64,000 nucleotides of DNA, from assembly GCA_027622715.1 (NCBI GenBank), contig JAQBYN010000003.1, forward strand, positions 1 through 64,000. The letters are read 5' to 3'. The notes under the pieces were generated by a model. The model made no database searches. It worked only from the letters and a program-made list of their open reading frames with translations, and had not been told where the DNA came from. Shown here piece after piece: positions 1 to 64,000 of this stretch. Source of the stretch: Pseudomonadota bacterium (GTDB taxonomy: Bacteria; Pseudomonadota; Alphaproteobacteria; SHVP01). Positions within the stretch are counted from its first letter, which is position 1; each line of letters begins with the position of its first letter. Made by a program: the position numbers and the translations under genes.

Positions 1-2
1 CC

Positions 3-560
3 CGCCAAATGGTTGAAGCGATCGACGCGATCGGTTTGACGCGCGTCGCGGTGTGCGGATTTGCCACCGGGTCTGCCGTTGCTGCGGAAGTGGCCCGCCA
101 GATCGGCGATCGGGCCACGCATCTGATCCTCTCGGGAACGCCGGTGCTGAGCGACGCCAGGATGAAGATGTTTGCTGATCGCCTCGGCGAGCCGCATCTA
201 AGCGACGTCGGCGATCATCTCCAGCAGGTCTGGGACAGCCGGGTAGAAAATTTTGGCCGCGGCGGCGATCTCGAACAGGTTCAGATGGCCGTTTCGGAAA
301 CGCTGCGGGTCTACGATCGTTATCACTGGGGATTGTTGGCGGTTTCGCGTTATGACCTTCGCGCTGCCCTGCGCGGGTTGAACCTACCGGCGCTTTTCAT
401 TACGGCCGAGCACGACAAACTGGCGGCCGAAAATCGCGAAGCGGCCCATCTCGTGAAGGGTGCACGCGAGATCGTCCTGGCGGGCGCGCAGCCGCAGGTT
501 TGCTGGACCGACCCGAAGCGGTACGCCGAAGAAGTTGTCCGCTTCATCGGCGTACCCTGA
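3..560 (+). CDS. alpha/beta-hydrolase-fold protein, 5' end outside window, catalytic triad degenerate
   Basis: The window edge cuts this gene; the frame is open from the first bases, so only about 185 C-terminal residues are seen. The pattern is that of an alpha/beta hydrolase: a strand-elbow-helix near the visible start, a cap region, then a strand ending in ITAEHD. The nucleophile elbow reads GFATG where active enzymes have G-x-S-x-G. The stretch that should carry the catalytic His reads AGAQPQVCWTDP and has none. Only the acid Asp remains. I infer a non-hydrolytic member or one with altered chemistry; the substrate is unknown. The GH3 gene follows 98 bp downstream on the same strand, too far apart to prove co-transcription. 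Confidence 0.75.
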   Translation, partial: RQMVEAIDAIGLTRVAVCGFATGSAVAAEVARQIGDRATHLILSGTPVLSDARMKMFADRLGEPHLSDVGDHLQQVWDSRVENFGRGGDLEQVQMAVSETLRVYDRYHWGLLAVSRYDLRAALRGLNLPALFITAEHDKLAAENREAAHLVKGAREIVLAGAQPQVCWTDPKRYAEEVVRFIGVP

Positions 561-658
561 CCCATGTCAGCCATTAGGGTTTTGATTCCAAAAAGCTGGT
601 CCGTCGCATGCGTGAGGCGTCCTAAAGTGTCGGCCTTGCGCCTCGGTCGCTGAACGAC

Positions 659-2185
659 ATGCCGGACGCGACGCCGCTGCTGCGCGCGTTCGCGCGGTAT
701 CGGCTTAACCGGCTCGCGTCGTTGGATCCGGTGGAGAGCCAGCGAGCTACATTGCGGCGCCTGGTGTGGACGGCGCGGCGCACGCGGTTTGGTCGCGACC
801 ACGGGTTTGCCGATATTGCCGACATCGCGGCCTATCAGCGGCGCGTGCCGATCCGCCGGTACGAGGATTTTTGGAACGCGTATTGGCAGGACGATTTTCC
901 GCGCCTCACCGATGTTTCGTGGCCCGGCACGATTCCCTATTTTGCGGTCACGTCGGGGACAACCGCGGGGCGCAGCAAATACATTCCCGTCAGCAAGGCG
1001 ATGCTGCGCAGCAATAGCAAAGCTAGCGCCGATCTCTACAGCTTCCATTTACGCGCCCGCCCGAAAAGCCGAATTCTAGCCGGTAAAAGTTTCATGCTTG
1101 GCGGTAGCACGCGTCTGGTCGATGAGGCGCCGGGCGTTCAAAGTGGCGATCTGAGCGGCATCATGGCGGCGAATGTGCCGCGGTATGCGCGCCCGCGGTT
1201 CTTCCCGCCGCCCGAACTGGCGCTACTCGACGATTGGGAAGAGAAAGTCACGCGCCTCGCCAAACAGTCGCTTGTTGAAGACATCAGAATGATCGGCGGC
1301 ACGCCAAGCTGGCTACTGCTGTTTTTTGAGCGCATGGAATCGGACGCCGCAGGCATGACGGTGGGCGAAGTTTACCCGGATCTCGAAATGCTGGTTCATG
1401 GCGGCGTGAGTTTCGCCCCCTACCGAGATCGATTCCGGCGCCTCTTTGCTGGCACTCACGCCGAGTTTCGCGAGGTCTACCCAGCAAGCGAAGGGTTCGT
1501 TGCGATGGCCGACGACGTGCCGGAGGCGGGGCTGCGGCTGTCGCTGGACCACGGCATGTTTTTTGAGTTTGTCCCGGTGCGCGAGCTTGGGAATCCGTCG
1601 CCGACGCGACATTGGATCGAAAACGTTCAAGTTGGTGTCGACTACGCGGTCGTGGTTTCGACCTGCGCGGGATTATGGTCATACCTAATCGGAGACACCG
1701 TCACTTTTGTCGACCGACTCCATGCCCGGATTACCATCACCGGGCGGACCGCTCAGATGCTGTCGGCATTTGGCGAGCATGTCATTGTCTCGGAACTTGA
1801 TCGGGCGATCACTCAATCTGCCGAGCGGACGCACTGTGCGGTGACGGACTATGCCGTGGGTGCGCTGGTCCCCGAGCAAGGCAGCGCGCAGGGGCGCCAC
1901 CTTATGGTTGTTGAATTCGAGCCAGCCACGGCGGCGCCCGACTTGAGCCATTTTGCCGCCCTGTTCGACGGCGCGCTCCAGGACGACAATGATGACTACC
2001 GGGCCCATCGATCCGGCGATTACGGACTGGGCCCGCCGACTATTATGGTGGGCCGCCCCGGCATGTTTGCCGCGTGGATGAAGCGGCGCGGGAAACTGGG
2101 CGGACAGAACAAAGTCCCTCGGATTATCACTGATCCGGCATTGCTCGAGGACCTGAGGGCCTTCGCCGATACCTATGGGAAATAG
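659..2185 (+). CDS. GH3 auxin-responsive-promoter family acyl-adenylating enzyme
   Basis: At 508 residues this matches the length of the GH3/JAR1 family, whose plant members adenylate a carboxylic acid and pass it to an amino acid or amine. ATP-binding motifs are visible in order: TSGTTAGRSKYIP (about 98-110), YPASEGF (274-280), LWSYLIGDTV (about 339-348, with the family Asp) and TGRTAQMLSAFGEH (361-374). Together they support a working adenylating enzyme. Bacterial members are poorly characterised and the acid and nucleophile cannot be read from the sequence. No strong ribosome site precedes the ATG, so the start is provisional. The next gene on the strand is a SpeD-type decarboxylase, which hints at an amine or polyamine acceptor; that is inference from position only. 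Confidence 0.88.
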   Translation: MPDATPLLRAFARYRLNRLASLDPVESQRATLRRLVWTARRTRFGRDHGFADIADIAAYQRRVPIRRYEDFWNAYWQDDFPRLTDVSWPGTIPYFAVTSGTTAGRSKYIPVSKAMLRSNSKASADLYSFHLRARPKSRILAGKSFMLGGSTRLVDEAPGVQSGDLSGIMAANVPRYARPRFFPPPELALLDDWEEKVTRLAKQSLVEDIRMIGGTPSWLLLFFERMESDAAGMTVGEVYPDLEMLVHGGVSFAPYRDRFRRLFAGTHAEFREVYPASEGFVAMADDVPEAGLRLSLDHGMFFEFVPVRELGNPSPTRHWIENVQVGVDYAVVVSTCAGLWSYLIGDTVTFVDRLHARITITGRTAQMLSAFGEHVIVSELDRAITQSAERTHCAVTDYAVGALVPEQGSAQGRHLMVVEFEPATAAPDLSHFAALFDGALQDDNDDYRAHRSGDYGLGPPTIMVGRPGMFAAWMKRRGKLGGQNKVPRIITDPALLEDLRAFADTYGK

Positions 2186-2338
2186 CGGAATTGTGCCGCC
2201 GCGGGCGCGCTTCGCAGGTTTTCTCGCCGGCGCGCATCGCCGGGGGCAGAATCTTGTTGCGTCCAGGGTCAATAGCCTCTATCTCGCATTTCCGCGAAGG
2301 CGCTGACTCTACTTGGGGGCGTCTTCACTTTTTTAGAG

Positions 2339-2361
2339 AGGCGGCTGTATCGCCTTTTCTT
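2339..2361 (+). terminator. weak hairpin followed by T-rich run, between GH3 gene and speD
   Basis: A 5-bp stem (AGGCG/CGCCT, loop 7) is followed by TTTCTTT. It lies in the 220-bp gap after the GH3 gene and about 50 bp before the speD start. It could end GH3 transcription or act as a small leader hairpin for speD. The stem is short and the T-run is interrupted, so this is a weak call. I see no other structure in the gap. Confidence 0.28.
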
Positions 2362-2407
2362 TGGGATACACGAAATCGGGGCAACCCGACCCATGGGGGA
2401 GGACTTA

Positions 2408-2812
2408 TTGGAAGCTCTCAAATTAGTAGACCGGCCCGTACCGCTCACCCGCGAGATCGGGACCCATGTCATCGGCGATCTGAGCGGGATCGCGCCTCAT
2501 CTCCTGAGCGACGAACACTTGCTAATGCGGGTGCTCAAGGAAGGACTTGATAGTGAGTCCTTCACGATTCTCGGCCAGCAAAGTTTGAAGTTTCCGGGCG
2601 ATGAGTCCGGGGTGACGGGATTCTTCATTCTGTCCGAGAGCCACGCCGCATTTCACAGCTATCCTGAGTACGGCTATATCGCGCTGGACGTTTTTTCATG
2701 CGGCGATTCGCGTCCCGACCGCGTGGTCGCGCATGTGGCCCGCGCCCTAGGCGCGACCAACGCCGGAACAAAAACGGTTGATCGTCACGCGACGACGTTC
2801 AGCGAGGACTGA
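2408..2812 (+). CDS. speD: S-adenosylmethionine decarboxylase-type pyruvoyl enzyme (SpeD family)
   Basis: A small prokaryotic (class 1B) AdoMet decarboxylase, 134 residues. The self-cleavage site SESH is present; the second Ser (about 78) would become the pyruvoyl group. The processing His (about 83, in FHSYPEYG) and the Cys of FSCGD (about 98) sit at the spacing seen in Thermotoga-type SpeD. The known role is to make decarboxylated SAM for spermidine synthesis, but no speE is nearby, and some SpeD homologues are reported to decarboxylate ornithine or arginine instead. I chose TTG at 2408 because GGGGAGG at 2396-2402 lies 5 nt before it; the ATG at 2393 has no ribosome site. Its stop is one base from the stop of the convergent acyltransferase gene. 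Confidence 0.88.
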   Translation: MEALKLVDRPVPLTREIGTHVIGDLSGIAPHLLSDEHLLMRVLKEGLDSESFTILGQQSLKFPGDESGVTGFFILSESHAAFHSYPEYGYIALDVFSCGDSRPDRVVAHVARALGATNAGTKTVDRHATTFSED

Positions 2813-2813
2813 A

Positions 2814-4241
2814 CTAGGCTGACGCCGCGCTAACGATACCGGGCAAATGGGCGACCGCGTTTGCATAATAGGCGAGGAGCTGTCGGTCGCTAGGGTTTAC
2901 GCGGTAGTTCCCGCAATCTTCGAAAATGATATGCCGCATCGTCAGCATTCTTAGTCCGACGCCGACAGCATAGTCGCGATCTGTACGCGGCAAGTAGACC
3001 TGCGCGCCGTTCGATTCCAGCGACTTCATCAAGACGAATACCTCGGATTTTATTTCCAGGTCGCTCATTGCCCGGTCTCCTGCGGCAAGAAGAACCGTCG
3101 AGACGAGTGAGACCGGGGTAACCGGAATCACGGCGCCAACCGCGTTCATCAAGTGACGGCCGAGCGCTTCTATTTGCGCGAATCGTTCGGGTGTGTCGGC
3201 GTCCGCAAAGCTAATGCCTGCGTTGGCGAGATAGTCTTTCATGGAAATAGGGGTGCCGAAATTGACGCAGGCATAGCCGAAGCGATGCCACCGCCGCCGC
3301 AAGAATAGTCCGAATTGGTGGGCGACAAAGCCGACGGTTTTCCCAAGGGCGTACGTCTTGCTAGCGCGCGGGCCCTCCTCAAGGGCGCGCTGCAGGGTCC
3401 TATCCTCAAGCACCCGGTCATAGTTGATGCCCACCGGAATGAAGATCAGGTCGCGCACGCCGGCGGGGTCGAAAGCGGCGATCATGTACGAGAGAAGGCC
3501 CAGGCGCGGCTGGCGCAGACGACCGTCGCGGCTTAGCCCGCCCTCAGGGTAGACGGCCTGAACAACGCCACCGTCGGTCGCCATTTGGACATACCGGGCG
3601 AGCACTTTTCGGTACAGTGGATTGCCGGATTTTCGCCTGATGAAGTAGGCACCGAGTGTGCGGATCAGCGTCTGAAGCGGCCATATGCGCGCCCATTCGC
3701 CAACGGCGTAACTCAACGCTGCGGTGGTGGCCGCCAGATAGCCCACCAAGACGTAGTCCATGTTGCTGCGGTGGTTCATGACAAAAACTACTGAGGCGTT
3801 TTCGGGCACCGTGGTCAGGCCCTCGCGGTCGGCGTAGCCGAGCCGGACACGGTAGAGCGACCGCGCGATTTGCCGGGCAAGCCAATAGCCGACCCGGAAA
3901 TAGGCATAGGCGTTGAACGACGGCACGATTTCACGGGCGTAGCGTGCCACTTCGCTGACCAGCGCTTCGCGCGGCTTGCCGGTGGCGTCGGCCTCGGCCT
4001 CGGCGGCCTTCATGATCTCGGGGTCGTAGGTCAACCGGTCGATCAGCACGGCCCGGCGGGTGAGCCTGAACGGCTCAATACGAAGCTGAAGCCGTTCGTT
4101 GAGGTCATTGATGACCCGGTTGACCCGTCGCCGAAGGTACCAGCGGACGCTTGGGAACAGCAGGCGGTCGAGGACCGCCCATGCCGCTAACACGCCAACC
4201 AGGACGACGATCCAAATCGGCACCGGTATAGAGACGGTCAT
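2814..4241 (-). CDS. PlsB/LPLAT-like glycerol-3-phosphate acyltransferase
   Basis: A 475-residue membrane acyltransferase of the LPLAT superfamily. One N-terminal membrane segment (about 9-30) is followed by the acyltransferase blocks in order: HX4D in NHRSNMDYVL (His157, Asp162), GAYFIRRK (about 198-205), YPEGGLSRDG (231-240) and IPVGINYDRVLE (about 268-279). These resemble PlsB-type glycerol-3-phosphate acyltransferases more than PlsC, although the protein is much shorter than E. coli PlsB. It probably acylates glycerol-3-phosphate or a lysophospholipid at the inner membrane. The ATG is preceded by GGAGGTT, a strong ribosome site that rules out the longer in-frame extension. It is divergent from the lipid-modification cluster, 134 bp away. 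Confidence 0.85.
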   Translation of the reverse strand: MTVSIPVPIWIVVLVGVLAAWAVLDRLLFPSVRWYLRRRVNRVINDLNERLQLRIEPFRLTRRAVLIDRLTYDPEIMKAAEAEADATGKPREALVSEVARYAREIVPSFNAYAYFRVGYWLARQIARSLYRVRLGYADREGLTTVPENASVVFVMNHRSNMDYVLVGYLAATTAALSYAVGEWARIWPLQTLIRTLGAYFIRRKSGNPLYRKVLARYVQMATDGGVVQAVYPEGGLSRDGRLRQPRLGLLSYMIAAFDPAGVRDLIFIPVGINYDRVLEDRTLQRALEEGPRASKTYALGKTVGFVAHQFGLFLRRRWHRFGYACVNFGTPISMKDYLANAGISFADADTPERFAQIEALGRHLMNAVGAVIPVTPVSLVSTVLLAAGDRAMSDLEIKSEVFVLMKSLESNGAQVYLPRTDRDYAVGVGLRMLTMRHIIFEDCGNYRVNPSDRQLLAYYANAVAHLPGIVSAASA

Positions 4242-4375
4242 GGAACCTCCGATAGCAATCGTAGCAGCCTTTTGCCCGGGGTAGGGCATCCGGCGCGGTC
4301 GCGCTGGGGTAAGGTAGCTTGGCGGTTGTCGGGCGCCGGTTGTGTCCCAAGTACCGACAGGTTGAGGAGAACGAC

Positions 4376-5734
4376 TTGAATTTTTCCGGGCCGACCCTGC
4401 GCGGATCAGGGCGGCGGGTCGCCGTGGTTGGCGCTGGCGTTGCCGGCCTCGGGTGCGCCTGGCTGTTGTCCAAATGTTGCCACGTGACGTTGTACGAGTC
4501 GGCATCGCGACTTGGTGGCCATAGCCACACGGTGGATATTGGTGCTGGGGATGCTAGAGCTGGCGGGGCGTCGATTGCGGTCGATACCGGGTTCATTGTC
4601 TACAACGACACCAACTACCCAAATCTGGTCGCGCTGTTCGAAACTCTTGCGGTACCTGCTGAGCCAAGCGACATGTCGTTCTCGGTGTCGCTCGACGGCG
4701 GGCGGTTCGAATACGCGAGTTCGCTGCCCGGCGGGCCGCTCTGTCAGCCGCTGAATATACTGCGACCTCGCTTTCTCCGCATGCTGGCCGATGTCGTCCG
4801 CTTTTATCGTCACGCATTGCGTGAACAGAGGAACGGGACGACATCCGGTGCGTCGCTGCGCGACTTACTTGAACGCGGCGGATTCAGCGAGGCCTATTGG
4901 CATTTGCATCTTCTACCCATGGCCTCGGCGATTTGGTCGACACCGATCGAACAGGTTCTTGATTTCGACGCGGCGCGCTTCGTTCAATTCTATGAGGAGC
5001 ACGGGTTGCTGCGGTTTCGAAATCGGCCGAAGTGGCGCACCGTGACCGGCGGTAGCCGAGAATATGTGCGCCGACTGGCAGCAGGAATTTCGGGTGAGAT
5101 TAGATTGAACGCGGCCGTCCGCGCCGTGCGACGGGCGCCCCAGGGCGTGACCGTCTTGACCGACCAAGGAGAAGACGCGTTCGACGAAATTGTGTTTGCG
5201 ACCCACGCCGACCAGACCGCCGCAATTCTGGCGGAAAGCTTGTCGGATGCCGAACGCCGCGCGCTCGGCGCGTTTGGCTATGCGTGTAGCGACGTCATTG
5301 TGCATAATGATGCGCGTCAAATGCCCAGGCGGCTTGCGGCTTGGTCCAGTTGGAATTATCAAGCGCGGACCGGCATGGATGTCGCGCGGCCAGTGCCGGT
5401 CACTTATTGGATGAATCGGTTGCAGAATATCGATCCGCGATTCCCGATCTTTGCGTCGCTGAATCCGTGGCAGACGCCGCCTGAGGATCGTGTTCTTGGC
5501 CGCTACACCTACGAGCATCCCGTGTTTTCCAAGAACACCGTTGCTGCGCAGCGGGCGCTCTCAGCCATTCAGGGACAGCAACGGACGTGGTTTTGCGGTG
5601 CCTATTGCGGTTTTGGCTTTCACGAAGATGCGTTCAAGTCGGGCATTCGTGTTGCCCGCTCGCTCGGCGCCGAGCCACCGTGGCGATCGCATGATGCCGC
5701 GCCCTTTGATGCAGCGGAAAGTGTCGCGGTATGA
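4376..5734 (+). CDS. FAD/NAD-binding amine-oxidase-like protein of the CFA cluster (COG2907-like)
   Basis: A 452-residue flavoprotein. It opens with a dinucleotide-binding fold (VAVVGAGVAGLGCAWLL, about 15-31), an acidic residue ending the second strand (LYE, Glu41) and the flavin motif RLGGHSHT. A C-terminal FAD segment (WFCGAYCGFGFHEDAFKSG) fits the flavin amine oxidase fold. This family is regularly encoded beside DUF1365 and CFA-synthase-like genes and is thought to act on membrane fatty acyl chains, possibly as a desaturase or isomerase; the reaction here is unproven. TTG at 4376 is the likely start because GAGGAG at 4364-4369 lies 6 nt before it; no suitable ATG occurs near the start of the fold. 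The stop overlaps the next start as ATGA, indicating translational coupling. Confidence 0.85.
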   Translation: MNFSGPTLRGSGRRVAVVGAGVAGLGCAWLLSKCCHVTLYESASRLGGHSHTVDIGAGDARAGGASIAVDTGFIVYNDTNYPNLVALFETLAVPAEPSDMSFSVSLDGGRFEYASSLPGGPLCQPLNILRPRFLRMLADVVRFYRHALREQRNGTTSGASLRDLLERGGFSEAYWHLHLLPMASAIWSTPIEQVLDFDAARFVQFYEEHGLLRFRNRPKWRTVTGGSREYVRRLAAGISGEIRLNAAVRAVRRAPQGVTVLTDQGEDAFDEIVFATHADQTAAILAESLSDAERRALGAFGYACSDVIVHNDARQMPRRLAAWSSWNYQARTGMDVARPVPVTYWMNRLQNIDPRFPIFASLNPWQTPPEDRVLGRYTYEHPVFSKNTVAAQRALSAIQGQQRTWFCGAYCGFGFHEDAFKSGIRVARSLGAEPPWRSHDAAPFDAAESVAV

Positions 5735-6579
5735 CCAGCGCGCCGGTGACGGCTCTCTATGTCGGCAAGGTTAGGCATGTGCGGCTTAAGCCGGTCCGCC
5801 ACAAATTTGTCTACCGCGTGTTTTCCATTTTCGCCGATCTTGACGGGCTGGAAGCGGTCTCCCGGCGGCTTCGCTTTTTCTCACTGAACCGATTCAACGT
5901 ATTGAGTTTTTTTGAGCGCGACCACGGCGATGGGAAAGGCAATGTGCGAAACTGGGTTCGTGAGAATCTGAGGACAGCGGGTTTCAGGGCCGACGGCCGA
6001 ATTTTTATCCAATGCTATCCGCGCATGTTCGGCTACGTGTTCAATCCGTTGAGCGTTTTTTATTGTTACACGAGCGACGGGCGGCTTGAGGCGGTCATGC
6101 ACCAAGTCAGCAATACGTTCGGCGAACGCCACTCGTATCTGCTGCCGGTGCCGCCTGGGTTGAACGGCGCCGCAATCCATCAGTCGTGCGACAAGCAGTT
6201 ATATGTTTCGCCGTTCAATGCGCTTGATCACCGATACGATTTTACCGTGCGGGAGCCGGACGAGCGGTACGCGATCTCCATCCGCGAGTCCGATGCCGAC
6301 GGCGATGTGCTCGTTGCGACGTTCACCGGACGGCGCGCGCCGCTCTCGGATCGCGGCATCATTTGGGCCGTTGTCGGGCACCCGCTGATGACCCTGAAGG
6401 TGATCGCCGCAATCCACTGGGAGGCGCTCCGTCTTTGGCGAAAGGGGATGGTCGTTCAAAAACGTCCAGACCAGCCGCCGCCGGCGGTTTCATACCAGGG
6501 GCCGGTTGAAGTCGAGGCGCCAGCCGACAATTATGGCGGGGACATCCAACGGGCTGGCCTCGGGGTATTCTCAAGGTGA
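5731..6579 (+). CDS. DUF1365 family protein
   Basis: A 282-residue DUF1365 protein. Recognisable blocks are ALYVGKVRHVRLKPVRHKF at the N-terminus, FSLNRFNVLSFF, IQCYPRMFGYVFNPLSVFYC (about 93-112) and HQVSNTFGERHSYLL. A helical hydrophobic stretch near IIWAVVGHPLMTLKVIAAI suggests membrane contact close to the C-terminus. The biochemical role of the family is unknown, but it occurs with the flavoprotein and CFA synthase so consistently that a shared fatty-acyl modification pathway is the usual inference. It overlaps the upstream stop by 4 bp. Its 3' end lies close to the start of the CFA synthase, so the three genes form one transcription unit. Confidence 0.9.
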   Translation: MTSAPVTALYVGKVRHVRLKPVRHKFVYRVFSIFADLDGLEAVSRRLRFFSLNRFNVLSFFERDHGDGKGNVRNWVRENLRTAGFRADGRIFIQCYPRMFGYVFNPLSVFYCYTSDGRLEAVMHQVSNTFGERHSYLLPVPPGLNGAAIHQSCDKQLYVSPFNALDHRYDFTVREPDERYAISIRESDADGDVLVATFTGRRAPLSDRGIIWAVVGHPLMTLKVIAAIHWEALRLWRKGMVVQKRPDQPPPAVSYQGPVEVEAPADNYGGDIQRAGLGVFSR

Positions 6580-6601
6580 GGTCAGGACCAGCCATTTGCC
6601 G

Positions 6602-7825
6602 ATGAATGATATGCGCGAAACCTCAAGTTCCGACGCTGCCGCCGCTTTAGATCTGGGCGGCATTCCTTGGTATTACCACCGCTTTGTGCGGGGGTTTCAG
6701 CGAGGTTTTGTCGCGGGCACCTTGCATTACGTTCTGCCACGAGGTCATCGCGGCACGATCCGAGGGGCGCAGCCCGGGCCAGTCGGTACGATCGTGCTCC
6801 ATCGCTGGCGGGCGGTGCGGCGGCTTCTTCTGCGTGGGAGCCTTGGTTTCGCCGAAGCTTATCTCGACCGCGACTGGGAGAGCCCGGATCTGCCGACGTT
6901 CGTCGAATTGGTGACTCGCAATGCCGTCAACCGTCGGGTCGGGACGTTTTGGCACCGCGTCTTCGAGCGGATCAAGCACGGTCGGCGGACCAATTCAAAG
7001 GCCGGGAGTCGGCGCAATATTGCCGCCCACTACGATCTTGGAAACGAGTTCTATGCGGCGTGGTTGGATCCGTCGATGACCTATTCGTCGGCTGTGTTTC
7101 GCGAGGACGTCGCGGTCTTAGAGGACGCGCAATCGCAGAAATACGGACGGCTTCTTGATCTCATCCAAGCCAAGCCTGGCGATCGCGTGTTGGAAATCGG
7201 CTGCGGCTGGGGCGGTTTCGCGGAGTATGCCGCGCGCCTAGGCGTCGGCGTCACCGGTATCACCATTTCGCGCGCACAGCATGAATTTGCCGAGCAACGC
7301 ATCGCCCAGGCCGGTCTGTCGGACTTGGCCGAGATCAGGTTATGCGATTATCGCGACATTGAAGGTTCGTACGACCATGTCGTGTCGATCGAAATGATCG
7401 AGGCTGTTGGGGAAACCTACTGGCCGGTTTACTTTGAGCGGATCGCTGGTTGTTTGCGCAAAGGCGGTCGTGTTGCGATTCAAGCGATCACGACGCGCGA
7501 CGAACATTTTGCGCACTACCGGCGACGTGCCGACTTTATTCAGACCTACATATTCCCCGGCGGAATGCTGCCATGCCGTAGCGTGTTGCGGGATCAGGCG
7601 CAGCGCGTCGGGTTGCAGTGGATCAGCGATGACGGATTTGCCACCCACTATGCCCGGACCTTGGGGGAGTGGCGCAAAAAGTTTGTCTCGTCTTGGCCGC
7701 ATATCCGTGGAATGGGTTTTGATGAGCGCTTCAGGCGTATCTGGGAGTTTTATCTGGCGAGCTGCGAGGGCAGCTTTCGTGCGCGGGGAATCGATGTGCT
7801 GCAAATCGCTTTGGTGAAAGCTTAA
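6602..7825 (+). CDS. cfa: cyclopropane-fatty-acyl-phospholipid synthase family methyltransferase
   Basis: A 407-residue SAM-dependent enzyme of the CFA synthase family, expected to methylate or cyclopropanate the double bond of phospholipid acyl chains at the membrane face. The SAM motif VLEIGCGWGGF lies at about 196-206, preceded by the family blocks NIAAHYDLGNEFYAAWLD and MTYSSAVF, and followed by SIEMIEAVGE and a C-terminal YLASCEGSFRAR that carries the conserved Cys. Two starts are possible: ATG 6602 (used here) or TTG 6596, which is better placed (8 nt) after AGGA at 6584-6587. Close relatives in such clusters may make methyl-branched or furan fatty acids rather than cyclopropanes. Its stop shares the palindrome TTAA with the stop of the convergent SDR gene. 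Confidence 0.93.
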   Translation: MNDMRETSSSDAAAALDLGGIPWYYHRFVRGFQRGFVAGTLHYVLPRGHRGTIRGAQPGPVGTIVLHRWRAVRRLLLRGSLGFAEAYLDRDWESPDLPTFVELVTRNAVNRRVGTFWHRVFERIKHGRRTNSKAGSRRNIAAHYDLGNEFYAAWLDPSMTYSSAVFREDVAVLEDAQSQKYGRLLDLIQAKPGDRVLEIGCGWGGFAEYAARLGVGVTGITISRAQHEFAEQRIAQAGLSDLAEIRLCDYRDIEGSYDHVVSIEMIEAVGETYWPVYFERIAGCLRKGGRVAIQAITTRDEHFAHYRRRADFIQTYIFPGGMLPCRSVLRDQAQRVGLQWISDDGFATHYARTLGEWRKKFVSSWPHIRGMGFDERFRRIWEFYLASCEGSFRARGIDVLQIALVKA

Positions 7826-8595
7826 CTGAGCGCTCTGGTCATTCGCCGAACGATCGGGAAATAGGCGGCATAGGGCAGGCATCGGAGGAGTTTGAGTTGC
7901 CACGTAAACCGCTTGGGGAAGGTCACTTCGAACCGGTCGGACAGGAGGCCGCGGTAGAACTGCCGCGCCGCGGCGTCCGCCTCCATCAAGAAGGGCATTG
8001 GAAAGTTATTCCTCGCGGTAAGCGGCGTGGCGACAAAGCCTGGATCAATGAGTTGGAGTTTCACGCCAGCCCGGTCGAGATCGAACTTGAGCGACTCACA
8101 CATGTTGATCAAGGCGGCCTTGGTCGCGCCGTAACCAGTCGAGCTGGGCAGGCCACGATAGCCTGCGACCGATGAGACGACGGCGATGTGGCCCGACCGA
8201 CGTTCGATGAAATCCGCCATGACCGACTCAAGAACGTGGACGGTTCCCATGAGATTGACGTCAACGAGGCGGCGAAATTTTTCGGCATCGAAATTCTTCG
8301 CACCGAGCGGCAGGTGGGTGCCGGCGCAGGACACACACAAATCTATGCGCCCGAGAAGGGCCGCAGCCTCGCCGGCTGCACGCTGTGTTGCGGTTCGATC
8401 AGTGACATCGATCGGCACTGCGTGCAGTTTGCCGGGGAGGTCTACGCCATCCCGTAGGACGGCCGCCAAGGATTCGGCGCCGCGGGCGCTGACGACAACG
8501 TCGACACCGTGGCGGGCCAGTTCAAGCGCGAGTGCGCGGCCGATGCCGGTGCTGCCGCCGACCACCCACGCCTTGTTAAAGTGTCTTTTTGTCAT
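7822..8595 (-). CDS. short-chain dehydrogenase/reductase (SDR)
   Basis: A classical SDR of 257 residues. It has the Rossmann motif GGSTGIG (13-19), the NAG-like block SCAGTHLP (about 89-96), the Asn of VDVNLMG (about 114), catalytic Ser in VVSSVAGYRG (about 142) and the YxxxK pair YGATK (Tyr155, Lys159). The C-terminal extension (FTWQLKLLRCLPYAAYFP) is hydrophobic and may touch the membrane. An NAD(P)H-dependent oxidoreductase role is secure; the substrate is not, though the setting suggests a lipid. ATG 8595 is preceded by AGAGG at a good distance, so the longer upstream frame is not needed. It is convergent with cfa and divergent from the DUF6134 gene. Confidence 0.9.
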   Translation of the reverse strand: MTKRHFNKAWVVGGSTGIGRALALELARHGVDVVVSARGAESLAAVLRDGVDLPGKLHAVPIDVTDRTATQRAAGEAAALLGRIDLCVSCAGTHLPLGAKNFDAEKFRRLVDVNLMGTVHVLESVMADFIERRSGHIAVVSSVAGYRGLPSSTGYGATKAALINMCESLKFDLDRAGVKLQLIDPGFVATPLTARNNFPMPFLMEADAAARQFYRGLLSDRFEVTFPKRFTWQLKLLRCLPYAAYFPIVRRMTRALS

Positions 8596-8672
8596 ACATG
8601 CCTCTATACGGGACTCGCGAGTGCTCGGATTGAATCGGGTGGCACGGTCCAAGCCAAGAGGATACGGGAACG

Positions 8673-9380
8673 ATGGGTAGATTGCCGGGAATGTTTGCCG
8701 GCCGCCAAACTTGGTTGATCGCGGTGGTGGCGCTTTCCGTGTGGGGAAGCGCGCTCTCGGCGCGGGCGATGGAGCCGTATGACGGCAAACTTGCGTTTGA
8801 CGTTGTTCGTGGCGGCAAGACGATCGGTAGGCACGAAATCACGTTCCGTGAGGTCGGCGACGAAACCCATGTCGACGTCGATATTGCGCTGGCAGTTAAG
8901 ATTGGCTTTCTGACCGTGTTTCGCTACCAACATCGGAACCGCGAGGTCTGGCGCGGTGGGAAGTTGGTTTCTGTTTCGACAGACACGGATGACAATGGCA
9001 AGGCTTTCGAGGTGCGCGCGAATAGCCAAGCGGACGGTCTGTATACCAAGACACTCGCTGACGAGCAGGTCCTGCCCAGTTCCGCAATTCCAACGAGTTA
9101 CTGGAACCCGGCGATCATCGAGAACCGACAATGGCTCGATACCCAGCGTGGGATCATGCTTGATGTCGATGTGCAGCAAACCGGGCTCGAACCGGTAGCA
9201 CTGGCCGACGGGCGGTCGGTGGAGGCCGAGCGCTATGAGGTGACTGGCGATCTGAACATTACGGTTTGGTACACGCCACAAGGCGAGTGGGTAAAGCTCG
9301 CGTTCCCGGCGCGCGGCGCCGACATCGAATATGTCATGACCCAAGGCTATACCGGCACCCGCCTGACGTTGGCCCAATGA
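8673..9380 (+). CDS. DUF6134-like exported protein
   Basis: A 235-residue protein with a clear signal peptide (hydrophobic core LIAVVALSVWGSAL, likely cleavage after ARA at about 32), so it is probably periplasmic. The mature part is beta-rich (KLAFDVVRGGKTIGRHEITF, NITVWYTPQGEWVKLAF) and resembles DUF6134 proteins that accompany CFA-type clusters. Function is unknown; a lipid-binding or lipid-delivery role would fit, but this is inference. AGAGGA lies about 10 nt before the ATG. The stop overlaps the start of the NTF2-like gene as ATGA, so the two are probably translated together. Confidence 0.75.
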   Translation: MGRLPGMFAGRQTWLIAVVALSVWGSALSARAMEPYDGKLAFDVVRGGKTIGRHEITFREVGDETHVDVDIALAVKIGFLTVFRYQHRNREVWRGGKLVSVSTDTDDNGKAFEVRANSQADGLYTKTLADEQVLPSSAIPTSYWNPAIIENRQWLDTQRGIMLDVDVQQTGLEPVALADGRSVEAERYEVTGDLNITVWYTPQGEWVKLAFPARGADIEYVMTQGYTGTRLTLAQ

Positions 9381-9817
9381 CTGACTATGCAGCACGGGCA
9401 GCCGCCTATGCGGGCTACTTTGCTCGGGTTTCCCCGGACAACCTGGATGAACTGCGCGCGTTTTGCGCGCCCGATGTGCGGTTTCGCGACCCGTTCAACG
9501 ACGTTCGCGGACAGGATCAAATCGTGCGCATATTTGCGCAGATGTACGACGATGTCGCCGCGCCGACTTTTGAAGTTGTCGACCATGCCGTCTCAGGATC
9601 GCGGGGCTACATCCGTTGGATCTTTCGATTCAAACATAAGAAGACGGGCAAACCGTTTGCGGTTGACGGGATGACCGAGGTTCACTTCGATGAGATGGGC
9701 CGGGTTGCCGCCCATCTCGATCACTGGGATGTCGCCTCGCAACTTTACGAGCACGTTCCGGTGCTCGGCAGCATTCTTCGCATGATTCGCCGCCGATTGG
9801 CGCTGAAGCCGAGCTAG
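9377..9817 (+). CDS. NTF2-like (SnoaL-type) protein
   Basis: A 146-residue cone-fold protein. The start is the ATG overlapping the upstream stop (ATGA). Family features are the N-terminal helices followed by FCAPDVRFRDPFNDVRGQDQ, then the strand pairs SRGYIRWIFRFK, KPFAVDGMTEVHFDEMGRV and AHLDHWDVASQLYEHVPVLG. Members of this group are small pocket proteins that act as isomerases, hydratases or binding proteins. The C-terminal RMIRRRLALK is basic and could meet phospholipid. The same family recurs in CFA/DUF1365 clusters, supporting a role in acyl-chain chemistry. Its stop shares the palindrome CTAG with the stop of the convergent transporter gene. Confidence 0.83.
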   Translation: MTDYAARAAAYAGYFARVSPDNLDELRAFCAPDVRFRDPFNDVRGQDQIVRIFAQMYDDVAAPTFEVVDHAVSGSRGYIRWIFRFKHKKTGKPFAVDGMTEVHFDEMGRVAAHLDHWDVASQLYEHVPVLGSILRMIRRRLALKPS

Positions 9818-11154
9818 GCCCGCCTCTCTCGAGCGGTAATCAGGCGGCGAATTTGAGCCTGCTTGGCCGAGGTGATCGGGAAGCGCCACATCAAGGCGAT
9901 CGACGCCAACTTGAAGACGACCGGCACGATGGCATACAGGATCGCCAGCGTAAGGAGCGCGGCGGGCCCGTTGTCGCCGACGACGCGCTGAAAATCGACC
10001 AATTCTAAGATGGGAAAGGCGATGCCTGCGGCGAGCGCCAAGGAGAGCTTGAGCGCGATCGACCAGATGGCAAAAAAGATTCCTGTGCGTTTCTCACGAT
10101 GTCGCAACTCGTCAAGATCGACGACGTCGGCCTGCATGGCGGGTGGCAACACGAGATCGGCCCCGAGACCGAAGCCGGTGAAGATAGAAATGATCAGCAG
10201 CCACCATCCATCGCCCGCCCCAAGAAAGGGAACCCAAATGAAGAAGGCGCAGACCATGAGCATCGCCCCGATCCAGACTCGGTGCTTGCCATACCGTTTT
10301 GTGAGAACGAGCCAGAACGGCACGCTCAACAACGCCAGCGCGAAGTAAGCCCCGAGAATCCAACTCACCATCGTGTCGTCTGCTTGCAGCTTGTGCTGAA
10401 CGAACAGCAAGAACAGGGTGATCGGAAACCCGTTCGCTAGGCTGTTCAGGAAGAACGCGGCCAACAGCCTCTGGAACGGTTTGTTGGTCCGCAACACGGC
10501 GATGGCGCGGCCAAAGGTCAGCCGTCGCTCAAGCGACGCTGGTCGGTCTGGCACCACGGTTACGGCAACGGCAACGGCAATCGGTAGTGCAACGATGACG
10601 ATTATTGCAGTGACGCGCAGCGCTTCGGCGCGGTCGGCCTGCAGCGCGGCCGCGAGTGCGGCGGCGGTGACGCCACCGATTAGGACGAAGATTTCTCGGA
10701 AGGACGTTACCCGCGCGCGCTCGTGGTAGTGGCTCGATATCTCGGCGCCCCATGCGTTGTAGGGAATGAGAATCATGGTGCCGCCTAGATACAGCGCAAT
10801 TGTCCATCCCAGGAGATAATCCCAGCCCACCGGGCCACCGGGAACCAGCAGGAACCAAGCGCTAACCAGCGCGATCGGTGTGCCGGCGACAATCCACGGT
10901 CGACGCCGGCCCCACCGCGTACTGATATGGTCGCTGAGTGCGCCGATAAGGGGATCGGTTACGGCATCCCACAGTCGCGATCCAAGTAGAACCGCGCCGA
11001 CGATGCCGAGGCCCATGCCCAGGTCTTGGGCATAATAGGTTGGCAGCAGGACGAACAGCGGGAACGTCAGAATGGTCGACGGCAAACTCGGCAGGCCATA
11101 GGCCGCGAGTGTCGAAACCGGGAGACCGGTTCCCCGGTGGGCCGATCTAGTCAC
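9814..11154 (-). CDS. GPH-family (MelB-like) MFS transporter
   Basis: A 446-residue membrane protein with about 12 transmembrane segments. The loop after the second helix reads SRLWDAVTDPLIGALSDH followed by RWGRRRPWIVAG, the signature of glycoside-pentoside-hexuronide:cation symporters. That family moves sugars with Na+ or H+, but members placed beside CFA-type genes may carry something else, perhaps a lipid head group or precursor. The reading frame opens with GTG at 11154. It lies on the opposite strand to the DUF6134/NTF2 pair, end to end, so it is its own transcription unit but belongs to the same gene neighbourhood. Confidence 0.85.
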   Translation of the reverse strand: MTRSAHRGTGLPVSTLAAYGLPSLPSTILTFPLFVLLPTYYAQDLGMGLGIVGAVLLGSRLWDAVTDPLIGALSDHISTRWGRRRPWIVAGTPIALVSAWFLLVPGGPVGWDYLLGWTIALYLGGTMILIPYNAWGAEISSHYHERARVTSFREIFVLIGGVTAAALAAALQADRAEALRVTAIIVIVALPIAVAVAVTVVPDRPASLERRLTFGRAIAVLRTNKPFQRLLAAFFLNSLANGFPITLFLLFVQHKLQADDTMVSWILGAYFALALLSVPFWLVLTKRYGKHRVWIGAMLMVCAFFIWVPFLGAGDGWWLLIISIFTGFGLGADLVLPPAMQADVVDLDELRHREKRTGIFFAIWSIALKLSLALAAGIAFPILELVDFQRVVGDNGPAALLTLAILYAIVPVVFKLASIALMWRFPITSAKQAQIRRLITARERRA

Positions 11155-11222
11155 GCATGATTCCGAACATCGCGCCTACTACCCCGGCGGGGCCCGATAG
11201 GGTTGCAAAAAAAGACCGATGG

Positions 11223-11708
11223 TTAGAGCGCTTGAAAGATTTCCAGGAATTGTCCGTCCGGATCGGTGGCCATCATCACCACAGCCGGAATGAAGTTGCC
11301 GTCGGCGTCGCCGAGGTTTCGTCCCTCAGTCGGCGGCATCAAGATGGACCCGCCGAAGGACTCGATTGCCGCGGCAACGGCTGGGGCATCGCGGGTTTCC
11401 AGAACCAATGCGGCATTGCCATAGCCCAGTCGGGAGGTGCCCGGCGGTTCTTCGAGGGGTGGATCCTTGACTTCAATCAGGCCGATCATGCCGATCAATG
11501 GGTCCCAGCCGCGCATCATGACAAAACGCATTGTGCCGGACCGGCCTTCGACGCCGACCGGGAAGGCCGGGACCACAGACAGCGGCATTTCTCGGTCGAT
11601 ATAGATGTTCAGGCCAAAGACGCCGCGATAGAACGCGATGGCGCGGTCCATATCGCGGACGAACAATGTTGCGCGCCTCAGAACGCTTTCGTTTTCACCT
11701 TGCGGCAT
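11223..11708 (-). CDS. VOC (glyoxalase/dioxygenase fold) family protein
   Basis: A 161-residue vicinal-oxygen-chelate protein. The N-terminal half has RRATLFVRDMDRAIAFYRGVFG and the C-terminal half ends with MMATDPDGQFLEIFQ, the usual metal-ligand Glu near the end of the module. The first potential ligand position does not have an obvious His, so metal binding is uncertain. Substrate is unknown; relatives include glyoxalase, bleomycin-type resistance and lyase enzymes. GGAGGA precedes the ATG closely. It follows the GPH transporter start by 68 bp on the same strand and faces away from the RND operon. Confidence 0.82.
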   Translation of the reverse strand: MPQGENESVLRRATLFVRDMDRAIAFYRGVFGLNIYIDREMPLSVVPAFPVGVEGRSGTMRFVMMRGWDPLIGMIGLIEVKDPPLEEPPGTSRLGYGNAALVLETRDAPAVAAAIESFGGSILMPPTEGRNLGDADGNFIPAVVMMATDPDGQFLEIFQAL

Positions 11709-11774
11709 TGCTCCTCCGAAAACTGGCCTGCTATAGGCTACCGGGAAGCCTAGCTCGCCGCTACGGCTGCCAAA

Positions 11775-11812
11775 GACCGCACGGCGACTGCGGGTAACGG
11801 GTTCGTGCGGTC
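11775..11812. repeat. 9-bp inverted repeat with 20-bp loop in the VOC/RND divergent gap
   Basis: Perfect arms GACCGCACG (11775-11783) and CGTGCGGTC (11804-11812). It sits in the 260-bp gap between two divergent genes, where a transcript terminator would serve neither gene, so an operator or a 5'-leader hairpin is more likely. No function is proven. Confidence 0.5.
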
Positions 11813-11898
11813 CCCATTTTCACCAGATTCAGAATGACGCAGAGGTTCACGCCGCGCTACGGTGACCCGTCAACGCCAGTGGTATTCTTGCCCGATAA

Positions 11899-11914
11899 CC
11901 GTCGCGTGCGACGG
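11899..11914. promoter_or_regulatory. near-perfect palindrome upstream of the RND operon, possible repressor site
   Basis: CCGTCGC-GT-GCGACGG, 7-bp arms around a 2-bp centre, ends 54 bp before the adaptor ATG. The position and symmetry fit a dimeric repressor site (for example TetR-type), as often seen before efflux operons, but no regulator gene lies next to it. I could not assign a convincing -10/-35 pair around it. Confidence 0.45.
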
Positions 11915-11968
11915 AATTGAGCCCCCCGGTTCGTGTTGTCGCCGGCTTTGAGGAAAAGGTCTTGGTCG

Positions 11969-13282
11969 ATGAATAGTAAGACGCCCAGCGGATCGATTGC
12001 CAGTCTCGGACTGGCGATCGGTATGTCCCTGATCCTCGGATGGTCGCCGGCTCAGGGCCAAGAACTTCCCGAGCGCGCGCGGGCGCTGGATACGAACGGG
12101 AATGGCGTCATCGATCGCGACGAGGCGGTCGGCCCCCTGGCCGCGAATTTTGCCAATATCGACCGCGACAAGAGTGGCGGCATAGACGGTACCGAACTCG
12201 CCGCGTTTTTTGGCGGCGGCGGCAATGGTGCCGCCGTGGTTGCCGATGCGGTGATCGAGGAAGATCTCAGTCAGACCACGCCGGTCATCGGCGAACTTGT
12301 GGCGCGCCAAACTGGGCCGGTCGCCGCACGGGTCTCTGGGCCCATCGACGCAGTGCGGGTTCGCGTCGGGGACCGGGTGAAAAAAGGCGACATCCTCGTA
12401 ATGGTTTCGACCGACCGCCTCCAGTCAGAGAGCGATCGCAACTTGGCGATGGTCGAACAGAAACAGGCAATGGTGGTAATTGCCGAGGCCGAGTTGGAAA
12501 AGCTCGCCCAGGAGCGTCAACGCATTGAGGACCTTCGGCAGTCGTCAGCGTATTCGCAAAAACGTCTTGATGACGTGCTGCAAGATGTCGCGGTGAAGCG
12601 CGGCAGTCTCAGCAATCGCGAAGCGGAGTTGGCACAGGCCGTCGAACAGTTGAACCGGGCGAATATCGATCTTCGTGATGCCGCCGTGCGGGCGCCGTAC
12701 GACGGTGTCGTGACCGAAAAGAACACTGAGGTTGGCGCCTATGTTGGGGTCGGCTCGCCGGTGGTGACATTAATCAACCAGCAGGCCTTGGAGGTCGAAG
12801 TTCAAGTGCCGACCAACCGACTGGGCGGCATGACTCCAGGGGCCGAACTGCGAATTGTGTTAGACGATGGATCCCGGCATACCGCGGTTGTTCGCGCCGT
12901 TGTACCGGTGGAGAATCCATTGACCCGGACCCGTGCGGTGCGCCTTGCGCCGTCGTTCGGCGATCTTCTTAAGCAACCCGCACTCAATCAAAGCGTCACC
13001 GTCGAAGTCCCGATTGGCGGGACGGGGAGCGTCACCACCGTCCACAAGGATGCGATTGTGCGGGACGAGGGACGACCTTTGGTCTTCGTCGTCAGCGGCA
13101 ACCGGGTTGAGCAGCGTGAGGTGATCCTGGGCGAAAGTGTGGGTCAGCGCTTCACCGTTATTGGCGGACTCAAAGCCGGCGAGCGGGTGGTTATTCGTGG
13201 CAACGAGCAATTAAACGCTGGCGATACGGTGCGCGTGGTGACCGAGACCGGCGGGGCGTCGACAGGTCAGAGAACTAACTAG
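11969..13282 (+). CDS. RND efflux periplasmic adaptor with N-terminal EF-hand pair
   Basis: A 437-residue membrane-fusion protein that would bridge an inner-membrane RND pump to an outer-membrane channel. After an N-terminal signal segment (about 9-31) come two consecutive EF-hand loops: DTNGNGVIDRDE (41-52) and DRDKSGGIDGTE (65-76), with acidic or Asn ligands at loop positions 1, 3, 5 (Ser in the second), 9 and 12. Then follow the lipoyl half (VSGPIDAVRVRVGDRVKKGD), a coiled-coil hairpin (about 155-235), the second lipoyl half (DAAVRAPYDGVVTEKNTEVG), beta-barrel and membrane-proximal domains. EF-hands are not a normal part of this family and suggest Ca2+ sensing in the periplasm. The ATG follows AAAGG by 9 nt. 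The pump gene begins on the base after its stop. Confidence 0.9.
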   Translation: MNSKTPSGSIASLGLAIGMSLILGWSPAQGQELPERARALDTNGNGVIDRDEAVGPLAANFANIDRDKSGGIDGTELAAFFGGGGNGAAVVADAVIEEDLSQTTPVIGELVARQTGPVAARVSGPIDAVRVRVGDRVKKGDILVMVSTDRLQSESDRNLAMVEQKQAMVVIAEAELEKLAQERQRIEDLRQSSAYSQKRLDDVLQDVAVKRGSLSNREAELAQAVEQLNRANIDLRDAAVRAPYDGVVTEKNTEVGAYVGVGSPVVTLINQQALEVEVQVPTNRLGGMTPGAELRIVLDDGSRHTAVVRAVVPVENPLTRTRAVRLAPSFGDLLKQPALNQSVTVEVPIGGTGSVTTVHKDAIVRDEGRPLVFVVSGNRVEQREVILGESVGQRFTVIGGLKAGERVVIRGNEQLNAGDTVRVVTETGGASTGQRTN

Positions 13283-16200
13283 ATGAATATCATTCAGCTA
13301 TCGATCAAACGGCCGATCGCCGTGCTGGCGGCGGTGATCATGATCGTCATGTTTGGGTGGGTTTCGCTTGACCGAATTCCGATCCAGTTGGCGCCCGATG
13401 TGCGCCAACCCGTGATTCGCGTCACGACGAACTGGCCGGGCGCCGCACCGGCGGAAGTCGAGCGCGAAATCATCAACCGGCAAGAAGAGGTCTTGAAAGG
13501 GATCGAGGGGCTCCAACGTATGGAGTCCAACGCGCGAAACAACCAGGGCAATGTTGAGCTGGAGTTCACGCCCGATGCCGACCTCAATCGCTCACTGCTG
13601 TTGGTCGCCAACCGGTTGGACCGTGTCACCGGCTATCCCGAGGAGGCCGACGAGCCGACCCTGAGTACGTTCGGCACAGAAGACAATTCTATCGCCTGGT
13701 TTACGCTGCGCCGCGCGCCGGGGAATACCCGCGACCTGACAAGCTACTCGGCGTTTCTCCAGGACGTCGTGCAAGACGGCGTCGAGCGGGTCGATGGCGT
13801 TGCCGGTGTGAACGTTTGGGGCGCGACCGATCAGGAGATGCGGATCGAGATCGATCCCGAACGGCTCGCGCGCTATGCGCTGACCGTCAACGATGTGGTT
13901 AGCCGGTTGCGCACGGCCAATGCGTCGATTACCGGCGGCGATGTCGATGAGGGCAAGCGGCGCTACGTCGTGCGGACCGAGGGCGATTTTACGACCGTGG
14001 CGCAAGTGCGGTCGATGCTACTGCGCAGCGACTCCAGCGGTAGCGGCGTCGGTCGCGTTTCGTTGGGCGATATCGCTGACGTCTATGTGCAATTCAAACA
14101 ACGCAACGCGATCGCCAAGACGATGGGCGCGCCCTCAATGACCCTGAGCATTACGGGCCAACAGGGCGCCAATGTCATTGAAACCATGGAGCGGCTTCGC
14201 GCCAAGGTTCGCGAGCTTTCGGAAGGGCCGCTCAAAGAGGCTGGACTGATTGCGACGCAAATCTTCGATGAAACCGACTACATAAAATCGGCGATCAATC
14301 TGGTGCTCCAGAACGTCGTGATCGGCGGCCTGCTGGCGATCATTGTTCTGCTGGTTTTCTTGCGGTCTTGGCGGCCGACGTTCGTCGTCGCCTTATCAAT
14401 CCCGGTCTCGGTGATCGGCTCCTTTGTTGCGATGGCGCTGTTGGGCCGCTCACTCAACGTCATTAGCTTGGCCGGCATCGCCTTCGCCGTCGGGATGGTC
14501 GTCGACGCGGCCATTGTCGTGCTGGAGAACATCTACCGGTTGCGGCAAAAGGGCCAGCCGGCCTACGAGGCCGCATATAACGGCGCCGCCCAGGTTTGGC
14601 CCGCCGTTATGGTATCGGCGTTGACCACGGTCATGGTCTTCATCCCGATCCTCGTCATGGATCTTGAGGCCGGTCAGTTGTTTCGCGATATCGCGGTGGC
14701 GATTTCGGTTTCCGTGCTCCTGTCGCTGTTGGTTTCAATCACCTTGATTCCGGCGCTGGCCAATCAGATGTTGGCCGGCGGCGTTGCTGATCTCGACAAG
14801 GTCTTTCCGTTACCCGGTATCGATCACTTCGGGCGCGCTTTTACGGCGTTTTGGGTTTGGTTCACCCAGTTGGTCGTGCGCCGAAAAATCGTTGCTGTTG
14901 GCGTCATCACCACGATCACCGCCGCGGCGGTGCTCTTCTCGTTCGCTGTCTTGCCGAAGGTTGATTACCTGCCGACCGGCAATCGGAATTTTGTGTTCGG
15001 CTTTATCTCGCCGCCTTCTGGTTACAATCTTCGCACCACCGAAAAGATCACTGATTTGATCGAAACTGGGACGCGGGACTATTGGGCCGACAGCACGCAA
15101 CCTGATGTGCTGGAGGTCAACGGCGTTCCTGTCCTCAAGCACTACTTTTCGATCGCGCTCCAGGGCCGTGCCTTTGTCGGCGGCACCACCGTCGATGAGA
15201 GGCGGGCCGGCGAGATCATTCCGCTTTTGCAAAACCCCGCCCGCAACGAGCCGGGCACGCTGGCTTTCATGTTTCAGCCTTCTCTGTTCGGTAGGTCGGT
15301 TGGTGGCGGTCGTTCGATCGACATCGACATCTCCGGCGCCGACCTAAAGGTGCTGTTTGATGTCGCGCAGGACGCCTTTGATCGCGTCCAACAGGTCTTG
15401 CCGCTGAGCGAAGGCCATAGAACCCGGCCGCGCCCCGGCCTGGACTTCGGCGCGCCCGAGGTGCGGGTTATCCCGGACCGGGTTCGTCTGGCGGATAATG
15501 GTCTGACGGCGCGCGACCTGGGTCAGACGATCGATGCTTTTAACGACGGCCTGCGCGTTGCCGAAATCAATTTCGGCGGCAAGAGAATCGATCTGACGTT
15601 GGCGGGTAGCGCACCAGTTCGCGAGCAGACCCAAGCCATCGGCGCTCTGCCGGTGGTGACCAGAGACGGCCGAATCGTATCGGTCGAAAGCTTGGCCGAC
15701 GTCATCGTAACCTCGGGTCCGACCGAGATTCGGCGGGTCGAGCGCGCGCGGACCGTGACGCTGCAGGTTTCGCCCTCCCGAACCATGCCGCTGCAAGAGG
15801 CTATCGACATCATCAACGCGCGCGTGCTCGACCCGATGCAGGCCGCCGGTCTGCCGCAGGGCGTGCGGTTCAACCTGTCGGGGTCGGCCGACAAGTTGTC
15901 GCAGACCATGGACGAGCTTTCAATCGATCTGGTGTTGGCGCTGGTCATTGTTTTCTTGGTTATGGCGGTGCTGTTTGAGAGTTTTGTCTACCCGCTGATA
16001 ATCATGTTGGCGGTACCGGTTGCTGCCGCTGGTGGGTTGGGCGGCCTGGCCCTGCTGAACCGGTTCGTCGTGCAGCCGTTGGATATGCTGACAATGTTGG
16101 GGTTTGTGATTTTGATCGGGATTGTGGTCAACAACGCGATTCTGCTGGTTCATCAAACCCTCCACAATATTCGAAAAGAGGGCATGACGCCGGACGACGC

Positions 16201-16468
16201 GATCACCGAGGCGACACGCAACCGAATTCGGCCGATCTTTAGTTCAACGCTGACCAGCGTGTTCGGCATGTTGCCGCTCGTTATGTTCCCCGGTGCCGGG
16301 TCCGAACTTTACCGTGGCCTCGGGTCGGTGGTTGTTGGCGGTCTGGCTTTGTCTGCGGTGCTGACCATGGCCATCGTGCCGCCGATGATGTCAATCACGG
16401 TTTCTTGGATTGAAGGCCGCGCGCAGCGTCGGGGGCAGGGCGCACCGGCGGAACTTCCCGCCGCGTAG
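13283..16468 (+). CDS. RND-family (HAE1-like) efflux permease
   Basis: A 1061-residue inner-membrane pump of the AcrB superfamily: an N-terminal helix (PIAVLAAVIMIVMFGWVSL), two large periplasmic loops and two groups of membrane helices (starting near residues 335 and 880). The helix-4 motif reads GMVVDAAIVVLENIYR, so only one Asp (408) of the usual DD pair is present, and the partner helix reads VVNNAILLVH with Asn (950/951) in place of the usual Lys. This deviates from the classical AcrB proton relay and matches a different sub-branch. Substrates are unknown. No outer-membrane factor gene is linked, so it probably shares a TolC-type channel encoded elsewhere. The start directly abuts the adaptor stop. 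Confidence 0.92.
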   Translation: MNIIQLSIKRPIAVLAAVIMIVMFGWVSLDRIPIQLAPDVRQPVIRVTTNWPGAAPAEVEREIINRQEEVLKGIEGLQRMESNARNNQGNVELEFTPDADLNRSLLLVANRLDRVTGYPEEADEPTLSTFGTEDNSIAWFTLRRAPGNTRDLTSYSAFLQDVVQDGVERVDGVAGVNVWGATDQEMRIEIDPERLARYALTVNDVVSRLRTANASITGGDVDEGKRRYVVRTEGDFTTVAQVRSMLLRSDSSGSGVGRVSLGDIADVYVQFKQRNAIAKTMGAPSMTLSITGQQGANVIETMERLRAKVRELSEGPLKEAGLIATQIFDETDYIKSAINLVLQNVVIGGLLAIIVLLVFLRSWRPTFVVALSIPVSVIGSFVAMALLGRSLNVISLAGIAFAVGMVVDAAIVVLENIYRLRQKGQPAYEAAYNGAAQVWPAVMVSALTTVMVFIPILVMDLEAGQLFRDIAVAISVSVLLSLLVSITLIPALANQMLAGGVADLDKVFPLPGIDHFGRAFTAFWVWFTQLVVRRKIVAVGVITTITAAAVLFSFAVLPKVDYLPTGNRNFVFGFISPPSGYNLRTTEKITDLIETGTRDYWADSTQPDVLEVNGVPVLKHYFSIALQGRAFVGGTTVDERRAGEIIPLLQNPARNEPGTLAFMFQPSLFGRSVGGGRSIDIDISGADLKVLFDVAQDAFDRVQQVLPLSEGHRTRPRPGLDFGAPEVRVIPDRVRLADNGLTARDLGQTIDAFNDGLRVAEINFGGKRIDLTLAGSAPVREQTQAIGALPVVTRDGRIVSVESLADVIVTSGPTEIRRVERARTVTLQVSPSRTMPLQEAIDIINARVLDPMQAAGLPQGVRFNLSGSADKLSQTMDELSIDLVLALVIVFLVMAVLFESFVYPLIIMLAVPVAAAGGLGGLALLNRFVVQPLDMLTMLGFVILIGIVVNNAILLVHQTLHNIRKEGMTPDDAITEATRNRIRPIFSSTLTSVFGMLPLVMFPGAGSELYRGLGSVVVGGLALSAVLTMAIVPPMMSITVSWIEGRAQRRGQGAPAELPAA

Positions 16469-16492
16469 TCAGAACGCACCGGAGGCGACGAC

Positions 16493-17386
16493 ATGTCAGA
16501 AATGCCCGCAGCCATTGCCGATGCCATTCGCGCCATGGGCAATGTGTTCGATCCCCATGTCATCGCGCAAACTTTCGCGCTTTACAATCCGTTGATCGCC
16601 GCCGCACCGCGGGACGGTATCGATGTCGTTCGAGATGTCCGCTATGGGTCTGATCCGCGGCATCTGCTCGACGTTCATGTGCCGCAGAAACGCGCCGCGG
16701 AAGCTGTACCGGTTGTCGTCTTCATCCATGGCGGCGGATTTGTGCGCGGCCACAAGAACTCGAACCCCGAAAATCTCGATATGGCGTACGCCAACATCGC
16801 CAATTACTTCGCCCGCCACGGCATGATTGGGGTCAACGCCACCTACCGGCTCGCGCCAGACCATCAATGGCCGGCTGGCGGTGAAGATGTCGGGTCGATG
16901 GTGGCGTGGCTGCGCGACAATATCGCGACGCACGGCGGCGACCCTGAGCGCATTTTCTTGTTTGGCCAATCTGCCGGTGCGGTTCACGCGGCGACGTATT
17001 TGTTTTTTCCGGCGCTGCACCGTGCGCCCGGGGCCGGGGTGGCAGGTGCCGCGTTGTTTTCTGGAGTGTATGACGCCGAGGCGGTGCCGACGGCGGCTGC
17101 GGCACCCTACTTCGGGGCCGACACGGCGCTTTATCGCGCGCGCTCGCCGCTCCACGGGGTCGGCAACAGTGCCGTGCCGCTTTTTATTGTGATTGCGGAG
17201 TTCGACCCGCCGATGATGGAACTTCAGGGGATTGAACTGCTGCGGGCGGTGGCGCGGCGAGACGGTCATAGCCCGCGCTTCACACGCCTCAGGGGGCACA
17301 ATCACCTTTCCGAGGCGCTGCACCTCAATACCGGCGAGGAAACGGTTGGCCCGGAACTTCTCGATTTTGTCCGCACGCGGCGTTAG
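16493..17386 (+). CDS. alpha/beta hydrolase, HGGG-type esterase (HSL/kynurenine-formamidase-like)
   Basis: A 297-residue cytoplasmic hydrolase with an intact active site. The oxyanion-hole motif FIHGGGFVRG is at about 78-86, nucleophile elbow FGQSAGAVHA centred on Ser160, acid Asp at about 238 (AEFDPPM) and His at about 271 (RGHNHLSE). It belongs with small-ester hydrolases of the hormone-sensitive lipase or arylformamidase type; the substrate is open. GGAGG precedes the ATG by 8 nt. It lies 24 bp after the pump gene and could be on the same transcript, though a functional link is not evident. Its stop overlaps the convergent pentapeptide gene over TTAG. Confidence 0.88.
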   Translation: MSEMPAAIADAIRAMGNVFDPHVIAQTFALYNPLIAAAPRDGIDVVRDVRYGSDPRHLLDVHVPQKRAAEAVPVVVFIHGGGFVRGHKNSNPENLDMAYANIANYFARHGMIGVNATYRLAPDHQWPAGGEDVGSMVAWLRDNIATHGGDPERIFLFGQSAGAVHAATYLFFPALHRAPGAGVAGAALFSGVYDAEAVPTAAAAPYFGADTALYRARSPLHGVGNSAVPLFIVIAEFDPPMMELQGIELLRAVARRDGHSPRFTRLRGHNHLSEALHLNTGEETVGPELLDFVRTRR

Positions 17387-18633
17387 CTGTCGAGCGGCGT
17401 GCCTGTCGTGTTGGCGCCGTCAAGATTGGCACCGGTCAGGTCCGCATCGGTGACTTGAGCGCCGCTCAGGTTCGCCTCGCGCAAATCGCATTGGCGAAGG
17501 TTGGCGCCGGTGAGATTGGCGCCCGATAAGTCGCCGCGTACAAACCGCGCATCGGAAAGATTGGCGCCCGACAAATCGGCCCCACGGAAATTTGTTTGCT
17601 CGGCGACCACGCCGTGCAAATCGCCCCCGGTAATCTTCGCGTCCCGCAGCGTTGCACCGGATAGCGCGCTTTGCCGCAGCGAGGCACTACTCAAATCTGA
17701 TTTCCGGTGTTCGCCGGTGTTGGTGCCGCGCGCGCTCAATATTTCCGCCGGCTCGAAGCGCGCGTCTTCAAGGCGCGCATGCCGGATCTTTGCCGCCTTA
17801 AGCGAGGCACCGGTGAGATCAGCCTTGCGCAAGTCGGCCTCGTCCAGAACCGCGCCATCGAGTTCGGCCAGGACCAGCCAAGCGCCGGACATCTGCGCGC
17901 CCTTCAGATTGGCGCCGCGAAGATCGGCGCCGCTGAGGTACGCACCGCCTAGGTCCATGCCGCTCAGGTCGCGACCGGCGAGGTTGCCGCGGGTGCCCAT
18001 GGCGCCGAACGAATCAATCCACAAAGCGTGTTCGCGCAGCAACTTCTGGATGTCTGGGCGCAACGCCGCGCTAGCGAGATTGATGACGGCGCCAGACAGA
18101 TCGATGCCGTCAAATTTTGCGCCGAGTAAGAGAGCGCCGCGCAGGTTCGCTTGCGCCGCTTTGGCGCCGGCAAACGATGCCCGGGTCAGGTCGCTGGCGC
18201 CGAGATCCGCCTGATTGAGTTGCGCGTCGTCGAAGGAGGCGCCCTGTAGTGACGCACCATAGAGGACGGTGTTACGCGCCGCTTCGTTGTTGGCCGGCGA
18301 TGGCCGCAGGTCGGCGCCGGCGAAATTGGCCTCGTTCAACTTGGCATTGCTCAGCTTTGCGCCGCGCAAATTGGCGCGTTCGAAATTCGCGCCTTCGGCT
18401 TCGGCATATTCGAAGCTCGCAAGCGACAGGGAGGCCAGGCTGAAATTGGTGCCGGTGAGCACGCACCGCGAAAAATCGGTTCCGGTAAGAACCGATTCAC
18501 GCAAATTTAGTCCCGGCAGGCGCAGCCCCGAAAGGTTCTCGCCCTCGATATGGGCCCGCTTGCCATGAGGCTCACGCCGAGAGAAACGCTCGTGCGCTCT
18601 CAGGATTTCAACAAATTCCTGAGCGGTCAGCAT
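17383..18633 (-). CDS. pentapeptide-repeat protein built of two helix-plus-solenoid modules
   Basis: A 416-residue protein in which most of the chain is A(D/N)LxG-type pentapeptides, which form a four-sided right-handed beta-helix. The run is interrupted at about 193-218 by PDIQKLLREHALWIDSFG, which resembles the N-terminal cap (EFVEILRAHERF). Both caps are followed by G-x-(R)-x-x-(L/I)-x-G-x-(D/N)-L-S-G, so the protein appears to be a duplication of one unit. No signal peptide is seen, so it is probably cytoplasmic. Function is unknown; some relatives mimic DNA and bind gyrase, most have no known partner. ATG 18633 is chosen because it begins the conserved cap; the frame extends to a TTG 90 bp upstream without recognisable content. 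Confidence 0.87.
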   Translation of the reverse strand: MLTAQEFVEILRAHERFSRREPHGKRAHIEGENLSGLRLPGLNLRESVLTGTDFSRCVLTGTNFSLASLSLASFEYAEAEGANFERANLRGAKLSNAKLNEANFAGADLRPSPANNEAARNTVLYGASLQGASFDDAQLNQADLGASDLTRASFAGAKAAQANLRGALLLGAKFDGIDLSGAVINLASAALRPDIQKLLREHALWIDSFGAMGTRGNLAGRDLSGMDLGGAYLSGADLRGANLKGAQMSGAWLVLAELDGAVLDEADLRKADLTGASLKAAKIRHARLEDARFEPAEILSARGTNTGEHRKSDLSSASLRQSALSGATLRDAKITGGDLHGVVAEQTNFRGADLSGANLSDARFVRGDLSGANLTGANLRQCDLREANLSGAQVTDADLTGANLDGANTTGTPLDS

Positions 18634-18758
18634 CCTGCTGCTCGAACGCCAGTTACATAAGCCATCACTACTAAACCACGTGTTCCGTGCGAACGTTGCG
18701 AGGATGGCGCGAGGTGGTGACAAACACCAGCCCTACTAATCGCGGGTTCGTGTAAAAT

Positions 18759-18786
18759 TTGAACTAAGATCAGCGTTAACCATAAT
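18759..18786 (+). promoter_or_regulatory. probable sigma-70 promoter of the amidohydrolase operon
   Basis: TTGAAC (18759-18764), 16-bp spacer, CATAAT (18781-18786). The predicted transcript would start near 18793, about 20 nt before the ATG at 18814, just leaving room for the ribosome site GAGGT. Confidence 0.55.
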
Positions 18787-18813
18787 CAATGCCGGATTTA
18801 TTGAGGTGAACGG

Positions 18814-20226
18814 ATGACCGTCGCAAGCGCGCCATCAGGGCAATACATCATCGAAGCGGGCTGGGTTTTGGCTTACAACGCTGGTGCGTCCCATCTTCTT
18901 GCCGGCGGCTCCGTCCGGATCGAGGACGACCGTATCGCAGAGATCAGCGCGGGCCGCATGCCAGGCGACTTGCCACGCATTTCAGTGCCGGGTCAGTTGT
19001 TGATGCCTGGCTTAATAAGCGGGCATACGCACGTCGCCAGCGGGACGCCGACCCGGGGGATTATTGAGGGCGGCCGCTCTTTCTCGCGGCCGATCAAACT
19101 CATGGACCGGCTGTCCGACGAGGAGCTGGACGACCTAACAGCTTTTAATCTGGCGGAAATTCTAAAGGCCGGCTGTACGACGCAAGTGGAGATGAGCCTC
19201 AGCCTAAGACAGGCCGAATCCTACGCGCGTGTCGCCGGCGTTTGGGGTGCCCGCGGGTTTCCCGGCGGGATGATTCCGGGCACCTCGCGGCTCGACGCCA
19301 TTTGGTTTCGCGATGACGATCAGGCGCTGTTCGACTCGGTGCCCGATACGCTCGCTGAGATCGAGGCTAATTTCGAATTCGGCCAAAAGCTGATGGGCGA
19401 CTTCGATGGGCGTCTCATGCCGATGATGGCGCCCCACGCGACCGACACGCATACCGACGAAACGATGTCGGCGATCATTGCCGCGGCGAATACGCTTGGC
19501 ACTGGCATCCAGATCCACTTGTCACAACGCGAGACTGAGACCGAGGCGGTTCGCAAGCTGCAAAATGGGCTGTCGCCCACCCAGTGGCTCGACAAGCTGG
19601 GCGGGTTTGAGGGGCCATTCTTGGGCGCCCACATGAAGGCGCTGGATTGGTCGACGGACCCGGCGATCTTGAAACGCCACGGCGCGGTGTTCGCCCATTG
19701 CCCGTCTGCCGGCGGCGCCGGTGGCGCGACCCAACCCTATCCAGAAGCGTTGGCGGCCGGCATCGCGACCAATATAGCGATCGACACGCATTCAAACGAT
19801 CTCATTGAAAACATCAAACTTGCGGTACTTGGCGGCAGGGTGCGGGCCAGGCTTCTTGACGGCCCGGCGGTCAAACTGCCGACCATTTGGGATGCCGTCG
19901 ACGGCGCGACCGTGGTTGCCGCCGACGGTTTGCGCCGACCGGACCTGGGTCGGATTTGTGCGGGCGCCAAAGCCGACTTCATCACGGTGGATCTTTCTGA
20001 CTGGCTGGTGGGCGCTGGCACGTTGCCACCGGAACCACTCAACAACTTGCTCTACGCCAATGGCGGCATGGTCCGGCACGTTGCCGTCGATGGACGGTTT
20101 CTCGTTTATGACCGACAATTGACGACGGCGAATGAGGGTGACGTTTTTGAACGCGGCGCGGTCGTTCACCGAAAACTTTGGAAGCAACTGTCTGACGAGC
20201 AATGGTTCACCCCGACACCGCGATGA
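18814..20226 (+). CDS. metal-dependent amidohydrolase (TrzA/AtzF-type, cytosine-deaminase-like)
   Basis: A 470-residue TIM-barrel amidohydrolase. The metal-binding HxH is in SGHTHVASG (His71, His73). Further ligands are expected from IQIHLSQRETE (His in strand 5), the VFAHCPSA block and the Asp of AIDTHSND. The C-terminal composite beta-domain has the usual ICAGAKADFITVDL segment. Relatives deaminate or dechlorinate heterocycles such as triazines, guanine or cytosine derivatives; the true substrate is unknown. The start is well supported (GAGGT 6 nt upstream). The stop overlaps the following ATG as ATGA, so it is translationally coupled to a DUF6925 protein, probably a dedicated partner. Confidence 0.88.
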   Translation: MTVASAPSGQYIIEAGWVLAYNAGASHLLAGGSVRIEDDRIAEISAGRMPGDLPRISVPGQLLMPGLISGHTHVASGTPTRGIIEGGRSFSRPIKLMDRLSDEELDDLTAFNLAEILKAGCTTQVEMSLSLRQAESYARVAGVWGARGFPGGMIPGTSRLDAIWFRDDDQALFDSVPDTLAEIEANFEFGQKLMGDFDGRLMPMMAPHATDTHTDETMSAIIAAANTLGTGIQIHLSQRETETEAVRKLQNGLSPTQWLDKLGGFEGPFLGAHMKALDWSTDPAILKRHGAVFAHCPSAGGAGGATQPYPEALAAGIATNIAIDTHSNDLIENIKLAVLGGRVRARLLDGPAVKLPTIWDAVDGATVVAADGLRRPDLGRICAGAKADFITVDLSDWLVGAGTLPPEPLNNLLYANGGMVRHVAVDGRFLVYDRQLTTANEGDVFERGAVVHRKLWKQLSDEQWFTPTPR

Positions 20227-21218
20227 CATTGTCGATTGATGCAACAATCCGGGACCATCTTGCGACACCGGGGAGCGGCTGGTCGATTGGCGCGTTCGGC
20301 GCCATCGCCGAGTTTATTCGTGATCCAAACGAACCACTGGCCGACCAAGGCCCGCTGGTGCTGGCGACCAATCGCGGCGCGATCCGGATCGTGGTTCCCC
20401 CGGACGTGCGACCCGTCGCCTACGAAATGGTCAGTTCTCGTCCCGACCGCTGGTTGCACGGGGTGGCTTTCTGTCTGGATGAGGCGGCAGCACGGATGAG
20501 CGTGCGGCAATGCCTGACCGAGGTCGGGCCAGATGACGACGCCGTTATGGACGCAGATCGCACGGCGATCTTGTTCGATATTGGCACCGGTGCGGGCAAT
20601 GTTGACGCGCTGTTGCGGACCGACGATTCGGCTTTGATCTCTTTTCTGCGAGAGCATTTGGGACAAAACGTCCTTGCCATGCCCGACGTGATGGCAACGC
20701 TGGTCGCGGCGAACCCGCAGCGCGTTTTCGTCTCACGCATGGGCCGGATTGAAGTGCGGCAACGGATCGGGTCGCCCGCGGCTGATCCGCCGACCCCCGA
20801 GGGGCCGCACACGCATGTGTTGCCGAAGGTGTTGAGTCGGCGCCGAACCCATTCGGCGAATTTGCCGATCCCGCCGGGCACCGTGCCCTGCCTCAATCTT
20901 TATCCAGCCAACCCCACCTTCGACATGCTCGGTCGTCCAAAGAAATTTGACGACGCGGCGTTCGCTCGCTTCCAGTCGTTGCTCCAGGCCTGGGGCGTTC
21001 CCGACGCAACCGAGGCCAAGGACGCGTTGGTTGCGGCTATCGAGACCGGGATGGCGCCAGCCGGATTTCAAATGCAGGGCCGTTTTGCGCGTTCCGCGGT
21101 GCGGGTTGCGCTGCGGCAGATGGCGCACCGCGACGGCGAGTCGGGCAGGCTCGCGCAGTGGCGCTCGGTGCACGATGCGCCGAAATACGAACCAGAAGAC
21201 ATTCATCCTGATCATTGA
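20223..21218 (+). CDS. DUF6925-like protein, coupled to the amidohydrolase
   Basis: A 331-residue protein that I recognise only as a DUF6925-type family. It has no signal peptide or membrane segment. Notable blocks are ATNRGAIRIVVPPDVRPVAYE near the N-terminus, FDIGTGAGNVDALLRTDD in the middle, GPHTHVLPKVLSRRRTHSAN (an HxH and a basic run) and LNLYPANPTF. No catalytic motif can be named. ATG 20223 overlaps the upstream TGA; an in-frame ATG 21 bp upstream is also possible but less economical. Association with the amidohydrolase suggests a role in the same pathway. Confidence 0.7.
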   Translation: MTLSIDATIRDHLATPGSGWSIGAFGAIAEFIRDPNEPLADQGPLVLATNRGAIRIVVPPDVRPVAYEMVSSRPDRWLHGVAFCLDEAAARMSVRQCLTEVGPDDDAVMDADRTAILFDIGTGAGNVDALLRTDDSALISFLREHLGQNVLAMPDVMATLVAANPQRVFVSRMGRIEVRQRIGSPAADPPTPEGPHTHVLPKVLSRRRTHSANLPIPPGTVPCLNLYPANPTFDMLGRPKKFDDAAFARFQSLLQAWGVPDATEAKDALVAAIETGMAPAGFQMQGRFARSAVRVALRQMAHRDGESGRLAQWRSVHDAPKYEPEDIHPDH

Positions 21219-21245
21219 TCGCCGGGCATCCCGATCATTGATCGC
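21204..21245. repeat. tandem 19-bp direct repeats before the B12 operon promoter
   Basis: Two copies of a 19-bp unit (CATCC[T/C]GATCATTGATCGC, 18 of 19 identical) lie at 21204-21222 and 21227-21245, 23 bp apart start to start. The first contains the DUF6925 stop. The second ends 6 bp before a TTGACT -35 candidate. About two helical turns of spacing and the inner dyad TGATCATTGATC suggest an activator or repressor site, but a chance duplication is possible. Confidence 0.5.
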
Positions 21246-21251
21246 AAGGCC

Positions 21252-21281
21252 TTGACTCCCCCACCCACCGTCATGTGACAA
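21252..21281 (+). promoter_or_regulatory. btuB: possible promoter of the B12 uptake operon
   Basis: TTGACT (21252-21257) followed after 18 bp by TGACAA (21276-21281), or after 19 bp by GACAAT. The -35 is good, the -10 is weak. It would start the transcript at about the 5' end of the riboswitch, which is where a promoter is needed. Confidence 0.42.
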
Positions 21282-21287
21282 TGGCCG

Positions 21288-21454
21288 TGACGGTTCCCCG
21301 AAAGGGGTGAAAAGGGAACACGGTGAGGCCTATTTGCTGAAACCGTGGCTGCCCCCGCAACTGTAAGCGGCGAGTTTGTGTCCGTACCAGCCACTGGGAA
21401 ACCGGGAAGGCAGGGCATAGAACGTTGACCCGCAAGCCAGGAGACCTGCCGTCG
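21288..21454 (+). ncRNA. cobalamin (adenosylcobalamin) riboswitch
   Basis: A full-length B12 riboswitch aptamer. Conserved parts in order are GGTGAAAAGGGAACACGGTG (near 21305), the junction GCTGCCCCCGCAACTGTAAG (near 21349), GCCACTGGGAAACCGGGAAG (near 21391) and the B12 box GCAAGCCAGGAGACCTGCC (21432-21450). The closing stem pairs TGACGG near 21288 with CCGTCG near 21449. With B12 present it should lower expression of the operon downstream. No U-tract terminator follows, so control may act at translation or through a long-range structure in the roughly 200-nt leader. Confidence 0.96.
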
Positions 21455-21655
21455 ACGTCATCCATCCGTCGATCGGGGCGCTCGGTGGTGCGGATTTCCG
21501 TAGTGGTGACGACGATTGTACGTCGTAGCTGTGGGTCCGCGAGATGGAAGCTTCCGCTCTATCCATATTTGTCGTTCCGGGTCGCCGGACGCCGAAATCA
21601 TGCCGGTCCTTCGATGCTGCGCGCGTGCGTAACGCTCATCGCTTCGGAGAAACTC
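21455..21655 (+). other. leader between the riboswitch and btuB
   Basis: No gene is apparent in this 201-nt stretch. It is transcribed leader. I see no hairpin with a U-run. The ribosome site GGAG (21646-21649) at its end could be masked by upstream pairing when B12 binds, but I cannot fold it by eye with confidence. Confidence 0.55.
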
Positions 21656-23581
21656 ATGAAGAAAAAATACCTTCTCACGAGTGCGGCGCTTGCTGTGCTC
21701 GGCACACTCGCCGTCCTCGATCAGGCCCATGCCCAGACCCTGCTGCCTGACACGGTTGTCACAGCAACACGGATTCCCGTCCCCGCCGATCAAGTCGGGG
21801 GGGCGGTGACCGTCATCGACGCAAAGGAGCTTGCACGCAAGCAGCGGCGCTCGTTGTCCGACGCGTTGCTCGATGTACCTGGTACTCGGGTCGTGCAGCT
21901 TGGCGGGCCGGGACATCAATCGTCTTTGTTCGTAAGAGGCGCGAACTCGAACCACGTCCTTGTGTTGCTTGACGGGATTGAAATCAGCGATCCCAGCCAG
22001 CCAGCGGGTGCCTACAATTTTGGCAACTTCTTTCTCGGTGACGTGGGCCGGATCGAAGTACTGCGCGGTGCGCAGGCCTCGACCTACGGGTCGGAAGCGA
22101 TCGCCGGCGTCGTCAATATCGTGTCGGCGCCTGCCGTCGAGAACGGTCGGGCCCTGCAGGCAGAGGGCGGTAGTTTCGGCACGTTCAACCAGGCGGGGCG
22201 AGTCACTCGGGTTGGAGAAAAGTGGGCCGTCGCAGCAAGTCTTGCCCACGCGAAGGACGGCGGTGAGTCCCTGACGGCTCGGCGGTTCGTGCCGGCAAAC
22301 GGAAATGAAGAGGAAGATTCGTACGAGAACGTCACCGGTTCGCTGCGTGTCGATCTCGCTGCCGCCGATAATTTGGATCTCCGGTTCGTTGCCCATGCTT
22401 TTCAGACACGTGTTGAACTGGACCCGACCGCGGAGGATCCTAACGCCAGCTCTGAGACGAGGCAATATTACGCCCGCCTGCAGGGCACGAGCTCGTTCTA
22501 TCAAGGACAATGGCTGCCGACGGTCGGCCTTAACGTCACGCATGTTAAACGCGGGTTCTTCAACTATCCCGATTCACTGGCGAATACGGTGCAGGCGACG
22601 CAGGACACCGGGAAACGACTCAAAGCCGACTGGCGCAACGATCTGCTGTTTTTTCAGGACCATCAGATCGGCGTCGGCATCGAATACGAACACGAAAAGC
22701 TCGACGATACGCAGTTCGCCAACTTCAGCGGTTTCGTGATCAGCGGCGCTTCCAAGGAAACCGCGGCGACGCGTACCGCTTATGTCCAGGACACCTTTAA
22801 CTGGAGCGACAAGGCGTTCGTCATCGCCGATATTCGGCATGACGACAACACCCGTTTCGCCGGCAAGACAACCTACCGAATCAGTCCCGTGTTTCTCTTG
22901 CCGTCGTTTGGCACCAGGCTACGCGGCGCCTATGGGACCGGTTTCCGCGCCCCGGCGTTATTCGAGCTCTTCGGCAGCACGTCCACGTCGACCAGTGCGA
23001 GTTTTCGTGGCAATCGCAACCTTCGACCCGAGGAAAGCACGACTTGGGAAGTTGGCGTTGATCAGACGTTTTTGGCGGACCGAGCTGTCGTCGGGGTAAC
23101 CTATTTCGACAGCCGCATCAAAAACCTCATCGTCGCCGCCGGGACTCCGACGACGCCGAACAACGTTCAAGAGGCAGACATAAACGGTGTCGAGGCGACG
23201 CTTAAGGTCGCCGCAACGCCCACGGTCGACGTGACGGCGGCGTACACCTTCACGGCGTCGGAGATTGCCGCTACCGGGCAGTCTCTCCTCAGACGTCCCA
23301 AGCACAAGGTCGACATCGATGTTCGTTGGCAGCCCTCGCCAGCGATGAACCTGTCGGCGTTGTTCGGTTACATCGGGACCACCCGAGACGCGGGGTTCAA
23401 CGGTGGAACGGTCTATCGCGGTGGCTACGCCGTCACTGGACTGCGCGGCGATTGGCAGTTGCGCGACGACGTCACAGCCTTCGCACGGATCGATAACCTT
23501 TTTGACAACTACTACGAAGTTGCTGATGGGTTTCGAGGTCAGGGCCGCAGCGCCCTGGTCGGCGCGCGGTTGGCGTTCTGA
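21656..23581 (+). CDS. btuB: TonB-dependent outer-membrane cobalamin receptor BtuB
   Basis: A 641-residue outer-membrane receptor. A signal peptide (1-26, cleaved after AHA) is followed by the TonB box DTVVTATR, a plug domain (about 40-160, with SLFVRGANSNHVLVLLDGIE and IEVLRGAQASTYGSEAIAGV) and a beta-barrel that ends in the aromatic residue typical of such proteins (LVGARLAF). The plug wording is close to BtuB, and the upstream B12 riboswitch makes cobalamin the clear ligand. The start at ATG 21656 has GGAG at a 6-nt distance; the longer in-frame reading runs through the riboswitch region and is not a gene. The btuF gene starts 2 bp after the stop. Confidence 0.95.
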   Translation: MKKKYLLTSAALAVLGTLAVLDQAHAQTLLPDTVVTATRIPVPADQVGGAVTVIDAKELARKQRRSLSDALLDVPGTRVVQLGGPGHQSSLFVRGANSNHVLVLLDGIEISDPSQPAGAYNFGNFFLGDVGRIEVLRGAQASTYGSEAIAGVVNIVSAPAVENGRALQAEGGSFGTFNQAGRVTRVGEKWAVAASLAHAKDGGESLTARRFVPANGNEEEDSYENVTGSLRVDLAAADNLDLRFVAHAFQTRVELDPTAEDPNASSETRQYYARLQGTSSFYQGQWLPTVGLNVTHVKRGFFNYPDSLANTVQATQDTGKRLKADWRNDLLFFQDHQIGVGIEYEHEKLDDTQFANFSGFVISGASKETAATRTAYVQDTFNWSDKAFVIADIRHDDNTRFAGKTTYRISPVFLLPSFGTRLRGAYGTGFRAPALFELFGSTSTSTSASFRGNRNLRPEESTTWEVGVDQTFLADRAVVGVTYFDSRIKNLIVAAGTPTTPNNVQEADINGVEATLKVAATPTVDVTAAYTFTASEIAATGQSLLRRPKHKVDIDVRWQPSPAMNLSALFGYIGTTRDAGFNGGTVYRGGYAVTGLRGDWQLRDDVTAFARIDNLFDNYYEVADGFRGQGRSALVGARLAF

Positions 23582-23583
23582 GC

Positions 23584-24411
23584 ATGGCGGCGCGACGATT
23601 TCTGGCCCTTGCCATCCTCATAGCAGGGGTTGGAGTCGTCGCGCCGAGCCACGTCCGCGCCGATCCCCCGACACGGGTTGTGTCGATCAATCTATGCGCC
23701 GATCAGCTCTTGGCATTTTTGGCCGATCCCGGGGTGCTCTTGTCGGTTACGCATCTGTCGACCGATCCCTCGTTGTCGTACGTGGCCGAACAGGTGCGTG
23801 ACATCCCGATCAACTATGGGCGCAGTGAAGAGGTGCTCACCTTGCGCCCCGATCTTGTCGTCGCCGGTCTCTATGCGGCGCGGCCGGCCGTCGCGATGCT
23901 ACAGAAGTTCGGAATCGAGGTGATCGACCTGCCGATTCCGGAAACGTTTCACGAGATACGCCGTCAAGTCCGTCTCTTATCCGAGCGACTAGGGGTAGAG
24001 CCGCGTGGGCAACTACTGATTGCCGAGATGGACCGGCGCTTGGCCAACGTCGCGGCGAATCATGAGCATATGCCGCGCGCGCTGGTGTTGGGGGCGAGAG
24101 GATTTACCAGCGGGCCGGGAACGCTGGTGCACGAAGTTTTGACTGCGGCGGGCCTGCGCAACGTCGCGGCTGAGTTGGGCGTTCAGGGCTACGGTCAGGT
24201 TGGGTTGGAGGAGATTGTTCGGGCCGATCCCGAGATTATCGTGGTCAACCAACCATCTATCCAGTCGCCGTCGTTGGCGCGCGACGTGTTGGCCCATCCG
24301 GCGCTACGACTCCTTGGCGGGCAGGTTGTGCGTATGAACCCGTCATTGTGGGGCTGCGGAGGGCCGCACACCGTTGAGGCGGTCGAGTTCTTGGCCGCGG
24401 TCGCGCGATGA
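23584..24411 (+). CDS. btuF: cobalamin ABC transporter substrate-binding protein (BtuF-like)
   Basis: A 275-residue class III periplasmic binding protein. It has a signal peptide (cleaved after VRA at about 26) and two lobes joined by a rigid helix. Family marks include [39 protein letters not shown], a middle helix around [16 protein letters not shown] and the closing [20 protein letters not shown]. It would collect B12 released by BtuB and deliver it to the permease. It is wedged between btuB and btuC, overlapping btuC by 4 bp, so assignment to B12 is firm by context although the fold also serves haem and ferric siderophores. Confidence 0.9.
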
Positions 24412-25442
24412 GTTCGATTGCTCTTGAAGCCCGGCCGGCGCGCCGGGGCGCGACGCGCGACGGGTGGCTTATTCTGGCGCTGGTTGGGTTGGTCCTTATC
24501 CTTATGATCGCTTCCCTGATCGTCGGCCGGGTGCCGCTCGCGTTCATTGCGACGCTGCGTGAGCTCGTGTCGGGGGACGAGACAACCGCTGCATTGATCC
24601 TCGGCGAGATTCGTTTTCCCCGCGCTATCCTTGCGGCGCTTATTGGCGCGACGTTGGGGGCGGCCGGTGCAGCGATGCAGGGCCTGCTGAGGAACCCACT
24701 TGCCGAGCCCGGCATTCTTGGCGTGTCGGCCTCGGCCGGTCTCGGGGCGGTGATCGCGCTTTATTTTGGTCTCTCGCAAACGTTTAGTTTTGCGCTTCCT
24801 GCGGCGGGGATGACGGGAGCGCTGCTCGCGGTGCTGCTGACCTACGTTCTGTCGGGACGCGACGCGAGTATTTTCACGCTGATCTTGGCCGGCGTTGCGG
24901 TCAACGCCTTCGCTGGCGCGTTAACCTCGCTGGCGCTCAATCTTGCACCCAGCCCCTATGCCGCACTGGAAATTGTGTTTTGGATGCTTGGGTCTTTGGC
25001 GGACCGGTCGTTCGACCACATCCGGATCGCTCTACCGCTCATGGCGGTCGGGGGCATTCTCCTGGCCGGGACCGGCCGGGCGTTGAACGCGCTGTCTCTC
25101 GGGGAAGATGTCGCGCGTTCGCTTGGCGTGAACCTCCGCATTGTCCGAGCGCGACTCATTCTGGGGACGGCGTTTTCCGTGGGCGCTGCGGTGTCGGTGT
25201 CGGGAACGATCGGTTTTGTCGGCCTGGTCGTGCCGCATCTGTTGCGGCCTTTGGTCGGCCATGAGCCTGGCCGTCTGATGCTACCGAGCGCGCTGGGCGG
25301 CGCAGCGCTCGTCCTCGCGGCAGATATTGCGACCCGCGTCGTACCGGTGGAACCCGATCTTCAGTTGGGCGTGGTGACGGCGATCGTCGGCGCGCCGTTT
25401 TTTCTTTACCTCATCTTGCATATCCGGCGGTCTATGCGATGA
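24408..25442 (+). CDS. btuC: cobalamin ABC transporter permease (BtuC/FecCD family)
   Basis: A 344-residue inner-membrane permease of the FecCD family with about nine or ten helices. Recognisable parts are [20 protein letters not shown] followed by [20 protein letters not shown], the coupling region [20 protein letters not shown] and the conserved [20 protein letters not shown], then [20 protein letters not shown] near the end. It forms the homodimeric channel of the B12 importer. It overlaps both neighbours by 4 bp (ATGA), so the subunits are made in step. Confidence 0.93.
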
Positions 25443-26239
25443 GCGCGATCATGGCGGAAAAGGTTTCGGTCGATTTGGGTGCGCGGGCGGTCCTGCGCTG
25501 CGCCTCGCTCACTGCTGCGACAGGTAACTTTGTTGGGCTCATCGGTCCGAATGGATCGGGTAAGACCACCTTGCTGAGAACCATGGCGGGCTTGCAGCGG
25601 CGTGTGGCCGGTACTGTGCGGATTGACGGGCAGCTGATTAATGACATGGCACGCGCCGAATTGGCGCGGCGGCTCTCTTTCTTGCCGCAAGGGTCGGAAG
25701 TTCATTGGCCGCTCAGGGTTGAACGTCTTGTTGCGCTGGGACGCATACCGCATTTGGATGGTTGGCGGCGTCTGAGCGGCCCAGATCATGAGGCCGTCGC
25801 CGAGGCGCTGCGCGCGGTCGGGGCGGCGCACTTGGTTGAACGAACTGTTTCAGCGCTTTCAACCGGTGAACGCGCGCGGGTGCTGCTGGCGCGGGCGTTG
25901 GCGAGCGAGCCCGCGATTTTACTGGCCGATGAACCGGTCGCCTCGCTCGATCTTAGTCACCAGCTGCTTGTTCTTGATCTCATACGAGATCTCTGTGTTC
26001 AGGGCATGACGGCTGTGGTGGTTTTTCATGATCTGACGATGGCGGCACGGTACTGCGATCGCCTCACGCTTCTCGTTCAAGGGCGTACATTCGCCGAAGG
26101 CACGCCGGACGAAGTTCTGGTGCCAGCTAATTTGCGCGATGCGTATGACGTTGAGGGCGCGCTGAGAAGCGACCTTGGTGTGCCCCATGTTGTGTCGCTG
26201 CGACGGATCGACCGAGCGCCCGCTGGACCGCTACAATGA
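25439..26239 (+). CDS. btuD: cobalamin ABC transporter ATP-binding protein (BtuD-like)
   Basis: A 266-residue ABC ATPase. Walker A GPNGSGKTT begins at 36, the Q-loop is in SFLPQGSEVHWP, the signature is LSTGERARVLLARAL (first residues slightly variant from LSGGE), Walker B is AILLADEPVA and the switch His is in VVFHDLTMAA. It powers B12 import together with the preceding permease. It overlaps btuC and tonB by 4 bp each. In the FecE/BtuD group the substrate is set by the operon, here by the riboswitch and btuB. Confidence 0.93.
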   Translation: MSAIMAEKVSVDLGARAVLRCASLTAATGNFVGLIGPNGSGKTTLLRTMAGLQRRVAGTVRIDGQLINDMARAELARRLSFLPQGSEVHWPLRVERLVALGRIPHLDGWRRLSGPDHEAVAEALRAVGAAHLVERTVSALSTGERARVLLARALASEPAILLADEPVASLDLSHQLLVLDLIRDLCVQGMTAVVVFHDLTMAARYCDRLTLLVQGRTFAEGTPDEVLVPANLRDAYDVEGALRSDLGVPHVVSLRRIDRAPAGPLQ

Positions 26240-27339
26240 GACCGTTCGGATTCGCCATCGGCGTATCAGCCGCGGTGCATCTTACTGCGGCGGGCGCTTT
26301 TCTGGTTGGTCTGCCGGTTCCTGCGCCTGACGCTTATCCCGAAGTAATCGTCACCGACGTTGTATTCGAGACACCGCGCGACGAGATGAGCGAGGCCTCG
26401 CCGGCAGCGACTGCTGTGAGCTCGACGGCCTCGAATGCCGCAGAGGTCGGTGAGAGGGAGACCGCACCGGAAATGGCGGCCCTCGGCGCCGTTCAACACG
26501 AGGCGGTGGAGACGCCGTCGCCGCTTGCGCCGGCGGCGGGTGTTCAGCCCGATGAGACTGCCTTGAAGGCGCCGTTTGCTGAATCAATTCCGGAACCGGC
26601 TTTTGACAGCGTCGTGCCGGGCCCTAGGGAGCCCGACGCGGGGTCCTCGGCGGTGCTCGATCAGGTCGCCTTGCTGCCGGTCGATGCGGCGTCGGCTGCA
26701 GAACCCAGCAGCGAGGAAGAGCCTGAATGGACCGGTATCGTGCCGCGCGTTAAGCCGTTGCCGCCATTGCCCCGCCAGGAAACTGCGGTGGTCGCCGAGA
26801 CGAATCTGCCGGATGCTAGCGTTGCGGGCCCATTCGGTCCCGTCGATACACTGCAAATCGACGAGATGGTATCGCGGGTCGACGATCAGCCCGTTCATCC
26901 GCAAGCCGAAACGCGAAACGCCGAGCGGGTGGATGAGATCGCAATGGTCGCGCCCAACGATGACGCCAGCATCCCGCCGGGCCAAACTACCGCACCGCCG
27001 CGACATGCCGACCCGTCGTTCGGCAACGGGCCGCCGAAATATCCGTATGCGGCGCGACGGCGCGGCATGCAAGGCCGGGTCCTAATCGAGGTGCGTGTTG
27101 ATCGCGAAGGCGAGGTTCGCGAGGCACTTCTTGCATCATCAAGCGGCTATCGGATACTCGATCGTGCGGCGCTCGAGGCCGTCAGGCATTGGACCTTCGC
27201 CCCAGCCCGACGCGGCGACCGACCCGTCGAGTCGACCATCACCGTGCCGATCGTTTTCAAGCTCGAGCAGGACGCTGTAGTCGCCCAGGATCAGCCGCGC
27301 GATATCGCGGACGGTGACGGCGGCGGCCCGCGCCGCTAG
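26236..27339 (+). CDS. tonB: TonB-family energy transducer dedicated to the B12 operon
   Basis: A 367-residue TonB protein: one N-terminal membrane anchor (about 5-24), a long Pro/Glu/Ala-rich periplasmic linker (about 30-250) and a C-terminal TonB domain starting near GNGPPKYPYAARRRGMQG and continuing through LIEVRVDREGEVREALLASS and AVRHWTFAPARRGD. It would transmit proton-motive force to BtuB. It is the last gene of the riboswitch operon, overlapping btuD by 4 bp. No exbB/exbD is nearby, so it must use an ExbBD pair encoded elsewhere. A short Gly/Arg-rich tail follows the domain. Confidence 0.92.
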   Translation: MRPFGFAIGVSAAVHLTAAGAFLVGLPVPAPDAYPEVIVTDVVFETPRDEMSEASPAATAVSSTASNAAEVGERETAPEMAALGAVQHEAVETPSPLAPAAGVQPDETALKAPFAESIPEPAFDSVVPGPREPDAGSSAVLDQVALLPVDAASAAEPSSEEEPEWTGIVPRVKPLPPLPRQETAVVAETNLPDASVAGPFGPVDTLQIDEMVSRVDDQPVHPQAETRNAERVDEIAMVAPNDDASIPPGQTTAPPRHADPSFGNGPPKYPYAARRRGMQGRVLIEVRVDREGEVREALLASSSGYRILDRAALEAVRHWTFAPARRGDRPVESTITVPIVFKLEQDAVVAQDQPRDIADGDGGGPRR

Positions 27340-27377
27340 TCTCGACCTATGTTGGGAACGGTGTTGGTGGAGGGATC

Positions 27378-29696
27378 TTGAAAGCAGGATTGGGAGAGGC
27401 TGTTGCGCGGACGGAGGACGAGCGATTCTTGTCCGGGCGAGGCCGCTTTACCGACGATCACGCGCTGCCTGGCGAAGCGCGGGCGGTGGTCCTGAGGTCG
27501 CCCCACGCCGCCGCGAAAATTCGCCGCATCGACACGACGGCGGCGCTTGCCCTGCCCGGCGTGCTGGTGGTTTTGACCGGCAGCGACATCGTTGCAGCCG
27601 GCATCGGCACCGCGCCCTCGATGGTCGCCTACGAACGACCCGACGGCGGCGCGATGTTCAGAGCGCCGCGGTATCCGCTCGTGATCGACGGGCAGGTGCG
27701 GCACGTCGGCGATGCGGTTGCCTTCATTGTCGCGGAGACGCTCGAGGGCGCCCATGCGGCGGCAGAGGCCATCGTGATCGACTATGACCCGCAAAGCGCC
27801 GTTACCGACCCGCTTGTCGCGCTCCAGCCGGGCGCGGTGGCGGTCTGGGAAGGCTGCCGGGACAACACGTCATTTCGGTTTGAGGCAGGAGACAAGTCGG
27901 CCGTGGACGCGGCGTTTGCCCGCGCGGATCATGTGACAAGCTTGGATTTCGTTATCAACCGCGTGTCGGCGGCCCCAATGGAGCCGCGCGCCGCCGTCGC
28001 CGACTACGACCAGACGAGCGACCGCCTTGTGCTCTATTGCGGGGTTCAGAATCCCCACGCGATGCGGCGCATCTTGGCGGCCCAATTTTTGAATATTCCA
28101 GAAACTCAGTTGCGCGTTGTCAGCCCCGATATGGGCGGCGCGTTCGGCATGCGATCCTCGCCTTATCCCGAGCTCGCGCTGGTTTTGCACGCGGCGCGCC
28201 TGTTGCGGCGGCCGGTTCGGTGGACCATTGAGCGCTCGGAAGCGTTCGTCGCCGATGATCAGGCGCGGGACAATCGGACCCACGGCGAACTTGCGCTCAC
28301 CAAAGACGGCACTTTTCTGGCGTTGCGGGTACGAACCGTGGCGGCCCTTGGTGCCTACGTCGCGATGGGTGGGGCGGGTCCCGCGACCATGAACATCGGC
28401 GGCCTTGCCGGTGTGTACCGAACACCGGCGATCCACGTCGAGGTGTTGGGCGTGCTGACCAACACGCCGTCGACGTCGGCCTATCGAGGGGCGGGGCGCC
28501 CGGAGGCCTCGTACACGATTGAGCGGTTGATTGACGCGGCAGCGCGGGAGATGGGAATCGATCGCATTGCGTTGCGGCGGCGCAATACGATCTCGCCCGC
28601 CGAAATGCCGTTCAAAACCGGCTTGGTATTTACCTACGATTGTGGCGCGTTCGAACAGAATATGGATTTGGCGCTGGAAGCGATCGACCATCCGGGTCTT
28701 GGAGAGCGTGCAGCGGCGTCGCGCAAGAACGGAAAGTTGCGCGGGTTTGGGATGGCCAACGTGATTGAACGCTCCGCCGCGCTTGGTGAGGAGACCGCTG
28801 AAATTCGTTTCGATCCGTCGGGTGGGATCACACTTCTCATGGGCACCCATTCGCATGGTCAGGGACATGAAACCGTGTTCCGGCAACTGTTGTCGGGCAA
28901 ACTGGGATTGGATTTCGAGAGTGTCCATTACGTTCAGGGCGACACCGACCTTGTTGCCCACGGATTCGGAACATTTGGATCGCGCTCGTCAGGGTTGGGT
29001 GGCGCCGCGCTGGAACGGGCGGCTGACAAAATTATTGAAAAGTGCCGGTTGATCGTGGCCCACGCGATGGAAGCAGACCCGTCGGATATCGAGTTTGACG
29101 GTGGTGTGTTCTCGGTGGCGGGGACCGATCGGCGAACCACGCTCGGAGAGGCGGCGAAAAAAGCGTATGCGACTGCCAGTCTGCCCCCAGGCATGGAGCC
29201 GGGGCTGCACGAAAGGGCCGCGTTTTCGCCGGTTGGCGCGACGTTCCCCAATGGATGCCACGCCTGCGAGGTGGAGATCGATCCCGAAACGGGCGCGCTC
29301 CAAATCTTACGGTATGTGGTCGTGGACGACGTCGGCACGGTCATGAATCCGTTGCTGCTCAAGGGGCAAATACATGGCGGCGTCGCCCAGGGCGTCGGCC
29401 AGATCAACATGGAAGGTATCGTTTGGGACGGCGAGACCGGGCAACAGCTCTCAGGGTCGTTTATGGATTACTGCATGCCGCGGGCGCTCGATTTCCCATT
29501 CTTTAATGTTCACAGCAACCCGGTGCCGACCGCCCTGAACCCGCTTGGTATCAAGGGTGCGGGCGAAGCGGGTACCGTCGGCGCGATGCCTTGCCTGATG
29601 AACGCAATTATCGACGCGCTTGGCGCACGGGGCGTTCACGACTTAGATATGCCGGCGACGCCGCATCGGATTTGGCGCGCGTTACAGGGAAGCTAG
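27378..29696 (+). CDS. xanthine dehydrogenase family molybdopterin-binding subunit, form II CoxL-like
   Basis: A 772-residue large subunit of the molybdenum hydroxylase family. The signature loop reads AYRGAGR (368-374), the form II pattern, not the AYRCSFR loop of true CO dehydrogenase. The Mo-site Glu is kept in GIKGAGEAGTVG (Glu730), and MGGAFGMRSSPYPE and GTHSHGQGHETVF are the usual cofactor-contact blocks. It should hydroxylate an unknown heterocycle or aldehyde. No FAD or [2Fe-2S] subunit gene is adjacent, unlike normal coxMSL sets. The start is TTG, supported by GGAGGG 4 nt upstream. It begins 38 bp after tonB and its stop overlaps the convergent EAL gene at CTAG. Confidence 0.9.
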   Translation: MKAGLGEAVARTEDERFLSGRGRFTDDHALPGEARAVVLRSPHAAAKIRRIDTTAALALPGVLVVLTGSDIVAAGIGTAPSMVAYERPDGGAMFRAPRYPLVIDGQVRHVGDAVAFIVAETLEGAHAAAEAIVIDYDPQSAVTDPLVALQPGAVAVWEGCRDNTSFRFEAGDKSAVDAAFARADHVTSLDFVINRVSAAPMEPRAAVADYDQTSDRLVLYCGVQNPHAMRRILAAQFLNIPETQLRVVSPDMGGAFGMRSSPYPELALVLHAARLLRRPVRWTIERSEAFVADDQARDNRTHGELALTKDGTFLALRVRTVAALGAYVAMGGAGPATMNIGGLAGVYRTPAIHVEVLGVLTNTPSTSAYRGAGRPEASYTIERLIDAAAREMGIDRIALRRRNTISPAEMPFKTGLVFTYDCGAFEQNMDLALEAIDHPGLGERAAASRKNGKLRGFGMANVIERSAALGEETAEIRFDPSGGITLLMGTHSHGQGHETVFRQLLSGKLGLDFESVHYVQGDTDLVAHGFGTFGSRSSGLGGAALERAADKIIEKCRLIVAHAMEADPSDIEFDGGVFSVAGTDRRTTLGEAAKKAYATASLPPGMEPGLHERAAFSPVGATFPNGCHACEVEIDPETGALQILRYVVVDDVGTVMNPLLLKGQIHGGVAQGVGQINMEGIVWDGETGQQLSGSFMDYCMPRALDFPFFNVHSNPVPTALNPLGIKGAGEAGTVGAMPCLMNAIIDALGARGVHDLDMPATPHRIWRALQGS

Positions 29697-30880
29697 CTCG
29701 CCGCGAACCGGTTGAGATCCAGCGAGCGCCCAAGAATCCGCGATAGCTCTCCTGGAGGGACGGGCGGCGAGATGAAATATCCCTGCGCACAGTCGCAACC
29801 GATTCTGGTCAGGTAGTCGTATGCAGCTTGGGTTTCGACACCCTCCGCGCAGACGCTAAGGCCAAGGTTGTGCGCGAGATCGACGATGGAGCGCACGATA
29901 TGGGCGGCCTCGTCATCTTCCGGCAGCGAATGGACGAAGGAACGATCGATTTTCAGCTCGCTGAAGGGCATCCGGTAAAGCTGGATGAGCGAAGAGTATC
30001 CCGTGCCAAAGTCGTCGATCGAAAGCTGAATCCCTTTGAGGCGAAATCGCGTCAAGATGTCCATCGACATCGGGACATCCTGCATGGCGCCGGTCTCGGT
30101 CAGCTCCAGCGTTAAGTACGATGGTGGGATGCCCCCCTCAGTCAAGATTGCGTTAATCGTGTCCGGGAGGGTGATATCGGTGAGCAGTTCGGGCGAGAGA
30201 TTGACGGCGGCCGAGATCAGATGCCCGGCTTCGTGCCAGGTCTTCAAGTCACCGATTAGACGTTGGATCATTTCAAGCGTCAGCGCGAGAATCGATCCAG
30301 ATTCTTCGGCGATCGAAATGTAGCGGGCGGGGCCAACCAGTCCGATGTGGGGATGGTTCCAACGAGATAAGACTTCGACCCCCATGACAGTCGCCGTCTG
30401 CTGCCGGTTGGGAAGCACAATCTTGGGCTGATAGTAGTTGACCAGCTCCCCCCTTTTGATTCCTTCGGCGAGGCGTTGGGCGTCGATAATGGTAGCCGGT
30501 GACCCGGCCCCCTTGCCGAGCAAATCTCGCAGGCTGGCGACCGAGAAAGGCTTTCTCAGATAGCCAGCAATCTCAAGTTCGAGGTTGGCGGCAATTCGTT
30601 CGGCGGACCGGAGCGTTCGGTCGTCCATCCCGCTCATGAGGATTATCTTCGACCGAGCACCGAGACTAGCGAGGCGGCGCAGCACCTCGACGCCGTCGCA
30701 GTCCGGCATCACCAGGTCCAGCATGATCACGTCGGGTGCGGCGACGGTGAAATGTTCCCAGAATTCAGCGCCGTTGCCGCCTGTCCGAACCGAAAACCCC
30801 ATGGATTCGGCTACTTCCTCAACAATGCTAAGGATGCCCGGTTCGTCGTCTGCAGCAAGAAGGGTTAGTGGTCCGCCCAT
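29693..30880 (-). CDS. response regulator with EAL (c-di-GMP phosphodiesterase) domain
   Basis: A 395-residue REC-EAL protein. The receiver (1-125) has Asp11/Asp12, phospho-acceptor Asp55, Ser83 and Lys110. The EAL domain (about 133-390) begins YYQPKI, has EVL (169-171) in place of EAL but keeps the metal-binding Glu, and then shows NLSPELL, LELTETGAM, IDDFGTGYSS, LKIDRSFV, CAEGVET and AQGYF, so it should be an active c-di-GMP phosphodiesterase. Phosphorylation by the nearby kinase would tune turnover. The start codon has AGAGG immediately before it, closer than ideal. It is third in a kinase, LuxR-type regulator, EAL regulator series on the minus strand. Confidence 0.92.
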   Translation of the reverse strand: MGGPLTLLAADDEPGILSIVEEVAESMGFSVRTGGNGAEFWEHFTVAAPDVIMLDLVMPDCDGVEVLRRLASLGARSKIILMSGMDDRTLRSAERIAANLELEIAGYLRKPFSVASLRDLLGKGAGSPATIIDAQRLAEGIKRGELVNYYQPKIVLPNRQQTATVMGVEVLSRWNHPHIGLVGPARYISIAEESGSILALTLEMIQRLIGDLKTWHEAGHLISAAVNLSPELLTDITLPDTINAILTEGGIPPSYLTLELTETGAMQDVPMSMDILTRFRLKGIQLSIDDFGTGYSSLIQLYRMPFSELKIDRSFVHSLPEDDEAAHIVRSIVDLAHNLGLSVCAEGVETQAAYDYLTRIGCDCAQGYFISPPVPPGELSRILGRSLDLNRFAAS

Positions 30881-30981
30881 CCTCTCGAAATACCAGCATT
30901 GCCGGTTGGGGGAAACGCGGGGGGGCCCGTAGCGGGCAACGTGAATTACTTATGGGCGGCAGGTTTTCCGCGGGTTTTGGC

Positions 30982-31611
30982 CTAGGGGTCCTGCCGCTGA
31001 ATGCCGGCATCAATGGCGGTCTGGACCAGCCCGGCGATCGACGAGGCCTCCATTTTCTTCATCATACGCATCCGTTGCACCTCAACGGTCCGCGGCGAGG
31101 TATCGAGGGCTCTGGCAATTTCCTTGTTGGACAATCCGTTCACGACCATTTCCAGGACGGTACGCTCGCGCTCAGTCAGCGAGTCGAGCCGCGCGACGAT
31201 TGCCGTTTTGGTCCGGTGACGCTCGCGGTTCTCCGAATCGACACGGATGCAGTTTTGTATCGAATCAAGCAAGTCCTGTGCGCGGAAAGGTTTTTCAACG
31301 AACTCGTGCGCGCCGGTTCGCATCGCCTCGACCGTCATCGGAATATCTCCGTAACCGGTAAGAACGATCACCGGTGGCGGCACCGGTTGGTCTTGCAGTT
31401 CTTTCTGAATGTCGAGGCCGCTGGTGCCCGGCATGCGCACATCCAGAATCACGCATCCCGGAATCGTTGACTTATACGCAGAAAGGAAATCGTCGCCATT
31501 CTCAAAAGTCTGCGATTTCAATCCGACCGTCTTCACCAAGTCGACGATGATCTGCCGAACACCTTCGTCATCATCGACCACAAAGACAGTCGCCGCGCCT
31601 TCGTCGCTCAT
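30982..31611 (-). CDS. FixJ/NarL-type response regulator (REC-LuxR HTH)
   Basis: A 209-residue two-domain regulator. The receiver has VVDDDEG, phospho-acceptor Asp57 (VILDVRMPG), Thr in VLTGYGD and Lys in VEKPF. The LuxR-type helix-turn-helix follows a Q/R-rich linker: LTERERTVLEMVVNGLSNKE and IARALDTSPRTVEVQRMRMM. This is the FixJ/TtrR pattern, a transcription activator once phosphorylated. GAGG lies about 7 nt before the ATG. It starts 31 bp after the hybrid kinase on the same strand, so the kinase is its likely partner. The DNA target is unknown. Confidence 0.93.
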   Translation of the reverse strand: MSDEGAATVFVVDDDEGVRQIIVDLVKTVGLKSQTFENGDDFLSAYKSTIPGCVILDVRMPGTSGLDIQKELQDQPVPPPVIVLTGYGDIPMTVEAMRTGAHEFVEKPFRAQDLLDSIQNCIRVDSENRERHRTKTAIVARLDSLTERERTVLEMVVNGLSNKEIARALDTSPRTVEVQRMRMMKKMEASSIAGLVQTAIDAGIQRQDP

Positions 31612-31642
31612 CTGTTTTCCTCAAATTGCATTCTGACGGCCA

Positions 31643-34600
31643 CTACGCCTGATCCAAGATTGAACGTACACGTTTTGCCAACGCCGTTTTGCTATATGGC
31701 TTCGACAATAGCTCAATACCGGGCCGCAATGCGCCATGTTCCAAGAGCGCGTCTCCCGAGTAACCCGACATAAAGAGCACCTTTGCCCGAGGAAACAGCC
31801 TTCGAATCTCTACGGAGACATCCGGCCCTGACATGCCGCGCGGCAAGACCACATCGGTGACCAACATGTCTAGGTCGGTCAGACTCGCCGCAAGCGCCAC
31901 GGCGGTGGGTCCATCCCCAGCTTGAGTGACATGGTAGCCGAGCGAGGACAAGGCGGCGACGGCGATGTCGCGCACATCGGGGTCGTCTTCGACGACGAGT
32001 AACTTTTCGTTGCCTTCCGGCAATGCGTCCGAGGGTATTTCTCTGGGTGGCTGGATCACCGCCGCGGAGGAAGTAGCAGGCAGCAACAGTCTTACGGTTG
32101 TTCCGACCCCCTCTTTGCTGTCGATCTCAAATTGGCCCCCTGACTGTCCGGCGAATCCATAAACCATGCTGAGCCCCAGGCCGGTGCCGGCACCGGTCGA
32201 TTTTGTCGTGTAGAACGGCTCGATCGCTCTGCTCAAAACGTCAGGGGGCATCCCGTTCCCTTCGTCGATGACTTCGATTAAGACCAACGGACTGCCATTG
32301 CGATCAACTGGCCGGGCCCTCAGCCAAAGCTTTCCTCCCTCCGGCATTGCGTCGCGCGCATTGACCGCCAGATTGAGAAGGGCGTTTTCAAGTTGGTTAC
32401 GATCGACCTGCACCGCCGGCGCAGATTCCACCTTCGTGATGATTTCTATTGTTTCACCGAGTGTGCGCTTCATCAATTGGACGAGTTCAGCGAACAGTGG
32501 CTCGACAAGAAGGGCCTCAGGACGAAGCGCCTGCTTGCGGGAGAATGCGAGGAGTCGCTGAGTGAAGCTGGTGCCGCGCCGTGCCGCGCCGATCGAAGAT
32601 GAAAGAAAGCGCTCGGCATCGTCGTCGGCTTGTTTCTTGGTTTGCAACAGCTCCAGATTACCGATGATCACTGTCAACATGTTGTTGAAGTCGTGAGCGA
32701 TGCCGCCGGTTAGCTGTCCGATGGCATCCATCTTCTGCGCCTGGCGGAGCTGGACTTCCGCTGCGCGCTGCGCGGTCACGTCTGTATTGATGGCACCAAC
32801 ACCCATGAGATCTCCATCACGGTCGCGCACGGCAAAAAGCGATGTCGCAATGCGGCGTGCGTCGCCGTCACCGTCACCGCGTATATAGTTGCGCTCAAAT
32901 TGGTGTGGCCCGTCGCTGCGAAGGACGGTTTCAAGGGCGGTTCCACGGCTGTCGAGGCCGATCTGGTCGAGGGTCATGCCGACCACCGAGCCGGATTGTT
33001 CTGACGCAAAGAACTCCTCGGTCCGCCGGTTGGCGGAACGAATTGTTCCTGCCTCATCAGCAAATAGGATTGCGTTAGGTGAATTGTCGACCAAGGCTGA
33101 AAACTGACCAACACTGCGGCTGGCGACCGCGGCGATCTCTTTTTGCTCGGTCAAATCTTCAATCAGTTCAAAGTGGCCGACGAGCACGCCCTCCGGCGAC
33201 ATATGCGGAACATATGTTGCTTTGATGTCTCTCGTTTGACCGTCAGGGTAAGTGAACTGCGTTTCCAGGTGATTCGCCTCGCCCGTGATTGACACGGACT
33301 GGATCGCTCGGTGGAGTTTTGTTGCCTCCGGTCCAAGAAGTTCTTCGGCGGCCCTGCCGACAATTTCATCAGGCCGCGCGCCAAACCATCTTGCGCACGT
33401 TGCGTTGGCGAAGCGGTATCTCGAATCGGATCCGACATAGGCGATTAGAACGGGTAGTGAATCGGTCACTAGGCGCATCTGGTCGCGGCTTTGTCGGGTC
33501 GCTTCCTCTCGCCGGATGGTATCGGTCACGTCCGTCGCGACGGTCATCATCCCGCCTTCGCGGGTTGGAAAGTTGCGAATCTGGATTGTGCTCCCGTGGC
33601 GGGTGCCGACAATTTCTGGGTTTCCATCCGCCTGAGTGTGCCGGTGAAGAATTCGTTCCACGGCGGTGTCTACATCAGTCGCTTGGTCGCCCATCAAACC
33701 CAATTGCACGGCTTCGCGTACCGCGTCGGGGCGAGCCCGTCCCTGCTCAAAAACGGCCCTGGTTCCCGGAAATATTTCAAAGAACCGTTCGTTGGACAAT
33801 ACGACTTTGCCATCAGCGTCATACAGCATGACGCCTTCGTCCATGCTGAACACAGCATCTTCCAGCCGTCCGTAGGCGTCGCGGGCGGCGCGCTCCATTT
33901 CCTTGAGCTTTGTGACGTCCGAGTAAACGAACGCGGTTCTATTGCCCGCGGTGCTGTTGCGGCGGACCTGGATCCAGCGACTATCCGCTAGGTGCACCAC
34001 AGCTGCCGAGTCCTTGCCCGTCGCCAGCTGGTGGAACGCGGTCCAATCCTTGCCCAGATTCTCGCTGATGGGGGAGGGCTGGATACTGCCTGTCAGAATA
34101 TCCTGGAGGTCGGTACCGCGGACGAGCTCGGTTTCATCGATTCCGAGAATGCGCCCGTATGATCGGTTCCACATGACGAGGTGATTGTCTTCGTCAAACA
34201 GGGCGTACCCGTCAGCAATATCAGATAGATCTAGCCACTCTTGGCGTTCCTCCTTGAACTGCCGCATGAGCGCGTCGCTCTGTGCATGGGCGTCGGTCTC
34301 GCGAACCAGCGTGTCGTAGACCGTTCGGGCAGAAAACAGCATGCCCACGCCAAGAACCAATACGAGGATAGAAATGCCGGCGAAAACTATGTCGGATTGC
34401 AGTGCAAAGTAGACAACCGCCGGGACCAGACTTAGCGCGATGAAGAGGGCGGCGGCGCCCGGGAGCGCAGCGAGTGTGGTGGCGCCGCCGATCGCCATGG
34501 ATGCCACCACAACTAAGATCATAATTTGCAATGCGGGCGTCGCAGACGGGAAAAATGCGATCGTCGATCCCCATAACCCACCTGACAGGCCGGCCCAAAG

Positions 34601-34885
34601 GCGAGCGCGTCTGAGGAATTTTCGGGAAACAGGCCGCGTACGAGGCTTCGAACCGACGCGCAGCCAGCGGTAATAAAGGAAACCGGCGCCCATCAGATGG
34701 AGCATCACCCAGGGTAGGCTCAGATATAGCGGTGCCGTTCCGACGAGTAGTAGCCACAGGGTGGTCGCCGTCGCCGCGGTGATCAGCGCGTTCTTTGGTG
34801 TCTGCCGGGCAAATGTCTCGACCCGAATCTGACTTACCTGAAGGCCAGTCTGGGTCAGCGAGCGTATGATACCGGGGACATCCAT
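31643..34885 (-). CDS. PAS-rich hybrid sensor histidine kinase with receiver domain
   Basis: A protein of about 1080 residues. The N-terminal 200 residues hold five or six membrane segments. Then come several PAS domains (examples begin at LDLSDIADGYALFDEDNHLV, RLEDAVFSMDEGVMLYDADG, DSLPVLIAYVGSDSRYRFAN and LVDNSPNAILFADEAGTIRS). HisKA has GGIAHDFNNML with His731; the ATPase domain shows NLAVNARDAMPEGG and GTGLGLSMVYGF; a C-terminal receiver ends in LSKPYSK. Such kinases sense internal redox, light or ligand signals through PAS cofactors, not readable here. ATG 34885 is used; an in-frame GTG 27 bp upstream is possible. The FixJ-like and REC-EAL genes follow. Confidence 0.92.
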   Translation of the reverse strand: MDVPGIIRSLTQTGLQVSQIRVETFARQTPKNALITAATATTLWLLLVGTAPLYLSLPWVMLHLMGAGFLYYRWLRVGSKPRTRPVSRKFLRRARLWAGLSGGLWGSTIAFFPSATPALQIMILVVVASMAIGGATTLAALPGAAALFIALSLVPAVVYFALQSDIVFAGISILVLVLGVGMLFSARTVYDTLVRETDAHAQSDALMRQFKEERQEWLDLSDIADGYALFDEDNHLVMWNRSYGRILGIDETELVRGTDLQDILTGSIQPSPISENLGKDWTAFHQLATGKDSAAVVHLADSRWIQVRRNSTAGNRTAFVYSDVTKLKEMERAARDAYGRLEDAVFSMDEGVMLYDADGKVVLSNERFFEIFPGTRAVFEQGRARPDAVREAVQLGLMGDQATDVDTAVERILHRHTQADGNPEIVGTRHGSTIQIRNFPTREGGMMTVATDVTDTIRREEATRQSRDQMRLVTDSLPVLIAYVGSDSRYRFANATCARWFGARPDEIVGRAAEELLGPEATKLHRAIQSVSITGEANHLETQFTYPDGQTRDIKATYVPHMSPEGVLVGHFELIEDLTEQKEIAAVASRSVGQFSALVDNSPNAILFADEAGTIRSANRRTEEFFASEQSGSVVGMTLDQIGLDSRGTALETVLRSDGPHQFERNYIRGDGDGDARRIATSLFAVRDRDGDLMGVGAINTDVTAQRAAEVQLRQAQKMDAIGQLTGGIAHDFNNMLTVIIGNLELLQTKKQADDDAERFLSSSIGAARRGTSFTQRLLAFSRKQALRPEALLVEPLFAELVQLMKRTLGETIEIITKVESAPAVQVDRNQLENALLNLAVNARDAMPEGGKLWLRARPVDRNGSPLVLIEVIDEGNGMPPDVLSRAIEPFYTTKSTGAGTGLGLSMVYGFAGQSGGQFEIDSKEGVGTTVRLLLPATSSAAVIQPPREIPSDALPEGNEKLLVVEDDPDVRDIAVAALSSLGYHVTQAGDGPTAVALAASLTDLDMLVTDVVLPRGMSGPDVSVEIRRLFPRAKVLFMSGYSGDALLEHGALRPGIELLSKPYSKTALAKRVRSILDQA

Positions 34886-34951
34886 CGGCCCGATATTGAA
34901 TGCTGGGGTCACGAATTGCCAGTGGTCGTCCTGCCGCCGCGGCGCCCCTAT

Positions 34952-35734
34952 TTAGACGGTCAGCGGGAGCAGGCAGCCGTCGTCGGCGGGAATGATCGGC
35001 GAGAAATCGCTGCCCGCATGATACTCGGCGCGCTTGAATGTCGTCTGCGGATTCTCAACAGAATTCACGTTGACGTAAAACAGAGAGCGACGCCGGGGCG
35101 AGATGTTGGCGCTCGAACCATGCACGAGATTGCAGTGCATGAACAAAACCGATCCGGCTGGTCCCGTCCCCGCGATGATGCCACCACGCTCCACCATCTG
35201 GCGCAAGCGGTTGGCGCTTAGCTTCATCAAGACGTTGCCGGTCGCGTCTTCGACCGGCTCGAAGTCATCGATCAAGCCCTCATTGTGTGAGCCCGGAATG
35301 TAGAGCAATGGCCCGTTGGTTGCGTCTACGTCATCTAAGAAGACGGCAATCATCATTGCCCGGGGTTCGGCCAATCCGTCGATATTGTGCCAAGTCGAGT
35401 AGTCCTGATGCCAATCGAACCCACCGGTCCCCAAGCCTGCGTTGTAGTTGAGCCGCGACTGGTGAACGTACAGACCGGTGCCGATCAATTGCATGGCTGG
35501 CTCGATCAGACGCGGATGGCGGCACAGCTGCGTGAACGCGGGTTCGTATGCGTGAGCGCCGTGCACCATGCGCGCCGATGAGCCGGCGGCCTCGGGCGTG
35601 ACATTCGCTCGTTCCTGATGCGCGATGCGGTCGCCAGCAGCCCGCAATATCTCGACCTCACCCGCGTCGAAGACACCGTCAACAAAGAGCGCGCCGTCCT
35701 GTTCGTAGCGGCGGATTTGGCTTTTATCGAGCAT
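34952..35734 (-). CDS. phytanoyl-CoA dioxygenase (PhyH) family Fe(II)/2-oxoglutarate oxygenase
   Basis: A 260-residue non-haem iron oxygenase. The iron triad is visible as WHQDYSTW (His109, Asp111) and the distal His205 in NLVHGSSANISPRRRS, where the following Arg should bind 2-oxoglutarate. The core strands YVHQSRLNYN and GPLLYIPGSHNEGL match the EctD/PhyH group. The substrate is uncertain; ectoine or proline hydroxylation and lipid chain hydroxylation are all possible. The gene begins only 29 nt after the 3' end of tRNA-Arg on the same strand, with no terminator between. The sensor kinase gene follows after 66 bp. Confidence 0.88.
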   Translation of the reverse strand: MLDKSQIRRYEQDGALFVDGVFDAGEVEILRAAGDRIAHQERANVTPEAAGSSARMVHGAHAYEPAFTQLCRHPRLIEPAMQLIGTGLYVHQSRLNYNAGLGTGGFDWHQDYSTWHNIDGLAEPRAMMIAVFLDDVDATNGPLLYIPGSHNEGLIDDFEPVEDATGNVLMKLSANRLRQMVERGGIIAGTGPAGSVLFMHCNLVHGSSANISPRRRSLFYVNVNSVENPQTTFKRAEYHAGSDFSPIIPADDGCLLPLTV

Positions 35735-35763
35735 CGGCGTGCAGACTCCATTCCCTGTCGAGT

Positions 35764-35840
35764 TGGCGCGCCCGGCAGGATTCGAACCTGCGACCCCAGG
35801 ATTAGGAATCCTGTGCTCTATCCGACTGAGCTACGGGCGC
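35764..35840 (-). tRNA. tRNA-Arg (anticodon CCT)
   Basis: A complete cloverleaf on the minus strand: acceptor GCGCCCG pairs with CGGGCGC, D-arm AGCTCAGTCGGATAGAGC, anticodon stem-loop CAGGA-TTCCTAA-TCCTG with anticodon CCT (35804-35806 on the plus strand), and the T-arm GCAGGTTCGAATCCTGC. The discriminator is G and the 3' CCA is encoded. It reads AGG codons. Confidence 0.97.
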
Positions 35841-35848
35841 CAGCCTTG

Positions 35849-35877
35849 GTTCTAGGCGGGAGGCCTTTGGGCGTCAA
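35849..35877 (-). promoter_or_regulatory. strong sigma-70 promoter of tRNA-Arg
   Basis: On the minus strand TTGACG (35877-35872), 17-bp spacer, TAGAAC (35854-35849). Transcription would begin within one or two bases of the mature tRNA 5' end at 35840, leaving almost no leader. Confidence 0.72.
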
Positions 35878-35894
35878 CGTGTTGCGCCTAGAAT
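35867..35894 (+). promoter_or_regulatory. possible promoter of the M48 protease gene, back-to-back with the tRNA promoter
   Basis: TTGGGC (35867-35872), 16-bp spacer, TAGAAT (35889-35894). The -10 is good and the -35 moderate. Its -35 touches the -35 of the tRNA promoter on the other strand, so polymerases at the two sites would compete. Confidence 0.5.
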
Positions 35895-35942
35895 ACGATC
35901 AGCGAACGCCACGGCAGCCTATGTGAGGCGCGATTGGTGGCA

Positions 35943-37433
35943 ATGAGTAGAAGGAAGCAGGACGTGCAAATAATTGGTCGCCGCGTATGGAAGTACACCG
36001 GTCTGCTGGCGGTTCTTATCCTCACGGCCAGCGGATGTTCGACAAATCCGGCGACGGGGGAATCGGCTTTTACGCTGTTCATGTCGCCCGCCGACGAAGT
36101 TCGAGTCGGCGCACAGGAGCATCCCAAGATCCTCGAACGGTTTGGCGGCGTCTACGATGATCCGGACGTTGGTGGGTATGTGGCTGAGGTTGGCGGGCGC
36201 CTCGTCGCCAATTCGGAATTGCCGCGCTTGTCATTCACGTTCACGGTTTTGAATTCGCCGGAGGTGAACGCGTTCGCGCTTCCCGGGGGGTACGTCTACA
36301 TCACGCGCGGGCTGCTTGCTTTGGCGAATAGCGAGGCCGAATTGGCTGCCGTTGTTGGCCATGAGATCGGCCATGTCGTGGCACGCCACACGGCCCAGCG
36401 TTACAGCCAAGCAGTCGTTGCCGGTCTTGGGGCTGCCTTGCTTGGCGCCGCCGTCGGCGGCGACGTGGAGCAGTTAGCGCAGTTGGGCAGTGAACTTTAC
36501 CTCGCCAGTTTTTCGCGCGACCAGGAATACCAAGCCGACCAGCTGGGTGTGCGTTACTTGAGAAACGCCGGCTATTCGCAGGACGCGATGGCAGGCTTCC
36601 TAAAAAATCTCATTCGCAACAAGGCGCTCGAGGAGCTACTGCGTGAGGAAAATCAACCTGAGGCAGGCTTCTTCTCGACCCACCCCAACACCCCTGATCG
36701 CGTTGCTCGCGCTGGGGCCTTGGCGGCTGGGGCCGCGGGCGTGACCCGGCGAGACGCGCTTTTCGAGACCATCGCCGGTCTGGTGTTTGGCGACGATCCC
36801 GCCCAAGGATTGGTGCGCGGCCGTCGATTTTCGCATCCAGACCTTGGCTTGACCTTTGAGGCGCCGCCGGGTTTTCGGCTCGTCAACACTGAGCAAGCGG
36901 TTTATGCCCGCAGCAAGAACGCAGGCGTTGTCCGTTTTGATGCGGCTCGTCGGGACGAATCGCACCCCGATCCGCTGATCTATCTGACCCAGATTTGGGC
37001 GCCGAACATTCGTCTGCTTGAGGCCGAGCGGATCACCATTAATGGGTTTCCGGCGGCGACCGCGGCGGCCCAGGTCTCGGGGACTCTCGACGACTACCGG
37101 GGGACCCTTGATGCACGATTCGTGGTGATCCAGTTTCCCGGCAACAAGCTGTATCGATTGTTGTTCTTGTCCCCGCCCCTTCGCACCGATGCACTGCGCG
37201 ATGACTTTCAGCGGATGACGTTTTCGATGCGCCTGCTCTCCGCCACCGAGGCGGCGCAGCTCGTGCCGCTTACAGTTGAGATTTTGCAGGTGTCTTCCGG
37301 CGCGACGGCCGAGTCACTTGCGGCCGGACTGCCTTTTGATGAGCGGCGGCTCGAGCGATTCCGGGTCCTCAACGGACTCGACTTGGGCGAGCAGCCGGTG
37401 TCCGGTCAAAAGGTTAAGGTCATCGCGGAATAG
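35943..37433 (+). CDS. M48-family metalloprotease lipoprotein (BepA/YfgC-like)
   Basis: A 496-residue zinc protease. A hydrophobic signal ending LTASGC gives a lipobox with Cys32, so it should be lipid-anchored in the periplasm. The zinc site is HEIGH (140-144) with the third ligand Glu195 in SRDQEYQAD. The family block FALPGGYVYITRGLL precedes it. The C-terminal part carries a degenerate LysM-like segment (VEILQVSSGATAESLAA to VSGQKVKVIAE) that may bind peptidoglycan. Related proteases remove misassembled outer-membrane proteins. ATG 35943 is taken rather than the TTG three codons upstream. It converges with the phosphatase-like gene, 11 bp apart. Confidence 0.93.
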   Translation: MSRRKQDVQIIGRRVWKYTGLLAVLILTASGCSTNPATGESAFTLFMSPADEVRVGAQEHPKILERFGGVYDDPDVGGYVAEVGGRLVANSELPRLSFTFTVLNSPEVNAFALPGGYVYITRGLLALANSEAELAAVVGHEIGHVVARHTAQRYSQAVVAGLGAALLGAAVGGDVEQLAQLGSELYLASFSRDQEYQADQLGVRYLRNAGYSQDAMAGFLKNLIRNKALEELLREENQPEAGFFSTHPNTPDRVARAGALAAGAAGVTRRDALFETIAGLVFGDDPAQGLVRGRRFSHPDLGLTFEAPPGFRLVNTEQAVYARSKNAGVVRFDAARRDESHPDPLIYLTQIWAPNIRLLEAERITINGFPAATAAAQVSGTLDDYRGTLDARFVVIQFPGNKLYRLLFLSPPLRTDALRDDFQRMTFSMRLLSATEAAQLVPLTVEILQVSSGATAESLAAGLPFDERRLERFRVLNGLDLGEQPVSGQKVKVIAE

Positions 37434-37444
37434 TCGCCGGTTGG

Positions 37445-38248
37445 TTAGACCTCGAGCCACTCGGTGGCAGCGCCGTCGGGCAGGAAGCAGGCCGCCGCGA
37501 GACGGCCGCCGAATCCACAGCCTGCGTCGATCGTCGCGGTCCATTGGTTCATTGAAAGGCCGCCGTGTCGGCGATCGTAGCCGCGGACGATCATCTTGAC
37601 GTCGCCGTAGGGCGCATCGATGGCGCTGAAATAACCCGACCCCCACCACAGCGTGTCGCCCTGCTGAGACAGGGGGCGGTGGGGATCAATGCCGGCGTGG
37701 ACAAAAAGGACCCGCCTGTTGTCGGTAAATGCCGCCCGTTTGATGCTATTGAGGAGTTCGTCATGGCCGGTCCGACGTTGGGTACTGGCGCGCAACGCAT
37801 TCGTCCAGCGTGTGATCGTGATGGCGCCTTCACCAAGTAACGATCTCGCTTCGTCGGTGCGGCCGCCATAGGCGTTCAGCGTCGCTTCGACGCCTTGCTT
37901 CATCATCCACTCAAAAACTTCGCGAGGATTGGCGGCAAACTGAATCTGCAGAAGCTTGTTCCACATCTCCTCTTGCGCGCCACGCAAGTAGACGAAATCG
38001 CCAGCTTCCATTCCCGGTGCGAACATGGCTCGCCGAAAGGCCAATGCTTCGTCGAGCGTCTCCAAGATGTTCGTGCCGTGCCCAACGAGATTGCCTAGGT
38101 AGACGAAGCGGTCGCCGCGCTGTGCGCGTGCCGCGATTTCAGCGTGAAGCTTTTTCAGTCTTGTGGCATCGCCGTGGACCGCACCGATGGCCCACACCCG
38201 GCGCACCGCGGTGAGTGTCGCGAAAACGTCGCTGTCGACGTCAATCAT
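37445..38248 (-). CDS. PPP-type metallophosphoesterase fold lacking metal-binding residues (pseudophosphatase)
   Basis: A 267-residue protein with the layout of ApaH/PrpE-type phosphoesterases, but the metal and catalytic motifs are changed. GDxHG is GAVHG (22-26), GDxxDRG is GNLVGHG (52-58), GNHE is GAQE (90-93), and the late (V/I)xGHT motif is VRGYD (221-225). The structural motifs VHAGID (183-188) and DAGCGFGGRLAA (241-252) are intact, so the fold is clear while two-metal catalysis looks lost. A regulatory or binding role is inferred. ATG 38248 is used; a TTG 60 bp upstream is also in frame, and neither has a clear ribosome site. It follows carD by 96 bp on the same strand. Confidence 0.8.
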   Translation of the reverse strand: MIDVDSDVFATLTAVRRVWAIGAVHGDATRLKKLHAEIAARAQRGDRFVYLGNLVGHGTNILETLDEALAFRRAMFAPGMEAGDFVYLRGAQEEMWNKLLQIQFAANPREVFEWMMKQGVEATLNAYGGRTDEARSLLGEGAITITRWTNALRASTQRRTGHDELLNSIKRAAFTDNRRVLFVHAGIDPHRPLSQQGDTLWWGSGYFSAIDAPYGDVKMIVRGYDRRHGGLSMNQWTATIDAGCGFGGRLAAACFLPDGAATEWLEV

Positions 38249-38344
38249 GTGCGCGGCGAAAAATGCGTTGAACGAAGATCGATCTTCGGCGCCACGCAGG
38301 ATGTCCAACTGAGGGGCGTGCGGCCCTCCACCGGGTATGCCTGG

Positions 38345-39136
38345 TTACGCAGCCCGAAGGACCGTCTGCAGACGCTCTTGCGCCGCATCTTCATCAATTT
38401 TTTCGACTGCGGCGACCTCGCGAACCAGACGATCAAGGGCCGCTTCGTATATCTGGCGCTCGCTGTAGGACTGTTCGGGCTGGTTCGCATTGCGATGTAA
38501 GTCCCTGACCACCTCGGCGATGGAGATTGGATCGCCGGAGTTGATCTTGGCTTCGTATTCTTGAGCACGCCGGCTCCACATGGTCCGTTTCACCCGGGCC
38601 CGTCCCTTTAGCGTGGTCATCGCGTCTTCCATGACCTTAGGCGTGGCAAGCTTACGCATCCCCGAAATTTCCACTTTAGTGACCGGAACCCGAAGGATCA
38701 TTTTGTCTTTGTCGAACTCGACCACGAACATCTCCAAATGGATTCCGGAGATCTCCTTATCCTCGACGGCAGTGATCCTACCGACCCCGTGGGTCGGATA
38801 GACGACATAATCGTTTATGGCGAAGGGTAGTTTGCGCTTTGCCTTTACGGCTTTTTCTGGCGTCACATTGGCTCCGGTTTTGGGCGAGGTCGGTGGGGTG
38901 CTCGGCGGCTTTGCCGAAATACTCTGAGCGGGTTTTGGTGGGCTTTTTGGCTCAGCTGTTTTGGCAGGTGGTTTGGCTGCCGGTTTCGGCTTCGCCGCTT
39001 TTGCGGTTTTCTTTGGTTTGGACGGTGCTGCGGCCTTCTTCGGCTTCACCGAAGCAATTTTTTTCTTAGATGGCGCGGCCTTCTTCTTGGCGGCCGCAGG
39101 TTTTTTCTTTGCCGCTTTTTTCTTGATTGCTGCCAT
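38345..39136 (-). CDS. carD: CarD/CdnL-family transcription regulator with Lys/Ala/Pro-rich N-terminal tail
   Basis: A 263-residue protein. Residues 104-165 form the RNA-polymerase-binding CarD/CdnL domain (FAINDYVVYPTHGVGRITAV, FDKDKMILRVPVTKVEISGM), followed by a helical DNA-binding part (MTTLKGRARVKRTMWSRRAQ). CarD stabilises promoter open complexes, notably at rRNA genes. The first 102 residues are almost only Lys, Ala, Pro and Ser in the style of histone H1 or AlgP; ordinary alphaproteobacterial CarD proteins are about 170-200 residues and lack most of this. The tail would bind DNA without specificity. It lies between fdxA and the pseudophosphatase gene on the same strand. Confidence 0.95.
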   Translation of the reverse strand: MAAIKKKAAKKKPAAAKKKAAPSKKKIASVKPKKAAAPSKPKKTAKAAKPKPAAKPPAKTAEPKSPPKPAQSISAKPPSTPPTSPKTGANVTPEKAVKAKRKLPFAINDYVVYPTHGVGRITAVEDKEISGIHLEMFVVEFDKDKMILRVPVTKVEISGMRKLATPKVMEDAMTTLKGRARVKRTMWSRRAQEYEAKINSGDPISIAEVVRDLHRNANQPEQSYSERQIYEAALDRLVREVAAVEKIDEDAAQERLQTVLRAA

Positions 39137-39361
39137 TTCTGTACTCGGCCCTATTCAGTGCGCCGCGAACCTGTCCCGCCGTCAAAGGGGGCCGCAGACC
39201 TAAACGGCCGCTGGCCCAGCGCCTACGGTCGCTGGCAATTGCACTTTGCTTAGCCGGGGATGTTCACGAATCCGGTCTTAGACGCCAGCATTTACCATAG
39301 TTGTAGGGATTGCGCCACGTCGGCCCAGTGCGCCCACAAGGCTGGTTGCCCCGGGTTGGTC

Positions 39362-39697
39362 TTACGATCCGCCCGGATTTGGCGTGAAGAACTTCTCGAA
39401 CTTCCCGCTGGCCCCCCGAAAATCGGCTTCATCGCCGGGGACTGGGCCCTTCTGGGTGATGTTCGGCCACTTCGCCGAATACTCGGTATTGAGCTCAATC
39501 CAGGGCTTGGACTGGTCGTCGGTGTCGGGGAGAATTGCCTCGACCGGACACTCGGGCTCGCAGACGCCGCAATCGATGCACTCGTCCGGGTTGATCACCA
39601 GCATCACTTCACCCTCGTAGAAGCAATCTACCGGGCAAACCTCCACACAATCTTGGAGCTTACACTTGATGCATGCATCGTTAACTATGTACGTCAT
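39362..39697 (-). CDS. fdxA: 7Fe ferredoxin FdxA
   Basis: A 111-residue seven-iron ferredoxin of the Azotobacter FdI type. The cysteines are at 9, 12, 17, 21, 25, 40, 43, 46 and 50; Cys9, 17 and 50 would hold the [3Fe-4S] cluster and Cys21, 40, 43 and 46 the [4Fe-4S] cluster. The C-terminal extension ([20 protein letters not shown]) is typical of FdxA and absent from simple bacterial ferredoxins. It acts as a cytoplasmic electron carrier. GGAGAG lies about 10 nt before the ATG. The next gene downstream is carD, a pairing common in alphaproteobacteria. Confidence 0.97.
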
Positions 39698-39782
39698 CTC
39701 TTTATCTCTCCACGCTGACGACGGCAGAGCCTAGCCGAGACCGTGAGTCCGTGCCACCGTTTTTGAATGCCCATGACTCTGG

Positions 39783-40241
39783 TTAGATGAGCCCAAGGCG
39801 GGCGCGAACCCGCAGGCGGGCGCTTCCCGATTCTTGATCGGTTACGTAAATGAGGCCCGCCACCCGGCGCATCAAATTGGCCTCGAAGGCGTGCTCCTCG
39901 CCGTCCGCGAAGACGACCTCCCACAGCATTTCCAGCAGGGCGACGCGCTCCTCATGGCTGCTGCCGTCCTTTATCTGTTGCGTAAAACGCAGGATTTGAT
40001 TGGCGTCTTCCTCCGCTTTTCGCGCGTCGTCGAGCAAGGATATAAGGTCCCCGGCGCTTAGTTCGAAACGTTTCGCAAGGAGGCTGCCAATGACCTGTTC
40101 TTCGGCCTGGTCAATCTCGCCATCGAGCGCGGCAGCGTGAAATAGAAGGGCGGCGACAGCGAGGTTGCGCGCTTCTGGACTGGCGCTCATTACCGTCGTT
40201 GGGGACGGTGCCTCAAATAGGCGGCGAAAGCGATCAAGCAT
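39783..40241 (-). CDS. TerB-like protein
   Basis: A 152-residue all-helical protein of the TerB/DjlA-N type. The recognisable part is AVAALLFHAAALDGEIDQAE (first helical pair, with an acidic DGEID turn) and its counterpart LEMLWEVVFADGEEHAFEAN with YVTDQE, giving the internal two-fold repeat of the family and two acidic metal-binding-like turns. Despite the family name there is no tellurite operon here. It lies between the helicase and fdxA, a position where alphaproteobacteria usually carry a small S4 RNA-binding protein. Function unknown. Confidence 0.85.
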   Translation of the reverse strand: MLDRFRRLFEAPSPTTVMSASPEARNLAVAALLFHAAALDGEIDQAEEQVIGSLLAKRFELSAGDLISLLDDARKAEEDANQILRFTQQIKDGSSHEERVALLEMLWEVVFADGEEHAFEANLMRRVAGLIYVTDQESGSARLRVRARLGLI

Positions 40242-40309
40242 GTTCGGGTGGTATCAGCCTGCGAACCGCAGATCAAGGTAGGGAGCCACCGCCCGGCGCC
40301 AAGCACCGG

Positions 40310-42811
40310 TCATGATTGTCCGGCTTTGCCGCCGCGGGGCGACAGATCGCGCAGCACAGAGAACGGCGATGAGGACGGCTTGGCCAACCGTTCTCTCCCG
40401 CGCCGGTTCTTCGGCACGCCGGCGGGTGGTCGCGCGCTTGTGAATACATCGTTGGCAGGGTCGGTTTTTCGGTAGCCGACAAAATTCATGGCGATGGGAA
40501 ACTCTCTACGCGGATATCCGATTAGGGATAGGAGTTCGGGGCTTTCGTATGCCGTGGGTCCGATGACCGCGAGCGCCTGGCCGAGGCGTTCGAGGGCATC
40601 CACGCGCACCGCGCGACCGCCGATGAGCCAGTAGCCGCAGGCGTTGTAGACAAGATCAGAAGAGCCCGCGGGTGCTTCAAACGACACGCGCCCCACCGGA
40701 ATTGATTGGGGCCTGGCGCTATGGAACACGCAAGCGAGTTCTAGCGCCAACGCGGTCCGACGCCGTTTCAGAAGTGCCGGCATATAGACGAAATAGCGAC
40801 CCAGTTTCACGCCGTGGCGCTTCAGATTGGTTCGGTCCTGCGGCGATAACGCGGCGACCAAGTCATGCACATCACTGGCGCGAACCACCCCTAGTCGCTC
40901 TCCAATTTGGAAAACGAGACCGCGCCCTGCACCTTTGCAGTCCAGCTGCGTGATCCGGATTAGCGGCGCGAGAATCTGCGCTATCTGTTTCTTCAACCAG
41001 GTGACAAGCCGCGTACTCACGTGCGTCACCACAGCTACGCCGAGCAGGATGTCGTCGGCGACCACCACGAGGGCTGGGCGCAGCACGTGATCACCGCGGA
41101 CCAGTCGGGCAACGATATTGCCGCGCCAGCGAATTACGCCCCCATCTATCTCGAAAGCTTGGTCGTTGCTCTTCGAGAGTTCCATTGCGTGCGCCACAAC
41201 GGTTGAGCGAAGTTCGCGGCGAATGGCTTTGTGATCTGCGGCGGGTACACTCGGGTTGCTGATGAACCGCAGCCCGCGAAGGGTGCCGACGCGCGCACCG
41301 TCGATCTGGACCGCGCCATCTGGATCGACTTCGACGGCGAGCGCCCCCGATTCACGCAGACGGCGCAACGCGGCAACGTGCTGACGGTCCACGAATCGCT
41401 GCGTGAGGCGCGCGTGAAGCGCGTCGGACAACCGGTCTTCGACCGCAATCGCGCGCGCTTGCCAATCCAATGCGTCGTCGACCCAATCACGTTGATGGGC
41501 GATGTAGGTCCAGGTTCGGATGTGGGCGAGACGGGTTTGCAGGGTATCGATGTCGCCTGTCGCTCGGTCGAGGTGTCCGATGTTCCGCGCCAAGAAATCG
41601 CTTGGCAGCCGGCTCGATGGCCCGATTAGGTATCTAAAGATCTGACCCAATAGGTTGGTGTGGGTTTCGTGGAGCATTTGTTGGAAATCTGGAATCGTGC
41701 ATACCTGCCATAGCAAGGGCACGTTCGCCGGCGAACGCACAGCGCGGGCAATATCTGCTTCACGGTACAGGCTACGCAGGGTGCGCAGGTCCGAGGCCTC
41801 CATTGCCGGCTGTAGAAATCTCTTGTGCGGGCGTACTTCAAGGCTGGTGATCAGACCTGGGACGGAGGAAAAATCGAGCGCCGCGTTCCTATATCGGAGC
41901 CGAGTGAGCGGCGCGAAGCTGTGTGATTCCACCGCCTCGATCACGTCGTCGGCGAGGGCCTCGGCCTCGCCGGTTGTGCCAAATGTACCCGGATTTAGAT
42001 GGCGTCCTGCGCGCCCCGCGACTTGCCCGATTTCGGCCGGTGTGAGCCGCCGCTCGATTTGGCCATCGAATTTGCGCAGCGACGCAAACGCAACATGATC
42101 GATGCCCAAGTTGAGACCCATGCCGATTGCGTCGGTCGCGACGAGGTAGTCGACTTCCCCGGCTTCGAACAAACCGACTTGCGCATTGCGGGTGCGTGGG
42201 CTGAGGGCGCCCATGACCACCGCAGCGCCGCCCTTCTGGCGCCGTAGGAACTCGGCGATCGCGTAAACATCCTCGGCGCGGTAGGCGATCACTGCGGCGC
42301 GCCGCGGCAATCGCGAGAGTTTGTGGTGGCCGGCGAAGCTTAGTGTCGAAAGCCGCGGCCGGCCGTCAATCCGAATGCCAGGAAGCAGACGTCTCAGCAG
42401 GGGGCGGACCGTATCCGACCCCAGGAACATGGTCTCCCTCGTGCCGCGCGCCGCGATCAGGCGGTCTGTGAAGGTGTGGCCGCGCTCGGGGTCGGCTGCC
42501 AGTTGGACTTCGTCGATCGCCAGGAACTCGACGGGCACCGAGATCGGCATGGCTTCGACCGTGCACACCCAAAAGCGGGGTTTTGGTGGGACGATGCGTT
42601 CTTCGCCAGTGACCAAAGCGACATCATCGGGACCGACCAGACTTGATACCCGGTCGAATACTTCGCGTGCGAGCAGCCGGAGCGGCAGCCCAATCATGCC
42701 GGTGCGGTGGGCCAGCATCCGCTCGACCGCCAAATGGGTTTTCCCGGTGTTTGTGGGCCCCAGGACGGCAACGGGCTGACTGGCGTTATCGTGGGTCATG
42801 AGCCGCGACAT
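40310..42811 (-). CDS. SUV3-like DExH RNA helicase
   Basis: An 833-residue superfamily 2 helicase close to the mitochondrial RNA-degradosome helicase SUV3. Walker A is GPTNTGKT (18-25), the Walker B box AIDEVQ (about 98-103), followed by motif III-like FLGSDTV, motif V ATDAIGMGLNLGID and motif VI EIGQVAGRAGRH. The long C-terminal half (beyond residue 400) is the poorly characterised extension usual in alphaproteobacterial members, ending in a basic tail. It should unwind structured RNA, possibly with an exonuclease. ATG 42811 is used; an ATG four codons later is equally possible. It is divergent from the methyltransferase-ligase gene and starts the minus-strand helicase-terB-fdxA-carD run. 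Confidence 0.9.
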   Translation of the reverse strand: MSRLMTHDNASQPVAVLGPTNTGKTHLAVERMLAHRTGMIGLPLRLLAREVFDRVSSLVGPDDVALVTGEERIVPPKPRFWVCTVEAMPISVPVEFLAIDEVQLAADPERGHTFTDRLIAARGTRETMFLGSDTVRPLLRRLLPGIRIDGRPRLSTLSFAGHHKLSRLPRRAAVIAYRAEDVYAIAEFLRRQKGGAAVVMGALSPRTRNAQVGLFEAGEVDYLVATDAIGMGLNLGIDHVAFASLRKFDGQIERRLTPAEIGQVAGRAGRHLNPGTFGTTGEAEALADDVIEAVESHSFAPLTRLRYRNAALDFSSVPGLITSLEVRPHKRFLQPAMEASDLRTLRSLYREADIARAVRSPANVPLLWQVCTIPDFQQMLHETHTNLLGQIFRYLIGPSSRLPSDFLARNIGHLDRATGDIDTLQTRLAHIRTWTYIAHQRDWVDDALDWQARAIAVEDRLSDALHARLTQRFVDRQHVAALRRLRESGALAVEVDPDGAVQIDGARVGTLRGLRFISNPSVPAADHKAIRRELRSTVVAHAMELSKSNDQAFEIDGGVIRWRGNIVARLVRGDHVLRPALVVVADDILLGVAVVTHVSTRLVTWLKKQIAQILAPLIRITQLDCKGAGRGLVFQIGERLGVVRASDVHDLVAALSPQDRTNLKRHGVKLGRYFVYMPALLKRRRTALALELACVFHSARPQSIPVGRVSFEAPAGSSDLVYNACGYWLIGGRAVRVDALERLGQALAVIGPTAYESPELLSLIGYPRREFPIAMNFVGYRKTDPANDVFTSARPPAGVPKNRRGRERLAKPSSSPFSVLRDLSPRGGKAGQS

Positions 42812-42992
42812 TCGCCCAGCAAACCAGATCGGGCCTATTGCGTGCAAGGCCGGTGCAAGGCCCGCAATCCAAGATTTCGCTTGTAGGCGGCCCTGGATTC
42901 ATCCGATGTCGAGGCGTGGCACCTATTGGGGTCATCCCCGGTCACTGCCGCCGACCGGCCGCATTCAAGGCAATGCACAGCGAGCCACGAAA

Positions 42993-44903
42993 ATGAGAGA
43001 GCCAATCAACGCGACCACTGGCCGAACCCTCGGTCCGGTCTCGGACCTCGAACGTCACCTTCCTTCGGACTGGTGGCAAACGCTCTTCAACTCGCTGTAC
43101 CTCAAGACAGACGGCGACGTCGTCGAGAACGCCGCCAACACAACAACCGATATTGACCTTCTCATCCAAACCGCAGGCGTCGAGACCAATGACCATATTT
43201 TGGACCTTTGCTGTGGTCAGGGGCGCCACACCCTAGAGCTTGCCCGGCGGGGATTTCGGCAGGTAACTGGCGTCGATCGATCACGGTACCTCGTTCGCTT
43301 GGCCCGCACACGTGCGCGCAAGGAAGAATTGAACGCGGTGTTTCGCGAGGGCGATGCCCGCACCGTTCGGTTGAAGGCGGCGTCCTTCCACTGCGTCATC
43401 ATGATGGGTAATTCTTTTGGCTATTTCGATCGCGAAGAAGACGACGCTGCGGTTCTAGAGACTGCAAAGAAAGCGCTGGTGTCGCGCGGCACTCTTGTGA
43501 TGGATGTCGCCGACGGCGAGTGGATGAAAGACCATTTCGAACGCCGGTCTTGGGAGTGGGTCGACCAAAACCACTTCGTATGCCGAGAGCGCAACCTGGC
43601 GCGCGATGGCCGCCGCTTGATTTCACGCGAGGTGGTTGTTCACGCTGAGCGGGGTGTGCTTGCCGATCAGTTTTATTCCGAGCGCTTGTACACCCGGCAT
43701 GAGATCCAGCAGCTGATGGAGTCGGTTGGCTTCACGCAAGTTCGGTTTCATGCCGAAGTACAGAGCGCCTCATCGCGCAACCAGGACTTGGGCATGATGG
43801 CGCACCGCCTCTTTCTCACTTCTGAAGCGCCGGCAAAGTCGACCGTCGCGCGAAAAAGGGAAGTTCCATTTCCGCAAGTTACGGTCCTGATGGGCGACCC
43901 CAGGTTGCCCGATAGCGTGAAACTTGGCGGCCATTTTAATCCCGAAGACCTGGATACGATCGAACGACTGAAGGACGCGCTGTCCGAAATGGAGGGTATG
44001 TCTTTCCGGTATCTCGACAACCACCAATCGCTTTGGACCGAGTTGCGCACAAACCAACCCAGTTTTGTTCTCAACTTATGCGACGAAGGGTTCAACAACG
44101 ACGCGTTTCTGGAACTCCACGTACCGGCAATGCTCGACCTCTTTGGCGTGCCCTATTCGGGGGCAGGGCCTGCGGCATTGGGCCTGTGCTACGACAAAGC
44201 GTTGGTCCGCGCGATTGCGCAGTCCCTCGAGATACCCGTGCCATCGGAGACATTTTTCGACCCGGCCGATCAAGCCGCAACGCTCCCGGGCATATTTCCG
44301 GCAATGATCAAGCCGAATTTCGGCGACTCGAGTATCGGTATTACGAAGAACGCCGTGGTCCGCACCCCGGAAGAGGCAATCAATTATATCAATGAGTTGA
44401 GGGAACTCCTTCCTGGGCGTCCACTACTCGTACAAGAATACTTGGAGGGCGCCGAATATTCGGTTGGCGTCGTCGGCAACCCAGGGTTTGATTTTCACGT
44501 CATGCCGGTTCTTGAAGTGGACTACTCGGGTCTTGAGAGCGGGTTGCCGCGAATCCTGGGCTATGAGTCGAAATGGGATCCGGCGTCCCCGTATTGGACT
44601 CAGATCAAATACAAAGAGGCCACGTTGTCGGAAGAGGATCGTCGCCTCCTTGCCGACAATTCACGGGCCTTGTTTGAGCGGCTTGGGTGTCGTGATTACG
44701 CCCGCTTCGATTTCCGGGCTGATTCATCTGGCAAGATCAAGCTCCTTGAAGTGAATCCGAACCCCGGTTGGTCCTGGGACGCCAAGATGAACCTCATGGC
44801 TGGCTTCGAGGGCCTAAGGTATCCGGACCTGCTGCGGATGATCGTGGAGGCGGCGCAGGCGCGTGTTGCAGCGCAGCGAGGGGTCGTGGCCGCGGCGGCT
44901 TAG
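42993..44903 (+). CDS. fusion: class I SAM methyltransferase + D-Ala-D-Ala-ligase-like ATP-grasp
   Basis: A 636-residue two-enzyme protein. Residues 1-275 form a Rossmann methyltransferase: motif I ILDLCCGQGRHTLELA (69-84), VTGVDRS for the SAM ribose (about 91-97) and CVIMMGNSFGYF. Residues from about 292 on form an ATP-grasp ligase: VPFPQVTVLMGDP, DEGFNNDAFLELHVPAMLDL, MIKPNFGDSSIGI (about 438-450), LLVQEYLEGAEYSVGVV and the metal-binding LEVNPNPGWSWDAKMN (about 584-599). This is the D-Ala-D-Ala ligase superfamily, but a stand-alone ligase outside a mur cluster suggests another amide bond, perhaps in a methylated peptide-like metabolite. No substrate is known. No clear ribosome site; ATG 42993 best fits the domain start. 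mutB follows by 63 bp. Confidence 0.87.
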   Translation: MREPINATTGRTLGPVSDLERHLPSDWWQTLFNSLYLKTDGDVVENAANTTTDIDLLIQTAGVETNDHILDLCCGQGRHTLELARRGFRQVTGVDRSRYLVRLARTRARKEELNAVFREGDARTVRLKAASFHCVIMMGNSFGYFDREEDDAAVLETAKKALVSRGTLVMDVADGEWMKDHFERRSWEWVDQNHFVCRERNLARDGRRLISREVVVHAERGVLADQFYSERLYTRHEIQQLMESVGFTQVRFHAEVQSASSRNQDLGMMAHRLFLTSEAPAKSTVARKREVPFPQVTVLMGDPRLPDSVKLGGHFNPEDLDTIERLKDALSEMEGMSFRYLDNHQSLWTELRTNQPSFVLNLCDEGFNNDAFLELHVPAMLDLFGVPYSGAGPAALGLCYDKALVRAIAQSLEIPVPSETFFDPADQAATLPGIFPAMIKPNFGDSSIGITKNAVVRTPEEAINYINELRELLPGRPLLVQEYLEGAEYSVGVVGNPGFDFHVMPVLEVDYSGLESGLPRILGYESKWDPASPYWTQIKYKEATLSEEDRRLLADNSRALFERLGCRDYARFDFRADSSGKIKLLEVNPNPGWSWDAKMNLMAGFEGLRYPDLLRMIVEAAQARVAAQRGVVAAAA

Positions 44904-44966
44904 GCGGTTTGACACCATCGGCGTAGGTTTCTCATACTGATTTCGCATCTGCGAAGAGTGGGGTCG

Positions 44967-47108
44967 ATGACCGAATTTGAGAAACCGACGTTGGCCGAGT
45001 GGCGCGACCGAGCCGAGAAAGAGCTCGCCGGACAGCCGCTTGACGGTCTGGTCTGGCGGACGCCGGAAGGGATCGAGGTCAAACCGCTTTACACGGCTGC
45101 CGATGCCGCCCCGCGCGCCAGCGATCTCCCGGGGTTTGCGCCCTACCTTCGCGGCCCACGATCGACGATGTACGCCAATCGCCCGTGGACGATCCGTCAA
45201 TACGCGGGGTTTTCCACCGCTGAGGACTCAAACGCGTTCTATCGTCAGGCCCTGGCCGCGGGCCAAATGGGCCTATCTGTGGCGTTCGATTTGGCGACCC
45301 ACCGCGGCTACGATTCCGATCATCCCCGAGTCGAAGGCGATGTCGGCAAAGCCGGCGTGGCGATCGATTCGGTCGAGGACATGAAAGTCCTATTTGACGG
45401 TATACCGCTCGACCGGGTCAGCGTTTCCATGACGATGAACGGCGCCGTGCTGCCGGTTCTCGCGGGCTATATCGTGGCGGCCGAGGAACAGGGCGTACCC
45501 CGAGAAAAACTCTCCGGGACAATTCAGAACGATATTCTGAAAGAGTTCATGGTCCGGAATACTTACATCTATCCGCCTGAGCCATCGATGCGGATCGTCG
45601 CCGATATCATTGGCTATACCGCGCGCGAAATGCCGCGATTCAATTCGATCTCGATATCCGGCTATCACATGCAAGAAGCCGGTGCGACGCTGGTGCAAGA
45701 ACTTGCCTACACGCTCGCTGATGGGGTGGAATACGTCAAAGCTGCGATCGCCACCGGCCTTGATATCGACGCATTTGCGCCCAGGCTTTCGTTCTTTTTC
45801 TGTATCGGTATGAACTTCTTCATGGAGGTCGCGAAGCTGCGGGCAGCGCGACTGCTGTGGGCCGAGCTGATGCAGCGTTTCGAGCCGAAGGACCCGCGGT
45901 CGCTGTCGCTGCGCACCCATTGTCAGACGTCCGGGGTTTCGCTGACCGAGCAGGATCCGCACAACAATGTGGTGCGCACCGCGTATGAAGCGATGGCCGC
46001 GGTGCTGGGTGGGACCCAAAGCCTTCATACCAATGCGTTTGACGAAGCGTTCGCCTTGCCCTCGGAATTGTCGGCACGGATCGCCCGCAACACACAGCTT
46101 ATTCTGGCCGAAGAAACCGGGGTAACGCGTGTCGTTGATCCGTTGGGCGGCTCTTACTACGTCGAATCGCTGACGGATTCATTGGTGGCAGAAGCGCGAA
46201 AACTCATCAGCGAAGTCGACGCACTGGGGGGTATGACCAAGGCGGTTGCGCAAGGCATGCCGAAGCTGAGAATCGAAGAATCTGCGGCCCGCAAGCAAGC
46301 GCGCGTGGACCGGGGCGAAGACGTCATCGTTGGGGTCAACAAATACCGGCTCGATAAGGCTGACGACATCGATCTGATGGAGGTCGACAACCGCAAAGTG
46401 CGGCTGCAGCAAATTGAGCGGCTCGGCAGTATTCGAAGCGCGCGCGACGCAGCCGCGGTCACCGCGGCATTGGACGCGTTGCGCACAGGCGCGCAGGGCG
46501 ACGGGAATCTATTGGCGCTGAGCGTCGAAGCCATTCGGGCGCGCGCAACGGTGGGGGAAGTATCGTCGGCGTTGGAAGATGTGTTCGGACGTCACCGCGC
46601 TCAGACGATGGCGGTGTCGGGTGTCTACGGCGATGCCTTCGACGATGACGCGGGTTTTGCTAACACGCGCCAGGCGGTCGAACGGTTTGCCGACCGAGAA
46701 GGCAGGCGGCCCCGCATACTGGTGGCGAAGCTTGGACAGGACGGACATGACCGCGGCGCCAAAGTTATTGCCACGGCATTGGCCGATATCGGTTTTGACG
46801 TCGATATAGGCCCGTTGTTTGCGACGCCCGGCGAGGCGGCGCGGCAAGCCATCGAAAACGACGTGCATGTGATCGGCATTTCGTCACAGGCCGCCGCGCA
46901 CAGGACGCTCGTGCCACAATTGATCGCGGCGCTGCGCGATGAAGGTGGTGGCAATATTATTGTTGTGGTTGGCGGCATCATTCCGCCGAAGGATTACGAT
47001 TTTCTGTTCAAAGCCGGGGTCGGTGCGATTTTTGGGCCGGGCAGTAATATCGTCGTCGCGGCCGACCAAATCTTGGCTCTATTGGGCGACAACCGGGCCG
47101 CCGCCTGA
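44967..47108 (+). CDS. mutB: methylmalonyl-CoA mutase, catalytic (B12-binding) subunit
   Basis: A 713-residue adenosylcobalamin enzyme that interconverts (R)-methylmalonyl-CoA and succinyl-CoA in propionate metabolism. The N-terminal TIM barrel has [20 protein letters not shown] and [20 protein letters not shown]. The C-terminal B12 domain carries the base-off motif GQDGHDRG with His594 and [11 protein letters not shown]. No small subunit gene is next to it; it may be a homodimer or have its partner elsewhere. GTG nine bases upstream is an alternative start. The chaperone gene meaB lies 1.9 kb downstream, with a DUF4389 gene and the Trp-repeat gene between. Confidence 0.97.
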
Positions 47109-47123
47109 CGGCCCGTCGGGGTC

Positions 47124-47510
47124 TTAGCTCTTTTCGTCTTGGGCCTGCCGTGCAGCGGTTTTGACGACGCGGGTCCGCCTAACTTGGGCCGAACCCGCCG
47201 CGGTGTTGCGGCCGGCATCGGATGACGTGGGCGACGGCCAAGCCATCATCGGCCACGGTTTTTGCTCCGAGCCAAATGTTTCGAACGCGGTGATTTGCCG
47301 TAAATAGTGACCGAGGCTCGCGCCAAACGCTGACAGGCGTGGCACTGGTTTTCCTGAAACAAGCTTGAATCCGAGCTGAATCAAGGTGACGGCGGCGCCG
47401 ACCCAGACGGCAAAATAGAAGACGACTGCGAAGAGCAGCATGAACACCACACGGCCCCAAACTACGGGATTCGTGAGGTTGCCAGCGATTTCTGTATCTC
47501 GTTCGGCCAT
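47124..47510 (-). CDS. DUF4389 membrane protein
   Basis: A 128-residue protein with a long hydrophobic region (VVFMLLFAVVFYFAVWVGAA and onward), giving one or two membrane segments, followed by the DUF4389 pattern FGASLGHYLRQITAFETFGS and EQKPWPMMAWP. The C-terminal 40 residues are polar and basic. Function is unknown. It is convergent with mutB (15 bp apart) and divergent from the Trp-repeat gene, so it is a separate unit inside the mutB-meaB region. Confidence 0.82.
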   Translation of the reverse strand: MAERDTEIAGNLTNPVVWGRVVFMLLFAVVFYFAVWVGAAVTLIQLGFKLVSGKPVPRLSAFGASLGHYLRQITAFETFGSEQKPWPMMAWPSPTSSDAGRNTAAGSAQVRRTRVVKTAARQAQDEKS

Positions 47511-47692
47511 GGGGGTCGTGGTTGCCTTGTGCAGTGCGGTGATCAGATCGTCGACTAGCCGACGTTGCCATGATTCGAGGGCATCTCACAACGGTCAGCA
47601 TCACACTTTGGCGGTGTTGGCGACCCTTCGCAGTTCCAGAATTGGGCGGGAGCATCGATTCCGGTCTATCATGGGCGTCCGGGTGAAAATGC

Positions 47693-48892
47693 ATGGCAAG
47701 AATTCCGACTAGAAGGCCGCGCGCGCGCGATCCAGCGTCATCCGATCCGCCCTGGGTCGACGATCGGCGACCATCTCGCGATCCGCCGCCGATCGAGCCT
47801 GACTGGGCGAATGACGCGCGGCCCAGCGATGTCACATCCGAACCCTACGAGCCGAACTGGGCTAAGGAACAACCCCCGCCCGCCGCCGCACCGCCGCGGT
47901 CGGACCCGCCCTGGGCGGCCCAGTCGGTTATCGACAACGATGCGGCGCTGCGTGCCGCTTTGGCGGAAACGCCGCCGCCCGATCCGCCGTGGGCGACGGT
48001 CGCAGCACCGCCGAATGGACCGGCGCCATCGGCCGATCCACCGTGGGTGGAGGACGTGCGTCCCAACACCGACCCGCCGCCACCCATCGAGCCGAGTTGG
48101 GCATCTGCGGTTGACGAGACCGAGATTGAGGATCTGCCGCCGGCTGATCCCCCGTGGGCGATCGATCCGCCGCCCCGGCCGCCCGTCATTTTGCGGGGAC
48201 CGATCGATCCGCCGTGGGTCCCGGACGACGTGTCCGAGGCCATCGCGGCAGAGGAAAAAGCTGCTCGAGCCGCATTCGAGCCTGACTGGGCAAAGCAATC
48301 GGCGACAGGTCGGTCAAAAAAACCGATCCCGCGCATGGAGCCTTCCTGGGTTGACGATGTCGCACCCACGCCACCAGTGCCCGGCGCGCTTTTTGACCCC
48401 GGTTGGGAATCAACCCCGATTGCGGTTCCCCTGCCGCCGATGGAACCGGATTGGGCGAACGAAATTGACGAGGCGGACGACGATTTTGCTGCAGCGTTTG
48501 ATCCTGGCTGGGAGGAGAGCGCACGGCCGGTGGCAAGCGCGCCATTACCGCCAATGGAACCAAGTTGGGCGGTAGAAGTACAAAGTGAAGTGGAGCAAGC
48601 GAGATCAGATATTTTCGAGGCACCGTTGGAAAGCGATGGACCCATTGTTACGCCGGACAAGATGAGCATTCTTAAGGGCGCCCAGCGTTTGCGCGGCATC
48701 GCCGCACAGGTTTCACTGAATCCATTTGGTCGTGCGAAGAAAAAGAATGCGGCACGTCAAATCGAACGAGAAAAGCTAATTGCCGACGCGATGCGCATCC
48801 GGACCGAGACTCGCGAGGCCCTGGGGGAGGAAACCGTCAATGCGCTTTACCGGAGCATCATGGGGACGGATCCGTCTGAGGACGAACGCTAA
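47693..48892 (+). CDS. Trp-motif repeat protein: fifteen [D/E]-P-x-W units, C-terminal helical domain
   Basis: A 399-residue protein I do not recognise. Residues 1-300 are Pro/Asp/Ala-rich and look disordered, but hold fifteen copies of [D/E]-P-[P/D/N/S/G]-W-[A/V/E]. The Trp residues are at 21, 38, 56, 74, 100, 118, 136, 155, 175, 199, 219, 238, 254, 273 and 292, mostly 16-20 apart; every Trp in the protein is in a motif. Neighbouring copies use different synonymous codons, so selection has kept the peptide. From about 322 the chain changes to basic, helix-forming sequence (MSILKGAQRLRGIAAQVSLN, KKKNAARQIEREKLIADAM). No signal peptide, membrane segment or Cys. It looks like a multivalent scaffold for a Trp-pocket partner. 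meaB starts 90 bp downstream on the same strand. ATG 47693 has only a weak ribosome site. Confidence 0.78.
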   Translation: MARIPTRRPRARDPASSDPPWVDDRRPSRDPPPIEPDWANDARPSDVTSEPYEPNWAKEQPPPAAAPPRSDPPWAAQSVIDNDAALRAALAETPPPDPPWATVAAPPNGPAPSADPPWVEDVRPNTDPPPPIEPSWASAVDETEIEDLPPADPPWAIDPPPRPPVILRGPIDPPWVPDDVSEAIAAEEKAARAAFEPDWAKQSATGRSKKPIPRMEPSWVDDVAPTPPVPGALFDPGWESTPIAVPLPPMEPDWANEIDEADDDFAAAFDPGWEESARPVASAPLPPMEPSWAVEVQSEVEQARSDIFEAPLESDGPIVTPDKMSILKGAQRLRGIAAQVSLNPFGRAKKKNAARQIEREKLIADAMRIRTETREALGEETVNALYRSIMGTDPSEDER

Positions 48893-48982
48893 CGCGGCCG
48901 ACTTGATCGCGCGCCATCCCACTCGGGAAGAGATTGGCGCGCGTTTTCAGCTCGATAGTTCAGCTTGCGGCGTGGCGATTCC

Positions 48983-49993
48983 ATGACGATTCATCTCGAA
49001 GGTAATGACGAACAACTTAGGCAGGCGATCTTGGCGGGGGATCGTGGCGGGCTGGCGCGCGGTATCACGCTCGTCGAATCGGAACGCGCCGACCATCAAG
49101 AGCGTGCAGAAAAACTGGTAACGGCTCTGTTGCCGCGAACCGGCCAAGCCACACGACTGGGTATTTCGGGCGCCCCGGGTGTTGGAAAATCTACATTTGT
49201 CGAGGCCTTCGGCATGCATATCGTCAACGCTGGCCACCGGGTTGCGGTGCTTGCAATCGATCCATCAAGCCGGCTCTCGGGCGGATCAATCCTCGGCGAC
49301 AAGACGCGAATGGATGAGCTAAGCCGTCATCCCGCGGCCTTCGTCAGGCCCTCGGCCGCGGGCCATACGTTGGGTGGGGTTGCCCGCCGGACGCGCGAGG
49401 CCATCTTGCTCTGCGAAGCCGCGGGTTACAACGTCGTGATCGTCGAAACGGTTGGCGTTGGTCAGTCCGAGGCCACCGTCGCTAACATGGTCGATGTATT
49501 TCTCTTGCTGATCGCGCCGGGTGGCGGCGACGAGCTGCAGGGCATAAAGCGGGGCATTGTCGAACTTGTCGATCTGATTGTCGTGAACAAGTGCGACGGC
49601 GATCTCCTGCCGGCGGCGGGGCGGATCGCCGCGGACTACCAAGGTGCGTTGGGTCTTTTGCGGTCGCTGTCGGTCCACTGGAAACCCGAAGTGGTCCAGT
49701 GCTCGGCGCTTGAACATCGGGGGATCGACCAGGTTTGGGAAGCCGTCGGGCGTTGTGCCGACACACTGCGGCGCACCGGAGATCTAGCGGACCGGCGGGG
49801 CCGCCAACTCACAGATTGGCTTTGGCAAGAGGTAACAGGGGGCATTATGGATGCGCTCCGGCGCGACGCCAAAACAGGCGCGGTTGCCAAAACACTCGAA
49901 CAAGAGGTGATTTCACAGCGTCTTTTGCCACCGGCAGCGGCCCGCCAGGTCCGAGAATCATTCTTTCGCCGGCCTGAGCGGACCGAAGAATAG
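48983..49993 (+). CDS. meaB: methylmalonyl-CoA mutase-associated GTPase MeaB (ArgK family)
   Basis: A 336-residue G3E-type P-loop GTPase that loads and protects the B12 cofactor of methylmalonyl-CoA mutase. Walker A is GAPGVGKST (about 62-70), then LAIDPSSRLSGGSILGDKTR, the switch region VIVETVGVGQSE, and the base-recognition motif VVNKCDGD in place of NKxD. The C-terminal dimerisation helix is present (LEQEVISQRLLPPAAARQ). ATG 48983 fits the family N-terminus. Its position near mutB and after the Trp-repeat gene supports a link between the three. Confidence 0.95.
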   Translation: MTIHLEGNDEQLRQAILAGDRGGLARGITLVESERADHQERAEKLVTALLPRTGQATRLGISGAPGVGKSTFVEAFGMHIVNAGHRVAVLAIDPSSRLSGGSILGDKTRMDELSRHPAAFVRPSAAGHTLGGVARRTREAILLCEAAGYNVVIVETVGVGQSEATVANMVDVFLLLIAPGGGDELQGIKRGIVELVDLIVVNKCDGDLLPAAGRIAADYQGALGLLRSLSVHWKPEVVQCSALEHRGIDQVWEAVGRCADTLRRTGDLADRRGRQLTDWLWQEVTGGIMDALRRDAKTGAVAKTLEQEVISQRLLPPAAARQVRESFFRRPERTEE

Positions 49994-50164
49994 GGTGGGT
50001 GGCCCGCTTTTTCGGTGCCATAAGGGGTGCCGGTGCTCGCGCAGGGCGTGCTAGGCCGACAACGACGTTCACTGAGCCCCTGAGCACAACCTATTGTTAT
50101 TGTGTGGTTTTTCTGCCCATGGAGAAATTCTGCCCGATAGACCGGGGGTCAATTTCGACGCGCC

Positions 50165-50193
50165 TTGACGCTGGTGGTCCGGGCAATTAAACA
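50165..50193 (+). promoter_or_regulatory. rpmB: probable sigma-70 promoter of rpmB
   Basis: TTGACG (50165-50170), 17-bp spacer, TAAACA (50188-50193), about 45 bp before the rpmB ATG. The -35 matches 5 of 6. The remaining gap after meaB shows no clear terminator. Confidence 0.62.
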
Positions 50194-50237
50194 AACGCCC
50201 GTCCGGGTAGCCCCGGTGGATGCGGAGAGGAACTGAC

Positions 50238-50528
50238 ATGTCTAGGCGTTGCGAGCTAACCGGAAAAGGTGTGCTAACGGGCAACAATGTCAGTCACGCG
50301 AACAATAAGTCGCGTCGCCGCTACCTGCCCAACCTCCTGGCCGTCTCGCTGATCAGCGATTCGCTCGGCCAGTCGTTCAACCTCAAGATTTGCCGCCAGG
50401 CACAACGGTCGGTCGATCACGCCGGTGGGTTCGATACATTCATCGCTAAGGCGAAGGATGACCAACTGAGCACTCGGGCCCGCCAAATCAAGAAGCGGGT
50501 TGTTAAGACGGCGGCCGTCGCCGCGTAG
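50238..50528 (+). CDS. rpmB: 50S ribosomal protein L28
   Basis: A 96-residue basic protein matching L28 in length and in the N-terminal [20 protein letters not shown] and [12 protein letters not shown], followed by the alphaproteobacterial style [20 protein letters not shown] and a Lys/Ala-rich tail. It is a late-assembling large-subunit protein near the E site. GAGAGGA lies 6 nt before the ATG, and a good sigma-70 promoter is found upstream. The queuosine-precursor transporter gene follows by 72 bp. Confidence 0.97.
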
Positions 50529-50600
50529 GCATCTTCTGGATCGGCGCGAGTCGCCGAAACACGCGAGCCGCCCGCCGTTAAGTTGCGCGAAGGGCACCCT

Positions 50601-51149
50601 ATGCTGACACTTCGAATTCTTTTTCTGCCGGTCGCAGCGATGGTTGCGATTGTTGTGGCGTCGAATTTCCTTGTTCAGTTTCCGATCAATGATTTTCTGA
50701 CCTGGGGCGCGTTCACCTTTCCCATTGCATTCCTCGTCACCGATCTCACCAACCGAAGATTTGGCCCCGGGCGTGCACGCCGGGTCGTCTATGTTGGGTT
50801 TCTTATTGGCGTCGTATTGTCGGTCGTCCTGGCTGGACCTCGAATCGGTATTGCGAGCGGCCTAGCGTTCCTCGCCGGGCAGCTTCTCGATATTGCTGTG
50901 TTCGACCGCTTGCGCCGGATGACTTGGTGGCGGGCACCGCTCGCCTCTTCGATCACCGCGTCGGCGATCGACACGGGCATTTTCTTTAGTTTGGCGTTTG
51001 CTGGTACCGGCGTTCCCTGGATCACTTTGGGTGTCGGCGACTTCGGCGTGAAACTCGCGATGGCCGCGACCCTACTGATCCCCTACGGTGCGCTGATGCG
51101 CTATGTCGCGCCAATGCCGGTCCGTTCATCGGACTTTGGCGCGCGCTGA
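50601..51149 (+). CDS. queuosine precursor (preQ0) transporter, YhhQ/VUT family
   Basis: A 182-residue inner-membrane protein with about six helices. The family hallmark is FPIAFLVTDLTNRRFGPGRA after the second helix, with a later ITASAIDTGIFFSLAF. YhhQ imports 7-cyano-7-deazaguanine or a related base for queuosine modification of tRNA. GAAGGG lies 6 nt before the ATG. It is between rpmB and upp on the same strand; salvage of a base and translation are shared themes but a joint transcript is not proven. Confidence 0.88.
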   Translation: MLTLRILFLPVAAMVAIVVASNFLVQFPINDFLTWGAFTFPIAFLVTDLTNRRFGPGRARRVVYVGFLIGVVLSVVLAGPRIGIASGLAFLAGQLLDIAVFDRLRRMTWWRAPLASSITASAIDTGIFFSLAFAGTGVPWITLGVGDFGVKLAMAATLLIPYGALMRYVAPMPVRSSDFGAR

Positions 51150-51173
51150 ACCGGGAAGGTATCGGCACCATTC

Positions 51174-51800
51174 ATGCTCAATGTTCTCGATCATCCGCTT
51201 ATTGCGCACAAACTGAGTTTGATGCGGGACGTTACTTGTTCGACTAAAGATTTTCGAACGTTGCTCAAGGAGATCAGTCTTCTGATGGGTTACGAACTGA
51301 CCCGCGACCTTCCGGTACGCCACCAAAAAGTCACGACGCCGGTCGCGGAGACGATGGGCCGATTTATTGCCGGAAAGAAAGTCGCGATTGTGCCAATCTT
51401 GCGCGCCGGCCTCGGCATGGCGGACGGACTGCTAGAGTTGATGCCGTCGGCGCGGATTGGTCACATTGGGGTGTACCGCGATCCCGACACGCTGCAGCCG
51501 GTTGAGTATCTCGTCAAACTCCCCGAAGTCGAAGGACGGTTGTTTATCGTCGTCGACCCCATGCTCGCGACTGGCAATTCTGCGGTCTACGCGCTCGACG
51601 TTCTAAACAAGCGGGGCGTCGCAGACGAAAACATTCGGTTTATGGCGTTGGTTGCTGCCCCTGAGGGCGTTGCGCGGCTGACCGCGGCACACCCGAGCGT
51701 CAACATTTTTGTCGCTGCGCTCGACGAGAAACTCAATGACCACGCGTATATCGTTCCCGGCCTCGGCGATGCGGGCGACCGCTTGTTTGGAACGAAATAG
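51174..51800 (+). CDS. upp: uracil phosphoribosyltransferase
   Basis: A 208-residue type I phosphoribosyltransferase converting uracil and PRPP to UMP. The PRPP loop is [12 protein letters not shown], preceded by [20 protein letters not shown] and [10 protein letters not shown], and the uracil-binding end is [19 protein letters not shown]. Length and all motifs match E. coli Upp. It converges with the phytase-like gene, only 5 bp between stops. Confidence 0.97.
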
Positions 51801-51805
51801 GCGCC

Positions 51806-52786
51806 CTAGTCGGGGTCCCACGAAAACGCCAGCAGCAAGGTTCTCTGCAAGAAGCTGAAGTTGTCGTCAGAAACGATCCATACCAGCAAGCGGCCATCGG
51901 GCGCCTGCGAGACGGCGATCCCTTCGAAGTTGTCGCTAATGATCGATCCGGCAAATCGGGCCACAATGGCGCCGGAAATAACCCCGCTTGGCGCAATCGA
52001 CTCCTGGTCGGCAAGGCGAATTCGGGCAGAAAACCCGGTCAATGCAAAAAACCGACGCTCAAGGATGAGGACGCCGATCTGAGGATGATAGGCGGCGTCG
52101 GTGGGTTTCCATCGGGTCTTTGGATAGACGATGGGATCGCGGCGCGCCTGATCAATGATCCATCCGACAATATCGCCAGTCTTTGATTCAGCCTCTTCGG
52201 TTAAGGCGAGAAGCCGCCCGTCGTCGATCCCCGCCAGCGCTTCAATACCGCCGTTCCCTGGCGACTTCGCGATGCCCGGAATGTCACGGATATATTCGGG
52301 GCGGCCATCGTCCCCGGCGGCAGGGTCATAGAGACCAATCCGGTGAAACCGCTCGAACGCAACCGCGTAAGAGGTGCCCCATTTGGTCAAGGCCTCAGCG
52401 TCGTGTTCGCCGCGTTCGATCTTAAGCGGCTCGCCTTTACTGCTTAGAATCGGTGCGAGCTGTCCGTCCTCGATGCCCAAGAACGTGCCGTCAACGCCAA
52501 TGCTCAACAGCCCGCGAAACCAGAAGCCACGATCCGAAACCGCCGTCAGGCGGTTACCTTCGACGACGAGACCTGACAATCCGCCAAAGCGCTGATCCTT
52601 GGAGTCCAGGGCGAAACCGCCCATGAACCGTAGCGGCCCGAGTTTGGACACAGTGGCGTCTTCTCGGTCGAGTTGGACGGGCGATGCTGTCAGAGCGATG
52701 GGTTCGGCGTCGGCTTGGGGCGCAGCCAGTAGTGCGACGACCGATAGAAGCGCGAGTGCGCGGCCGCTGTGCGCGGTGCGACTCAA
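51806..52786 (-). CDS. esterase-like-activity-of-phytase family exported protein
   Basis: A 326-residue protein with a signal peptide (core ALALLSVVALLAA, cleaved after ADA) and a beta-propeller-like body: RFGGLSGLVVEGNRLTAVSD, GEHDAEALTKWGTSYAVAFE, GGIEALAGIDDGRLLALTEE and SDNFEGIAVSQAPDGRLLVW repeat a similar blade motif. Matches the 'esterase-like activity of phytase' domain; true activity is unknown. The start is TTG 52786, whose last two bases form the TGA stop of the upstream gene (TTGA), a coupling more plausible than the GTG 69 bp upstream inside that gene. Confidence 0.83.
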   Translation of the reverse strand: MSRTAHSGRALALLSVVALLAAPQADAEPIALTASPVQLDREDATVSKLGPLRFMGGFALDSKDQRFGGLSGLVVEGNRLTAVSDRGFWFRGLLSIGVDGTFLGIEDGQLAPILSSKGEPLKIERGEHDAEALTKWGTSYAVAFERFHRIGLYDPAAGDDGRPEYIRDIPGIAKSPGNGGIEALAGIDDGRLLALTEEAESKTGDIVGWIIDQARRDPIVYPKTRWKPTDAAYHPQIGVLILERRFFALTGFSARIRLADQESIAPSGVISGAIVARFAGSIISDNFEGIAVSQAPDGRLLVWIVSDDNFSFLQRTLLLAFSWDPD

Positions 52787-53466
52787 TCGGCGGGCTTCGG
52801 CGGTAACGTCACGTCGAAGTGACGCCGCAAAATTTCGGCAATGTTTTCGTAACACACGCCAAAACGGTGGACGGCGCAGTTCTCGACATCAAGCAAAGTC
52901 GAGGATGCGGCATAGGTGTGATATTTCATCAGTCCATAGTCGACGATGACATCAGCAATGCCGGTTATTTCCGGCTGCATATCGTCAACCCGAAATCGCG
53001 TGCCGGTGAGCGTCAGATTTGCCGAAGAGCCGAAGAGCAGGTGCTTTTGTTTGAAGCTCAGGTCGGTGATTTCGGCGTGAAAGCGGCCCGAGTTCATCAA
53101 CATCAAAAGAGTGTCGCCTTTGGTGCTGCGCTCGTAGGTATCCCTGTCCAGTGTTTGCAACAATGGATGGTCGATATTGCACGGGGCAATGAGCCCGAGG
53201 GGGAGATCGTAGTCGTTGCAGATCGCATCGTATATTTCGCGCCCGCGGTTGCTTACCCGGTGCAGCGCCTTGTGTAGATCATCATTACCGAGCATCGCAT
53301 TGAGTTTGGATGGGGCCCGATTCTTCGTGTCGAATATCCGTTTCAACGCCTGAGGCGATCCGCCGATCAACGAGTAGCCCACGTCCATCGGTAAAATGGC
53401 GATACCGCCATTCTTGAGAATGCCAAAGGCGCGCGCCGCGTCTTCTTGGATATTGAGTACGCTCAT
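52783..53466 (-). CDS. Sua5/YciO/YrdC-family protein (divergent)
   Basis: A 227-residue YrdC-fold protein. The first block is IAILPMDVGYSLIG, where true TsaC has P-T-D/E-T-x-Y-G-L, then TKNRAPSKLNAML with Lys48 and Arg50 in place of IKxRP, and SSANLTLTGT for the SAN block. TsaC makes threonylcarbamoyl-AMP for tRNA t6A; the changes here and the distinct C-terminal part suggest a paralogue rather than the essential enzyme. It lies 19 bp after cobT and overlaps the next gene by 4 bp. Confidence 0.82.
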   Translation of the reverse strand: MSVLNIQEDAARAFGILKNGGIAILPMDVGYSLIGGSPQALKRIFDTKNRAPSKLNAMLGNDDLHKALHRVSNRGREIYDAICNDYDLPLGLIAPCNIDHPLLQTLDRDTYERSTKGDTLLMLMNSGRFHAEITDLSFKQKHLLFGSSANLTLTGTRFRVDDMQPEITGIADVIVDYGLMKYHTYAASSTLLDVENCAVHRFGVCYENIAEILRRHFDVTLPPKPAD

Positions 53467-53485
53467 CGAATTCGCAATCTGGTTG

Positions 53486-55330
53486 CTAATGTCTGGTTCG
53501 TGCCTGTCCGGGGTCGTCGTCGAAAAGATCGGCCAGTTGTTCCATCATTGCGCCACCGAGCTGCTCGGCGTCAACAATGGTGACGGCGCGCCGATAGTAG
53601 CGATTGACGTCGTGCCCGATGCCGATCGCGATCAGTTCCACCGGTGAGCGGTTTTCGATCAAATTGATGACCTCGCGAAGGTGCCGGTCCAGGTAGTTCC
53701 CGGGGTTTACCGAAAGGGTCGAATCGTCGACCGGGGCCCCATCGGAAATCACCATCAGAATGCGGCGCTGCTCGGGCCTGACCATGAGCCGCTGATGGGC
53801 CCAGGTAAGGGCCTCGCCGTCGATGTTCTCCTTGAGCAGGCCTTCACGCAGCATCAAGCCCAATCCGCGGCGCGCGCGTCGCCATGGCTGGTCGGCCGCC
53901 TTGTAAATGATATGGCGCAGGTCGTTGAGGCGGCCCGGGTTTAGCGGTTTGCCCTCGGACAGCCATTTCTCCCGCGCTTGGCCGCCCTTCCAGGCCACCG
54001 TTGTGAAGCCCAGGATTTCGACGTTCACCCCACACCGCTCAAGCGTGCGGGCAAGAATATCGGCACACATTGCCGCGACGGTCACAGGCCGACCCCGCAT
54101 CGAACCGGAATTATCGATCAGCAGCGATACGACGGTGTCGCGGAAATCTGTCTCGCGTTCCATTTTGTAGGACAGCGAATACAGTGGGTTGACGATCACA
54201 CGCGCCAACCGTGCGGCGTCAAGTTGGCCTTCCTCGAGGTCGAAATCCCAGGCCCGTTGTTGTTTGGCCATGAGCCGCCGCTGGAGGCGATTGGCCAACC
54301 GGCCGACCGCACCCTGCAGGTAGTGCAATTGTTGATCAAGGTGGCGCCGCAAGCGGGCAAGTTCATCGGGGTCGCATAAGTCTGAGGCGTGAATGACTTC
54401 ATCGAAAGCGGTCGTGTAGGCGCGGTATAGGGGTTCGTTGCGCCGTTGACTTGGATCGTCCTGCCACTGTTCGGGGCGCCCACCTGGCTCCCCCTCGCCG
54501 GCCATCTCGCGGCGTTCCTCGGCGCCGGTTCCGGCGGCGGATTCCGCACCGTCGTCCATCGATCCGTCAGCCGCGTCTTCGCCAACGGACTGCATCGCGC
54601 CCTCGGCTTCGCCCTCGCCGTCCTCGGACTGACCCTCTTGTTCTTGATCGGCGTCGTCGGAATCTTCCGCCTCGTCGGGATCGGGCTCAAGAGATTCTTC
54701 GTCCGCGAGGTCGAGATGGGCGATCAGCCGCCGAGCAACTTTGGAAAACGCGGCTTGATCGTCAACCGTCTCGCAGAGCGCCTCGATATCCTCGCGCGCC
54801 CGGCCATCCAAAGTATCGCGCCACGCATCGACGATCGCGCGGGCTGCATCCGGCGCGGCAGCGCCGGTTAATCGTTCACGTAGAATCAGGCGAACCGCTT
54901 CTGCCAGGGGTGCGTCTTCGCGCGACCCGACTGCCGCCGGCTCCGCACGGTCGTACTGTTGGACGAGGGCGGCATTAAGATTTTGGGCGACGCCTTCGAA
55001 CTGGAGGGCGCCGATCGCTTCTATTCGCGCTAGTTCCGCGGAGTCGTAAACGGCTTGCGCGGCAGCACCGTCCGGGCGTCGACGCGCGTGGAGCTTTGCG
55101 TTGTGATGGCGCAAACGCAGTGCGAAGGAATCGGCAACGCCTCTAACATTGCTGACTTCATTAGCGTTGAGATCGCGCGACGGCTGCGGCAGCCGCACGC
55201 TGTCGTCTCGAATGCCCGGCGACTCGACGCCAAACGAAACCTCGAGGTCTTTGACCGCGGAGATCGCGCGCGTCGCGGCACTCAGTGCTCGCTTAAAATT
55301 CTCAACCGGGCTGCGGGTCTCGCTGGTCAC
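53486..55330 (-). CDS. cobT: cobaltochelatase subunit CobT
   Basis: A 614-residue subunit of aerobic cobaltochelatase (CobNST), which inserts Co2+ into hydrogenobyrinic acid a,c-diamide for B12 synthesis. The N-terminal half is helical, the middle (about 215-300) is a very acidic Asp/Glu/Gly linker, and the C-terminal half is a von Willebrand A domain with the metal site DNSGSMRGR and [13 protein letters not shown]. The start is GTG, whose first base is the last base of the cobS stop (TAGTG), so translation is coupled. CobN is not in the window. Confidence 0.96.
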
Positions 55331-56334
55331 TAGTGCGGTTTTGCCAGCGCAGCGCTCTCTGGCAAATCTTCGCCGAACGAGCGTTGGTAGTACTCTGCGA
55401 TAAGCGGCCGCTCCATTTCGTCACATTTGTTGGCAAATGTGAGCCGGAAGGCAAAGCCGACGTCGCTGAAAATCTGCGCGTTTTCTGCCCACGTAATGAC
55501 CGTGCGCGGCGACATGACCGTTGAGATATCGCCGGACTGAAATCCAGTTCGCGAAAGCTCCGCCACGCGCACCATCTTGCCGACGATCTTGCGCCCATCC
55601 TCAGTGTCGTATTCCGGCACTTTCGCCAAAACGATCGCAACCTCCTCGTCGAAATGGAGGTAGTTCAGGGTCGCCACCAGGTTCCATCGATCCATCTGAC
55701 CCTGGTTGATCTGTTGGGTGCCGTGATAGAGGCCGGTTGTGTCACCCAATCCGATTGTGTTCGCGGTCGCAAACAAACGGAACGCGGGGTGCGGACGGAT
55801 AACCCGGTTTTGATCGAGCAAGGTCATTTTTCCCTCTGCTTCGAGCACGCGCTGGATCACGAACATAACGTCGGCGCGGCCTGCATCGTACTCGTCGAAC
55901 ACCAGGGCGGTCGCGGTTTGTAATGCCCACGGCAAAATGCCTTCTCGGAATTCGGTAATCTGCTTGCCGTCGCGAATCACGATTGCGTCCTTGCCGATCA
56001 AGTCGATGCGCGAGATGTGGCTATCGAGGTTGACGCGTATGCACGGCCAATTTAGACGTGCCGCGACCTGCTCGATGTGGGTCGATTTGCCGGTGCCGTG
56101 CAGGCCCTGGATCATGACTTTGCGGTTGTATTTGAACCCGGCCAGGATCGCGACGGTCGTGTCGTGGTCGAAACGGTAGGCCTCGTCGATGTCGGGGACG
56201 TACTCGTTCGGCTTTGAAAATGCAGGAACGAGCATTTCGGTATCGATTCCAAAGACCTGACGGGCGGAAACATCGATGTCCGGAATGTGGTTAGGGTCTT
56301 TAGCCGCAGCCAAAGTGCTTTCGTGGCTCTGCAC
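55330..56334 (-). CDS. cobS: cobaltochelatase AAA+ subunit CobS
   Basis: A 334-residue AAA+ ATPase partner of CobT. Walker A is GLHGTGKST (about 77-85), Walker B is [11 protein letters not shown], sensor 1 is [11 protein letters not shown], and the arginine-containing end is [19 protein letters not shown]. The N-terminal [19 protein letters not shown] is characteristic of CobS. The reading frame starts with GTG at 56334; the first dozen residues are not conserved, so the exact start is provisional. It follows the J-domain gene by 24 bp. Confidence 0.95.
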
Positions 56335-56358
56335 CGTTGTGGTCCCGATTCCTAGTGT

Positions 56359-56934
56359 TTAGACGTGCTTAGCAGACAGTAGATACGAGTAGGCCTCGTT
56401 TATCCGCTTCAATCGTTCCTCGGCTTCCTTGTTGCCGCCGTTTAGGTCGGGATGAAAACGTTTTGCGAGTTCCTTATAGCGGAACTTAACTTCCTGCGGC
56501 GTGGCCTCGCTGGGGAGGCCTAGCCGGCGCAATGCTTTTTCTACCGGACCTGTGACGCGCCGTTTCGCCGGCCTGGCGGCCAACCCATCGATGCCGAGCG
56601 CGCCGTCGCGGAATAGTCCGTATTGATCGTCTATGCCCTCGAAAATCGCGTATTTGTGGCCCGTCCGCTGGCTTTTACCGGTCACGCCCCAGGTTGGGCG
56701 GTGCCAGGTGTTGGTGTTGTGGCGGTAGTCCTCAACCTCGGCATCGGACATGCCCTCAAAGTAGTTCCATGACTTATTGTACTCGCGCACGTGTTCCAGG
56801 CAGAACCAATGGAACTGCCCCGGCTCGCTGCGGGACTTAGGCGCACGGTGGGCACCTTCGGCGCTGCATCCTTTATGGTCGCAGGCTCGCTGGGAAACCG
56901 TTTCCCGGATTGTCTCACGCGGATCAAATGCCAT
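56359..56934 (-). CDS. J-domain protein, DnaJ-like
   Basis: A 191-residue protein with the J domain at its C-terminus: KALRRLGLPSEATPQEVKFR, YKELAKRFHPDLNGGNKEA (with the HPD triad) and LKRINEAYSYL. The N-terminal part (about 15-75) has CDHKGCSAEG and an HWFCLEHVREYNKSW segment, which could form a small metal site. J proteins recruit Hsp70 through HPD. This version regularly precedes cobS and faces bolA in alphaproteobacteria; a role in cobaltochelatase or cluster assembly is inferred from that linkage only. Confidence 0.93.
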   Translation of the reverse strand: MAFDPRETIRETVSQRACDHKGCSAEGAHRAPKSRSEPGQFHWFCLEHVREYNKSWNYFEGMSDAEVEDYRHNTNTWHRPTWGVTGKSQRTGHKYAIFEGIDDQYGLFRDGALGIDGLAARPAKRRVTGPVEKALRRLGLPSEATPQEVKFRYKELAKRFHPDLNGGNKEAEERLKRINEAYSYLLSAKHV

Positions 56935-56940
56935 TTGTCG

Positions 56941-56969
56941 AGTATGATATTTCGTATCGGTTCGGGCAA
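56941..56969 (-). promoter_or_regulatory. probable promoter of the J-domain/cobST run
   Basis: On the minus strand TTGCCC (56969-56964), 17-bp spacer, CATACT (56946-56941). Close to the start codon, so the leader would be almost absent. Its -35 lies in the left arm of the inverted repeat at 56965-56994. Confidence 0.45.
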
Positions 56970-56994
56970 ACCAAACTCGCGCGCTCGGTTTGCC
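56965..56994. repeat. 8-bp inverted repeat in the J-domain/bolA divergent gap
   Basis: Perfect arms GGCAAACC (56965-56972) and GGTTTGCC (56987-56994), 14-bp loop. It overlaps the -35 candidate of the J-domain gene. It may be an operator for the divergent pair or a hairpin in the bolA leader. Confidence 0.45.
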
Positions 56995-57021
56995 GGTTGT
57001 ACAAAAAACTAGGGTCCTAAC

Positions 57022-57288
57022 ATGGATACTGCGGGCAGGATTCGCAACAAATTGTCGGCGCTCGACCCGGAGGCCGTGGACCTTATCGACGAGTCAGCCA
57101 GTCATCATGGGCATGCCGGATGGCGAGAGGGCGGCGAGACCCACTTCAGCCTCACCATTGTGGCTGCTGGTTTTGTCGGCAAGACGCGCGTTCAGCGCCA
57201 GAGAATGGTCCTTGGCGCACTAAAAGAGGAGTTTGAAGCGGGTCTGCACGCGCTCACCATCCAGGCTTTTGCCCCAGGGGAGCGATAA
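57022..57288 (+). CDS. bolA: BolA-family protein
   Basis: An 88-residue BolA/IbaG-type protein. The class-defining end of the loop HHGHAGWREGGETHFSLTIV contains the conserved His/Gly pattern, followed by FVGKTRVQRQRMVLGALKEE and GLHALTIQAFAPGE. BolA proteins bind monothiol glutaredoxins through a [2Fe-2S] cluster and act in iron-sulphur trafficking. It is divergent from the J-domain gene and converges with the AEC transporter after 22 bp. Confidence 0.95.
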   Translation: MDTAGRIRNKLSALDPEAVDLIDESASHHGHAGWREGGETHFSLTIVAAGFVGKTRVQRQRMVLGALKEEFEAGLHALTIQAFAPGER

Positions 57289-57310
57289 GAGACGACCCTT
57301 GATCCCGCGC

Positions 57311-58189
57311 CTAAAGGACGAAAACTAACAGGAACGGCATCGTCGCAAACGAGATCGCGGTGGACAGAATGATCGCCGCGGCGACATCGTCGGGCTCTCG
57401 TTTGTACCTCAGGGCAAATACATAGTTAAAAATTGCCACCGGCATCGTCGATTGCAAGATCAGGACGCCTTTGACGACGCCCTCAAGATCGAAAATCTCT
57501 GCGACCAGGATTCCAGCGACAAACCCACCCAGCAGGCGGCCCACTGCAAAACCCAGGCTGCGATGGACGCGCCTTAGCCGCATGCGCGCCAATGAGACCC
57601 CGAGGGTCAATAGCATCAAGGGCACAACGAGCGAGGCCAACAGATCCACGGTGTTCGTCGCCCACGCCGGGAGTGCAGTTTGCGTGAACATGAACGGGAG
57701 CGAAAAGAGCAAGCCGTAAAGCACGGGCGTGCGGACCAACTGCTTGGCGTGAACGCCGCCGGCGTGAATCGAAATGCCGACTGTGAATTGTGCAACGGAG
57801 TGAACCGAAAACGCTGCCACAGCGAGCGCCAATCCGGTGTCGCCGAATGCGAAGAATGCCAGCGGAATGCCCATGTTTCCGAGGTTTCCGAACATCACCG
57901 ACGGCAGGTAGGAGGGCAACGGCAACCGCAAGGCGTACTTGATAACGACCGCCCCGACCAAGCCGACCAAGACGAGTACCGACAGGTAGGACCCTGCGAC
58001 GGCGCCTAGCGTTTCCAGCGAGACGTCGAGTCGTGTGAGCGAGGAGAAAACTAGGCAGGGTGTGGCAATCGTAAGAACGATCCCGGTGACAAAGTCGGTG
58101 TCGAAAACCCGTCCCGAGCGAACCCAAGCGAACCCGATGGCCGCGGTTAGGAATACCGGCGCGACGATTGAGAAAAGTTCGCTGGTCAC
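57311..58189 (-). CDS. AEC-family (auxin efflux carrier) transporter
   Basis: A 292-residue membrane protein with ten predicted helices in two inverted halves. Each half has a broken helix typical of the fold, seen as FGNLGNMGIPLAFFAFGDTG in the first and LILQSTMPVAIFNYVFAL in the second. Bacterial members carry malate, malonate or similar anions; the substrate here is unknown. The start is GTG 58189. The CorC gene lies 31 bp upstream on the same strand. Confidence 0.9.
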   Translation of the reverse strand: MTSELFSIVAPVFLTAAIGFAWVRSGRVFDTDFVTGIVLTIATPCLVFSSLTRLDVSLETLGAVAGSYLSVLVLVGLVGAVVIKYALRLPLPSYLPSVMFGNLGNMGIPLAFFAFGDTGLALAVAAFSVHSVAQFTVGISIHAGGVHAKQLVRTPVLYGLLFSLPFMFTQTALPAWATNTVDLLASLVVPLMLLTLGVSLARMRLRRVHRSLGFAVGRLLGGFVAGILVAEIFDLEGVVKGVLILQSTMPVAIFNYVFALRYKREPDDVAAAIILSTAISFATMPFLLVFVL

Positions 58190-58220
58190 CCGGTCGCGCT
58201 CGACCTAATCGCACTCACCT

Positions 58221-59492
58221 TCAAGCTTTTTTCAGCGGAGTCAGGCGAAGCAGGGAAATTTGATTTCGCTTGCGGCGGACAATCTCAAAGCGCGTGTTGT
58301 AGTACTGGAAGACTTGCCCGACATCCGGAATAGACTGCGATTCATGAATAACGATGCCGGCAACGGTAACCGCTTCCTCGTCCGGTAACGACCAGCCGAG
58401 ATCTCGATTGAGATCGCGAATGGTCACGCCGCCTTCGACGATCACACTCCCGTCGGGCTGCGCGCGGATGCCGCGATGGGAGACGTCGTACTCGTCGGCG
58501 ATCGGACCGACGATTTCCTCAAGGATATCTTCCAGCGTCACCATGCCCATGAGCGCGCCGTACTCGTCGACGACCAAGGCGAAGTGCTGTCGGCGCGCGC
58601 GAAACGCCGCCATCTGCTCGACCAGCGTCGTCGTCTCGGGAATAAACCACGGTTCAGTCGCAATCTTTTGGAGATCGATCGCCGAGCCGTTACCGCCAAC
58701 AGCGACCAATTCGCGCAGCACGTCTTTGGCGTGGAGGACCCCAACGATATTCTCCGGATCGTCGCGCCAAATCGGCAGGCGGGTGTAAGGACTGCTCAAG
58801 ACCTCGTTGACGACAAGTTCCGAGGGTTGTCCGGCGTCGATCACTGTCATGTTGCTGCGATGGATCATGACGTCTTCAACGCTGGTTTTGCTCAGGTCGA
58901 AAATCCCATGGAGCATATCGCTCTCATGCTTAACCATCCCACCCTCGTCGGTATGGAGTTGAATGGCGCTTCTCAGCTCTTCTTGTGGGGATACCAGCAA
59001 CGCCTGGGCGCCACGCTCGGCGCCGAAGAGCCTGAGGGTTAGGACGACAACCCACTCCACCGCCACAATAAGGGGCGTGAGAACGGTCACGGTCACGCCG
59101 ACAAACCGCGCGACCCGGAGCGACGTGCGGATGGGGTGTCTCAAGGCATAGGTCTTCGGGAGAACTTCCGAAAAGATCAAGATGAGTGCTGTCATCAAGA
59201 CGGTGGCGTAGGCCACTCCGGCATCGCCAAACTCACTGATCAGAAGGCTGGTGGCGAGCGCTGATGCAAGAATATTGACTAGGTTGTTGCCCAATAGAAT
59301 CGAACCGATCAAGCGTTCGCGCGCTTCGAGGAGGCGTATGACCGCTTTCGCACGATGGTTTCCCTGCTTCTCCAGATGGGATATGCGCGGACGTGACGCT
59401 GCGGTTAGCGCTGTCTCCGACCCTGAGAACAGCCCGGAAAGGAAAAGCAGGATCAATATCGCAACAACGGTGATCACCAAATCAATGCTCAT
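58221..59492 (-). CDS. CNNM/CorC (HlyC/CorC) family protein with CBS pair
   Basis: A 423-residue protein: N-terminal DUF21 membrane domain of about four helices (starting LVITVVAILILLFLSGLFSG, with the ETALTAASRPRISHLEKQGN signature), two CBS domains (about 210-330) and a C-terminal transporter-associated domain (GSVIVEGGVTIRDLNRDLGW). Related proteins move Mg2+ or regulate its export, gated by ATP binding to the CBS pair. aroB starts this run upstream, 15 bp away, on the same strand, an order common in Rhodospirillales. Confidence 0.93.
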   Translation of the reverse strand: MSIDLVITVVAILILLFLSGLFSGSETALTAASRPRISHLEKQGNHRAKAVIRLLEARERLIGSILLGNNLVNILASALATSLLISEFGDAGVAYATVLMTALILIFSEVLPKTYALRHPIRTSLRVARFVGVTVTVLTPLIVAVEWVVVLTLRLFGAERGAQALLVSPQEELRSAIQLHTDEGGMVKHESDMLHGIFDLSKTSVEDVMIHRSNMTVIDAGQPSELVVNEVLSSPYTRLPIWRDDPENIVGVLHAKDVLRELVAVGGNGSAIDLQKIATEPWFIPETTTLVEQMAAFRARRQHFALVVDEYGALMGMVTLEDILEEIVGPIADEYDVSHRGIRAQPDGSVIVEGGVTIRDLNRDLGWSLPDEEAVTVAGIVIHESQSIPDVGQVFQYYNTRFEIVRRKRNQISLLRLTPLKKA

Positions 59493-59507
59493 GTGCTGCT
59501 CGCTGAC

Positions 59508-60614
59508 TCAAGTCGCGCCATAGGCGCGCAGGGCCTGTAGAACCTCGTCGCCTGCGACGTCGTTCTTCAGGTAGGCGCTGCCGATTGCGCTGGCGAGTAC
59601 GAATGTGATTTTGCCCGCATGCATCTTCTTGTCCTGTGCCATGAGGGCATAGAGATCGGTTGCGGCGGCCGATAAACCCAAATCGTTCAACGACACCGGC
59701 AGTCCGACAGACGCGAAATGATCGGCAACGCGCTGCGTCTCCGAGAATCCATGGCCTGCAGAAAGGTGCAGTGCCATCATCATACCGACCGCGACCGCCT
59801 CGCCGTGCAGGACGCGATCATCGAAGCCTGCGGCGGCTTCAATCGCGTGGCCGAATGTGTGGCCAAGGTTTAGCAACGCTCTTGAGCCGAGCGTTTCACG
59901 TTCATCGGCTTCGACGATTGTTGTCTTTGTGCGGCAGCTTACCGAAACCGCATGGCGTGTCGCGACATGGTCGCGCCTCATTACCGCCGCGCCGTTACTT
60001 TCAAGCCAACCGAAGAAATCCGCATCGGCAATCAGCCCGTATTTGACGACTTCGGCATAGCCCGCGCGCATGTGGCGATCAGGAAGGGTTGCCAATGTAT
60101 CCAAGTCGATCAACACGAGGGACGGCTGGTAAAACATACCCACCAAGTTCTTGCCGTGCCGCGTGTTGATGCCCGTTTTACCGCCAACTGAGCTGTCCAC
60201 CTGCGACAACAGCGTTGTCGGAATTTGAACAACGCCGACGCCGCGGCGCAGAACGCTCGCGGCAAAGCCGGCGAGATCGCCGATGACGCCACCGCCGAGT
60301 GCGATAACAATATCCTTGCGTTCTATTTCGGCATCCAAAAGATCATCGAGAACGTTTTTCAGGTGGCCAAAATCCTTCGTCGATTCCCCGGGTGGCAAAA
60401 CGATTGGATGGACAGCTAAACCTGCGGCTGCACAACTCGTCGCGACAATGTCGAGGTAGGCTTTCGCAACTGTCTCGTCCGTTACGATTGCGCATTTCAA
60501 CGCACCGGTGGCGTCGACGATCGCCGCGCCCGCGCCCTCAAGGAGTCCGCGGCCGATCCGGATGTCGTAGCGACGACCCGGAAGGCCGACCTGCACGGTT
60601 TCGTCAGGCGTCAC
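59508..60614 (-). CDS. aroB: 3-dehydroquinate synthase
   Basis: A 368-residue NAD- and Zn-dependent enzyme converting DAHP to 3-dehydroquinate, second step of the shikimate pathway. The NAD block is ALGGGVIGDLAGFAAS, followed by PTTLLSQVDSSVGGKTGIN. Zn ligands are in AGYAEVVKYG (Glu), LNLGHTFGHAIE (His) and LHGEAVAVGM (His). All catalytic residues are in place. It overlaps aroK by 4 bp, so the two are translationally coupled. Confidence 0.97.
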   Translation of the reverse strand: MTPDETVQVGLPGRRYDIRIGRGLLEGAGAAIVDATGALKCAIVTDETVAKAYLDIVATSCAAAGLAVHPIVLPPGESTKDFGHLKNVLDDLLDAEIERKDIVIALGGGVIGDLAGFAASVLRRGVGVVQIPTTLLSQVDSSVGGKTGINTRHGKNLVGMFYQPSLVLIDLDTLATLPDRHMRAGYAEVVKYGLIADADFFGWLESNGAAVMRRDHVATRHAVSVSCRTKTTIVEADERETLGSRALLNLGHTFGHAIEAAAGFDDRVLHGEAVAVGMMMALHLSAGHGFSETQRVADHFASVGLPVSLNDLGLSAAATDLYALMAQDKKMHAGKITFVLASAIGSAYLKNDVAGDEVLQALRAYGAT

Positions 60615-61177
60615 GGCGCTTGACCCGCTGCGCGCTCGGATAGGGCTGCCACTATCGTGTCGACGACTTTTTCGATTGCCGCGTCGCCGCTGTCGATAGT
60701 GAGGTCAGCTTCGGCGTAAATCGGGTCACGTTCGGCCATCAATCGGCGAAGCGTTGCCTTGGGGTCTGTGCCCATCAGCAGGGGCCTGTTGTTGTTACGT
60801 TTGACGCGTTTGAGGACGGTGTCGAGGTCCGCGCGAAGCCAGATCGATAGAGCCCGAGCGCGAATACGGGTTCTGGTTTCTGGGTCGATGAAGGCCCCGC
60901 CACCGGTCGAAATTATTTTGGGCGGTCCCTCTAGAATGCGTTTGATCACTCTGCGCTCGCCCTCACGGAACGATTCCTCGCCATGATATTCAAAGATATC
61001 GGCGATCGAGCACCCTGCGGCCTTCTCGATTTCGGTGTCGGCGTCGACAAAAGGCAGCGACAATCGCCGCGCCAGTCGGCGTCCGACGGTGGTCTTGCCG
61101 ACGCCCATCAGACCCACCAAAACCAGGGGCTGGGCGGGCGGTTTGATTTTGCCCGTCCTTTTCTTGTCATGTCCCAT
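60611..61177 (-). CDS. aroK: shikimate kinase
   Basis: A 188-residue kinase that phosphorylates shikimate. Walker A is GLMGVGKTTVGRRLA (about 23-37), the shikimate-binding DADTEIE follows, then the FREGERRVI block, STGGGAF and the lid region RNNNRPLLMG. ATG 61177 begins the expected short N-terminal tail; the frame is open for another 300 bp upstream but that part is not kinase sequence and crosses the 46-residue gene on the other strand. No good ribosome site is seen before the ATG. Confidence 0.95.
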   Translation of the reverse strand: MGHDKKRTGKIKPPAQPLVLVGLMGVGKTTVGRRLARRLSLPFVDADTEIEKAAGCSIADIFEYHGEESFREGERRVIKRILEGPPKIISTGGGAFIDPETRTRIRARALSIWLRADLDTVLKRVKRNNNRPLLMGTDPKATLRRLMAERDPIYAEADLTIDSGDAAIEKVVDTIVAALSERAAGQAP

Positions 61178-61254
61178 GAATTTGACTGTTGCCGATGTTG
61201 GTTTGAATGCGAAATGTGCACCAAGTAGAATGCCCCATCGTCGCCATATTTTGG

Positions 61255-61273
61255 CAAGATTATACCTATCTTG
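61255..61273. promoter_or_regulatory. aroK: dyad overlapping a perfect -10 box upstream of aroK
   Basis: CAAGAT-N7-ATCTTG. The minus-strand -10 hexamer TATAAT (61264-61259) lies inside the dyad, about 80 bp before the aroK start. The -35 is poor (TTAAGG at 17 bp). A protein bound to the dyad would block this promoter. Confidence 0.48.
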
Positions 61274-61324
61274 GCGGGTTGCCTTAAAGTAGCGCGTTAA
61301 GAATTGAAGGCAGCGTGGAACCTT

Positions 61325-61465
61325 ATGTCTTTGGCGTCCAAATTGACGATCCTCCTGATCCTGGTTTTGGTGGCCGGCGGCGCCGTGTTCCTGGCGACCT
61401 GGGACATTCCGGTGCCTACACGGCAAGTCGAAAAAGTCCTGCCCGACAGCCGGTTTTCGCGGTAG
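61325..61465 (+). CDS. 46-residue single-pass membrane protein
   Basis: A very short gene: ATG, one hydrophobic stretch LTILLILVLVAGGAVFLATW (about 8-27), then a polar tail DIPVPTRQVEKVLPDSRFSR. The tail (P-x-P-x-x-x-V-E-K-V-x-P-D-x-R-F) resembles small proteins I recall at this position in related bacteria, which supports real coding. Orientation is probably N-in, tail in the periplasm. It ends 6 bp before the next ATG, so it is co-transcribed with the helical-repeat protein. A weak GGA ribosome site precedes the ATG. Function unknown. Confidence 0.7.
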   Translation: MSLASKLTILLILVLVAGGAVFLATWDIPVPTRQVEKVLPDSRFSR

Positions 61466-61471
61466 CGCGTG

Positions 61472-63265
61472 ATGCTTGGTCATGGTCCACGCTACCGGTT
61501 GATGGCGTTAATCGGGGCCGTATTAGCGATCGGCGGTGTCTCGATGGCAGGCGCGCAGCAGGATGCGGGTGGTCCGGTCCGCCTCGTGCCAACGACCGAA
61601 TCCCCGCCGAAATCGAGTGCCCAGGCGGTCGAGACGGCTGCGGAAGGCGCGCCGACCCCGGCGCAATCGTCGATCGCGGTCGTTGAATTAGGCCGATTCG
61701 ATCCCTCCTCCGTTGGGGTGTTGTCGGCCGAGAATGGCGGGTTCGAGGTATCTCTTTGGGCGGGATCGCGGCGTGCGCTTGTCGAGCGGCTGGTCCCCCG
61801 CATACCCGCGGTGACCCCGTCACGCGTTGCCCAGTCGCTGCGGCGGCGCCTGCTGTTGACGGCAGCGCAGGTACCGGCGGGCGATCCGGTAGCGCCAAGC
61901 TTTCTCGGCCTGCGCGCCGAACGTCTCGCGGCAGCCGGCGACTATCCGTCGGCTTTGGCCTTGGCCAACCTTGCGCCACCGCAGATGGAGGATCCGGCCC
62001 TCGATGTTGTCAGGGCTGAGGGCGCGCTACTGAATGGCAATCATCAGGCGGCGTGCGAGGTGGTCGACCGCGTGCTCGCCGCTGGACGCCGTTCCCCCTA
62101 CTGGGTGCGCCGCCTCAGTTTTTGCCGCGTTCTCGAGGGCGATGTCGAGCGCGCGCGGCTGACGGCAGCCATTTTGCGTGAGTTGCCGGGCGATGCTGAT
62201 CCGTTGTTCGATCAATTGTTGGCCATTCTGGCCGACGGCGCGGACAGGTCGCTCGACGACGCAACGGCCCTCACGCCGCTACACTTCGCGATGATTCGGG
62301 CGGCGCGACGCGCGATTCCCGACGGCGCTGCGAATTCCGATGATCCGGCAATTTTGCGGGCGCTGGCGACCTCCGCGAACGCGTCGATTGAGGCGCGGCT
62401 GCGGGCCGGAGAAGCGGCGGAAATCGCGGGGGTCTTATCGGCGGAATCACTCGGTCAGATATACGCGAGCTTGGCGTTCAGTGACGACCAGCGCGCCAAT
62501 GTGCTGTCGGCGGCACTTGAGATGCCCCGATCAATTGCCAATGCGCTGCTGTATCAAACGGCGGTCGGCGAGACGATTCCAGCGGTCCAGGCGGAGGCTT
62601 TGCGCACAGCACTAAGATTGGCGAATGTGCGGACGCACGGGATGGTGGCACGGGTGAGCGCAGACCGTTTGGCAGCTCTAGCGCCCGACCCTGATCTGAT
62701 GTGGTTTGCGGCCGATGCCGGTCTTGGCCTGCTTCATGCCGGCGCGATCGATGGTGCCCGTGCTTGGTTCGACCTTGCCCGGCAAGTTGTCTCGGAGTCC
62801 CAGCCCGACGCCGCACTTGCTGTGCTGAAGCTTTGGGCCCCGCTGACGGTGAGCGGATCGTCCAGCCCCCTACCATGGGCGCCCGCGGCGCTTGCCGAAT
62901 GGTGGCGCGGCGTCGTCGACCTCGACCGCGCGCAAGCGCAAAGCGTCGGTGGTATCGCGCTGACGATATTCGAAGATCTGGGTCTGACAGTGCCCGAGGA
63001 CGTCTGGGACGAATTCACCGGAATGGCCGAACCAGTACTGGTTCAACGCCCATCAGCGGGCTTGTTGCGCGGTCTGCAATCCGCGGCGCGCGCCGGCCGC
63101 GTCGGTGAGACCGTGTTGTTCGCCCTGGTTGTCCTGGGGGAACAACATCCGAGTGAGGTCGACACGATTGTTATTTCCGATGTCGTCATGGCGTTGGTCG
63201 GCGTTGGCCTGCTGGAGGATGCGCGCGCGTTGGCGCTTGAGGCGATCGTCGGTCGGAGTTTGTAG
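61472..63265 (+). CDS. exported alpha-helical repeat protein, function unknown
   Basis: A 597-residue protein. It begins with a signal peptide (LMALIGAVLAIGGVSMAGA, cleaved before QQDAGG), then a Pro/Ala/Ser-rich linker (about 35-70), then Ala/Leu-rich helical hairpins to the end, with TPR/SEL1-like spacing (LRAERLAAAGDYPSALALAN, RAEGALLNGNHQAACEVVDR). No catalytic motif is seen. A periplasmic protein-interaction role is inferred. The upstream in-frame GTG at 61469 is an alternative start. Its stop TAG overlaps the xerD GTG by one base, so expression with xerD is coupled. Confidence 0.83.
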   Translation: MLGHGPRYRLMALIGAVLAIGGVSMAGAQQDAGGPVRLVPTTESPPKSSAQAVETAAEGAPTPAQSSIAVVELGRFDPSSVGVLSAENGGFEVSLWAGSRRALVERLVPRIPAVTPSRVAQSLRRRLLLTAAQVPAGDPVAPSFLGLRAERLAAAGDYPSALALANLAPPQMEDPALDVVRAEGALLNGNHQAACEVVDRVLAAGRRSPYWVRRLSFCRVLEGDVERARLTAAILRELPGDADPLFDQLLAILADGADRSLDDATALTPLHFAMIRAARRAIPDGAANSDDPAILRALATSANASIEARLRAGEAAEIAGVLSAESLGQIYASLAFSDDQRANVLSAALEMPRSIANALLYQTAVGETIPAVQAEALRTALRLANVRTHGMVARVSADRLAALAPDPDLMWFAADAGLGLLHAGAIDGARAWFDLARQVVSESQPDAALAVLKLWAPLTVSGSSSPLPWAPAALAEWWRGVVDLDRAQAQSVGGIALTIFEDLGLTVPEDVWDEFTGMAEPVLVQRPSAGLLRGLQSAARAGRVGETVLFALVVLGEQHPSEVDTIVISDVVMALVGVGLLEDARALALEAIVGRSL

Positions 63266-64000
63266 TGGCAGCCGGGGCCGCCACGATGGAGACACTTTTC
63301 GAGCGGTTTCTCGAAATGATTTCTGCCGAGCGCGGGGCATCGCCGAGGACGTTGGAAGCCTACGGCAATGATCTCGCCCACCTCGCCGAATTTTTGCGGC
63401 GCGACAAGGATCACGTCGTGTCCTGTGAAGGACAGCAACTTCGTCGTTATGTCGCACGTCTCGGCGGCGGTGGTTTAGCGCCGGCGACCGTGTCGCGAAA
63501 GATTTCGACGCTCCGCCAGTTTTTCAAGTTTCTGGTCGTCGATGGTGTTTGTCAGGACGATCCAAGCCATCTCCTCGAGGCGCCGCGGCGTGGCAGATCT
63601 CTGCCCCGCGTATTGGCCGCAAGCGACGTTGACGTGCTGTTGGATAAGGTCAGGGACATGGCCGGGCCGGAAGGCGCACGCGCAACGGCGTTGCTCGAAC
63701 TGCTTTACGCATCCGGTCTGCGGGTCAGCGAGCTCGTCGGGCTGCCGATCGCGAATCTCGATCTTGATGCCGGGCTGGTATTCGTTCGAGGAAAAGGGGG
63801 GCGTCAACGATATGTGCCTGTTGGCAGCTCGGCCCTTGCAGCGCTGCGCGCTTATCTTGTCGAGCGGGCGGTGTTTTTGCGCAACGGCGAGGAATCGCCG
63901 TGGCTGTTTCCGTCGCGCGGGCGGCTCGGACATCTTACGCGCCAGCGTTTTGCCCAGCTCTTGAGTAAGCTTGCGGCAGACGCCGATATCGATCCGCGGC
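63265..64000 (+). CDS. xerD: tyrosine recombinase XerD, 3' end outside window
   Basis: The window ends after 245 codons of this gene. The start GTG overlaps the previous stop (TAGTG); a later in-frame ATG (residue 8) is also usable. The N-terminal core-binding domain is METLFERFLEMISAERGASP with SPRTLEAYGNDLAHL and ATVSRKISTLRQFFKFLV. The catalytic domain shows the first Arg in YASGLRVSELVGL (Arg153) and the Lys of VRGKGGRQRYVP (Lys177). The remaining His-x-x-Arg, His and Tyr lie beyond the edge. XerD with XerC resolves chromosome dimers at dif. Confidence 0.93.
   Translation, partial: MAAGAATMETLFERFLEMISAERGASPRTLEAYGNDLAHLAEFLRRDKDHVVSCEGQQLRRYVARLGGGGLAPATVSRKISTLRQFFKFLVVDGVCQDDPSHLLEAPRRGRSLPRVLAASDVDVLLDKVRDMAGPEGARATALLELLYASGLRVSELVGLPIANLDLDAGLVFVRGKGGRQRYVPVGSSALAALRAYLVERAVFLRNGEESPWLFPSRGRLGHLTRQRFAQLLSKLAADADIDPR

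Follow-up and report, generated by a model that had tools for sequence, protein, structure and literature searches.

The analysed window, a continuous stretch of 64,000 nucleotides, carries on its forward strand a gene (positions 47693–48892, ATG start) for a 399-residue protein, composed of an N-terminal motif array and a C-terminal helical module. The gene lies between mutB (methylmalonyl-CoA mutase; 44958–47108, forward strand; NF006944/PF01642) and meaB (methylmalonyl-CoA mutase-associated GTPase; about 48986–49993, forward strand; NF006958/PF03308), the latter beginning 93 nt downstream of it. A preliminary description of the DNA had named both flanks correctly but omitted a gene for a small membrane-type DUF4389 protein (47124–47510, reverse strand), which is divergent from the array gene and separates it from mutB. 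The DUF4389 gene occupies the same place in several relatives, and the order mutB–DUF4389–array–meaB is kept within the genus. Ahead of mutB, a single open reading frame (42798–44903, forward strand) joins a SAM methyltransferase domain to an ATP-grasp domain of the D-Ala-D-Ala-ligase type. Further upstream, a cobalamin riboswitch (RF00174, 128.7 bits; 21274–21467, forward strand) is followed by genes interpreted as a TonB-dependent receptor, a periplasmic binding protein and an ABC importer, an arrangement consistent with B12 uptake, as would suit a genome encoding a B12 mutase. The cluster ends with a TonB-like protein (26236–27339, forward strand), in which a single EPEWT, near to the array motif and not identical to it, stands in an acidic, proline-rich stretch (SEEEPEWTGIVPR).

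Fifteen [DE]-P-x-W motifs span residues 18–292 of the array protein (47744–48568, forward strand), and each of its 15 tryptophans falls inside one of them. Successive tryptophans are 17, 18, 18, 26, 18, 18, 19, 20, 24, 20, 19, 16, 19 and 19 residues apart (range 16–26, mostly 17–20). The x position is occupied by P, D, N, S or G, with DPPW accounting for six copies, and the residue after the tryptophan is A, V or E; the motifs form the subtypes DPPW[AV], [hydrophobic]EP[DNS]WA and FDPxWE, the last in two copies, and PPIEPDWANDARPS is an example of a 14-residue motif peptide. The number of motifs, the set of residues at x, the placement of every tryptophan and a spacing of about 18 residues all agree with the preliminary description. 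Composition-preserving shuffling of the protein (20,000 shuffles) yielded a mean of 0.5 and a maximum of 5 motifs, against the 15 observed. Tandem Repeats Finder returned no row at the locus, and codon choice differs synonymously between the motif copies, so that the peptide rather than the DNA is the repeated unit, as had been proposed; a recent expansion of tandem-repeat DNA was rejected as the source of the array on the same evidence.

The array is acidic, with a net charge of −31, and is followed by a basic segment (residues 329–358; 48677–48766, forward strand), helical in the predicted model, and by the module of about 38 residues (48767–48880, forward strand), the sole part of the protein conserved across the family. 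AlphaFold2, run with four sequences only, gave a pLDDT of about 50 over the array, which is thus predicted to be mostly disordered, and helices at residues 323–340, 344–377 and 379–390. Together with a net charge of +7 over residues 329–362, these predicted helices bear out the earlier view of a basic, helical C-terminus. Modelled alone with ten relatives, the module was again predicted to be helical (mean pLDDT of 79). At curated cut-offs, the array protein matches no family in Pfam or NCBIfam; a PDB sequence search with its alignment returned no match, and a fold search with the module no significant one.

Array orthologues were compared in three species of one genus: the genome of the window (G000), G001 and G002. 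Neither a lack of orthologues nor near-neutral substitution, either of which the preliminary description had held to count against its reading, was found. The orthologue of G001 is full-length and 63% identical, and that of G002 (MAG CALJDF01, uncultured Alphaproteobacteria bacterium) is split over two contigs, its pieces being 55–58% identical. Only the contigs of this MAG were recovered when the genome collection was searched with conserved stretches of the array protein, and the plasmid collection gave no match to it; weak matches in G059, G006:C105 and G000:C33 contain in-frame stop codons and were discarded. The orthologues begin alike (MAR-x-P-x-RR) and keep the order of their motifs, at 15 of 15 positions in G001 and at 15 motif places over the two contigs of G002, one of which reads IESDW at a contig end. 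Between G000 and G001, the spacings correlate at 0.94 and the first motif residue, D or E, is identical at all 15 positions. Differences at codon positions 1, 2 and 3 amount to 3, 5 and 43% in the motifs and to 25, 28 and 60% over all codons; NG86 dN is 0.04 in the motifs, about one-twelfth of the value of 0.49 in the linkers, and 0.11 over the C-terminal 45 residues; dS is saturated. Judged by this pattern of substitution, the [DE]PxW array is a peptide array with strong purifying selection on its motifs, and its reading frame is confirmed. The persistence of motif subtypes across the species indicates that the array predates their split and that its copies are not being replaced.

The C-terminal module has a wider distribution. 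A profile of the last 38 or so residues finds a match in all ten genomes of the family, and gave no convincing match outside the family in the rest of the 385 genomes of the class. Outside the genus, the module is a short protein of about 50–80 residues without any [DE]PxW motif, and the array is limited to that one genus; on these sequence comparisons, the array is thus a genus-limited addition to an older small protein that is usually linked to meaB. The module lies directly upstream of meaB in five of six genera, and in G004 its stop codon overlaps a GTG start of meaB by 4 nt, as GTGA. In the sixth genus (g4; G005, G008 and G009), mutB adjoins meaB with no module between them, and the module is found in an mreB–mreC–mreD–PBP2–rodA neighbourhood, read in G005 and matched by the neighbours in G008 and G009, the gene names being assigned by reading translations. 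The copy in G005 (L020, G005:C11:24000-38000, positions 6595–6762) comprises 55 residues and stands beside the mre/rod genes. In G007 (L025, G007:C93:18104-21202, positions ~1360–1641), Trp-less tandem PDPAPSAQ repeats precede the module at the place of the array; one repeat unit contains an in-frame stop, and a stretch of N lies upstream.

The 385 class genomes were scanned, independently of homology, for three motifs at about 15–25-residue spacing, a design that, with sampled genomes and fixed spacing ranges, may miss further carriers. Outside the genus, the scan found two genomes of other families, G213 (four motifs in EPDWATGETNPAQQVA-type units) and G282, in which a HEAT-type protein of DUF2336 (PF10098) has a motif array for its C-terminal tail; pattern matches in G084 and G113 were set aside, not being peptide arrays of this kind. 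A DUF2336-type search gave matches in 140 of the 385 genomes, or roughly one in three, and a census with an E cut-off of 1e-40 covered 137 of the sequences, drawn from 55 families. Fourteen of the 137 proteins, belonging to six families (f56, f59, f97, f102, f105 and f128), contain a total of 31 [DE]-P-x-W-[ASV] motifs, where 0.39 would be expected from shuffled tails and linkers; neighbouring proteins hold 5 [DE]PxW in 108,279 residues. All 31 motifs have A, S or V after the tryptophan, and 23 have D at x. The motifs are located in C-terminal tails or in a variable internal linker. A few linker motifs were labelled ‘fold’ by the census script, the linker columns belonging to the profile; only one motif, at the conserved WHxPL site of G215, is at a truly folded site. 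A further tail, with seven motifs, is present in G067, where it was joined to its DUF2336 through a 139-nt contig overlap. The single [DE]P[DNEK]WA matches that were read in sequences other than DUF2336 and the array protein fall mostly in folded proteins or in frames that are short or non-coding.

A FastTree tree built from the folded part of DUF2336 requires six changes of the motif trait, with at least five of the changes forced by well-supported branches; losses may be among them. Of the tails, some are recent DNA-level repeats (G213), and others have diverged linkers (G302, G105 and G379). In the tail of G282 (L107), four of the eight Trp motifs, in near-identical 17-residue units, read DLDWA instead of DPDWA, and the proline of the motif may, to judge from these copies, be replaceable by leucine. 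The array protein has no homology to DUF2336 outside the motif and lacks the DUF2336/HEAT core; a relationship of the module to DUF2336 was likewise rejected, the profile comparison showing none. The genome of the window encodes its own DUF2336 (G000:C72), a clear homologue (41–43% identity) without tail or motif. Other genera of the family have a DUF2336 with neither motif nor array, and genus g4 is without both DUF2336 and the array.

In 19 of the 20 genomes examined, the gene group adjacent to DUF2336 is the PAS–GGDEF group of G000, where the two are on the same strand. The flanking genes include argB, yihA, yidC, a HAD hydrolase, dapD and dapE, the short names having been taken from Pfam matches and translations. 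Two tandem genes of the GGDEF group adjoin DUF2336 in G282, G381 and G304 (L280, L286 and L287), and do not track with motif presence. The motif-bearing DUF2336 proteins of other families are encoded beside a diguanylate cyclase gene, not beside mutB and meaB. Since no paper in the literature searched names DUF2336 and no solved structure matches it, its putative link to c-di-GMP signalling is drawn from this gene order.

The conservation of the motif in fifteen places, and its repeated appearance in disordered parts of a second, unrelated protein, is best read as that of a docking ligand. On a modest balance of probability, the array protein would be a multivalent docking scaffold whose reader is common to the motifs of DUF2336. 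A disordered, acidic chain would present 15 copies of [DE]-P-x-W-[AVE] and would end in the basic helical module. Each motif would serve as a low-affinity ligand for a putative reader with a pocket accepting the acid, the proline and the tryptophan, and fifteen copies at a spacing of about 19 residues would allow one chain to gather many readers. The reader would probably be the same, or of the same kind, as that for the near-identical [DE]PxW[ASV] motifs of the DUF2336 tails and linkers, with the array acting in trans in this genus, whose own DUF2336 has no motif. The helical module, which most genera carry beside meaB, would provide an anchor or a further point of connection. Protein binding by the motif, a common reader and anchoring by the module are all steps that we infer. 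Purifying selection and predicted disorder make the avidity device of the preliminary description a sound reading, although the specific scaffold for MutB and MeaB that it added is weakened, as set out below. Some observations speak against a common reader: the array frequently has P at x, whereas DUF2336 mostly has D, and two array copies read FDPxWE, so that the two sets of motifs may have different readers; the proteins are also non-homologous outside the motif.

A broader formulation is offered tentatively, as plausible without being probable: that [DE]-P-x-W-[ASV] is an undescribed alphaproteobacterial short linear motif, repeatedly gained on unrelated disordered parts and read by one conserved hub. 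The 15-copy protein would be its most extreme carrier, acting in trans here as opposed to in cis on DUF2336, and would link a c-di-GMP-associated HEAT protein system to a meaB-linked module.

An alternative, which we regard as unlikely, is that the DUF2336 HEAT-type protein itself binds the motifs, in cis on its own tail in other families and in trans in this genus, where the array would cross-link the motif-less DUF2336, perhaps around the neighbouring diguanylate cyclase. A Rosetta-stone pattern argues for it, the motifs being fused to DUF2336 in f59, f97, f102, f105, f128 and f56 and separate in the genus, as does genus g4, which lacks both DUF2336 and the array. Against it stand the other genera of the family, in which DUF2336 occurs with neither motif nor array, and a test for fixed changes specific to the genus, in which DUF2336 exceeded control proteins with two genomes of the genus (p = 0.003), an excess not upheld with three (p = 0.12).

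More doubtful still is the role suggested in the preliminary description, that of a scaffold or metabolon organiser for MutB and MeaB. It draws on the gene order kept within the genus and on the position of the module directly before meaB in most genera, with the 4-nt overlap in G004. However, no conserved association of the array with mutB and meaB was found across relatives: the module that stands beside meaB in other genera comes without the array, and in g4 the module is separable, lying in the mre/rod cluster while mutB and meaB adjoin each other without it. The motif of other families is carried by DUF2336, away from mutB and meaB, and neither MutB nor MeaB shows an excess of genus-specific change. 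A MutB or MeaB reader is less likely because the array is absent beside the meaB-linked module elsewhere and the motif lives elsewhere; the near-identical motifs on DUF2336 of other families make DUF2336 and c-di-GMP-linked regulation the better place to look for the reader.

A non-protein partner for the tryptophan motifs, whether a ligand or a surface (membrane, polymer or cofactor), is very improbable. Chains rich in tryptophan are able to bind glycans or membranes, and the C-terminal segment is basic; but the N-terminus (MARIPTRRPRARD), as read from the sequence, is unlike a signal peptide, the array has no hydrophobic stretch and is strongly acidic, and the strict [DE]P-x-W-[ASV] form demands more than a tryptophan. 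Low-complexity drift, in which the motifs would be by-products of a proline- and acid-rich spacer before the helical module, is hardly credible and as a full account is refuted by the substitution pattern, for although the Trp-less repeat of G007 indicates that the N-terminal part can turn over, all 15 tryptophans stay in motifs, dN remains far lower in motifs than in linkers, the spacing and the choice of D or E are kept, and the motif recurs on another protein.

With many conserved motifs, a disordered chain and free linkers, the array protein has the make-up of a multivalent short-linear-motif scaffold. Such scaffolds are a known kind; their networks are familiar from eukaryotes and have, to our knowledge, seldom been documented in bacteria. 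The literature searched contained no description of the motif, of the array protein or of the recurrence on DUF2336, and none of DPDW or EPDW as a bacterial motif. The eukaryotic endocytic DPW proteins (epsin and eps15, ligands of the AP2 alpha-appendage) similarly present many short D-P-W-type ligands on a disordered chain for avidity, a likeness that the preliminary description had drawn. It holds for the many-motif chain but stays an analogy only: the array protein is bacterial, its motif has one residue between P and W in place of the D-P-W tripeptide, and it has no sequence match in Pfam (ENTH or EH domain) or the PDB. EPYC1 and CsoS2 are disordered enzyme-clustering linkers with regularly spaced binding sites on one chain, as in the array. 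The array locus differs in having neither Rubisco nor a compartment, the motif is unrelated, and the putative tie of the array to the enzymes of the locus is one of gene adjacency, weakened by the separate module of g4 and by the motif on DUF2336. A precedent for a protein pocket holding an EPDW peptide is provided by EPDW(F/Y) phage-display peptides that bind streptavidin (PMC6259164), which came from artificial selection and have F or Y after the tryptophan instead of A, S or V; this binding is also a warning against streptavidin-based pull-downs of motif peptides (PMC6259164). DUF2336 proteins with [DE]PDW[AS] tails or linkers bear the same short motif in disordered parts, in 1–7 copies and six families, and differ in their HEAT-type folded core, of which the array protein has none. 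The recurrence of the motif is a first functional handle on DUF2336. Its occurrence in seven families of Alphaproteobacteria, on two proteins unrelated to each other and with evidence of selection, is a pointer to a reader yet to be discovered.
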